From Pseudomonadota bacterium (GTDB lineage Bacteria > Desulfobacterota > Desulfuromonadia > Geobacterales > Pseudopelobacteraceae): a DNA stretch of 38,181 bases. The notes under the pieces were generated by a model. It made no database searches, was not told where the DNA came from, and saw only the letters and a program-made list of their open reading frames with translations. This document shows positions 1 to 38,181 of the stretch, in pieces. The stretch covers positions 1 to 38,181 of the forward strand of contig JABBNX010000015.1 of NCBI GenBank assembly GCA_019352135.1, in the 5' to 3' direction. A program made the position numbers and the translations under genes. Numbering within the stretch: the first letter of the stretch is position 1; each line of letters opens with the position of its first letter.

Positions 1-1
1 G

Positions 2-454
2 CTCCAATTGCAGGAGGCGGTCCCGATGACTATGATAACGCTTTCGAGGATGGCGCTGCTTGCACTGATTGCTGTCTTTGCTCTCTGGTACCGGCGCCGG
101 TTGGCGTTGGCTCCCCGCAGCGAAACCGTTACCTGGGGCTGCGGCTATCAGCGGCCGGCACCCCGGATACAGTACAGCGCTTCATCATTTGCCGAACTGC
201 TGACATCCCTTTTTGCGTTCGTGCTCAAGACTCAAAATCACCTGCCGGGCAAAATGACGGGCCTTTTCCCCGGTCGTTCACGTTTTTACAGTCATGTCCC
301 GGAAGCGGTGCTGGAGTTGGTGTATATTCCGGTGCTGAAGCGGCTGTATCAGCGTTTTTCCGGCGTACGCAGGTTACAGGGCGGTATTTTGCAACAGTAT
401 GTCCTGTATTCTCTGGTTACCCTGATTGTATTGCTGGTAGCCAGCTACCTGTGA
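2..454 (+). CDS. HyfB/NuoL-like proton-channel membrane subunit, C-terminal part (gene continues beyond left edge)
   Basis: The reading frame is open to the left edge, so this is taken as the last ~150 residues of a large antiporter-like subunit (HyfB/HycC/NuoL family). It aligns end to end with the tail of the complete homologue at 5065-7062. Both have a hydrophobic helix, then TWGCGYQR, then a RIQY.A.SF.EL segment, a LTGLFP-like stretch (here MTGLFPGRS), a terminal amphipathic region and a last membrane helix. The family forms the proton- or ion-conducting arm of group 4 hydrogenases and complex I. An AGGAGG at 12-17 before an ATG at 26 could be read as a start site for a short stand-alone protein, but the homology runs upstream through this point, so a partial gene is preferred. 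The carbonic-anhydrase-like gene follows after 20 bases, which suggests one operon. Confidence 0.75.
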   Translation, partial: LQLQEAVPMTMITLSRMALLALIAVFALWYRRRLALAPRSETVTWGCGYQRPAPRIQYSASSFAELLTSLFAFVLKTQNHLPGKMTGLFPGRSRFYSHVPEAVLELVYIPVLKRLYQRFSGVRRLQGGILQQYVLYSLVTLIVLLVASYL

Positions 455-474
455 TTTCCTGAGGAGGCCGCGCC

Positions 475-1545
475 ATGACCCTGTTTGGCACCATTCATGA
501 GCAACCGATAGCACGCCGCATAAACTGGGTTTTTGATCTGGCCCGGAGATACTCGGCCGAGTTTTGTTCTCCGGAAGCCTTCCTCGCCAGGGAGCGTTAT
601 CTTGCGCTGCATCCGACCGCCATTGCCGTCTTGAAATGCATGGACGGCCGGATCAATATCCCGGTCGCCACCAATACACCTCCCGGCATAATCCAGCCGT
701 TCCGTAACCTGGGAGGGATGTTCGATATGGGGTGGCCCCATCTTGGTGAGGTGCTTGCCCAGCACGTCCAACGCATGGTGAGAAGTGGCCGGCGGGTACT
801 GATCCTGATCACCTACCACTTTTCACGCGGTGATGTCCATCGGGGCTGTTCCGGCTTCGGTTGCGATACGGTCGCGGCAATAGCCCACACTCGCCAGATC
901 CAGTCCCAGATGGAAGCTATCTTCGGTGCCGCCCATAACAGCGTCTATCCGCTTATCTGCGGCTTTGAAACCGATGAGGATGCTCTGCTGCTGCACAGTT
1001 CCGACGGCCAAATACTGGATCTGTCCGCTGATATACCGGTAGATGAGCTTGAGGTTGAGTTGGCGCAGCGCTTTCATGACATGCCACAAGAAATGCGGTG
1101 CGACCTTCTGCCGCTGCTGGCCGGGAATCTTTCCCACATCAAAGGATTACGTCAGGAGCGGCGTGCGCTCACCGTCGAGCACCGTGAATGGATGATCTGC
1201 CTGGGGCGCGGATTTGACTTTCTGCATACCCCTAACCTGGCCCTGATCGTCGGGCCATATAGTCCGGATCTGGCCGATCCGATCCGCAAGGCGGCGGCAA
1301 TTATTGAAAATAATATGGCGGCCGGAAGAATCCCCGCCGACGGGTTCCTGCTGCTCGCTTCAGTACCGTACGATGAAATAGGTGTTGACCGGGCTCGCGC
1401 TGTCATGAAATCTCATTTCCTGTCCAAATTCGCTGCCGAAGTGATTGAACGTGAGTTTCCCGACCTGGCCGGGAAAATGATCCGCCACACTGCAGTGCTT
1501 GACTGGAATTCACGCAGGATAGAGACGCTGTCTGAACCAAGCTGA
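475..1545 (+). CDS. beta-carbonic-anhydrase-like zinc protein (CsoSCA/DabA-type active-site signature)
   Basis: A 356-residue soluble protein with no signal peptide or membrane helix. Residues 55-59 read CMDGR, matching the C-x-D-x-R zinc/dyad motif of beta-carbonic anhydrases. A FRNLGG segment at 76-81 resembles the RNAG stretch of that family. The second zinc half-site lies in YHFSRGDVHRGCSGFGCD (114-131): H122 and C125 give the classic H-x-x-C, while H115 and C125 give a longer spacing nearer to that of carboxysomal CsoSCA. A later FETDEDALLLH segment (164-174) also recalls CsoSCA. The likely reaction is CO2/bicarbonate interconversion. The start is set by AGGAGG 8-9 bases before the ATG. 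It lies 20 bases after a NuoL-like subunit, reminiscent of the DabB/DabA inorganic-carbon pumps, although DabA is far larger. The active-site motifs are seen; the function is inferred. Confidence 0.65.
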   Translation: MTLFGTIHEQPIARRINWVFDLARRYSAEFCSPEAFLARERYLALHPTAIAVLKCMDGRINIPVATNTPPGIIQPFRNLGGMFDMGWPHLGEVLAQHVQRMVRSGRRVLILITYHFSRGDVHRGCSGFGCDTVAAIAHTRQIQSQMEAIFGAAHNSVYPLICGFETDEDALLLHSSDGQILDLSADIPVDELEVELAQRFHDMPQEMRCDLLPLLAGNLSHIKGLRQERRALTVEHREWMICLGRGFDFLHTPNLALIVGPYSPDLADPIRKAAAIIENNMAAGRIPADGFLLLASVPYDEIGVDRARAVMKSHFLSKFAAEVIEREFPDLAGKMIRHTAVLDWNSRRIETLSEPS

Positions 1546-1593
1546 GTGGGCTGTCGGGCGCTCAAAAAGGGGCGCAGGCTCTATCCGAACGAG

Positions 1594-1761
1594 GCACTGC
1601 TGAAAAAAGGGGTAGCCGGCCTGGAGGCTGATTCAATAGTACTTGCCCACCAGATTCGTACCATATCCAAGCAGCGTCTGATTATCTGCCTGGGTGAGAT
1701 TCCGGATGCAAATTTTCAATCCCGGATCAATGATGCGCTGCGGGTTCATCTCAATCTGTGA
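1594..1761 (+). pseudogene. C-terminal remnant of a MazF/PemK-type toxin
   Basis: The frame continues directly from the stop codon of the preceding gene, without an obvious start of its own. From about 1594 it encodes LLKKGVAGLEADSIVLAHQ followed by IRTISKQRL and a closing helix ending in RVHLNL. This is the typical C-terminal third of MazF/PemK endoribonuclease toxins (a glycine-leucine turn, the Q-I-R-T strand, a basic turn, a short C-terminal helix). The N-terminal half, with its conserved RNA-binding and catalytic residues, is missing, and so is any antitoxin gene. It is therefore a fragment left by a deletion or insertion at the junction, and not functional. The short stretch 1546-1593 shows no recognisable similarity. 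Confidence 0.6.
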
Positions 1762-2196
1762 ACTTGAAGGCCAAATTAAGTGGGACCGATTTCCACCTCA
1801 TCCTGTCCCTCTTCGTTAGAATGGCTATCAAGAGAACGATTAAAATGTTGGGCACGTTTCACTTTGTCCAACCTACGGGCCATCAATTACGTATCGGTAA
1901 TAACGAATTTGTAGTGCTAATATTTCTAATGTTCATAAACTAAATATTCCATTTGGGTAGATCACCGGTTCATGCGCGCGCGTGAACCGGTGAATAACGA
2001 GTAGGAAAATTAAAAAACAATTGAAACTCATCGGGACTATCCATCATTAGGAAGTTGCCCTCCAAAAGTTTGCTCCGCCACGACAATAAATCGCGAGTCA
2101 ATTAAATTAGCTTCCAATGTCATGCAAATTAATATTTGATTTTTGAGTAAAATATGCAATATTTAGATATAGATTTCATATGAAAGGAAATCAGCT
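1762..2196. other. A/T-rich intergenic region upstream of the AAA/RloB module
   Basis: No supported gene. The stretch is visibly richer in A and T than the genes to its left and right of the module, consistent with acquired DNA. It holds a strong palindrome at 1962-1993, listed separately. Just before the AAA gene is an A/T-rich segment (about 2130-2180) with weak promoter-like hexamers: TTGAGT at 2143 and TATAGA at 2168, spacing 19. An AAGGAAA ribosome-binding site follows near 2183. A 61-codon open frame at 1758-1943 resembles nothing and is not called. Confidence 0.5.
1962..1993. repeat. Strong inverted repeat (11-bp perfect arms, GC-alternating centre)
   Basis: The arms are TCACCGGTTCA (1962-1972) and TGAACCGGTGA (1983-1993), around a TGCGCGCGCG centre that is itself nearly self-complementary. 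The whole 32 bases form an almost continuous palindrome in otherwise A/T-rich DNA. No T-run follows, so it is a poor intrinsic terminator. It could be an operator, a cruciform-type recombination site or an element end. A related sequence (CACCGG, then TGAACCCGGTG) lies at 4159-4175, just after the AAA/RloB pair. Confidence 0.7.
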
Positions 2197-3465
2197 ATGT
2201 TAATTGAATTCAGTGTTACCAATTTCAAGTCAATTCATTCTACGCAAACCCTCAGCTTGGTGGCTAGCCCTGCTACCGAATTAGAGGAACAAAATTGCTT
2301 CAAGACATCTGAGAAAGGTGTTCCGCGTCTTCTCCGTTCTATCGCTATGTACGGACCTAATGCCTCAGGGAAAAGTAACTTCCTCGAAGCAATGGATTTC
2401 ATGGAGAGCTTTGTCACCGAATCTTCAAAAGAGGGACAGGAAGGGGAACCAATCGAGGTTAAACCATTTATGTTCAATTCCATTAGCCGAACTGAGCCGA
2501 GTGAATTTGAGGTGCTGTTTCTGCAAGAAGGAATTCGCTACCAGTACGGTTTTGCCGCCAACAGTACGCGAGTCACCCACGAGTGGCTAATTGCTTATCC
2601 AGAAGGCCGCTCCCAGCGCTGGTTTGAACGGGTATATGATACTGCAGCAAACAAGGAAAATTGGTATTTTGGCAGTAAGTTCAAGGGGCATAAAACCGTA
2701 CTACAGGAGGCGACGCGCAGTAACGCCCTGTTTCTATCCACTGCAGTCCAATTCAACAACGAGTCGTTGAAGCCCATTTACAACTGGTTCCATAAGAAGT
2801 TGCGCACAATCGGTGTAGCTGGTCTTGCCCCGTCATATTCGGCCTCTTTGTGCAAGACTGACGCAGGCAGAAAAAGGATCCTTGAACTTCTGAATGCGGC
2901 GGATTTGAGCATTGCAGATCTAAAGGTTGAAATGAAGAAGTTTGACTTAACCGACCTACCATCCGACATGCCAGAGCCTCTTAAGGAAGTTATTAGTAAG
3001 GAATTGGATGGTAAGGAAATGCCTGAAGTCAAATTTATGCACACGATGGCAGGGTCAGAAGAGTTAGTTGCCCTTGACCCAGATGATGAATCCGTCGGGA
3101 CAAGAAAGCTGTTTACCCTTGCGGGTCCTTGGCTTGATGTGATCGATAACGGTCACGTGCTATTTGTAGACGAATTGAATAACAGCATGCACCCCAAGAT
3201 GGTGCGCTTCCTTATTGGCCTGATTAACAATCCGCAGATCAACCGGAAAAATGCCCAACTGATATTCTCGACTCATGACACATCGGTGCTAGATAATGAA
3301 CTGTTCCGTCGTGACCAGATCTGGTTCACGGAAAAGGATGCTACCAATGCCACTAAGTTATATCCGCTGTCTGACTTCACTCCCCGCAAAGGTGAAGCTC
3401 TGGAAAAAGGATATTTGAATGGACGTTACGGAGCTTTACCGTACATTGGCGAAGTGAGGTTCTGA
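2197..3465 (+). CDS. AAA-family ATPase (COG1106-type), partner of RloB
   Basis: A 422-residue ATPase of the SMC/OLD-like group found in antiphage systems. The N-terminus has the FSVTNFKSI strand typical of AAA_15/AAA_21 proteins. The Walker A motif is GPNASGKS at residues 53-60. A Walker B-like LFVDELNNSMHP lies near 322-333, and the STHD switch histidine motif at 358-361. The middle (about 100-290) is the lid/coiled-coil insert. An ABC-like signature region (SVGTRKLFTLAG) sits shortly before Walker B. The stop overlaps the start of the next gene by one base (TGATG), so the two are translationally coupled. The family usually senses a phage trigger and controls a TOPRIM nuclease partner. That role is inferred here from pairing and homology. 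Confidence 0.85.
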   Translation: MLIEFSVTNFKSIHSTQTLSLVASPATELEEQNCFKTSEKGVPRLLRSIAMYGPNASGKSNFLEAMDFMESFVTESSKEGQEGEPIEVKPFMFNSISRTEPSEFEVLFLQEGIRYQYGFAANSTRVTHEWLIAYPEGRSQRWFERVYDTAANKENWYFGSKFKGHKTVLQEATRSNALFLSTAVQFNNESLKPIYNWFHKKLRTIGVAGLAPSYSASLCKTDAGRKRILELLNAADLSIADLKVEMKKFDLTDLPSDMPEPLKEVISKELDGKEMPEVKFMHTMAGSEELVALDPDDESVGTRKLFTLAGPWLDVIDNGHVLFVDELNNSMHPKMVRFLIGLINNPQINRKNAQLIFSTHDTSVLDNELFRRDQIWFTEKDATNATKLYPLSDFTPRKGEALEKGYLNGRYGALPYIGEVRF

Positions 3466-4142
3466 TGGGCTCGGATGATCTTTTTCATAAACGCAAACAG
3501 AGGCTTGCGGCTTCCCTGAAAAGAAAAAAAGCAAAGAAAGCGCCCTATGATAGGGTAATTATCGTCTGTGAGGGAGCTAAAACAGAACCGAACTACTTCA
3601 GGGAGATTCGGGATGCCTACCGGCTGAATACTGCCAACATTGATATCTGCGGGCAAGAGTGCGGTTCTGATCCACTCAGTGTAGTCAATTATGCCATCAG
3701 AAAATTCCGGGAAGATAAGGATTATGATCGTGTATATTGCGTGTTTGATCGGGATAAACACGCAACTTTCGATGCTGCCATTGACAAGTTGGGTCAAACG
3801 AGGCTGGGGAAAGACGTTGTTTTTAAGGCCATAACATCAGAACCCTGTTTCGAGTTCTGGCTGCTACTACACTTTGGTTATACAACCCGACAATTCTGCG
3901 CTCCGGGTAATGCTTCAAACTGTGAACTTGTGTTGGCAGAGTTGAACAAAAAGGAGCAAATTCCCGGTTATTGTAAGGGTGCCGGGAACATTTTTGCCTT
4001 AACTAAAGAAAGGCTCTCTGACGCCATCAGGCATGCAAATCAGTTGCAACAACATAACCTGGCAACCGGTACAAACAACCCTTCAACTAACATCCATGAG
4101 CTCATAGAGTATCTAATCAGCCTGAACTCCAGTCCGTCCTGA
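3465..4142 (+). CDS. rloB: RloB-like TOPRIM-fold protein, probable antiphage effector
   Basis: A 225-residue protein of the RloB family, named for genes linked to type I restriction loci. The basic N-terminal helix (residues 9-26) is followed by VIIVCEGAKTEPNYF (31-45), where E36 fits the TOPRIM glutamate. YCVFDRDKH (91-99) supplies the D-x-D pair (D95, D97). SEPCFEFWLLLHF (125-137) is the family hallmark. It starts inside the stop codon of the ATPase gene. ATPase plus TOPRIM pairs include OLD, Gabija and PARIS, which act as abortive or nuclease defences. RloB itself is less characterised. The system lacks any restriction or methyltransferase gene here, so it stands alone as a two-gene unit. 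Confidence 0.85.
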   Translation: MGSDDLFHKRKQRLAASLKRKKAKKAPYDRVIIVCEGAKTEPNYFREIRDAYRLNTANIDICGQECGSDPLSVVNYAIRKFREDKDYDRVYCVFDRDKHATFDAAIDKLGQTRLGKDVVFKAITSEPCFEFWLLLHFGYTTRQFCAPGNASNCELVLAELNKKEQIPGYCKGAGNIFALTKERLSDAIRHANQLQQHNLATGTNNPSTNIHELIEYLISLNSSPS

Positions 4143-4193
4143 TTCCAACCAAGCGCAGCACCGGTGAACCCGGTGTGCTCTCAGCCGTTAGGT
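4143..4193 (+). repeat. Hairpin downstream of rloB with weak attC-like ends
   Basis: Directly after the rloB stop comes TTCCAAC (4143-4149). It is followed by an imperfect hairpin, CACCGG (4159-4164) pairing with CCGGTG (4170-4175) around TGAAC, and then GTTAGGT (4187-4193). GTTAGGT fits the integron core consensus GTTRRRY, and TTCCAAC matches six of seven positions of RYYYAAC. The next gene's ribosome-binding site begins three bases later, as in cassette arrays. The internal stem is short and the total length is below most known attC sites, so this is only a weak candidate. The hairpin alone could also protect an mRNA end. Confidence 0.3.
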
Positions 4194-4207
4194 AGAAGGA
4201 GAATTTT

Positions 4208-4930
4208 ATGGCCTACAGACCGCACGCCAATCGGAAGCCGAAACGGTCGTCCACCGGCGGACCCCTCCTGTCATGGCAGATCCCGACCGACCCCGAGTCG
4301 CGATGGCCAGCCTTTGGCGCGGCCGTTGTGGTCATTGCTGGCCAGGCATGGGTGGCCGTAAGCCTCTCGCTCAATCCCGTCTGGCTATTTCCGGCCATCT
4401 CTGCGGTTCTTCTGGTCGCCTCAGTGGCTGTCTACCTGCCTCAGCGGACGGAACCCAGCCCGATCATGCGTGCGCTCGCGGTGAGCCTCATCGGTATGCT
4501 TGTTATCGCAAACGCCGTCAGTCTGGTAGAGCTCGTGCGGAATATTTTTGTTGGGGTAGCAGGGATCACCCCGGTCGGCCTGCTTCTCGTGGGCATTGTT
4601 CTGTGGATCGTCAATATTGCAATCTTTGCCCTGGTATACTGGGAATTGGACGGCGATGGACCCGATATGCGCGCCGACGGCTACCGGGACTTCCCTGACC
4701 TCGTCTTCCCGCAGCAGCAACCCGACCAACAAGGGCTGGCTCCCGCCAATTGGAAGCCGACCTTCCCCGACTATCTGTATGTGTCGCTAACGGCCGCTAC
4801 CGCTTTCTCGCCGACCGACGCAATGCCATACTCGAAGCGTGTCAAACTTGTTATGGGTGTCGAAAGCACCATGTCCTTGGCAATCGTTGCAATGATCGTA
4901 GCCCGAGCCATCAATATTGCCCGCGGGTAG
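4208..4930 (+). CDS. Conserved multi-pass membrane protein with ion-channel-like C-terminal segment
   Basis: 240 residues, family not named with certainty. A basic, polar N-terminus (1-30) precedes membrane segments at about 36-52, 58-76, 87-112 and 120-145. A cytoplasmic-type loop rich in D, P and Q (148-186) follows. Then comes FPDYLYVSLTAATAFSPTDA (186-205), a re-entrant or pore-like stretch, and a final helix (213-236). The pore-like stretch plus last helix resembles the two-helix channel unit of Ion_trans_2/DUF1345-type proteins, although there is no TVGYGD filter. The start is fixed by AAGGAG six bases before the ATG. It lies between the RloB gene and the Ehr operon, and its base composition is like the latter. 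It could be a small ion channel, but this is not established. Confidence 0.6.
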   Translation: MAYRPHANRKPKRSSTGGPLLSWQIPTDPESRWPAFGAAVVVIAGQAWVAVSLSLNPVWLFPAISAVLLVASVAVYLPQRTEPSPIMRALAVSLIGMLVIANAVSLVELVRNIFVGVAGITPVGLLLVGIVLWIVNIAIFALVYWELDGDGPDMRADGYRDFPDLVFPQQQPDQQGLAPANWKPTFPDYLYVSLTAATAFSPTDAMPYSKRVKLVMGVESTMSLAIVAMIVARAINIARG

Positions 4931-4962
4931 AATAAATAGCCTGTAATTGTGGCAGTTTTTAA

Positions 4963-4991
4963 TTGACACGTATACGCTTCAGGTTCAGTAT
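4963..4991 (+). promoter_or_regulatory. Possible sigma-70-type promoter for the Ehr operon
   Basis: TTGACA at 4963-4968 is a perfect -35 hexamer. A 17-base spacer leads to CAGTAT (4986-4991), a poor -10 match. It is the only good -35 in the 134-base gap before ehrA. The weak -10 suggests either an activated promoter or chance. Confidence 0.25.
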
Positions 4992-5064
4992 CTGTCCCCG
5001 CTGGAAACGTTTTATCCCGTCTCTTGTTTGACCTGTTCAGACCTAATCACAAGGAGTTCATAAT

Positions 5065-7062
5065 ATGTATTCCTTACTGCAGGGAGCCTTTGACCCTGCG
5101 CTCGTGGCGCTGGTCGCCGCGCTTGTTATCGGCTGTGCCGGCATCCCCGGCCTGTTTTTTCGAAAGCCGGGTTCCGGACAGATCATTGCAGCGGCAGGCA
5201 CCATCCTTGCCGCCATGGCTGGCGTGCCGGCCTCCCTGCAGCTCCTCTTCAGTCACACAACGAGCACCTATCTTCTCGAATGGAGCCTGCCGTTCGGTCC
5301 CTGCGAGTTTGTCATCGACCCCCTTTCCGCGTTCTTTCTGCTTCCGGTCTTTATCGTCTCCGCCGCAGGCTCACTCTTTGCGATAGGGTACTGGCCGGCG
5401 GCCGAACATCGCGCCACCGAACGGGGCCTGACCTTCTTCTACGGTCTGCTGGCCTCATCGATGGCGATTCTGCTCATGGCCCGTAACGGGGTTTTTTTTA
5501 TCATGGTGTGGGAAGTTATGGCGCTTTCCGCCTACTTTCTGATCGTTACGGAGCATGAACTGGAAAATGTCCGCCGCGCCGGAATTGTCTACCTGATTGC
5601 AACCCACACCGGGACGGTGGCTCTGTTTGTCTATTTCTCGCTGTTGGCGGCTCAAACCGGCTCGTTCCTGCTTCCGGCGGCCGGCTCGCTTTCTGCGCTC
5701 TCTCCGTATGCTGCGGCCATTGCGCTGGCGGCCTTTATCGGCTTTGGAGCAAAGGCCGGCATCATGCCGCTCCACATCTGGCTCCCTTCGGCACACGCGA
5801 ATGCACCCAGCCACGTCTCGGCGGTGATGTCGGGCGTCATGCTGAAGATGGGGCTGTACGGCATCTTCCGTACCCTGACCTTTTTTTACGACCCACCACT
5901 GCTCTGGGGGGCGGTGCTGACGGTCTGTGGGATAACCTCGGCCCTTCTGGGGATTGCCTTCGCGGTGGCCCAGCGCGATCTGAAACGCCTGCTGGCCTGC
6001 AGCAGTATCGAGAATGTCGGCATCATCACCACCGGCCTCGGAGTTGCCCTGCTGGGGGTGTCAAGCCACATTACCGTGCTGGTGTATCTCGGTATGGCGG
6101 GAGCCCTGCTCCATATACTTAATCACAGCTTCTTCAAGCCGTTGCTGTTCCTCGGTTCCGGGGCCATAATCCATGCCGCCGGAACGCGTGAGATGAACCT
6201 GATGGGGGGGCTCGGCAAAGGTATGCCACGTGTGGCACTGCTTTTTCTGGTCGGATCGGTTTCTATCTGCGGTATCCCCCCCCTGAATGGTTTTGTCAGC
6301 GAATTTCTTCTGTATCTCGGCTTTTTTTCACAACTCAAGGCGGGCAGTCTGGTCTATCTGGTGTTTCTGGCCCCGGTGCTGGCACTGGTCGGCGGATTGG
6401 CCGTGGTCGCCTTTACCAAGCTGTACGGCTCGGTCTTTCTCGGCACCCCGCGCAGCTCCGAAGCGGCGCATCCGCACGAAGCGGGGGTGACAATGCTGGC
6501 GCCGATGGCTTTTTTCGCCCTGCTCTGCCTGTTGATCGGGGCGGTTCCGCAGCTGGCGCTGCGTCTGGTTTCTCCCGCCATCCTATCATCCTATCCACAA
6601 ACGGCTTTAGCGGCTTTTCCTGCAGAGTATGGCGCCATCATGGGCAGGCTCTCGCTGGCTGGAATTCTGCTGCTGTCGGCTGCCGTTGTCGTGACGCTCC
6701 TCTGGAGATGGCGGCTTGGTAAAGCTCCGGCAGCCTCTGCGCCAACGTGGGGATGCGGCTATCAGCGCGGTACATCCCGGATACAGTATGGTGCTACATC
6801 GTTTTCAGAACTTGCCGTTTCGGTCTTCAATGGTATTATGCTCCAGCGGGTCGAGCGCCCGAAGTTAACCGGACTTTTTCCCCGAGTGTCACGCTGCAGT
6901 GACGTTCCGACTGAAACGCTTCTGGACCGGATTATTTTACCACTGTTTTCCATGACCGGGATGTTGTTCTCTTTTCTGCATCGGTTGCAGCATGGACTGA
7001 TGCAGGTATATATGCTCTATATCTTTGCTGCCCTGTTTATTCTGATGCTGTGGGCACACTGA
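5065..7062 (+). CDS. ehrA: EhrA: HyfB/NuoL-like proton-channel subunit of an Ehr complex
   Basis: A 665-residue polytopic membrane protein of the antiporter-like family (NuoL/MrpA/HyfB), close to the ~670 of HyfB. Key proton-path residues are visible: E150 in FIMVWEVMALSAYF, K230 in GFGAKAGIMPLHIWLPSAH, H237, H244 and H250 nearby, and K261 in VMLKMGLYGIF. The C-terminal domain has the TWGCGYQR signature shared with the partial gene at the left edge. It starts 8 bases after AAGGAG. It is the first gene of a co-directional set with ehrB, ehrC, ehrD, ehrL and ehrS. In such complexes this subunit is expected to couple electron transfer to ion movement across the cytoplasmic membrane. The name follows the Ehr nomenclature used for Geobacter. 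Confidence 0.85.
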   Translation: MYSLLQGAFDPALVALVAALVIGCAGIPGLFFRKPGSGQIIAAAGTILAAMAGVPASLQLLFSHTTSTYLLEWSLPFGPCEFVIDPLSAFFLLPVFIVSAAGSLFAIGYWPAAEHRATERGLTFFYGLLASSMAILLMARNGVFFIMVWEVMALSAYFLIVTEHELENVRRAGIVYLIATHTGTVALFVYFSLLAAQTGSFLLPAAGSLSALSPYAAAIALAAFIGFGAKAGIMPLHIWLPSAHANAPSHVSAVMSGVMLKMGLYGIFRTLTFFYDPPLLWGAVLTVCGITSALLGIAFAVAQRDLKRLLACSSIENVGIITTGLGVALLGVSSHITVLVYLGMAGALLHILNHSFFKPLLFLGSGAIIHAAGTREMNLMGGLGKGMPRVALLFLVGSVSICGIPPLNGFVSEFLLYLGFFSQLKAGSLVYLVFLAPVLALVGGLAVVAFTKLYGSVFLGTPRSSEAAHPHEAGVTMLAPMAFFALLCLLIGAVPQLALRLVSPAILSSYPQTALAAFPAEYGAIMGRLSLAGILLLSAAVVVTLLWRWRLGKAPAASAPTWGCGYQRGTSRIQYGATSFSELAVSVFNGIMLQRVERPKLTGLFPRVSRCSDVPTETLLDRIILPLFSMTGMLFSFLHRLQHGLMQVYMLYIFAALFILMLWAH

Positions 7063-7115
7063 CATCTGGTGAATACGTTAACGCACATATCCTGTTTTCA
7101 GGTTTGGGAGCTACC

Positions 7116-8024
7116 ATGATGAACGGTATCATCCATATTTTTCTGGCCATCGTGATGCCGCCGCTGCTGTTGGGGGTAATTGGTAAAACGAAGGCGGCGT
7201 TTGCCGGGAGGGTCGGTGCGCCGTTTTTGCAGCCATATCACGATATCATCCGTTTGCTGCAGAAAGGGAGCGTGTTCAGCACGACCACCAGCTGGGTTTT
7301 CCGTGCCGGGCCGATTGTCGCACTGGCAACGGCTGCGGTCGCCGCACTGCTGATTCCGTTTGGCGCACATCCGTCGCCGATCTCTTTTGACGGCGACATG
7401 ATCCTGTACGCCTATCTGTTTGCGCTGGGACGCTTCTTCACGATGGCCGCCGCTCTGGATACCGGGTCAAGTTTCGAAGGAATGGGGTCGGCCCGCGAAG
7501 CGACCTACTCCTGTCTGGCCGAGCCGACGCTCTTTTTTGCGTTGATTACACTGTCCAAGTTGGCCGGGTCATATTCCCTGTCGGGGATGCTGGTCAATAT
7601 CAGCTTCGGCGTATGGCTGAACAACGGGGCTGCGCTGCTGCTTCTCGTCGGCGGAATGTTCATCGTTTTGCTGGCAGAAAACTGCCGCATCCCGTTTGAC
7701 GACCCCACCACCCATCTTGAACTGACCATGATCCATGAGGTGATGGTGCTTGATCACAGCGGCCCGGCTCTGGCGATAATTCAGTATGCCGCAGCTCTCA
7801 AGCTGTTTGTGCTCGGGGCGTTTTTTGTCCATCTGGCGCTTCCGTATGCGACCGGTAATTCTGTTCTTGACTGGGGGCTCTTCATTATTTCCATGCTGGA
7901 GCTTGCCGTTGTCATCGGGGTAGTCGAGTCGGCCATGGCCCGTCTCCGCCTCATTCGTGTTCCACAACTGCTGGTTGCTGCTGCCATACTGGCAGCGTTC
8001 TCTACTCTGCTTGTCATCAGGTGA
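7116..8024 (+). CDS. ehrB: EhrB: HyfC/NuoH-like membrane subunit
   Basis: 302 residues when started at ATG 7116, which is preceded by GGGAG at 5 bases. An upstream in-frame GTG at 7050 lies inside ehrA and would add an unlikely hydrophilic leader. The sequence matches the HycD/HyfC/NuoH family that anchors the peripheral arm and forms the quinone or substrate chamber wall. Visible hallmarks are a QPYHDIIRLLQK loop after the first helix, a GMGSAREATYS loop, and ENCRIPFDDPTTHLELTMIH with E188. About eight membrane helices are expected. The acidic/basic loop residues linking large subunit and membrane arm are intact, implying a functional coupling element. Confidence 0.87.
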   Translation: MMNGIIHIFLAIVMPPLLLGVIGKTKAAFAGRVGAPFLQPYHDIIRLLQKGSVFSTTTSWVFRAGPIVALATAAVAALLIPFGAHPSPISFDGDMILYAYLFALGRFFTMAAALDTGSSFEGMGSAREATYSCLAEPTLFFALITLSKLAGSYSLSGMLVNISFGVWLNNGAALLLLVGGMFIVLLAENCRIPFDDPTTHLELTMIHEVMVLDHSGPALAIIQYAAALKLFVLGAFFVHLALPYATGNSVLDWGLFIISMLELAVVIGVVESAMARLRLIRVPQLLVAAAILAAFSTLLVIR

Positions 8025-8028
8025 TGCA

Positions 8029-8670
8029 ATGATTGCTCTGGCCGATCAACTTCTTGTTCTGGTGCTGCTGATTAACTTCGTCTCGCTCGGCACCAGCCGT
8101 CTGATCTTTTCCATCCGTGCAGTAGCGGTCCAAGGGGTTATCCTGGGGATTCTCCCGGGGATGATTCATCCGTTTACCTGGCACCTGGTCGGGATTACAG
8201 TCGTAAATATCACGGTCAAGGGGTTTGTGATTCCCTTCATGCTGGTCCGGGCTGTCCGTTCCGCGGAGATCAAACGTGAGGTGGAGCCGTTTCTGGGGTA
8301 TGTCCCCACGCTGCTGCTCGGGGCGGTCTTCACGGCGCTTTCGTTCAGTTTCGCCGGCAAGTTGCCGATGCTGCAGGAACACCAGAATTTCATGTTCGTC
8401 CCGGCGTCGATTGCCACGCTGATGACCGGCTTTCTGATTTTAACGACTCGCCGCAAGGCAATTTCGCAGGTGATCGGGTATCTTATCCTTGAGAACGGCA
8501 TTTTTATCTTCGGCCTGCTGCTGGCGGAGGCGATGCCGATCATGGTTGAAGCGGGGGCGCTGCTCGACCTCCTGGTCGGCACCTTCGTGATGGGGATTGT
8601 TATCAACCAGATCAGCCGTGAGTTCTCCTCGCTGGATACCTCGCGCTTGACCTCCCTGAAAGAGGAGTAG
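8029..8670 (+). CDS. ehrC: EhrC: HyfE/NuoK-like membrane subunit
   Basis: 213 residues, the same size as HyfE (216). It starts at the ATG four bases after the ehrB stop. It contains about six hydrophobic helices, with conserved-looking features such as YLILENGIFIFGLLLAEAMP (E in a membrane helix) and a C-terminal GTFVMGIVINQISREF. HyfE/HycD-type small subunits carry the NuoK-like acidic residues of the proton path. The stop is TAG, one of two intact genes here ending in TAG. It is embedded between ehrB and ehrD with gaps of 4 bases on each side, so co-translation is likely. Confidence 0.83.
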   Translation: MIALADQLLVLVLLINFVSLGTSRLIFSIRAVAVQGVILGILPGMIHPFTWHLVGITVVNITVKGFVIPFMLVRAVRSAEIKREVEPFLGYVPTLLLGAVFTALSFSFAGKLPMLQEHQNFMFVPASIATLMTGFLILTTRRKAISQVIGYLILENGIFIFGLLLAEAMPIMVEAGALLDLLVGTFVMGIVINQISREFSSLDTSRLTSLKEE

Positions 8671-8674
8671 TCCC

Positions 8675-10108
8675 ATGTTTGCTGCCCTGATCATACTCCC
8701 GCTCATCGGATCTGCCGTAACCTGGCTGATTCCGTTTGATCGAATGCGCCCCAAGATATTGTCGCTCTTTGCTTTTGCGCATTTTGGCCTCACAATCCGG
8801 ATGTTGATCGTCACCCCCCCCGAATCTCCGGGTGGCTGGTTCCATCTGGATGCGCTCGGGAAAATTGTGCTGTTAAGCACCAGTGTTCTCTTTCTGACCT
8901 GCGCCGTGTACTCGATCGGCTACCTGTATTATCGTCGTGAACGTTCCAACCGCATGCTCTGCGTGTGGCTGCTGGTCTGCCTGTCGGCGGCCTCGATGGT
9001 TACCATTACCCACCATCTGGGACTGATGTGGGTGGCGCTTGAAACCACGACCATAGCCATGGCCCCGCTGATATACTTCAACCGCAATGCCCGCTCTATC
9101 GAGGCGACCTGGAAATACCTGCTGATCTGCTCGGTCGGGGTTGCCCTGGCTCTGATCGGCCTCTACTTCCTCGCATACGCCACGATTGTCGCCAGGGTTG
9201 AGCCGTCGCTGCTGCTGGATGATCTCATCCGGGATGCCGGTAAACTTTCCTCCGGTTGGGTTCATGCCGCCTTTGTCTTCCTGCTGGTCGGTTTCGGTAC
9301 AAAGATGGGGCTGGCGCCGCTCCATACCTGGAAGCCGGATGCGTATGGCGAGGCCCCCGGTCTGGTTGGCGCCCTGCTGGCCGGCGGGTTGGTTAATCTG
9401 GCTTTTCTGGCCCTGGTGCGAGTCTATCAGGTCTGTATCGCTACCAAGGAAATCGCTTTTTTTCAGAATGCACTCGTTGTCATGGGGCTTGTTTCGATGG
9501 TTTTTGCCGCTATTTTCATGGCGCGCCAGACTGATTTCAAACGGATGCTTGCGTACTCCAGCGTTGAACATGTCGGCATCATGGCGGTGGCACTCGGATT
9601 GGGCGGCACGGCGATCTTCGGCGCGCTGTTCCATGTTCTTGCCAACGGCCTGACCAAGGGGGTGCTGTTTCTCTCTTCCGGCAATATTCACCGCTCCTAC
9701 AACAGCAAGAATACCGATCATGTGCGGGGTGCCTTGCGCCGTCTTCCCTGGTCGGGGGGACTCTTTATGGCCGGATTCATCGCGATCACCGGTTCGCCAC
9801 CTTTTGCACCTTTTATCAGCGAATTTACCATTATCAGCAGCGCTTTTATTCAAGGGCGGATGCTGGTTGGCGCTATCTTTCTGATTGCGCTGACGTTTAT
9901 TTTTATCGGCATGGCGTTAACTGTTCTGCCGATGCTCATGGGTGACGTTCCCCCGGAGAGCGAGACAACATCCTATCGTGATACTTTTGGGACCGTCGGT
10001 CCGCCACTGGCCCTTCTGCTGGTGGTGTTCCTGCTGGGAGTGTGGATACCTGGCCCGTTGATGACCTTGCTGCGCGACGGATCGGCACTTCTGGAGGTGC
10101 CTCGATGA
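8675..10108 (+). CDS. ehrD: EhrD: HyfF/NuoN-like proton-channel subunit
   Basis: A 477-residue antiporter-like subunit, second of the two large channel proteins of the complex. E123 lies in LMWVALETTTIAMAPLIYF. K210 lies in GFGTKMGLAPLHTWKPDAY, the HyfF-type version of the conserved lysine/histidine helix. SIEATWKYLLICSVG is nearly identical in style to HyfF. AYSSVEHVGIMAVALG marks the second half-repeat. About 13-14 helices are expected. Its stop overlaps the start of ehrL (ATGA), which ties membrane and peripheral subunits together in expression. Confidence 0.86.
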   Translation: MFAALIILPLIGSAVTWLIPFDRMRPKILSLFAFAHFGLTIRMLIVTPPESPGGWFHLDALGKIVLLSTSVLFLTCAVYSIGYLYYRRERSNRMLCVWLLVCLSAASMVTITHHLGLMWVALETTTIAMAPLIYFNRNARSIEATWKYLLICSVGVALALIGLYFLAYATIVARVEPSLLLDDLIRDAGKLSSGWVHAAFVFLLVGFGTKMGLAPLHTWKPDAYGEAPGLVGALLAGGLVNLAFLALVRVYQVCIATKEIAFFQNALVVMGLVSMVFAAIFMARQTDFKRMLAYSSVEHVGIMAVALGLGGTAIFGALFHVLANGLTKGVLFLSSGNIHRSYNSKNTDHVRGALRRLPWSGGLFMAGFIAITGSPPFAPFISEFTIISSAFIQGRMLVGAIFLIALTFIFIGMALTVLPMLMGDVPPESETTSYRDTFGTVGPPLALLLVVFLLGVWIPGPLMTLLRDGSALLEVPR

Positions 10109-11625
10109 GCTACGGCATGAAAACGTTTTACAATGGCACTTCGTTCCCCCGTAGTGAGATCCCGGTGCCGGATAACGACACCTTTTTTCAGGGGGTTATG
10201 GATGCTATCGCGGCAGGCTGGCGGGTGTGCTCTTATTTCGGTGTTCCGAATGCTGCCGGGGCGATGCTGTATTGCGTTATGTCCTCCCGGGCCGGGAGCG
10301 GTACTCTTGGAATTATTGCCACGCCGGTCGGGCGCTCCTTTCCATCACTGGCGACCGCCTGTCCGCAACTGCACCTGTTTGAACGCGAGATAGCCGAGCA
10401 GTGCCTGGTCCGTCCGGAAGGACACCCTTGGTTCAAGCCGGTCCGTTTTCAAAAACCGCTGTGCGAGGGAGAAGGATTCTGGAGCGAGAGCGATGGTGGC
10501 GGCCTGCTTCCGGGCGTGATGGATTTTTACCGCGTCGAGGGGGATGAAGTTCATGAAGTTGCGGTTGGTCCGGTACACGCCGGTATCATAGAACCGGGGC
10601 ATTTTCGCTTTCAGTGTCACGGCGAAGAGGTGTTCCACCTGGAAATTGCACTCGGCTTCCAGCATCGCGGTATCGAACGGGTGCTGATCGGCGGACCGAC
10701 GCCACGGACCATGCATCTGATGGAAACGATAGCCGGTGATACGACGATCGGCCACGGCCAGGCCTATTGCATGAACATGGGATCACTCGGGGGAGTCTTC
10801 GCGTCGCCACGGGCCGAAACGGTGCGCGGAATCGCTCTGGAGCTGGAACGGCTGGCCAATCATACGGGGGATCTCGGCGCAATTTCCGGAGATGTCGGGT
10901 ATCTGCCGACCGCTTCGTTCTGCGGCCGGATACGGGGTGATTTTCTTAATATGACCGCCCTGTTGTGCGGCAGCCGTTTTGGTCGTGGCCTGCTCAGGCC
11001 GGGTGGGCTTGGTTATGATTGTGATGCTGCAATTGCGGAGGAACTGTACAAACGGCTGCAGGCTGCACGCGAGGATCTTGCCGGAGCGGTTAAGCTCCTC
11101 TGGGATTCCCCTTCGGTTATGGCGCGTCTGGAAGAAACCGGCACGGTTACGAAAGAGGACGCCCGCGAGATCGGCCTTGTCGGTCCGCCAGCCCGTGCCT
11201 GCGGTCTGAACCGCGATGTCCGGCGCGATCATCCCTTCGGGATATTCCGGATGAGCCAGATACCGGTCATTACCGCGACTACCTGCGACGTTGCCGCGCG
11301 CACGCTGCTCCGCTGGCTCGAGGCGGAGCGCTCTCTCGATTTCATCGCTGAACAGATCCGTCATCTGCCGCGCGGCGGCTATCGAACGGAGATGAAACCG
11401 ATTGCCGCTGATCGCTGTGCCGTGGCGTTAACCGAGGGGTGGCGGGGTGAAATATGCCATGTCGCCTTGACTGACGCGCAAGGGCGCTTTGAACGCTACA
11501 AGATCGTAGATCCTTCGTTTCACAACTGGAGCGGGATGGTGCTTGCCTTGCGCAATCAGCAGATTTCGGACTTTCCGCTCTGCAACAAGAGTTTCAACCT
11601 GTCGTACTGCGGGTTTGATCTGTAA
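10105..11625 (+). CDS. ehrL: EhrL: hydrogenase/NuoCD-like large subunit lacking Ni-Fe ligands
   Basis: 506 residues. The ATG at 10105 overlaps the ehrD stop and has GGAGG at about 9 bases; an earlier frame start at 10042 lies inside ehrD. The N-terminal ~170 residues are the NuoC-like domain. The rest is NuoD/HycE-like, with GFQHRGIE at 184-191. In active [NiFe] enzymes the next motif is C-G-x-C; here the equivalent reads AGDT (210-213) before IGH. At the C-terminus the DPCxxC motif is replaced by DPSFHN (469-474). All four Ni-Fe cysteines are thus missing, as reported for Geobacter Ehr complexes. Hydrogen cleavage is therefore not expected. The true electron partner or substrate is unknown. 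Confidence 0.85.
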   Translation: MSYGMKTFYNGTSFPRSEIPVPDNDTFFQGVMDAIAAGWRVCSYFGVPNAAGAMLYCVMSSRAGSGTLGIIATPVGRSFPSLATACPQLHLFEREIAEQCLVRPEGHPWFKPVRFQKPLCEGEGFWSESDGGGLLPGVMDFYRVEGDEVHEVAVGPVHAGIIEPGHFRFQCHGEEVFHLEIALGFQHRGIERVLIGGPTPRTMHLMETIAGDTTIGHGQAYCMNMGSLGGVFASPRAETVRGIALELERLANHTGDLGAISGDVGYLPTASFCGRIRGDFLNMTALLCGSRFGRGLLRPGGLGYDCDAAIAEELYKRLQAAREDLAGAVKLLWDSPSVMARLEETGTVTKEDAREIGLVGPPARACGLNRDVRRDHPFGIFRMSQIPVITATTCDVAARTLLRWLEAERSLDFIAEQIRHLPRGGYRTEMKPIAADRCAVALTEGWRGEICHVALTDAQGRFERYKIVDPSFHNWSGMVLALRNQQISDFPLCNKSFNLSYCGFDL

Positions 11626-11637
11626 AATGGAGCCTGT

Positions 11638-12402
11638 ATGCTAAAAGCGATTATGACACGTTTCCGCCAGGGGCATCGCACCTTCAAATATCCCGATGCG
11701 CCGCTGCCGCTGCCCCCCCGTTTTCGGGGCCTGCCGCTGCTGGACGCCTCGCGCTGCGGTGATGATGGGTGCCGCGCCTGTGCCGCCGCCTGCCCGTATG
11801 GAGCAATTTCTGCCTCCGGCCCGCTGGCACTCGATATGGGCAAATGTCTGTTCTGTGCTGACTGCGTTGCCGCGTGCCCTCATGATGCGCTCGCATTTTC
11901 AACAGATGCCCGGCTTGCCAGCCGGAGCCGTGAAGGGCTGGCGGTGACTGCCGGCGAACAGTATCATCCGGCACAGGCGCTGGATGGCACGTTGTTGAAG
12001 CTTTTCGGACGGTCGCTCAAGCTGCGTGAAGTCAGCGCCGGCGGCTGCAACGCCTGTGAGGCGGATACCAATGTCCTCTCTACCATCGGCTGGGACCTGG
12101 GGCGTTTCGGCATTCAGTTCGTTGCCAGCCCCCGCCATGCTGACGGTCTCTTTATCACCGGGCCGGTTACTGAAAATATGCGCCTGGCGCTGCTGGACAC
12201 GTATGCGGCAATTCCTGAACCCAAACTGGTCATCGTCGCCGGCGCCTGCGCGATCAATGGCGGTCCGTTCAAGGATCACGCCGAAGTGCATAACGGAGCT
12301 GATGGTCTTGTGCCGGTAGATCTCTATATCCCCGGCTGTCCTCCCAGTCCCCTGACGATTCTGGACGGGCTGCTGCGTCTGGTGGGGCGGATCCGGGAAT
12401 AA
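11638..12402 (+). CDS. ehrS: EhrS: ferredoxin-NuoB fusion small subunit with three [4Fe-4S] clusters
   Basis: 254 residues combining two modules. Residues 36-82 are a two-cluster ferredoxin (NuoI/HyfH type): C40, C45, C48, C52, and C70, C73, C76, C80. The first binding loop is CGDDGCRAC, with four residues between the first two cysteines instead of two. Residues 130-254 are the NuoB/HyfI module, with GGCNACEAD (C137, C140), GACAING (C204) and PGCPPSP (C234). These are the four ligands of the N2-type proximal cluster. GGAG precedes the ATG by 5 bases. The protein should pass electrons from a cytoplasmic donor to the large subunit's cavity. It ends the Ehr operon proper. Confidence 0.87.
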   Translation: MLKAIMTRFRQGHRTFKYPDAPLPLPPRFRGLPLLDASRCGDDGCRACAAACPYGAISASGPLALDMGKCLFCADCVAACPHDALAFSTDARLASRSREGLAVTAGEQYHPAQALDGTLLKLFGRSLKLREVSAGGCNACEADTNVLSTIGWDLGRFGIQFVASPRHADGLFITGPVTENMRLALLDTYAAIPEPKLVIVAGACAINGGPFKDHAEVHNGADGLVPVDLYIPGCPPSPLTILDGLLRLVGRIRE

Positions 12403-12452
12403 ACAAGCGTGGAATGATGGATGCGGAAACAATTTCAATTAAGGAGATGAGT

Positions 12453-13898
12453 ATGGATCAGCAAAAACAGGTTGCCTATCTGCAGGAGTGGAAAGAGCAT
12501 GAAACATGTGCCGAACAGATGTTGCCGATTATCGGTCGTCTGTACCGTGACCATAATATTATTCTGACCCTGTATGGGCGCACTCTGGTGCATAGCACGG
12601 TTATCGATATTTTAAAGGCGCACCGCTTTGCCCGTTTGATTCTGGATTCCGAACTCACCGTCATGGAAACCTATCCGCTGCTGGCGGCAATGGATAAACT
12701 TGATCTTGCCCCGGGGCGGGTTGATCTCGGCAAATTGACCATTCAGTATCAAAAAATGGCGGATAAACTTTCAGTTGAGGAATTCATCACGAAGGAACTC
12801 GCCAGAATCAACACCGGCCGCAGCGCCGTGCGCGCCGAACCGCAGGATATTGTACTGTATGGTTTCGGACGTATCGGGCGTCTGTTGGCCCGCATCCTGA
12901 TTGAAAAGTCAGGCAGCGGTGAAAAGCTGAGGATCAGGGCGGCCGTTGTGCGCAAGGGTGGGGCGGATGATCTGCTGAAACGTGCCAGTCTGCTGCGCCG
13001 CGATTCTGTTCATGGCCAGTTCAACGGCATTATTACAATCGATGAGGAAGAAAATGCCATCATTGCCAACGGCAACATGATCCGGATTATCTACGCCGAT
13101 GCTCCCGAAAATGTCGATTACACCCAGTATGGCATTCATGATGCAATTCTGATCGACAATACCGGCAAGTGGCGGGATCGCGAGGGGCTCGGACGGCATC
13201 TGCAGGCGCCCGGCATCGCAAAGGTCATTCTGACCGCTCCCGGCAAGGGGGATATTCCCAATATTGTCGCCGGCATTAACAATAGCCTGATCACCGAAGA
13301 TGAACGGATTTTCTCCGCTGCCAGCTGTACGACCAATGCGGTTGTTCCGGTGATGAAGGCGATCAACGATCGTTTCGGCATTATTCACGGACATCTGGAA
13401 ACCTGCCATTCCTACACCAATGACCAGAACCTGATCGACAACTATCACAAGGCTTCCCGCCGTGGCCGCAGCGCCCCCCTGAACATGGTCATCACGGAAA
13501 CCGGAGCTGCCAAGGCGGTCGCCAAGGTCATTCCCGAGCTGTCGGGCAAGCTGACAGGAAATGCGATCCGGGTGCCAACCCCGAACGTTTCCCTGGCGAT
13601 CATGAATCTGGAGCTGGCGCATGCTGTTGACGTCGAAACCATCAACAGCTATCTCCGTAATATGTCGCTCGATTCTCCGTTGCAGAACCAGATCGATTTC
13701 ACCAATTCACCTGAAGTCGTTTCGAGCGATTTTGTCGGTTCACGCCATGCCGGTGTCGTGGATTCATTGGCAACAATCGCCGAGGGGAACCGGTGTGTGC
13801 TGTACGTCTGGTATGACAATGAATTTGGCTACAGCTGTCAGGTTGTGCGCATGGTTCAACAGATGGCAGGATTGGAACTTCCGACCCTGCCGAGTTGA
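12453..13898 (+). CDS. gap: Glyceraldehyde-3-phosphate dehydrogenase, long form with N-terminal extension
   Basis: 481 residues from ATG 12453 (AAGGAG six bases before). The first ~130 residues are an extension of the kind found in the long GAPDHs of pseudomonads and relatives. The dehydrogenase core then begins with YGFGRIGR (136-143). The catalytic cysteine is C292 in SAASCTTNA. WYDNEFGYS marks the C-terminal cofactor site. After the Rossmann beta2 strand the sequence is AAVVRKGG, where NAD-specific enzymes usually have an acidic residue, so NADP use is possible. It follows ehrS by 50 bases and may be co-transcribed. The enzyme acts in glycolysis or gluconeogenesis in the cytoplasm. Confidence 0.92.
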   Translation: MDQQKQVAYLQEWKEHETCAEQMLPIIGRLYRDHNIILTLYGRTLVHSTVIDILKAHRFARLILDSELTVMETYPLLAAMDKLDLAPGRVDLGKLTIQYQKMADKLSVEEFITKELARINTGRSAVRAEPQDIVLYGFGRIGRLLARILIEKSGSGEKLRIRAAVVRKGGADDLLKRASLLRRDSVHGQFNGIITIDEEENAIIANGNMIRIIYADAPENVDYTQYGIHDAILIDNTGKWRDREGLGRHLQAPGIAKVILTAPGKGDIPNIVAGINNSLITEDERIFSAASCTTNAVVPVMKAINDRFGIIHGHLETCHSYTNDQNLIDNYHKASRRGRSAPLNMVITETGAAKAVAKVIPELSGKLTGNAIRVPTPNVSLAIMNLELAHAVDVETINSYLRNMSLDSPLQNQIDFTNSPEVVSSDFVGSRHAGVVDSLATIAEGNRCVLYVWYDNEFGYSCQVVRMVQQMAGLELPTLPS

Positions 13899-13950
13899 AC
13901 GGCCATTGCTGTTCTGACCGGGTACTCAGCCCTCCAAGGAGTAGTTACGT

Positions 13951-14664
13951 ATGACACTGCAGACTAAATCCTCCCGCTCTGCGGGGGATGATTATAACGC
14001 TCATTTTGAACATCTGGCTTCCAGCAGTGGTCATGACGACAATCCGCTGATGATTGAATATCGGCTGCTGTATGATGAATACAATACGCTGAAACAGCGG
14101 GTCGTGCTGCTGGAGAAGGAAAAAGGCGGTCTTGTCACGCAGTTGACCGAGATGGACCGCTCCCTGGATCTGGCAACCAGGGTCGATCCGATGACCGGGC
14201 TGGCAAATCGGCGTGATATCATGGAGAAGATGGAACGGGAATTAAGTCGCTCCGAACGTCACCAGAGAACGTTTTCCGTCATGTTGGTTGATCTGGATAA
14301 CTTCAGTCAGCTTAACAAGAAATACGGATACAATGACGGCGACGATGTGCTGGTTGAGGTGGCCCGGGTATTGAAAGGATGCGTCAGGAGCGAGGACGTC
14401 TGTGCCCGCTGGGGAGGTGAGGAGTTTCTTTTTCTGCTTACGGAGACGAACATCAAGGGGGCCTTGACTCTTGCCCGCAAGGTACTTGAGTCAATATCGA
14501 TGACGGAGTTCAAGGCCAATCGACCCGGAATCCACATTACTGCAAGCATCGGATTATGTGAATATCAAGCGGGACAGTCAATCCGCGACAACGTTGCCCG
14601 TGCCGGCCAGGCACTCCGGCAGGCCAAGGAGGAGGGGAAGAACCGCTTCGTTGTTGCGTCGTGA
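13951..14664 (+). CDS. Diguanylate cyclase (GGDEF)
   Basis: 237 residues. The N-terminal ~75 residues are helical and include a probable coiled coil (about 36-75), with no membrane segment. The GGDEF domain starts at DPMTGLANR (79-87). The active site is GGEEF at 155-159, and RSED (146-149), five residues before it, is an intact inhibitory I-site. It should make c-di-GMP from GTP in the cytosol, with product inhibition. Activation through dimerisation of the coiled coil is inferred. The stop is two bases from the stop of the opposite-strand cupin gene. Confidence 0.9.
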   Translation: MTLQTKSSRSAGDDYNAHFEHLASSSGHDDNPLMIEYRLLYDEYNTLKQRVVLLEKEKGGLVTQLTEMDRSLDLATRVDPMTGLANRRDIMEKMERELSRSERHQRTFSVMLVDLDNFSQLNKKYGYNDGDDVLVEVARVLKGCVRSEDVCARWGGEEFLFLLTETNIKGALTLARKVLESISMTEFKANRPGIHITASIGLCEYQAGQSIRDNVARAGQALRQAKEEGKNRFVVAS

Positions 14665-14666
14665 AT

Positions 14667-15023
14667 TTACTCAGCACTGTTCCGCCCGAAATGGACCGCC
14701 AGCCAGATTGTCTTCTGCGTTGTGTCGGTGTGCTCCACCCGATGGCGGCATCCGGCCGGGATCATGACATGGTCGCCAGGTTTCAGAACCAGAGGGGTGA
14801 TGTTGTCATCAAAGCGCAGCGTCGCTCCTCCGGATACCAGCAGCACCCACTCATCCCACCCCTGATCATACCACTCGCCCGGTGGCGTTGCATGCCCCTC
14901 AGATACGATCCGCTCAATCCGGACCGTCCCTGTTTCGGCCAGAGTTTGACATAGCTCTTCGTGAAGTACGGGCGGGATGTCGTTGAACAGGCTCTGTGCT
15001 TGGTATGCCATTGTCTTCCCCAT
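14667..15023 (-). CDS. Small single-domain cupin protein
   Basis: 118 residues, of which the start could also be the second ATG (114 residues, complement of 15009-15011). A single beta-barrel cupin is visible: EWYDQGWDEWVLLVSGGATL carries the first motif (with D/E in place of the usual His-His pair) and LKPGDHVMIPAGCRHRVEHT the second (H, P-x-G-x-x-H). Metal ligands are probably the second-motif histidine plus acidic residues of motif one. The substrate cannot be told. It faces the diguanylate cyclase tail to tail and is divergent from the HD-GYP gene, sharing the 178-base intergenic region with it. Confidence 0.8.
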   Translation of the reverse strand: MGKTMAYQAQSLFNDIPPVLHEELCQTLAETGTVRIERIVSEGHATPPGEWYDQGWDEWVLLVSGGATLRFDDNITPLVLKPGDHVMIPAGCRHRVEHTDTTQKTIWLAVHFGRNSAE

Positions 15024-15100
15024 TATTTCTCGTCACGGTTAAAAAATACCACGTATGCGCTATTGATTTTACAGGTTACATCGTCTTATGAATCAGCGGG

Positions 15101-15157
15101 AAAATAACCACAATCAATTCAAATAAAGTATACTTTACAGTAAATTGTTGTTATTTT
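15101..15157. promoter_or_regulatory. Nested inverted repeats around a -10-like box; candidate operator
   Basis: The outer arms AAAATAACCACAAT (15101-15114) and ATTGTTGTTATTTT (15144-15157) are complementary at 13 of 14 positions. Almost exactly at their centre is the perfect palindrome AAAGTATACTTT (15125-15136), which contains TATACT, a five-of-six -10 hexamer. No good -35 is placed for that -10. Another candidate promoter, TTGATT (15063) with TATGAA (15087), lies upstream. The position between two divergent genes suggests a regulator-binding site. Confidence 0.4.
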
Positions 15158-15201
15158 CTTGCGAAATTTTTATTTTCGAAATTGTACCGGAGGTATAAGG
15201 C

Positions 15202-16569
15202 ATGGTACCGGTCAGCCTCGGCAAATTAATAAAAAAACGAGCGTTTGCGCCTATACTGCTTCGCCTGGTGAGCGATCTGAAATCTTCAATTGTTATCGAA
15301 GATAATGAGGGGAAACTCCTGATGGCTACCGATGGAGCCGAGCGGCTTACGTGGTACCCGGTGAGTGTCGCTGGTGAGGTAATCGGTCGGGTGAACGGTA
15401 CTGAAAAAGTGGCAGCTATCGCCTCACTGCTCAGCTCAATGGCGGAGTCGGAGGTGGAAAAACGGGCTCTTGTCAGTGAAACACTGAATAAATATAAAGA
15501 GGTTACACTCCTGTACGATATGGTCGAAAAGGTTTCGTCCTGTCTGGACACAAAAGAGGTGGCTCGCCTTGTTATTGAGGAGGCCAGGAAGGTTATCTAG
15601 CTGAGCAGTGTATCGGTACTGCTCCTGAACAAGAATAGCGACGTCCTGGAACTGATCGGGGAGTATGGGCATGAGCCCGAAACCACGACTATCGTCAATC
15701 GAGGCGTGGGTATCGCCGGCAGTGTATGGGTCTCGGGGCGCGCGGAGATCGTCAATGACGTCCATTCCGATTCGCGCTTTGTCAACGGGACAGTCGGAAT
15801 CAGTTCGCTGATGTGCGCACCCCTCAAAGCCAAGGATACGGTTGTCGGCGTGATCAAGCTGGGAAATGATCTGCCTGTCATGTATACCGCCGAAGACCTG
15901 AAACTTTTTACAACCCTGGCTTCCCTCGCAGCAGTTGCCATAGAGAATGCGAGCCTCTACGAACAGTTGCAGGAAACCTTTTATACGACGGTCTATACCC
16001 TCGCGGAGACGATTGAAAAGCGGGATACCTACACCGGAAATCACACCAAGAGGGTCATGGAGTACAGCCTTGCTATCGGAAAAACCCTGGAGCTGCCGGA
16101 GAAGGACATGGCACGGCTTCAGCTTGGGGCCGTGCTCCACGATATCGGCAAGATCGGCGTTCGTGACAGCGTGTTGCTCAAGGAGTCGAGCCTTACGGAC
16201 GAGGAGTTTGAGCAGATAAAGAACCATCCCCTGTACGGTGAGGAGATCATACGCGGCATCTCCCAGTTGAAATCAGCTATCCCTGGGGTAAAGCACCACC
16301 ATGAAAAATTCAGTGGAAGAGGCTACCCCGATGGGCTTAAAGGGGAGGAGATAGATATTACCGCACGGATCATTTCGGTGGCGGATTCTTTTGATGCAAT
16401 GACTACCAACAGGCCTTACCGGAAAGGTTTGAGTCTCGACGAGGCTTTTGAAGAATTGCGGAAATATTCCGGATCGCAGTTTGATCCGGAAATTGTGGAT
16501 GCATTCTTTGCCTCCGATGTGATGGAGGCCTTTTTTTCGGCGAACTCGCGGCAGAAAATTTTACTTTAA
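15202..16569 (+). pseudogene. GAF/HD-GYP c-di-GMP phosphodiesterase interrupted by an in-frame TAG
   Basis: The coding frame runs 456 codons but has TAG at 15598-15600 (codon 133). Homology is continuous across it in the same frame. EEARKVI before and LSSVSVLLLNKNSD after form one GAF-domain strand, with a single residue replaced. The HD-GYP domain downstream is intact, with HDIGKIG (H313-D314) and HHHEKFSGRGYPDG (around 365-378), so the full-length ancestor would degrade c-di-GMP. A GTG at 15706 could restart translation but has no good ribosome-binding site. The first part is started by GGAGG at 15189-15193. Possible explanations are a recent nonsense mutation, a sequence error or suppression. 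First gene of the signalling operon. Confidence 0.8.
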
Positions 16570-16587
16570 TCCATAGGAGGAGAAACT

Positions 16588-16962
16588 ATGCCAAAGGTAC
16601 TGATTGTTGACGATGAACCGTACATCCGGCTTCTTCTTGAGCAGACCCTTGAAGAGCTTGAGGACGAGGGGGTGGAGATCATCACCGCGGATAACGGAGA
16701 GACGGCTCTGGACATAATCAGGAGCGAGGCCCCCGAAATAGTGTTTCTCGATGTGATGATGCCTAAAATGAACGGATTTGATGTCTGTAACATGGTCAAA
16801 AACGAACTCGGCATTACCGGAGTGTACATCGTCCTGCTTACGGCCAAGGGACAGGAGTTTGACAAACAGAAGGGTGTCGATGTCGGGGCGGATATCTATA
16901 TGACAAAACCCTTCAACCCGGATGAGGTGCTTGAAAAAGCGAGAAAGATCCTCGGAATATGA
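16588..16962 (+). CDS. Single-domain response regulator (CheY-like)
   Basis: 124 residues, receiver domain only. The acidic pair is VDDE (D8, D9), the phospho-acceptor D55 in VFLDVMMPKMNGF, T/S switch in VLLTAKG, and the lysine of TKPFNPDE. AGGAGGAG precedes the ATG. It follows the broken HD-GYP gene by 18 bases and overlaps the next reading region by a few bases. With the adjacent Hpt protein and kinases it can form a phosphorelay. No output domain is attached, so it acts by protein contact. Confidence 0.92.
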   Translation: MPKVLIVDDEPYIRLLLEQTLEELEDEGVEIITADNGETALDIIRSEAPEIVFLDVMMPKMNGFDVCNMVKNELGITGVYIVLLTAKGQEFDKQKGVDVGADIYMTKPFNPDEVLEKARKILGI

Positions 16963-16994
16963 ACATCCCGGCACAACGCCTAACGGGAGTACCA

Positions 16995-17360
16995 ATGAAC
17001 GGACACGAACGGTTCGACAGACGGAAGGCCCTCCAGTGGCTGGAAGGTGATGAGCGGATGTTTGTCAAACTCAAGGATATCTTTATGAGAAATATTCCTT
17101 CCCAGGTTGAATCGCTCAAAGCATTCCTCGATGCGGGGGATGCCGGTTCAACCGAAAGAGCGGCTCACACGATCATGGGATCGTCGGCAATGCTGGGAGC
17201 GAGCGCCATGAGTGATGAAGCCGGAAAGATGGAGCTGAGCGCCATTGAAGGTGAAATGGATTCTGCACGGCTTCATTTTTCGAGGTTTTTCGAAGAATAT
17301 GAAAAGGTAATGGAGGCTTTATCCGCGGATGGGGGAAATGATGAATGTGCTGGTTGTTGA
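16995..17360 (+). CDS. Hpt-domain phosphotransfer protein
   Basis: 121 residues from ATG 16995, which has GGGAG at seven bases. An earlier ATG at 16959 (133 residues) overlaps the previous stop but has a weak binding site. The Hpt core is RAAHTIMGSSAMLGA, the H-x-x-x-G-S form in which the histidine is phosphorylated, and the whole protein is a helical bundle. It probably shuttles phosphate between the receivers of the two hybrid kinases that follow. It overlaps the next gene by about 20 bases. Confidence 0.85.
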   Translation: MNGHERFDRRKALQWLEGDERMFVKLKDIFMRNIPSQVESLKAFLDAGDAGSTERAAHTIMGSSAMLGASAMSDEAGKMELSAIEGEMDSARLHFSRFFEEYEKVMEALSADGGNDECAGC

Positions 17361-18522
17361 TGATGACGAGATGGTTCGGTATGTGCTGACAGAAAAACTC
17401 ATCGAATCTGGTTTTTCAGTCACTGCCACCAATAACGGCCGGAGTGCGGTGGATCTCTTTCGGGACACGGCATTTGGCGCCGTGCTTCTCGATCTCAAGA
17501 TGCCGGGTATGGACGGTATTGAAACCCTCAAGGAGCTGAGGAAGCAAGATCCGGATATCCCGGTGATCATGGTCACAGCCTTTGGAGACATCGCTACAGC
17601 GGTAGAAACGATCAAGCTCGGCGCCTATGATTTTGTCGAGAAGCCGCCTCAAATAAGCAGGATCATGGTGACGCTCAGGCGTGCGATTGAAAAGGCGACA
17701 CTAGAGCGCACGGTCAGGTCTCTGGGGAAAAGCGCCGAGGAATCGGCGGCTCTGAAAAAGGCGTATGAAAAACTCAAGGAACTGGATCAGGTTAAGGCTA
17801 CATTTCTCTCTTCCATATCGCATGAATTACGGACTCCTCTTACCTCGATCATTGGATACGCTGAAATCAGCAGAAAAAAACTCATGAAACTCATCCCTGC
17901 AATTACTGATGGTGATCATAAAATTACCAAAGAAATACAGCAGGTGAAAAACAACCTGGAAGTTCTTATCTCGGAGTCGGAGAGGCTTGCGGGATTGGTT
18001 GAAAGTATCCTCGATCTGACCGCGCTGGAAGCTGGTAAGGCGGAATGGAGATGGGAACCGCTCTCTTTGCGGGAGGTCGTTGAGTTTGCCACTACGGAGT
18101 TTGTCCCGACGTTCAGAGGGAAAGGGCTCGAGTTTGCCGTGGAGATCGAGGATGATCTGCCGTTTATCACTGGTGATAGATACCGGCTTTTCCAGGTTAT
18201 TAAGCAGCTACTTTCCAATGCTGCAGCGTTTACCGATCAAGGTGGAGTAACATGCAGCGTAAAAAAGGTTGAAAATGAGATCATTTTTAGCATCTCCGAC
18301 ACCGGCAAGGGAATCCTTGCATCTCGACACAGGGCGATTTTTGAGAAATTCAGCCAGATAGGAGATGAGCTCACTGACAAGCCGAAAGGGGTCGGTCTCG
18401 GCCTTCCGATCTGCCGGCTGATCGTAGGGTATCACGGAGGAAGGATAACTGTTGAGAGTGAACCGGGCAAGGGGAGCGTGTTCACTATTGTTCTCCCGAT
18501 CGGTGAGAGTATGGAAGTATGA
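17341..18522 (+). CDS. Receiver-histidine kinase hybrid (REC-HisKA-HATPase)
   Basis: 393 residues, starting at ATG 17341 (GGGGGA at 5-6 bases); ATGs at 17329 and 17338 are alternatives. The N-terminal receiver has D51 in LLDLKMPGMDGI and K101 in VEKPPQ. A linker helix (112-155) leads to the dimerisation helix with H161 in SSISHELRTPLTS. The ATPase domain has QLLSNAA, DTGKGI and GVGLGLPICR boxes. There is no membrane segment, so the kinase is cytoplasmic and is probably driven by phosphorylation of its own receiver. It overlaps the next gene by ATGA. Confidence 0.92.
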   Translation: MNVLVVDDDEMVRYVLTEKLIESGFSVTATNNGRSAVDLFRDTAFGAVLLDLKMPGMDGIETLKELRKQDPDIPVIMVTAFGDIATAVETIKLGAYDFVEKPPQISRIMVTLRRAIEKATLERTVRSLGKSAEESAALKKAYEKLKELDQVKATFLSSISHELRTPLTSIIGYAEISRKKLMKLIPAITDGDHKITKEIQQVKNNLEVLISESERLAGLVESILDLTALEAGKAEWRWEPLSLREVVEFATTEFVPTFRGKGLEFAVEIEDDLPFITGDRYRLFQVIKQLLSNAAAFTDQGGVTCSVKKVENEIIFSISDTGKGILASRHRAIFEKFSQIGDELTDKPKGVGLGLPICRLIVGYHGGRITVESEPGKGSVFTIVLPIGESMEV

Positions 18523-20105
18523 CAATTCCGACAACAAAAATATTGATCGTGGATGACGACATATTTGTACGGGAAATGCTCTCGTCAATTCTTGAAGCAA
18601 GCGGATACTCGGTAGTGACGGCTGAAAACGGCCGGGAAGCGCTTGAAAAATCCATTGCCGACTCAACCATTGATCTGATCGTTTCTGACGTCAACATGCC
18701 TGAAATGGGCGGGATCCAGTTGATAAAGGAGATCCGGAATCAAGGTCTTGAAGTTCCAATAATCATGGTGACCGGCGTAAGCGATATTTCGGTCGCCGTA
18801 GACGCCCTCAGCAGCGGTGCCATCGATTATGTACTCAAGGACGAGGGTATAGAGGAAACGATCAATATTACTGTCAATAGAGCCCTTGTAAAGCATCAGC
18901 TCAAATTGCAGAATCTTCAGCTCATTGCGGACCTGGCGGCAAAGACAACCGAACAGGAAGACACGCTTTCCTATTTGACCGCCATCATCAACAATATGCC
19001 GGATGGTCTGCTCGTCACAAACTCACAGACCCGCATAACACTTGCAAATCCAGCCCTGGGGAGGATGTACGGGGTTAATGAGACGGATCTTCTTGGTAAG
19101 GACTGTCAGGAAGTATTCAACGGAAACCTGGCACCGTTGTTTGAAATGATCTGTTTACATTTGGACCACCCGGTTTCTGCTCAGGTAGAGCTTGATGGCG
19201 GAAGGACCGGATCGGCAGTCGCTGCGGCAATCAGTAAAAAACAGGCCTCCTCCGGCAAATCGGGCGAGTTTATCGGCAACCTTGTCATTGTGCGGGATGT
19301 AACGTCGGAGAAGGAAGTCGAGCGGATGAAAGATGATTTTCTCTCCACTGTATCACATGAGCTCAGGACTCCATTGACATCGGTCCTCGGTTTTACGAAG
19401 GTTATCAGGAAAAAGCTTGAGGAGGTAGTTTTCCCTCAGCTTCAGCTTGATGACGCTAAAACCGGCCGAACGGTGCAGCAGATAAACGATAACATCGGGA
19501 TAATCATTTCCGAAGGAGAACGTCTTACCACTCTGATTAATGACGTACTTGATCTTTCAAAGATGGAAGCAGGAAAAATTGAGTGGAAACGTGAGCCTGC
19601 CTCGATCCCGGAAATTCTGGGACATGCCATCGCTGCAACCACATCGCTATTTGAAAATAAAGGGATACCCATTATCAAGGACATTAAAGCGGGAATCCCC
19701 TACGTATCATGCGACAGAGACAGGATCGTCCAGGTGGTGATCAATCTTCTTTCGAATGCGCTGAAATTCACCGATAACGGGTCTGTCACGGTAACGGCCC
19801 GGAGAAGTTCAGATAATGGCTTTCCCGTAAAAAACGGGCAGGATTTTATTATGGTATCGATAGTTGACACCGGTATTGGTATTGCTGAAAAAGATCAGAA
19901 TAATGTTTTTGAAAAATTCAAGCAGGTGGGCGATACTCTGACAGACCGGCCGAAAGGAACCGGTCTGGGACTTCCGATCTGCAAGCAGATCGTGGAGTAT
20001 CACGGTGGAAAAATCTGGGTAGAGAGCAGTCTGGGAAAAGGGAGCGTCTTCTCTTTTAACCTTCCGGTATTATCTGGCGATATGGCTCCCAGCAACATGG
20101 ACTGA
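18519..20105 (+). CDS. Receiver-PAS-histidine kinase hybrid
   Basis: 528 residues. The receiver has D57 in VSDVNMPEMGG and K107 in YVLKDEG, where the usual proline after lysine is replaced by aspartate. A coiled coil (about 125-150) leads to a PAS domain (152-265; IINNMPDGLLVTNSQ and GRMYGVNETDLLGKDC). The dimerisation histidine is H280 in STVSHELRTPLTS. The ATPase boxes are VVINLLSNALKF, DTGIGIAEK and GTGLGLPICKQ. It is soluble, so the PAS domain would read a cytosolic or redox cue. It is closely similar to the kinase just upstream, suggesting duplication followed by PAS insertion. Confidence 0.92.
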   Translation: MTIPTTKILIVDDDIFVREMLSSILEASGYSVVTAENGREALEKSIADSTIDLIVSDVNMPEMGGIQLIKEIRNQGLEVPIIMVTGVSDISVAVDALSSGAIDYVLKDEGIEETINITVNRALVKHQLKLQNLQLIADLAAKTTEQEDTLSYLTAIINNMPDGLLVTNSQTRITLANPALGRMYGVNETDLLGKDCQEVFNGNLAPLFEMICLHLDHPVSAQVELDGGRTGSAVAAAISKKQASSGKSGEFIGNLVIVRDVTSEKEVERMKDDFLSTVSHELRTPLTSVLGFTKVIRKKLEEVVFPQLQLDDAKTGRTVQQINDNIGIIISEGERLTTLINDVLDLSKMEAGKIEWKREPASIPEILGHAIAATTSLFENKGIPIIKDIKAGIPYVSCDRDRIVQVVINLLSNALKFTDNGSVTVTARRSSDNGFPVKNGQDFIMVSIVDTGIGIAEKDQNNVFEKFKQVGDTLTDRPKGTGLGLPICKQIVEYHGGKIWVESSLGKGSVFSFNLPVLSGDMAPSNMD

Positions 20106-20117
20106 GGAGAAACAGGT

Positions 20118-20636
20118 ATGGCAGCAACCGAAAAACCACTGAAAAGCGAACTGATTCTGAATGAGCTCAAAAGACGGCAGCATACAAAGGAAGTCGTCGA
20201 TGTTGAAGAGGAACGGGTCAAGATTGTTATTTTTATCTGCGGTGAGAGCCGGTATGCTTTTTATGGAGCGGATATCAGGGAAATTCTTCCCACATGCGAT
20301 ATATCCTGGGTCCCGGGACTTCCCGACTATCTTCCTGGTCTCATTAATGTTCGTGGGGATATCGAATCGGTAATCGACATCCGTCATTTTCTGGGTGAGG
20401 AAAAGGTCGGACATTGCAAACGTCTGGTCGCGATGGCGGTACGGGGAGATTTTCATTCCGGCGTCATAATAGACTCAATAGAAAATGTTGCAGATATACC
20501 GCTGAGCACGATACGTCCGCCACTTGCTACACTGAATGGTGCTGCCCGCGATCTGGTGATCGGAGAAATTGAGTATGCCGGCGCCATGGTTACCTTACTG
20601 GATATTGGAAAACTGGCGGCCAAAATTTCCATATGA
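20118..20636 (+). CDS. cheW: CheW-like coupling protein (first copy)
   Basis: 172 residues with an N-terminal ~35-residue basic/acidic extension before the CheW fold. Typical strands are visible: VIFICGESRYAFYGADIREI, VPGLPDYLPGLINVRGDIES (a classic CheW core), VAMAVRGDFHSGVIIDSIE, and a closing TLLDIGKLAAK. CheW bridges receptors and the CheA kinase at the membrane. GGAG lies 9 bases before the ATG. It overlaps the second CheW gene by four bases. Confidence 0.9.
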   Translation: MAATEKPLKSELILNELKRRQHTKEVVDVEEERVKIVIFICGESRYAFYGADIREILPTCDISWVPGLPDYLPGLINVRGDIESVIDIRHFLGEEKVGHCKRLVAMAVRGDFHSGVIIDSIENVADIPLSTIRPPLATLNGAARDLVIGEIEYAGAMVTLLDIGKLAAKISI

Positions 20637-21067
20637 GCGACAGTGCTGAAATACGGCTTAACGTACTTCTGTTTTCTGTCGGTGGTGTCCATTTCGGCAT
20701 GGACGCCGAGCTGGCGGTCGAAATATCCGAATATCGCGGCGAAGAAGCCGATGATCTGTTCTGGTTTCATAAAGAACTGGGTTACGGGGGCGATACGCTC
20801 GCCTATAATGAACCGGTCATTATTGCAATCAGGACGGCAGACTCGAGTTCATATCGGGTAATCATCGACAAGATGGAGGATGTCGCTGAAATAAGCGTGC
20901 TGGATATCCGCCCCTTTCCTCCACTGTTGGAACCGGTTGTACTGCGTAAGGGAATGTGGGGTATCGTGGGCAGAGGAGAACAGATGGTGCTGCTCGTGGA
21001 TTTTCAACGACTTCTGCAGTATAAGGGGCACTGCAAGGAATTTAATGGAGGTAATATATTATGTTAA
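20633..21067 (+). CDS. CheW-like coupling protein (second, divergent copy)
   Basis: 144 residues; the fold is CheW-like but the sequence is divergent. It lacks the P-G-L-I-N-x-R-G core of the first copy; the corresponding stretch is irregular and acidic (EYRGEEADDLFWFHKELG). The later strands VIIDKMEDVAEISVLDIRPFPP and GIVGRGEQMVLLVDFQRLL match the CheW C-terminal half. Two CheW genes next to an MCP are typical of Wsp-like systems, where one may modulate array assembly. Its end overlaps the start of the MCP gene by 7 bases. Confidence 0.75.
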   Translation: MSDSAEIRLNVLLFSVGGVHFGMDAELAVEISEYRGEEADDLFWFHKELGYGGDTLAYNEPVIIAIRTADSSSYRVIIDKMEDVAEISVLDIRPFPPLLEPVVLRKGMWGIVGRGEQMVLLVDFQRLLQYKGHCKEFNGGNILC

Positions 21068-23109
21068 TCGTTCAGCCCGCAATACGTCTCATGAACAGGC
21101 TTACTTACTCTCGCAAGATGTTTGTCGCCGCTTTTTTCTTCTGTGTTCCCATAGCCTTGCTTTCCTGCTTTCTCATCAACACTATACTGGAACAGATCGA
21201 TTTCTCAACCAAGGAACGATACGGTGTGCAATACGCGGCGCCTCTTGTCAAAGTGCTGGAAAGTGTCCTTGAAGAACGTAACGCTGCCTTGGCCGGTGGT
21301 GACGACGGGAGTGGCCGCGCTTCGTCCGAACAGGTGCTTGACGGCGTTGACCTCGTAGATGCACGCCTTGGCGATGCCCTGGCGGTAAAAGGGCCGCTGC
21401 AGGCGCTGAAGCTGAAAATGGGCAGGCTGAACGGGATGCACGGGACGCCGGCCCGGCAGACTTTTGAAATGTATAATGATGTTTCCGCCGATTTGTTGAG
21501 GCTGATCGTGCGTGTTGCAGATAATTCCAATCTGACCCTCGATCCGGACATTGACAGCTATTACCTCATGGATACATTTGTTACGAAACTTCCGCCTCTC
21601 GCAGATGCAATAATGCGCGCCAACCTCATCGAGTCGCGCCTCTCAAAAGCGTCCGCGCCATCGCTTGGCGACAGGACCGACCTGGTTGTGCTTGCGGGGC
21701 AGATCAGGACACTTGTTGATGCGGCGAACAAGAATATACGGGCTGCCTGCGAAAAAAATACGAAGCTGAGCGGACGTCTTCAAAAGCCTCTTCAGGAGGT
21801 TGACACTTCTACAGCGGCTTTTCTGAAGGCCATAATGAACTCTACGTCTGGCGGTGTGCCGTCTGCTGCAAGCCCGGCACGTGCCGCCACGGCCGCAAAC
21901 GAAGCCATTAGCGCTGTCTTCATGGCTAATGACACCGTCTCCCGCGAACTTGACGGGCTGCTCGTTGCACGTGTTGCCGGATTCCGCACCAGAATGACGA
22001 TATATTTGGCCATTTCATTTGCGTTGTTTCTTATCGGCGTTTATCTGAATATCGGCTGCTACCTCTCTGTGCGCTACGGGATTGTTTCAGTCAAAGATGT
22101 AACTCTCAAGATTGCAGAGGGAGACCTGACAGTTGAGGTTCCGGTGCTTTCCCAGGATGAACTGGGTGAAATGGCGCGAGTATGCAACACCATGACAGAA
22201 AATTTGCACCGCATAGTCACCACACTCTCAGACGTAACCGGCAGGGTCTATTCCTGTGCCGGTAAACTCTCGGGAAGTGTTGACCAGCAATCCGGGTTTT
22301 CCACCGAGCTTTCCAGCTCGGTAGTGGAAATATCGTCCACAATGGAGGAGTTTACTTCCACGGCAAGCCAGATAGCCCAGCACAGCCAGAGTGTCGTTGA
22401 ACGGGCCGACAAAACTCTGGAAGATACAAAATTAGGTGCAGCCGAGGTTGAAAATCTCAGCTTCAAGGTCAACGACATCAGTCAAAACATACAGGCGAAT
22501 TTGAGCGAGATCGTCGAGTTGGGACGGAAGTCGAAAGAGATCAACAAGGTTATGGAAATTATCAACAACATTGCCAACCAGACCAAGCTGATTGCGTTCA
22601 ACGCCGCACTTGAGGCGGCCAGCGCCGGAGAAGCGGGGAAGCGTTTTGGAGTCGTTGCGGTTGAGATCCGGCGTCTGGCTGACAGTGTGGTTGAGTCTAC
22701 CTCAGAGATAGAGGGAAAGATAACGGAAATTCTTGATTCAGTTAATCGTCTAGTGATGTCTTCGGAAAAGAGCTTTCAACTGATTCAGGAAGGGCAGGAG
22801 TATGCCTCTCATACGGTATCGATGTTGATAGAAAGTGTTGACGGTGTTGAAGAAACCGCCGATGCCGCACGACAGATATCTCTTTCTACACAACAACAGC
22901 AAATTGCCAGCAGTCAGGTGGTTCTGGCGCTCAAGGACATTGAGCAGGGCGTCCGGTATGCTACTGACTCCATCCACAGCACAAACAGCGTGACCGACGA
23001 ACTGTTGGAGCTCTCCGAACAAATGAATAAACTGGTCACGACCTTCAAGGTCTGCAAGGATGACAACGGGCAGGGGACTGCGACACCCGGGGAAACCGCT
23101 GGTCGATGA
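21061..23109 (+). CDS. Methyl-accepting chemotaxis protein with large sensory domain
   Basis: 682 residues. Transmembrane helix 1 is at about 20-42 and helix 2 at about 312-336, enclosing a ~270-residue helical periplasmic sensor. A HAMP domain follows (about 337-390), and then the cytoplasmic signalling coiled coil. The hairpin tip is IANQTKLIAFNAALEAASAG (from about 503), a variant of the usual QTNLLALNAA(I)EAARAG with K, F and S substitutions. There is no C-terminal CheR-tethering pentapeptide. GGAGG precedes the ATG by ~11 bases. Its ligand cannot be predicted. As the only receptor of the cluster it should feed the adjacent CheA. Confidence 0.92.
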   Translation: MLIVQPAIRLMNRLTYSRKMFVAAFFFCVPIALLSCFLINTILEQIDFSTKERYGVQYAAPLVKVLESVLEERNAALAGGDDGSGRASSEQVLDGVDLVDARLGDALAVKGPLQALKLKMGRLNGMHGTPARQTFEMYNDVSADLLRLIVRVADNSNLTLDPDIDSYYLMDTFVTKLPPLADAIMRANLIESRLSKASAPSLGDRTDLVVLAGQIRTLVDAANKNIRAACEKNTKLSGRLQKPLQEVDTSTAAFLKAIMNSTSGGVPSAASPARAATAANEAISAVFMANDTVSRELDGLLVARVAGFRTRMTIYLAISFALFLIGVYLNIGCYLSVRYGIVSVKDVTLKIAEGDLTVEVPVLSQDELGEMARVCNTMTENLHRIVTTLSDVTGRVYSCAGKLSGSVDQQSGFSTELSSSVVEISSTMEEFTSTASQIAQHSQSVVERADKTLEDTKLGAAEVENLSFKVNDISQNIQANLSEIVELGRKSKEINKVMEIINNIANQTKLIAFNAALEAASAGEAGKRFGVVAVEIRRLADSVVESTSEIEGKITEILDSVNRLVMSSEKSFQLIQEGQEYASHTVSMLIESVDGVEETADAARQISLSTQQQQIASSQVVLALKDIEQGVRYATDSIHSTNSVTDELLELSEQMNKLVTTFKVCKDDNGQGTATPGETAGR

Positions 23110-24152
23110 TAAAACCTGATAATAATATACGGGTGCTGCTGGTGGATGACAGCAGGCTGGTACGAGACATGATCCGTGCCATTCTGGAGTCTGAACCCGG
23201 CTTTATTGTCGTTGGCGAGGCTTCAAACGGGGCTGAAGCCATCGACAAGGTTGCCTCGCTCAATCCTGATATTGTGACCATGGATATCGAAATGCCTGTT
23301 ATGGGGGGATTAGAGGCTATCGAGAGGATCATTGCCGAGCATCCAGTGCCGATTCTGGTGGTGACAGCCCTGACCGGTGTACGCACCGCCTTTGCTGCGG
23401 TATCCAAGGGCGCACTGGATGTTATTGAAAAACCGGACATCAGTCTGGAAAATATGAAGAATCTTATACGTAAGATCCGGCTCCTGTCCAAAGTGAACGT
23501 TTCCGCCCATCTGCTGGCTATGAGGAAGCAATCCGGAACCGCAGGCGTCAGCGATGTGGCGACTCACAAGAAGGGCTTTTCGAAGGCTGGCGTCATCGCC
23601 ATAGCAGCCTCCACCGGAGGCCCGCAGGCCATTCATTTCATCCTGTCTCATCTGCCTGCCCAATTCCCCGCTCCCATCGTGATAACCCAGCATATTGCCG
23701 AAGGGTTTACCCAGGGTATGGTGGATTGGCTGAAAACGGTGACACCACTCAAGGTTCAAGTGGCGGGTAATGGCGATCAACTCACGGCAGGACACGTCTA
23801 CGTCAATCCAGCAGAACATACGATGAAGGTAACCGAGCAGGGAATGATTATCCTTGGCGCTCGGGATGTCCGTCATGTCTACCACCCCTCCTGTAATTCG
23901 CTCCTCTCGTCGGTTGCCGCAGCCTTTCGGGAGCGGGCTACCGGTCTGATTCTGAGCGGCATGGGTGATGATGGCGTTTCCGGCATGCAGGCAATCAGGA
24001 AGGCCGGGGGGACTACTCTTGCGCAGGATGCGCCAAGTTCGGTTATTTTTGGCATGAACCGGGTGGCCGTGGAGCGCGGCTGCATCGACAGAGTGCTGGC
24101 GCTCGCGGATATTCCGGCGGACCTGATGCAGCGGGCAGGTGCCGGGAAATGA
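23106..24152 (+). CDS. cheB: CheB methylesterase with receiver domain
   Basis: 348 residues. The receiver (1-125) has D60 in TMDIEMPVMGG. The catalytic domain (160-345) has the Ser-His-Asp triad: S169 in AASTGGPQA, H196 in QHIAEGFTQGM, and the aspartate of SGMGDDGVSGM (288-289). It removes methyl groups from, or deamidates, receptor glutamates, and its activity rises when phosphorylated by CheA. It overlaps the MCP stop and the cheR start by four bases each, a tightly coupled arrangement. Confidence 0.94.
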   Translation: MIKPDNNIRVLLVDDSRLVRDMIRAILESEPGFIVVGEASNGAEAIDKVASLNPDIVTMDIEMPVMGGLEAIERIIAEHPVPILVVTALTGVRTAFAAVSKGALDVIEKPDISLENMKNLIRKIRLLSKVNVSAHLLAMRKQSGTAGVSDVATHKKGFSKAGVIAIAASTGGPQAIHFILSHLPAQFPAPIVITQHIAEGFTQGMVDWLKTVTPLKVQVAGNGDQLTAGHVYVNPAEHTMKVTEQGMIILGARDVRHVYHPSCNSLLSSVAAAFRERATGLILSGMGDDGVSGMQAIRKAGGTTLAQDAPSSVIFGMNRVAVERGCIDRVLALADIPADLMQRAGAGK

Positions 24153-25684
24153 CTCACACAAAAAGTCCGTTGATGCCCGGTACTATGAACCTTGTCCCCT
24201 TCAAAGAGCTGATGCTGAGTACATGCGGGCACAGCTTCGAAAAGGCGCGCGAGCAGGCCCTTTCTTTAGCTCTGCAGCGGCGGATGACGTCGTTGGATAT
24301 CGATGTCTGCATGAACTATTACTCCCTGCTGGTGCGCGACCAGGATGAATTGCTGCGGCTGACGGAACTGCTGACGGTCAATGAGACCTATTTTTTCCGC
24401 GAACCTGAACACCTGAGCCTGATGGTCGATACGCTGTTGCCGGAGTTTCTGGCTTCCCGCAACCGGGAGGGGCCGGTCAGAGTGTTGAGTGCGGGGTGTT
24501 CCACCGGAGAGGAGCCCTACTCCATAGCCATTATGCTGCGAGAGCGGTTTGGAAGCGAGAGTGACCGACTGTTTGCCATCACCGGCGTAGACATTGATTC
24601 CACCGTTATCGCCTCGGCAAAACTGGGTGTGTACGGAAAAAGTTCGTTCCGTGGCATGGACCAGTCCCTGCTTGCGCGCTACTTCGAACCGTGCGGTTCC
24701 GGAAGGTTTCAGGTCAGCGAGACTATCAGGAAACAGGTGGGATTCGAGGTGGTAAACCTGTTGGGTACATCGTATCCCCAACGGATGCAGTTGCCCGACA
24801 TAATTCTGTACCGGAACGTCTCCATCTATTTTCCCGGGCAGGTGCAACGGGAGATATTCGGCAAACTTGCGGAACTCCTTGCCGATGGAGGCTGTCTTCT
24901 GGTCGGCGCGTCGGAGACGATACATCATGACATAGGCATCCTTTCCCTTGTAAAACAGGATGCGCTCTTTTTTTACCGTAAAATGCCGCCGCTCGTTTTT
25001 GAAGAGCGCCGAACGTCGAGTCGCTCTCGTTCGATCCCTGAACCGGGACGGGGCAGGCTTCCGCAGACCGCTCCCGTTTCTGCGTCCAAGACAGCGACTC
25101 CCCAAATCCGGCTGCGGGAGAAACACGCTTTTGAACATCCTCACCGGCACTCGTTACCGCAGGTGGATGTCAGAGAGCGCTTTGACGAGGCTATTACGCT
25201 GGCTCATACCAAACAGTACGACAAGGCCCTTGATGTTGTCGTAGCCATCGTCGGACAGGAGAGCAGTTTCGAGAAGGCGCACATCCTCAAGGGGAGCCTG
25301 CTCCTGAATCTGTCGCGTTTTGATGAAGCCTGCATCGTGTGCAATACTATACTAGAGCGTGATCCTCTCTGTTTGGAAGCGTACCTCATGCTTGGGATGA
25401 TCGCGCGCCAGCAAGGAGACAACGATGATGCCATCAGGCGCTTCAGGGAGGCGATCTACCTGGACTCATCCTGCTGGTTGGCTCATTTTTATACCGCGGA
25501 AATACTGTTCGCCCACCGGGACGAAAAAAGGGCGCGCAGTTGCTATGAAGCGGCAGTCCGGACCCTGGAGAAAGGCTCTCTTCAGAAGCATGGGCAGGAT
25601 TTTTTCCCGCTTTCATTTAATGCGGAACAATTCATTGTTATCTGTAGGCATAAATTGTCACTGCTAGCCCCCGCAAAGGGATAA
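24149..25684 (+). CDS. cheR: CheR methyltransferase fused to TPR repeats
   Basis: 511 residues. The N-terminal CheR unit (about 15-285) has TVNETYFFREPEHL, the SAM-binding AGCSTGEEPYS (~115-125) and ILYRNVSIYF, where the usual CRNVLIYF cysteine is tyrosine. A basic, proline-rich linker (about 285-345) follows, then tandem TPR units to the C-terminus (for example AYLMLGMIARQQGDNDDAIR and its neighbours). CheR-TPR proteins are typical of Wsp-like pathways (WspC). The TPRs may replace receptor pentapeptide docking, which is absent from this MCP. Confidence 0.92.
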   Translation: MTHTKSPLMPGTMNLVPFKELMLSTCGHSFEKAREQALSLALQRRMTSLDIDVCMNYYSLLVRDQDELLRLTELLTVNETYFFREPEHLSLMVDTLLPEFLASRNREGPVRVLSAGCSTGEEPYSIAIMLRERFGSESDRLFAITGVDIDSTVIASAKLGVYGKSSFRGMDQSLLARYFEPCGSGRFQVSETIRKQVGFEVVNLLGTSYPQRMQLPDIILYRNVSIYFPGQVQREIFGKLAELLADGGCLLVGASETIHHDIGILSLVKQDALFFYRKMPPLVFEERRTSSRSRSIPEPGRGRLPQTAPVSASKTATPQIRLREKHAFEHPHRHSLPQVDVRERFDEAITLAHTKQYDKALDVVVAIVGQESSFEKAHILKGSLLLNLSRFDEACIVCNTILERDPLCLEAYLMLGMIARQQGDNDDAIRRFREAIYLDSSCWLAHFYTAEILFAHRDEKRARSCYEAAVRTLEKGSLQKHGQDFFPLSFNAEQFIVICRHKLSLLAPAKG

Positions 25685-25694
25685 GCGCGTTCAC

Positions 25695-25732
25695 GAAATT
25701 ATTTTCTTCGAAAAACATCAGAAAATAGTTCC
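25695..25732 (+). promoter_or_regulatory. Imperfect inverted repeat between cheR and cheA
   Basis: GAAATTATTTTCT (25695-25707) and AGAAAATAGTTCC (25720-25732) pair at 11 of 13 positions around a 12-base loop in a 77-base gap. No T-run follows. It could tune the cheR/cheA transcript ratio or be a regulator site; no direct evidence for either. Confidence 0.3.
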
Positions 25733-25761
25733 CAATTTGCTACAAAGAGAACGGATAAGAC

Positions 25762-27981
25762 ATGGCATTCGACCACTCAAAATTTTTGGCACGCTTCGTC
25801 GAGGAGGCGCGTGAGCATTGTTCCCGGATAAGCGATGGTCTGCTCAACCTGGAAAATTCGCCAGGCGATACCGAAATCGTCAATGGTCTGTTCCGTTCAG
25901 CTCACACTATAAAGGGCTCATCTCGAATGATGAAGCTTTCCGGTGTCACCGAGCTTGCCCACAAAATGGAGGATGTCCTTGATGCGGTACGCGGGGGAAA
26001 AATCCACATGGCCGCTTCAGTCTCCGATGCTCTTTTTCGGGGTGCGGATGCCCTTTTGGCGATGCTGGAACGGATAACCGCAGGCGATACATCAGGGGAA
26101 GCTCCGGAGGCGCTCTGCGCGGAACTGGCCCGGGCCGCTGCGGTGCCGGCTACCGGGGAGATGCCGGAGGCCCTGGCCGTTCCGGTAGTTTCTGACATAC
26201 CTGACAAGTCGGACCCGGTTGTTACACCTGCTGTCAGTGCGCCTGCCGAGCCTGCCCGGCTCCCCATGGCCGCTAAAGGTAACCAGGTCGATTATCTGCG
26301 GATAAATGCTGTCAAAATTGATGACCTGATCAGGCTTATGGGAGAGATCGTCTCCGAACAGGGCCGGTTCAGAAGGCATATCGGCAGACTCAGTGAAATC
26401 GAGAATGTATCGGCGCGGCATCTCAGGGCCGTTGCCGGGAAGCTCACGGCCGGTGATACTGAATACCAGTCACTGATTGAGGCTGGCGCCGCGCTGCAGC
26501 TTTCGTTGCGCCAGTCAGTACGGGCCCTGTCTGATGCGTCTCTCATGCAGGATCATCTCGTCGGTGATCTGCAGGAGACCTCTCTCAGGATGCGCATGCA
26601 ACCGCTTTCGACCGTTTTTGACCCTCTTCGCCGTACGGTTCGGGATCTTGCCCATGAGCAGGGCAAGGATATCGATTTTGTCGTCGAGGGGGGAGACACC
26701 GAGCTGGACAGGAAAATTATCGATCGTATCGGTGATTCACTCATGCATATGATTCGCAACTCGCTGGACCATGGCGTGGAGAACGCCGAAGAACGGGGTG
26801 CGGCCAGGAAACCTCTCAAGGGTACCATCAATCTCTCCGCTTGTTACGACAGCGGCTGTGTTACTATTTCCTTGAGCGACGACGGCAGGGGATTATCCGT
26901 CGACAAGATCCGCGACAAGGCGCTTGCAAAGCGGCTATTTGAGGCCGACACGCTGGCCGGCATGTCCCGGGCGGAGATCACCGACCTGATCTTCATGCCC
27001 GGTTTTAGCACCAGTCCGATCATCACTGATCTTTCCGGCCGCGGTGTGGGCATGGATGTTGTCAGGAAAAGCATTGTCGATGAACTCAAAGGAACCATCA
27101 TCATCGAAACCAGGGAAGGGGAGGGGACGACCTTTCTGTTGCGTCTGCCGCTCAATCTGGCGGTGTTCCCGCTGTTCCTTGTCTCCACCGGCGGCAAGAT
27201 CTGCGCCCTGCCGGCCACTGCACTGGTCGAAATGCTCTCGGTGCAGCGGAGAGAGATTATTGAGATTGTCAACAAACGAGCCATTCGCCTGCGGGAGCAG
27301 ATCATCCCGGTCGAAAACCTGGCAGCGCTCCTCAAACTCACGACGGAAGCGCCTGCCGGGGCGGGTGAGGCGCTGATCGTTATCATCAGGGATGGAGAAG
27401 AAAAGCTGGGGCTGGAAGTAGCCGAGATTATTGGTCGGGAGGAAATGGTGGTAAAGCCGCTGCCGCTCCATCTGCAGAGCCTGCGCATGGTCTCGGGTGT
27501 CACCATCGGGGAGCAGGACAGCATCATCAACGTTCTCCACGTTCCGGAACTGATCAGGCAAGCGCGGGAAATTGCGGAGCCGGGACGTCTGCGTCCTGCC
27601 GTAAAGGAAGAGCATGCTGCAACGGTGCTGGTGGTGGACGACTCCATCAATACCCGGGAGATCGAAAAGAGCATCCTCGAAGCGTACGGCTATACCGTGA
27701 TCACGGCGGAAGACGGCGAAGAAGCGTTTAAAAAAACGCGCGAGACCTTGTATGACCTTGTCATCACCGATGTGGAGATGCCGAGGCTCGACGGTTTCTC
27801 GCTGACCAAACGGCTGCGCGACGATGAACGGTACCGGCACGTGCCGATCATCATCGTGACCTCGCTGGAGAAGGACGAAGACAAAAAACGGGGCATTTCG
27901 GTTGGTGCCAACGCCTATATCGTCAAGGGCGCTTTTGATCAGTCAAATTTGATAGATACGGTCCGCAGTCTGATCGGATAA
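25762..27981 (+). CDS. cheA: CheA hybrid kinase with C-terminal receiver (Hpt-kinase-CheW-REC)
   Basis: 739 residues. The Hpt domain has H48 in FRSAHTIKGSSRMMKL. An alanine/proline-rich linker (about 115-170) stands where a P2 domain would be, so no P2 is evident. The dimerisation domain begins about 175 (INAVKIDDLIRLMGEIV). ATPase boxes are HMIRNSLDHGVE (~329), SDDGRGLS, and SGRGVGMDVV. A CheW-like P5 domain follows. A receiver closes the protein with VLVVDDSIN (~623) and D670 in VITDVEMPRLDGF. This matches WspE-type CheA hybrids. The attached receiver may act as a phosphate sink or output. Confidence 0.93.
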   Translation: MAFDHSKFLARFVEEAREHCSRISDGLLNLENSPGDTEIVNGLFRSAHTIKGSSRMMKLSGVTELAHKMEDVLDAVRGGKIHMAASVSDALFRGADALLAMLERITAGDTSGEAPEALCAELARAAAVPATGEMPEALAVPVVSDIPDKSDPVVTPAVSAPAEPARLPMAAKGNQVDYLRINAVKIDDLIRLMGEIVSEQGRFRRHIGRLSEIENVSARHLRAVAGKLTAGDTEYQSLIEAGAALQLSLRQSVRALSDASLMQDHLVGDLQETSLRMRMQPLSTVFDPLRRTVRDLAHEQGKDIDFVVEGGDTELDRKIIDRIGDSLMHMIRNSLDHGVENAEERGAARKPLKGTINLSACYDSGCVTISLSDDGRGLSVDKIRDKALAKRLFEADTLAGMSRAEITDLIFMPGFSTSPIITDLSGRGVGMDVVRKSIVDELKGTIIIETREGEGTTFLLRLPLNLAVFPLFLVSTGGKICALPATALVEMLSVQRREIIEIVNKRAIRLREQIIPVENLAALLKLTTEAPAGAGEALIVIIRDGEEKLGLEVAEIIGREEMVVKPLPLHLQSLRMVSGVTIGEQDSIINVLHVPELIRQAREIAEPGRLRPAVKEEHAATVLVVDDSINTREIEKSILEAYGYTVITAEDGEEAFKKTRETLYDLVITDVEMPRLDGFSLTKRLRDDERYRHVPIIIVTSLEKDEDKKRGISVGANAYIVKGAFDQSNLIDTVRSLIG

Positions 27982-27995
27982 GATAAGGAGCAGAT

Positions 27996-28373
27996 ATGAA
28001 CAGCGACACACCCGCAACCATTCTGGTGGTTGATGACGACGAATTTACCGCCGAGTTGACCGGGATGATCCTTGAAACGGTCGGTTATGAGGTCGTAATT
28101 GCCGTAGGCGGCATGGAAGCCCTGGGAAAAATTTCGGAAGATGCTGCGATCCGCATGGTCGTCTCTGACATGAACATGCCGGTCATCGACGGGATTCAAC
28201 TCTTCACTGAGCTGCGGGAGCAGGGGTATAACCAGCCCTTTGTACTCCTCACCGGAGATGACGCCGTCCCTCTCAGGGTGGCCCATCCGGATATGGACGC
28301 CGTGCTGACGAAGGATGAAGATCTGCAGGAAGCGCTGCCGAATCTGGTGGAAACGCTCCTTGCGCGCGCCTGA
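27996..28373 (+). CDS. Single-domain response regulator, last gene of the chemosensory cluster
   Basis: 125 residues, receiver only. Acidic residues are in VVDDDEF, with phospho-acceptor D58 in VVSDMNMPVIDG and a threonine switch in VLLTGDD. The final lysine lies in LTKDEDLQ, where aspartate replaces the usual proline. AAGGAG precedes the ATG. It follows cheA by 14 bases and is a likely output target of CheA. It is most similar in sequence style to the receivers of the upstream hybrid kinases. Confidence 0.9.
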   Translation: MNSDTPATILVVDDDEFTAELTGMILETVGYEVVIAVGGMEALGKISEDAAIRMVVSDMNMPVIDGIQLFTELREQGYNQPFVLLTGDDAVPLRVAHPDMDAVLTKDEDLQEALPNLVETLLARA

Positions 28374-28432
28374 GGGGACGCAATCGTGTAGCGTGTGGTT
28401 ATGCAGAATATCTGTAACAAGAGGGGCTGATC

Positions 28433-29425
28433 ATGTCTGAAAAACCGAAACTGGCGGTCTACTGGGGTGCATCGTGCGGTGGGTGCGAAATTGCGGTAGT
28501 CAACCTGCACGAGAAAATCCTGGATGTGGATGCGGCGCTGGATTTCATGTTCTGCCCCTGTCTGCTGGACACCAAGAAAAAAGATATTGAGGCGCTCCCG
28601 GACCGGGCCATTGCCGTGACCCTCTTCAATGGCGCCCTCCGCACCGAGGAAAATGTTGAGATGGCTCATCTGCTGCGAAGCAAATCACAAATCCTGGTGG
28701 CCTTCGGTTCGTGCGCCAAAGGCGGGTGCATCCCGGCCCTGGCCAACTTCACGACGAAGGAAGACCTGCTCCGTTCCGTTTACGTTGATAATCCCTCGGT
28801 TGATAACCCTGCATCGATCATCCCCTCCGGCACAACCACTTTTCCCGAGGGGAATATGTCCCTGACGCCGCTGTTGGAGCGCGTGAAACATCTGGCCCAG
28901 GAGGTGGAGGTCGATTATTATATCCCCGGCTGCCCCCCTGAGTCGCACCAGATCTGGAATGTGATCACGGCGATCCTGTCCGGCGATCTGCCTCCCAAGG
29001 GGAGCACGGTCGGCTGCGGCACTCTGACCGTCTGTGACGACTGCTCCCGGACCAAGGAGGAGAAGCGCATTACCGCCTTCCGCCGCAATTACGAATTTTA
29101 TCCTGATCCTGAGGCCTGCCTGCTTGAACAGGGGCTGCTCTGCATGGGAATCGCCACCCGCAATGGTTGCGGTGCCCCCTGCACCAAGGCCAACATGCCC
29201 TGCACCGGTTGTTACGGCGCACCGGAGGGGATCAGCGACCAGGGGGCAAAGATGGTTGCGGCGCTTGGCTCGGTGATGGATATCGGCGATACGGCCGGCC
29301 TGTCGGAAGATGAGATTGCTGGGCGTGTGGACGCCTTTCTGAAAACAATTCCTGATTATGCCGGACTGTTTTACAAATACACCCTGGCCAGTTCAATTCT
29401 GGGTGGTCGTGTAGGGAGGAACTGA
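28433..29425 (+). CDS. mvhG: [NiFe] hydrogenase small subunit, MvhG type
   Basis: 330 residues without a Tat signal, so cytoplasmic. The proximal cluster motif is GASCGGCE (C15, C18), with further cysteines in GSCAKGGC and PGCPPES, which identify the MvhG/FrhG-type small subunit. The C-terminal half carries additional cysteine clusters (TVCDDCSR; CGAPC, CTGCYGAPEG) for medial and distal iron-sulfur centres. GAGGGG lies before the ATG. It passes electrons from the large subunit to MvhD and HdrA. It overlaps the large-subunit start by one base. Confidence 0.92.
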   Translation: MSEKPKLAVYWGASCGGCEIAVVNLHEKILDVDAALDFMFCPCLLDTKKKDIEALPDRAIAVTLFNGALRTEENVEMAHLLRSKSQILVAFGSCAKGGCIPALANFTTKEDLLRSVYVDNPSVDNPASIIPSGTTTFPEGNMSLTPLLERVKHLAQEVEVDYYIPGCPPESHQIWNVITAILSGDLPPKGSTVGCGTLTVCDDCSRTKEEKRITAFRRNYEFYPDPEACLLEQGLLCMGIATRNGCGAPCTKANMPCTGCYGAPEGISDQGAKMVAALGSVMDIGDTAGLSEDEIAGRVDAFLKTIPDYAGLFYKYTLASSILGGRVGRN

Positions 29426-30918
29426 TGGCGCGCATTACGATTGACCCGATCACTCGCCTGGAAGGACATGGGCGGATAGACATCTTCCTGAATGACCTGG
29501 GCACAGTAGAAAATACCTTTTTCCAGATCCCGGAGCTGCGCGGATTTGAACAGTTCTGCGTCGGGCGCATGGCTGAAGAGATGCCGGTCATCACCAACCG
29601 CATCTGCGGAGTCTGCCCGGAGGCGCACCACCTGGCAGCTACCAAGGCGCTTGACCAGGTCTTTGGCGCCGAGCCGACTCCCGTGGCAAAAAAACTGCGT
29701 GAAATCCTCTATATGGCATTTTTTGTCACCGATCATACGACTCATTTTTACGCCTTGGGTGGGCCGGATTTTATTGTCGGGCCGGATGCCCCTCCTTCGG
29801 AGCGTAACATTCTGGGGGTGGCCCGCACGGTTGGGCTGGAGGTTGCCGGCGAGGTGATCGCCTGCCGCAAGCGCAACCACGAGATTATCACCTTTCTGGG
29901 GGGGAAGTCGATTCATCCGGTGGCTGGAGTACCCGGCGGCTGGAGCCGCCCGATCACTGCAGAGGAGCGAACGCAGATTGAAGACACGGCGCGCAAGAAT
30001 ATCGAATTTGCCCGTTTTTCCCTCTCTCTCTTCGAAAAGATCGTGCTGAAAAACCCGGTTTACCTGGAGATGGTGACTTCGGACATCTATCTGCATCGCA
30101 CCTATTCGATGGGGACTGTCGATGTGAACAATCAGGCTAATTTCTACGACGGCATGATCAGGGTAGTGGATCCGGAAGGGCAGGAGTTTGTCAAATACCA
30201 TTCGTCGGACTATCGCGAGCATATTGCCGAGCGAGTGGAATCCTGGACCTACCTGAAATATCCGTACTTGAAAAAGGTGGGGTGGAAGGGTCTGGCTGAC
30301 GGAATCGGTAGCGGCGTCTATACCGCGACACCGCTGTCGCGGCTGAATGTTTCCGAAGGGCTGGCGACGCCTCTGGCCAATGCCGAGTACCAGCGGATGT
30401 ATGAAGCCTTCGGCTGCATGAAAATTACTGCGGCACGCTATGAGCCGATCCATCACCGCCTTGCCACCCACTGGGCGCGGTTGATCGAACTGCTTTACGC
30501 TTCGGAACGGATGCTGGAACTGGCGCTCGACCCTGAAGTTACGTCACCGGAAACCCGTAACATTCCCGATCCGGCCCTGTTCACCGGTGAGGGGATCGGC
30601 TCGGTCGAGGCTCCGCGCGGAACGTTGACCCATCATTTTGTCACCGATGAACGGGGGGTGCTGACCAAGGTTAATATGATCGTCGGCACCACCAACAACT
30701 ATGCCGCCATATCCATGTCGATCAAGCGTGCTGCGGAGAGGCTGATCACCAGCAACGCTCCTGATGAATCTATTCTTAACAGGGTGGAGATGGCCTTTCG
30801 GCTGTACGATCCCTGCCTCTCCTGCGCAACCCATTTTCTTCCCGGCAAGATGCCGCTGACGGTCTCGATCCGTGACAGTCAGGGCGGACTGCTGCGGGAG
30901 ATGCGGAGGAAGGGATGA
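29425..30918 (+). CDS. mvhA: [NiFe] hydrogenase large subunit, MvhA type
   Basis: 497 residues. Both Ni-Fe motifs are intact: RICGVC (C61, C64) and DPCLSCATH (C464, C467, H470), in contrast to EhrL. DPITRLEGHGR at the N-terminus is the conserved L0 motif. A 27-residue tail follows H470 and should be removed by the maturation protease encoded next. This places the enzyme in the cytoplasmic group 3 (Mvh/methyl-viologen-reducing type) hydrogenases, which oxidise H2 or make it reversibly. Its stop overlaps the protease start. Confidence 0.93.
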   Translation: MARITIDPITRLEGHGRIDIFLNDLGTVENTFFQIPELRGFEQFCVGRMAEEMPVITNRICGVCPEAHHLAATKALDQVFGAEPTPVAKKLREILYMAFFVTDHTTHFYALGGPDFIVGPDAPPSERNILGVARTVGLEVAGEVIACRKRNHEIITFLGGKSIHPVAGVPGGWSRPITAEERTQIEDTARKNIEFARFSLSLFEKIVLKNPVYLEMVTSDIYLHRTYSMGTVDVNNQANFYDGMIRVVDPEGQEFVKYHSSDYREHIAERVESWTYLKYPYLKKVGWKGLADGIGSGVYTATPLSRLNVSEGLATPLANAEYQRMYEAFGCMKITAARYEPIHHRLATHWARLIELLYASERMLELALDPEVTSPETRNIPDPALFTGEGIGSVEAPRGTLTHHFVTDERGVLTKVNMIVGTTNNYAAISMSIKRAAERLITSNAPDESILNRVEMAFRLYDPCLSCATHFLPGKMPLTVSIRDSQGGLLREMRRKG

Positions 30919-31403
30919 CGATATCAGGTGGGGCGGGAACCGTCATCATCGGGATGGGGAATCCGCAGCTCTCCGATGACGGTGTCGGGCTGGCCGTTGC
31001 CGTGGCCGTGGCGGAGCGCCTGAAGCAGCGCATGACTCTGACTGTGACCGAGTTGAACACCGGGGGGATCCGGCTTATGGAAGCGATGGCAGGTTTCAGG
31101 CGGGCCGTGGTTGTTGATGCGATGCTGAGCGGCGCACCTCCCGGCACCGTCCAGCGCTTTGACCCGAAGGATTTCGTCACCACCAGGAATACGTTTTCGA
31201 GCCACGATACCGATTTTGCCACTGCCTATGACCTGGGAAAGATGACAGGTGTTTCCCTGCCGGAGCAGGTTTCCTTCTGGGGGGTCGAGGCACGTGAGTT
31301 TGACCTTTTTGGCGAACGTTTCACCGCCGAGGTGGCTGCGGCGGTGCCGGTGGCAGTGGAGCAGATCGTTGCCCAGATCATTGCATGGGAGGGGGAAGCG
31401 TGA
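30915..31403 (+). CDS. Hydrogenase maturation protease (HycI/HybD family)
   Basis: 162 residues. The family signature GMGNPQLSDDGVG is at 13-25. D69 in VVVDAM and H97 in SSHDTDF match the metal-binding acidic and histidine residues. It is expected to clip the C-terminal tail of the adjacent large subunit once nickel is in place. It starts at the ATGA overlap with that gene. Its end overlaps the GTG start of the HdrA gene (GTGA), so hydrogenase and HdrA form a single transcript. Confidence 0.9.
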   Translation: MTISGGAGTVIIGMGNPQLSDDGVGLAVAVAVAERLKQRMTLTVTELNTGGIRLMEAMAGFRRAVVVDAMLSGAPPGTVQRFDPKDFVTTRNTFSSHDTDFATAYDLGKMTGVSLPEQVSFWGVEAREFDLFGERFTAEVAAAVPVAVEQIVAQIIAWEGEA

Positions 31404-33352
31404 AGATTGGCATCTATTTTTGCAACTGCGGCAGCAATATCGCCGAAAAAATCAGCTCCGCAGCGGTGGCCGCAGCGGCCAGTTCCTTTCCGGACAGTCC
31501 CTACGTAAAAATTGTGGATTTTATCTGCTCGGAAGAGGGCAAGCTGCAGTTCGAGGAGAGCCTGAAGTCGGAACAACCGGATCGGGTTGTCGTTGCCGCC
31601 TGCTCACCACGGGACCACGAGGCGACTTTCCGCCGCTGCCTGACCAATGTCGGAATGAATCCCTACCTGATACAGATGGTCAATATCCGCGAACAGATCG
31701 CGTGGGTGACGGAAGACCCGGCGGTTGCGACCGAAAAAACGATAGCGGCTATCCGGGGCGCAGTCTGCCGGGTACGGCTGCAGCAACCGTTAGAGAAGAA
31801 ACAGCTGGAGGTCTGTCCCGATGCGCTGGTGATTGGTGCCGGACCGGCCGGTATGAAAGCGGCCCTGTCGCTGGCCGAAGCGGGGCGAGCGGTGGTGCTG
31901 GTAGAGCGGACGCCGTTTATCGGGGGACTGCCGGTCCGTTTCGAAGATCTGTTCCCGGCCATGGAGTGTGCCCCCTGTATGCTGGAACCACTGATGGGGG
32001 ATCTGCTCCACGGCGACCACGTCGGAAAAATCGAGCTGATGACCATGGCGGAACTGATCGAAGTGACCGGTTTTTACGGTAATTTTATCGCGAAAATCCG
32101 CCGGAAGCCACGCCATGTTGCGCTGCATGAATGCATCGGGTGCGGCGAGTGCGTGGAGGCCTGTCCCGCTACAACAAGGAATGAATTCAACAGCAACGCC
32201 AGCGAGCGCAAAGCGATTGATTTCGCTTTCACCGGTGTGCTGCCGAACGCTCCGTTCCTGATGGAGGAAATCTGCATCCGCTCAAAGGGCGTGGAATGCC
32301 GGGCCTGCAAGGATGCCTGCCCCATGGGTGAAGATGTCGTCACCCTCGATGAGGTTGAAACGACTGTCGAACGCAGGATCGGCTCCATTATTCTGGCCAC
32401 CGGCGCCGGGCTGTATGATGCCTCCCGTGTAGTCGGCATGGGGATGGGAACGCTGCCGGATGTGTATGATGCCCTGCAGTTTGAACGGATGCTCTCATCG
32501 ACCGGGCCGACCGGCGGAGAGATCGTGACCTCGGATGGCACTGCCCCGTCATCGGTGGCGATTATCCATTGTGTCGGGAGCCTGGATGAAGATCATAAAC
32601 CGTACTGTTCCGGTATCTGCTGCCAGTACGCCTTTAAATTCAACCATCTGATCACCGCGAAACTTCCGGAGGTATCGATTACCCATTATCACCGTGATCT
32701 GGTCGTGCCCGGCAAAGAGGCGCATGCCCTGCTCCAGCATGCCGCCGGGAACAAAAACTCCTCACTGAAACGATACGGCAGTATCAAGGATCTTGCCGTC
32801 ACACATGGTAGTAACGGCAGGCTGCAGGTGAGCGCCACAGGGGATACGTCAACTGCGGATATGGTCATTCTCTGCCCGGCGGTGATTCCTGCGGAGGGAG
32901 CCGACAGATTGTCCTCCCTGCTGGATGTCAGCTGCGACTCGTTCGGGTTCTTCCAGGAGCTGCACGGACGGTTGGACGCAGCCCAGAGCACCCTCAAAGG
33001 GGTCTATCTGGCCGGAGCCTGCCAGGAACCGATGGATATCCGGAGTGCGATGCTCGAAGGGATGGCCAGTGTCGGCCATACGCTGGCCGGGCTCCAGCCG
33101 GGGCGGATGATCGAGATTGAACCTGCCACCGCCGAGGTTGATGAAACCCGGTGTGCCGGCTGTCGCCTCTGTGTATCTGTCTGCCCTTATCACGCCATAA
33201 CGTTTGATAGTGAACGCAATGCGTCGCATATCAACGCCGTCCTCTGCCGCGGTTGCGGTACCTGCGTGACCGCCTGTCCGTCCGGTGCCATTGCGGGCCA
33301 CCATTTTACCAATGAGCAGATCATGGCCGAGATTGAAGGAGTCCTGAAATGA
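31400..33352 (+). CDS. hdrA: HdrA-like flavin/iron-sulfur electron-bifurcation subunit
   Basis: 650 residues from GTG 31400, preceded by GGAGGGGGAAG; an ATG at 31385 lies further inside the protease gene and has a poorer site. The N-terminal part has cysteines in YFCNCGSN and VAACSPRDHEA. FAD is bound through GAGPAG (146-151). CIGCGECVEACP (245-255) is an internal ferredoxin-type cluster. CAGCRLCVSVCP (585-595) and CRGCGTCVTACP (616-626) form the C-terminal two-cluster domain. In methanogens HdrA bifurcates electrons from Mvh to ferredoxin and HdrB. Here HdrB/HdrC are absent from the window, so the second acceptor is open. Confidence 0.92.
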   Translation: MKIGIYFCNCGSNIAEKISSAAVAAAASSFPDSPYVKIVDFICSEEGKLQFEESLKSEQPDRVVVAACSPRDHEATFRRCLTNVGMNPYLIQMVNIREQIAWVTEDPAVATEKTIAAIRGAVCRVRLQQPLEKKQLEVCPDALVIGAGPAGMKAALSLAEAGRAVVLVERTPFIGGLPVRFEDLFPAMECAPCMLEPLMGDLLHGDHVGKIELMTMAELIEVTGFYGNFIAKIRRKPRHVALHECIGCGECVEACPATTRNEFNSNASERKAIDFAFTGVLPNAPFLMEEICIRSKGVECRACKDACPMGEDVVTLDEVETTVERRIGSIILATGAGLYDASRVVGMGMGTLPDVYDALQFERMLSSTGPTGGEIVTSDGTAPSSVAIIHCVGSLDEDHKPYCSGICCQYAFKFNHLITAKLPEVSITHYHRDLVVPGKEAHALLQHAAGNKNSSLKRYGSIKDLAVTHGSNGRLQVSATGDTSTADMVILCPAVIPAEGADRLSSLLDVSCDSFGFFQELHGRLDAAQSTLKGVYLAGACQEPMDIRSAMLEGMASVGHTLAGLQPGRMIEIEPATAEVDETRCAGCRLCVSVCPYHAITFDSERNASHINAVLCRGCGTCVTACPSGAIAGHHFTNEQIMAEIEGVLK

Positions 33353-33798
33353 CCGCCGTGGCAGATTTTGAGCCTAAAATCATCGGTTTTCTCTGTAACT
33401 GGTGTTCCTATGCCGGGGCCGACAAGGCGGGGGGGATGCAGGAGACGTATCCACCTAATGTGCGTATAATCCGGGTCATGTGCAGTGGCAGAGTCGATCC
33501 TCAATTTGTGCTTTCAGCCTTTGAAAAGGGTGCCGACGGTGTTATTATCCTGGCCTGTCACCCCGGAGACTGCCACTACAAAGAGGGGAATTGCCGTGCT
33601 CTGCAGCGTCACGGGATGTTGAACATGATGCTGGAGCAGTTGGGTGTTGAAAAAGAACGGTGTCGGCTGGATTATGTCTCCGCAGGAGAAGGGGAAAAGT
33701 TCAGCAGGGTTATCCGCGAGATTGTTGAATCAGTTCGTGTGCTGGGACCGCTTTTGGTGGCTTCGGACCACAACGCAGAAATTCTATCGACTGAATAA
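33349..33798 (+). CDS. mvhD: MvhD-type iron-sulfur subunit linking hydrogenase and HdrA
   Basis: 149 residues. The [2Fe-2S] cysteines lie in LCNWCSYAGAD, VMCSGRVD, and ACHPGDCHY plus EGNCRA. RIIRVMCSGRVDPQFVL is a hallmark of the MvhD/FlpD family. MvhD carries electrons from MvhG to HdrA. It overlaps the hdrA stop by four bases, and the order (G, A, protease, HdrA, D) supports one complex of the five products. It is soluble and cytoplasmic. Confidence 0.92.
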   Translation: MTAVADFEPKIIGFLCNWCSYAGADKAGGMQETYPPNVRIIRVMCSGRVDPQFVLSAFEKGADGVIILACHPGDCHYKEGNCRALQRHGMLNMMLEQLGVEKERCRLDYVSAGEGEKFSRVIREIVESVRVLGPLLVASDHNAEILSTE

Positions 33799-33818
33799 AC
33801 CACAAGGAGAGATATGTT

Positions 33819-34040
33819 ATGGCTGTTTCAGTACTTGATGCCCGAGGTCTCAAATGTCCCCAACCAACACTCAAGATCACCGTTTTATCGGTCAAGATGA
33901 AGCCGGGTGATGTTCTTGAAGTTGTCGCCGATTGTCCTACGTTTGAAAAAGATGTGCGCGATTGGTGCTCACGTGCAAGAAAAACCCTTTTATGGGTCAG
34001 GGAAGAAGGAACGGCAAAGAAAGTGCAAATCCAGTTCTGA
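33819..34040 (+). CDS. TusA/SirA-family sulfur-carrier-like protein
   Basis: 73 residues. The family motif CPQP contains C13 in ARGLKCPQPTLK, the residue that carries persulfide in TusA. AAGGAGAG precedes the ATG. It follows mvhD by 20 bases and probably shares its transcript. In other bacteria such proteins supply sulfur for tRNA thiolation, molybdenum cofactor and sulfur-oxidation pathways. Next to HdrA-type genes a role in sulfur transfer to or from a heterodisulfide-like acceptor is conceivable but unproven. Confidence 0.85.
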   Translation: MAVSVLDARGLKCPQPTLKITVLSVKMKPGDVLEVVADCPTFEKDVRDWCSRARKTLLWVREEGTAKKVQIQF

Positions 34041-34084
34041 TTGCCATGCTGCTGGCGTAAACTTACCAAAAAGGATCTACTGTC

Positions 34085-35764
34085 TTGAACACGAAAACAG
34101 CCGTCATCGCGGCAAAACTGAAAAAAATCCGCGAGTCCTATATAAAACAGCTTCCCGGGCAACTGGAAACCATTCGGGCGGCCTACTCTGCCTTTGTCCT
34201 GGGAGAACAGGGAAATGCCCCGCTGGAGGATTTGCATCGGCGCATTCATACCATGAAAGGGGCGTCCGCTTCGTTCCGGCTGGGTATATTGAGCTCGTTT
34301 TCCTTGGCGGGAGAAAACCTGGCGAAGGAGGCGTTGCGGGCGGCGGAACCATTGGGCACATCATGGCATCAGAAGATGCAGGAAGTGTTTGACCGCATAG
34401 AACAGGCAATTTCCTCCATTGATTCGTTGCAGGGCATGGAGTTGCAGATTCAGGAGCTGGCAATCGCCGCCGAGGAAACGACCGAAAGGGAACGGAAGCT
34501 CGTGTATCTGTGCGAGGATGACTCATATCAACGCTTGACGCTTGCAACGCAGATTGGCTGTTTCGGTTTTGAAGTGCTCTCTTTTGGGGAGCTGGAGCAT
34601 TTGATCAATGCCGTGCAGAGTGCTCCGCCCGACGTGATCGTTATGGATATGATCTTTCCCGACCGGCCGTTGGGCGGTGCTGAGGTCATGCAAACCATTC
34701 AGGCTGGCCGCGAAAATCAGATCCCAACCGTCTTTATTTCTTCTCAGGGATCGCTGTCCAACCGTCTGTCGGCCGTGCGTGCCGGGTCCAGTGCCTATTT
34801 CGTAAAACCGCTCAACGTGACGGAGCTCTGTTCAACCCTCAGTCTGCTTACCTCGGCGGTGAAACCGGAACCGTACCGGGTCATGATTGTGGATGACGAA
34901 CCGCAACTGGCGGAATATCACGCCTTGATACTTCAAGAAGCGGGAATGAGAACCCTGACGATAAACGATCCGCTGCAGGTCATGTCGCCATTGTTCGAAT
35001 TTAAACCGGACCTGATTTTAATGGATATGTATATGCCCGGCTGCGATGGTATGGAGTTGGCAAAGGCTATTCGGCAGATCGGCGCCTATTTTAGTATTCC
35101 CATCGTGTATCTTTCCAGCGAAACCGATCTCGAAAAACAGTTTCAGGCCCTGCAGACCGGGGGGGACGCGTTCCTGACCAAGCCTATCAAACCCGAACGA
35201 CTGGTCTCTTCGGTCGCTGCGCGTGCCGAGAGGATGAAAATCATCCGCTCGTACATGGTGCGGGACAGCATGACCGGCTTGTTCAATCATACTGCCACCA
35301 AGGAACATCTGGATACGACTATTGCACTTGCTCAGCGGAAGCAGGAAGAAGTCTGCTTTGCCATGATCGATGTCGATAAGTTCAAGTTGGTGAACGATAC
35401 CTATGGTCATCCGATCGGTGATCGGGTTTTGATTGCCCTTTCACGCCTCATCAGGCAACGGGTGCGTAAAGCGGATACCGTCGGCCGGTTTGGTGGCGAG
35501 GAATTTGCCGTTGTTCTTCCTGCGTGCAGCCTCACTGAGGCGGTTGCCCTTCTTAACGAGTTGCGGGAAAGTTTTGCCGCTGTCAGTTTTCAGGCTAAAG
35601 ATGAAACCTTCTCATGTACCTTCAGTTGCGGTATTGCCGCACTCTCGCTCTATGGAGATGCGACCGCGCTTACCACGGGGGCTGACGAGGCGCTCTATGC
35701 TGCCAAGGCTGGCGGGCGCAATCTGGTTGTGGCTGCCGGGGGAATTGGCGGAATGAAAAAATAA
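34085..35764 (+). CDS. Hpt-REC-REC-GGDEF diguanylate cyclase
   Basis: 559 residues, using TTG at 34085 with AAGGA ~10 bases upstream; no better in-frame ATG lies before the Hpt domain. The Hpt domain has H55 in RRIHTMKGASASF. The first receiver (138-258) has D188 in VMDMIFPD, the second (264-385) D314 in LMDMYMPGCDG, each with a distal lysine (FVKPLN, LTKPIK). The GGDEF domain has DSMTGLFNH, the active site GGEEF (470-474) and the I-site RKAD (461-464). It is a PleD/WspR-like output of a phosphorelay and could be the c-di-GMP effector of the chemosensory cluster. That link is inferred. Confidence 0.92.
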   Translation: MNTKTAVIAAKLKKIRESYIKQLPGQLETIRAAYSAFVLGEQGNAPLEDLHRRIHTMKGASASFRLGILSSFSLAGENLAKEALRAAEPLGTSWHQKMQEVFDRIEQAISSIDSLQGMELQIQELAIAAEETTERERKLVYLCEDDSYQRLTLATQIGCFGFEVLSFGELEHLINAVQSAPPDVIVMDMIFPDRPLGGAEVMQTIQAGRENQIPTVFISSQGSLSNRLSAVRAGSSAYFVKPLNVTELCSTLSLLTSAVKPEPYRVMIVDDEPQLAEYHALILQEAGMRTLTINDPLQVMSPLFEFKPDLILMDMYMPGCDGMELAKAIRQIGAYFSIPIVYLSSETDLEKQFQALQTGGDAFLTKPIKPERLVSSVAARAERMKIIRSYMVRDSMTGLFNHTATKEHLDTTIALAQRKQEEVCFAMIDVDKFKLVNDTYGHPIGDRVLIALSRLIRQRVRKADTVGRFGGEEFAVVLPACSLTEAVALLNELRESFAAVSFQAKDETFSCTFSCGIAALSLYGDATALTTGADEALYAAKAGGRNLVVAAGGIGGMKK

Positions 35765-35838
35765 CAGCTTTATTTGGTTTGTAGTGACTTCCGGTGCGGT
35801 TTGCAGTGTGGCAGTATTTCGGGGGGGCGTACGTACAC

Positions 35839-37503
35839 TTACCTCTTTGTGCTGGCGGCCAGCATTTCGGTCGCATGTGCCAGGGCGGATTGGCTTATGG
35901 TTGCCCCGGCCAGCATTCGAGCAATTTCGCGGGTACGCTCATCCTGGCCAAGTTCAAAAATGTGGGTGGATGTTCGTCCCCCTTCAACCAGTTTTTCCAC
36001 CCGCAGCTGCTGATCGGCACAGGCTGCAACTTGCGGCAAATGGGTAATGCAAAGTACCTGTTGGCTGTCAGCGACGTTTTTAAGTTTTCTTCCTACCAAT
36101 TCAGATGTCGCTCCGCCGATGCCGGTATCAACTTCGTCGAATACCAGCGTCGGGACATCGCCCTCCGGCAATACCTGCTTGATCGCCAGCATCAACCGGG
36201 ATAGTTCGCCACCTGATGCGATCCTGCCCAATGGTCGTGGAACTTCCCCCGGGTTTGGAGAAAAAAGGAACTCAACCCTTTCAAAACCGTTTGAACGGGG
36301 CTCCGTCAGCGGCTCAAGCGCCGGTTCAATGATAGCACCTTTCATGGCCAGTTGGTGCGCCTCACTTTCCAGCGCCTGTTTAAGTTTTCCGGCGGCGTGG
36401 ATTCGGGCTGCAGTAAGCTCCTCACCCACCAGTTTCAGATCCTCCGCCAACGTGTCCCGCTCGGTTTCCAGTGTCTGCCTGTTTTGCTCTCCGTCCTGCA
36501 GTCGTTCCAGTTCGGCGTCGATTCCTGTCTTGTAGTCAAGTATCTCTTCCACCGTCGGAGCATATTTTTTCTTTAATCTGCCGACCTGGTCGAGCCGGTC
36601 GTCAATCTGCTGCAGCGCGACCGGGTCGGATTCAATGCGAGAGGCGTAGTCACGCAGGGTTATTGCGGCATCTTCCAGCTGCAGATAGGCACCTTCAAGT
36701 GATGCGGCCGTCTCCTGCAGCGAGTGGTCGATGGTTGATATTTCAGTAATTGAGGTGGCAATACGCCTGAGCTGTCCCAAAAGTGTTCCGTCACCGCCGT
36801 AAAGTCGATCAAAGGCTTCACTGCTGACCCCTCCCAGCTTTTCGGCACTTGCCAGAAGCTGGCGTTGCTCCTCGAGCTGTTCCTCTTCACCCGGTTTAAG
36901 TGCTGCCTTGGCAATTTCTTCCGACTGATATGACAGCAGGTCACGGCGTCGCTCGGCCTCTCGTTCGGCATTTTCAAGCCCCGCCAGAATGGTGCGTACG
37001 GATGCCAGCCGGTTGAACAGTTGGCTGAACTTTTGCCGCAGCTCTCCACTGCCGGCAAATTCATCCAGCAGACGCAGGTGATTTTCCGGTTTGAGCAGAG
37101 TCTGGCAATCGTGCTGACCGTAGATATTGATCAGTCGCGGAGCTATGTCAATCAGGAGTGCCAGCGTGGCCATGCCGCCGTTGATGAAGATTCTATTTCT
37201 GCCTCCTCGCGACAGGGAACGTTTTATCAGCAGCTCATCGGCAGCATCGAAACCGGCTTCCGAGAGTTGCAGCTTGATATCCGGCTGCGCAGAGATGTCG
37301 AAAAGTGCCTCGACGACCGCCTCCTCCTCGCCGGAACGGATCAGGTCGCTGGAAGCACGGTTTCCCATGATCAGTCCGACCGCATCGATGATGATCGATT
37401 TTCCGGCGCCGGTCTCGCCGGTCAGCACGGTTAGCCCCGACTTGAATGCGATGTGCAGGGTGTCGATGATCGCGACATTTTTAATGGTGAGGTCGGTTAA
37501 CAT
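35839..37503 (-). CDS. recN: DNA repair protein RecN
   Basis: 554 residues, the usual length. The Walker A motif is GETGAGKS at 29-36 and the Walker B region TLVFDEVDTGIGG near the C-terminus, with a long coiled coil between them. VLCITHLPQVAACAD is the RecN-specific histidine strand. RecN is an SMC-like ATPase acting in recombinational repair of double-strand breaks. Its ATG lies 6 bases after the nadK stop, the common nadK-recN arrangement of many bacteria. It converges with the GGDEF gene, and the 74-base gap between them shows no clear terminator. Confidence 0.96.
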   Translation of the reverse strand: MLTDLTIKNVAIIDTLHIAFKSGLTVLTGETGAGKSIIIDAVGLIMGNRASSDLIRSGEEEAVVEALFDISAQPDIKLQLSEAGFDAADELLIKRSLSRGGRNRIFINGGMATLALLIDIAPRLINIYGQHDCQTLLKPENHLRLLDEFAGSGELRQKFSQLFNRLASVRTILAGLENAEREAERRRDLLSYQSEEIAKAALKPGEEEQLEEQRQLLASAEKLGGVSSEAFDRLYGGDGTLLGQLRRIATSITEISTIDHSLQETAASLEGAYLQLEDAAITLRDYASRIESDPVALQQIDDRLDQVGRLKKKYAPTVEEILDYKTGIDAELERLQDGEQNRQTLETERDTLAEDLKLVGEELTAARIHAAGKLKQALESEAHQLAMKGAIIEPALEPLTEPRSNGFERVEFLFSPNPGEVPRPLGRIASGGELSRLMLAIKQVLPEGDVPTLVFDEVDTGIGGATSELVGRKLKNVADSQQVLCITHLPQVAACADQQLRVEKLVEGGRTSTHIFELGQDERTREIARMLAGATISQSALAHATEMLAASTKR

Positions 37504-37509
37504 GACAAA

Positions 37510-38181
37510 TCAGCGTTCTCCCCATTTCAGTTTGGTGCGTAATATTTCAAAATAGTCACGGCTGCGCGACATAACCAGAGAGGTCGTTTTCAGCGCCTTG
37601 CGTACCTCAACCGAGTCCCCTTCCTGCAGTTCGAAGCCAACCTGGCCATCCAGCGTCAGGTATACCTTTTCGTCAAATGATGAGGTAACGGTAATAGAGA
37701 TGATAGATTCATCGGTGACGACAATCGGTCGGTTGGTTAATGTGTGCGGACAGATCGGGGTGATTGCAATGCAACTCATCAATGGGTGGATAATCGGGCC
37801 GCCGGCGGAAAGGGAATAGCCGGTGGAACCGGTCGGGGTTGACACGATCAGGCCGTCCGCCTTGTAGGTGGTCAAAAAATGGCGGTTTACCTTGGTTTCC
37901 AGGTCCACGATCCGGGCCAGCGCCCCCTTGTTGATAACCATGTCATTCAAGACATGGTGTTTCTCAATTTCCAGGCCTTCCCGGTGGAGGGTTACTTCCA
38001 GCATCATCCGGTCCGAGACGCGCGGGTTTCCTTCCAGACATTTTTCCAGACGGGTGTACAGTTCCTCAACGGTAATCTCCGTCAAAAAACCGAGACTTCC
38101 AAGGTTTACCCCAAGGATCGGCACATCTTTGCCGCTGAAGAGGCGTGCTACCGAGATCAGTGTGCCGTCCCCCCCAAGAAC
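37510..38181 (-). CDS. nadK: NAD kinase (partial, runs off right edge)
   Basis: The reading frame is open to the window edge, giving the C-terminal ~223 residues of ~290. It begins VLGGDGTLISVARLFSGKD, which contains the GGDGT motif of NAD kinases. PILGVNLGSLGFLTE follows, and then SVEVR-type and TPTGSTGYSLSAGGPI substrate-binding segments. The frame uses no start inside the window; a GTG at 38122-38124 is internal. The enzyme phosphorylates NAD with ATP to NADP in the cytosol. It precedes recN on the same strand. Confidence 0.95.
   Translation of the reverse strand, partial: VLGGDGTLISVARLFSGKDVPILGVNLGSLGFLTEITVEELYTRLEKCLEGNPRVSDRMMLEVTLHREGLEIEKHHVLNDMVINKGALARIVDLETKVNRHFLTTYKADGLIVSTPTGSTGYSLSAGGPIIHPLMSCIAITPICPHTLTNRPIVVTDESIISITVTSSFDEKVYLTLDGQVGFELQEGDSVEVRKALKTTSLVMSRSRDYFEILRTKLKWGER

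Follow-up and report, generated by a model that had tools for sequence, protein, structure and literature searches.

Energy-converting-hydrogenase-related (Ehr) complexes consist of Hyf-type subunits and contain a large subunit without the NiFe cysteines; to our knowledge, their function has not been established. Carbonic anhydrases (CAs) are encoded next to, or associated with, several related machines. In NDH-1MS, the complex-I-like machine is described as carrying a CA-like protein on its terminal subunit of the NuoL type (PMC6981117). For DAB2, DabA is reported to reach into the membrane with a finger-like hairpin, whose Glu444 substitutes for the charges of NuoL TM12 (PMC13144422). For Acidithiobacillus caldus, a hyfBCEFG cluster immediately beside a β-CA gene was described, an arrangement that its authors read as serving pH and CO2 homeostasis (PMC3826726). 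Homologues of the carboxysomal CA CsoSCA that are encoded outside carboxysome loci were in turn named CsoSCA2 in 2022 (PMC9164163). The section devoted to them calls CsoSCA2 widespread, finds it surprising that its genes remain unstudied and reports a truncated variant in which the N-terminus is short and the active site complete, carried by heterotrophs such as Accumulibacter; what CsoSCA2 works with is a question left open there (PMC9164163). The CA gene analyzed here, which lies in an Ehr operon and is swapped for another CA type in a sub-branch, joins the CsoSCA2 and Ehr puzzles. A literature search that covered few subscription papers did not bring up any description of an Ehr or Hyf operon that contains csoSCA2.

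The window, i.e. the whole stretch of 38,181 nucleotides that was analyzed, is an entire contig of a genome of 3.8 Mb in 275 contigs (Table 1). As a consequence, the 5' part of hyfB1 is cut off by the contig end, and a search of the same genome with full HyfB1 as query returned no second piece that would fit the cut gene. The remaining part is 93% identical to residues 522-668 of HyfB1 from a relative (contig L026), and the complete protein of relatives comprises about 669 aa (668-682 aa in contigs L026-L037). The first-pass annotation had recognized a HyfB-type tail and, 20 bases further and with a ribosome-binding site of its own, a CA reading frame. Both are borne out by the profile match and by reading of the sequence, just as PF20686 and the alignment described below support its call of a 356-aa β-type CA with a complete catalytic set directly after a NuoL/HyfB-like subunit. 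Its remark that the rest of the operon lies outside the window holds for the missing start of hyfB1, whereas a complete HyfB2 and an Ehr set with Hyf-type subunits B, C, E, F, G and I follow downstream (5065-12402). HyfB2 of the window is 47% identical to HyfB1 of contig L037. Inserted between csoSCA2 and these genes are a MazF remnant and a defence pair that PADLOC assigns to AbiLi (E 2e-101) and AbiLii (E 1e-30).

Table 1. Features at the 5' end of the window, with the evidence for each assignment.
Feature	Position	Strand	Basis
hyfB1, last 150 codons	2-454	+	NCBIfam NF005086 'hydrogenase 4 subunit B', E 1.1e-18, profile positions 528-666 of 669
Gap of 20 bases with Shine-Dalgarno-like gaggagg at 461-467	455-474	+	Sequence read
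csoSCA2, predicted non-carboxysomal CsoSCA-type CA, 356 aa	475-1545	+	PF20686, 29.7 bits; CsoSCA best in PDB
PemK/MazF-like gene remnant between csoSCA2 and Ehr genes; insert outside the system	1549-1761	+	PF02452, E 2.3e-7, 70 aa
AbiL-like defence pair, insert: AAA_21 ATPase (2197-3465), RloB (3465-4142)	2197-4142	+	Pfam AAA_21, RloB
DUF1345-like gene	4208-4930		Match below cut-off
hyfB2, second HyfB-type antiporter-like subunit of the Ehr complex	5065-7062	+	NF005086, E 1.7e-160
hyfC/nuoH-like membrane subunit	7119-8024	+	PF00146, E 7.1e-33; start chosen by us, open frame from 7050
hyfE/nuoK-like membrane subunit	8029-8670	+	PF00420, E 1e-4, under cut-off; gene order of relatives
hyfF, antiporter-like subunit	8675-10108	+	PF00361, E 4.7e-48; NF005044, E 8e-93
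hyfG/nuoD-like large subunit without NiFe cysteine motifs	10105-11625	+	PF00346; alignment to HycE 7z0s_E
hyfHI, ferredoxin domain fused to NuoB-like subunit	11638-12402	+	PF01058 and Fer4 families

The match of the 356-aa protein to CsoSCA_cat (PF20686) clears the cut-off of 21.5 bits with an E-value of 5.7e-7, and carboxysomal CAs rank best in a sequence search of the PDB. Its AlphaFold model (mean pLDDT 80.5) agrees with the CsoSCA structures 8thm, 9g4t and 2fgy at Z-scores of 28.3, 27.3 and 27.1, respectively, over 327-335 residues, while the next entry reaches 18.2; Foldseek compares the model to CsoSCA with an E-value of 2e-15. The two-domain fold of CsoSCA spans model residues 5-356, with a shortened N-terminus that leaves just 54 residues ahead of C55, and the model shows a β-CA fold instead of the helical fold of the CupA type. 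The C-x-D-x-R and H-x-x-C motifs noted in the first-pass annotation are present as CMDGR (C55-D57-R59) and HRGC, but its choice of zinc histidine did not stand. In an alignment of the window protein with those of the best 80 of 231 loci, C55, D57, R59, H115 and C125 are invariant (81/81), whereas position 122 is a histidine in just 23 of the 81 sequences, for which reason H122 was rejected as zinc ligand in favor of H115. H115 and C125 align to the histidine and the cysteine of the CsoSCA motif YHFS...GC, which we take to be the zinc ligands His242 and Cys253. The predicted zinc ligands are C55, H115 and C125, with D57/R59 as the predicted catalytic dyad.

A carboxysomal CsoSCA is ruled out by the Ehr neighbors, by the absence of any match to RuBisCO (PF00016) in the genome, and by a score of 33.4 bits for the carboxysomal CsoSCA equivalog TIGR02701, far under its cut-off of 241.05. 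Taken together, family match, modeled fold, active site residues and non-carboxysomal context assign the predicted product to CsoSCA2, presumably a soluble and active two-domain β-type CA that lacks the long carboxysome-specific N-terminus. The genome contains at least one other gene of the β-CA family, so that csoSCA2 need not be its sole CA gene. In total, 231 csoSCA2 loci were confirmed, and a search of a plasmid collection gave no csoSCA2 match. Gene contexts were taken from the best 80 of the 231 loci, and the counts drawn from them hence apply to those family members that are closest to the window gene. Among these 80, the nearest relatives of the window gene come from Geobacteraceae and other deltaproteobacterial assemblies.

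Upon alignment of the large subunit with HycE (7z0s_E), the CGIC motif is found to be replaced by AGDT and the C-terminal DPC motif is not kept. The loss of these cysteine motifs rules out a working [NiFe] hydrogenase and marks the complex as Ehr-type; as judged from its subunits, the downstream set is predicted to form a complex-I-like Ehr complex without NiFe site. In intact relatives, the gene order is ptsN-like gene, hyfB1, (CA gene), hyfB2, hyfC, hyfE, hyfF, hyfG and hyfHI, with the ptsN-like gene encoding an HTH and PTS-EIIA protein (PF12728, PF00359). HyfB1 is accordingly the first of two HyfB proteins of an Ehr operon in these relatives, contrary to the idea of a NuoL-like gene that stands alone with the CA gene. 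Among PDB entries, HycC (subunit 3 of formate hydrogenlyase) is the nearest to it. E142, K222, K253, K350 and K446 are present in 33/33 aligned rows, and HyfB1 retains the charges of a complete antiporter-like channel. An adaptation of HyfB1 to the CA was considered and rejected, as no column of the 33-row alignment separates the 13 csoSCA2-bearing rows from the 20 others at the cut-offs used.

HyfB1 is also common in relatives without csoSCA2. For the genus of the window, 21 such loci were fetched (15 plus 6; most of the 15 were chosen for having both hyfB genes on one contig). At 15 of the 21, HyfB2 or another Hyf set comes after HyfB1 in the same orientation, either adjoining or past an insert, and at the other six the contig ends within 0-3.6 kb. 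At two loci of a sister genus, the roughly 7 and 10 kb behind HyfB1 contain no Hyf gene, and in several other genera (three loci) HyfB1 and HyfB2 are divergent. Since HyfB1 mostly precedes Hyf genes in the genus of the window, it belongs to the regular gene content of the Ehr operon and does not make up one half of a two-gene pump; since it also occurs without a CA, HyfB1 and the CA do not constitute a separate pump.

A recurrence of the adjacency of the two families, proposed as a check in the first-pass annotation, was indeed found. On 12/12 contigs (L026-L037, from the best 80 of 231 loci) and in one further genome, csoSCA2 lies directly 3' of hyfB1 on the same strand, with 19-81 nt between the hyfB1 stop and the csoSCA2 ATG at these 13 loci. 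The ptsN-like gene precedes hyfB1 on 10 of the 12 contigs, the other two of which begin in or at hyfB1, and hyfB2 follows csoSCA2 on nine, while the other three have hyfB2 on a different contig. The additional genome belongs to another family, with identical gene order. In part of the Geobacterales clade, csoSCA2 sits in the Ehr operon between hyfB1 and hyfB2. In the csoSCA2 phylogeny, the Geobacterales members group together as one clade (support 100), and across 66 pairs of the same contigs the mean identity is 86% for csoSCA2 versus 78% for HyfB1, with a weak correlation of the pairwise values (r 0.24). Presence and absence of csoSCA2 require at least six changes on the HyfB1 tree of 33 rows. 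The first-pass annotation had held that a full hydrogenase/Ehr complex encoded upstream, with an adjacency to the CA gene that is lacking in other genomes, would speak against its proposal. An Ehr complex does adjoin, though downstream, whereas the adjacency is conserved within the clade.

The slot behind hyfB1 is not reserved for csoSCA2. In two genomes (G033 and G007), it is occupied by a classical β-CA gene (PF00484; E 1.5e-51 in G033) whose start is separated from the hyfB1 stop by 19 and 25 nt, respectively. Both are sister rows within a HyfB1 branch of 11 rows with csoSCA2, two with β-CA and five with neither (95% SH-aLRT). The nesting of the β-CA rows in a branch that otherwise holds csoSCA2 or nothing indicates that one CA probably replaced the other, and the two sister genomes count as one such event. 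CA genes occur at other positions of Ehr clusters as well. In Phaeospirillum, csoSCA2 follows hyfB-C-E-F-G-I on the same strand, with its ATG 32 nt after hyfI, and at two further loci csoSCA2 lies tail to tail with hyfI at distances of 12 and 52 nt. In G065 and G072, a ptsN-hyfB-...-hyfHI cluster ends, at its 3' side, in a β-CA gene on the same strand. Outside the Geobacterales clade, an Ehr cluster is present within up to 10 kb on either side of csoSCA2 at four of 68 loci (best 80 of 231). These four need three changes on the csoSCA2 tree and hence do not represent one lineage. By rough arithmetic, which assumes one Ehr operon per about 4000 genes, three direct neighbors of hyfI among 68 loci are far above chance. 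Antiporter-like gene runs that resemble nuo by gene order were also observed within 10 kb of csoSCA2 at four of the 68 loci. Among eight further csoSCA2 loci of the phylum, three of which repeat contigs already counted, none has an Ehr cluster in the up to 10 kb covered on either side.

Out of 89 Ehr matches, 60 stretches were picked by hand, six of them shorter than 15 kb, and inspected for β-CA and csoSCA2. Left out were the genome of the window, G039, the first cluster of G065, a second match in G440 already covered by one of the fetched stretches, and a further 25, for the most part on short contigs or of weaker match. One of the 60 stretches contains a CA gene of these types, about 10 kb off, versus none of 40 control stretches, which were placed at hand-chosen, spaced and thus non-random positions in eight genomes with long contigs. 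Addition of the three known cases, i.e. the window genome, the first G065 cluster and G039, in which a β-CA gene lies 6 kb from the Ehr genes on the opposite strand, gives 4/63. Ehr complexes hence generally need no neighboring CA of the β-CA or csoSCA2 type, and a general coupling of Ehr and CA across the phylum is unsupported. Among 98 relatives, csoSCA2 was found in 15 and a β-CA of the L108 type (E up to 1e-50) in 29, without any genome sharing both (hypergeometric 0.003, relatedness ignored). Within the genus, the numbers are 13 and 7 of 39, again with none shared (hypergeometric 0.04, relatedness ignored).

How may these findings be explained? We cautiously lean toward a soluble CsoSCA2 that is co-expressed with the Ehr complex and, in its vicinity, equilibrates CO2 with bicarbonate and protons. 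Transcribed from the shared operon, csoSCA2 would be produced along with the complex, and the enzyme would hold the three species in fast equilibrium in the cytoplasm next to it. The pump, or a CO2-linked metabolism that feeds it, would thereby not be limited by slow CO2 hydration. The exchange of CA types in the Geobacterales slot, the Phaeospirillum operon and the Acidithiobacillus case suggest a link between CA and Ehr in the genomes concerned, as do the CA genes at the 3' ends of the G065 and G072 clusters. Counting against such a role are the scarcity of these CA genes at other Ehr stretches, the mostly Ehr-free surroundings of csoSCA2 in the family, its at least six changes of state on the HyfB1 tree, the five rows of its own branch with an empty slot, the unrelated inserts taken up between hyfB1 and hyfB2, and the fact that the exchange of CA types amounts to a single event.

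Alternatively, csoSCA2 could be a passenger, that is, a housekeeping CA that came to lie at a site of the Ehr operon prone to insertions and uses the operon promoter without any functional tie, which we regard as rather unlikely. The junction between hyfB1 and hyfB2 does accept unrelated inserts, including a mazF-like gene in relatives (L107/L110) and the AbiL pair with the MazF remnant in the window. Interchangeable housekeeping enzymes would also be expected not to co-occur, as is the case for csoSCA2 and the L108-type β-CA in the 98 relatives, and the rarity of CA genes at other Ehr stretches fits this reading too. Yet two different CA types have come to lie in one slot, both on the operon strand and close behind hyfB1, and the placements inside or at the 3' end of Ehr operons in Phaeospirillum and in G065 and G072 are separate from it. 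The published Hyf/β-CA neighborhood of Acidithiobacillus, as described in PMC3826726, and the presence of another β-CA-family gene in the genome of the window likewise argue against a mere passenger.

In a tighter version of the association, CsoSCA2 would dock at HyfB1 from the cytoplasmic side of the Ehr complex, and ion pumping there would drive the hydration of CO2 to bicarbonate in the manner of NDH-1MS. The ingredients, namely a complex-I-like core, an extra HyfB-type subunit and a CA gene adjoining the gene of that very subunit, are in place, but such a mechanism appears improbable. HyfB1 also occurs without csoSCA2, with no residue that sets the two groups apart at the cut-offs used (13 versus 20 rows), and a β-CA can take over the slot. 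The main channel charges of HyfB1 are intact throughout the 33 rows, whereas NdhF3 is described as having lost charges of its lateral channel (PMC6981117). Geobacterales CsoSCA2 furthermore contains no segment that is missing from members encoded elsewhere, and no RuBisCO was matched in the genome. Conceivably, CsoSCA2, or the β-CA in the sub-branch, docked on Ehr as a ferredoxin-linked pump that hydrates CO2 vectorially, would represent a third design besides NDH-1MS and DAB, a proposal to which we give little credence. Its host would be an organism in which no RuBisCO was detected.

The compact, DAB-like proton-driven vectorial CA of HyfB1 and CA that the first-pass annotation had envisaged has only gene adjacency and shared β-CA chemistry in its favor and is to be dismissed as highly improbable: DabA (PF10070) finds no match in the 356-aa protein at E-values up to 1 nor in the genome, HyfB1 is an Ehr operon gene in the genus of the window that often occurs without csoSCA2, its K446, putatively the TM12 lysine, stands by position where DabB is described to rely on the finger glutamate of DabA (PMC13144422), and the alignment of 81 sequences reveals no finger-like segment peculiar to Geobacterales CsoSCA2.

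Compared with the known systems, the locus shares with DAB/MpsAB (DabA of PF10070 plus DabB) a NuoL-family protein beside a β-CA-like zinc protein, but its CA is a predicted CsoSCA2 outside PF10070, and HyfB1 is a complete subunit of the Hyf type that adjoins a larger set of genes. As in NDH-1MS, where CupA sits on NdhF3, a CA-type protein goes along with a complex-I-like machine, here by gene position; CupA is described as all-helical with another zinc site (PMC6981117), unlike CsoSCA2 with its modeled β-CA fold and predicted ligands. In Acidithiobacillus caldus, Hyf-type genes also adjoin a CA gene, there on the flexible genome, although by the description in PMC3826726 the CA is of the β-CA type, the complex is an H2-evolving hydrogenase and the lineage is another. 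The gene set corresponds to that of Ehr complexes in HyfB, HyfC, HyfE, HyfF, the NuoCD-like HyfG without NiFe cysteines and the ferredoxin-NuoB subunit. It differs in its two hyfB genes, which are also found at other Ehr loci, and, in part of the clade, in the CA gene between them. With the 'csoSCA alone' variant of CsoSCA2 in PMC9164163, the window protein has in common the short N-terminus, the complete active site, the second β-CA-like domain and the non-carboxysomal location; the respective section names no HyfB/Ehr operon, whereas here the gene lies within one. While the CsoSCA2 family was already known, its placement in an Ehr operon hints that it works alongside Ehr, and the case extends the pattern of CAs around complex-I-type ion pumps formed by NDH-1MS, DAB and the Acidithiobacillus Hyf/β-CA genes.

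The junction between hyfB1 and hyfB2, the genes for the two HyfB-type subunits of the complex-I-like Ehr complex, is a spot prone to insertion, as seen in the window, which has the carbonic anhydrase gene csoSCA2 there as well, and in the loci L107 and L110 (see table). In six relatives (L115, L116, L117, L119, L124 and L125), another Hyf/Ehr set directly follows HyfB1 on its 3' side, and for five of the six a hyfB2-type gene is found elsewhere in the genome.

Features at the hyfB1–hyfB2 junction and downstream of the Ehr operon
Feature	Locus	Position	Remark
MazF/PemK remnant	window	1549-1761	within junction
AbiL-like defence pair (AAA_21 ATPase + RloB)	window	2197-4142	inserted between csoSCA2 and hyfB2
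PemK-like gene	L107	2520-2903	opposite strand; PF02452, E 2e-20
Reading frame closely resembling the L107 PemK-like gene	L110	2484-2846	
Long-form GAPDH gene	window	12414-13898	after Ehr operon; NF006139, 811 bits

The long-form GAPDH gene also lies 3' of the Ehr operon in three of the relatives with csoSCA2 after hyfB1 (L032, L035 and L037). A ptsN-like gene encoding HTH and EIIA domains was detected in 37 of the 60 further Ehr stretches of the phylum (L177-L236), a hint that a phosphorelay linked to nitrogen or PEP might regulate Ehr.

Two genomes from a different family have a β-carbonic anhydrase gene immediately 5' of csoSCA2 on the same strand (L161, 8957-10798; L162, 9056-10843). In L069, too, such a gene adjoins csoSCA2, on the opposite strand. 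Antiporter-like genes run close to csoSCA2 in L061, L067, L085 and L046, with csoSCA2 of L067 standing tail to tail with the nearest of them. Judged by gene order, these runs look like nuo L-M-N.
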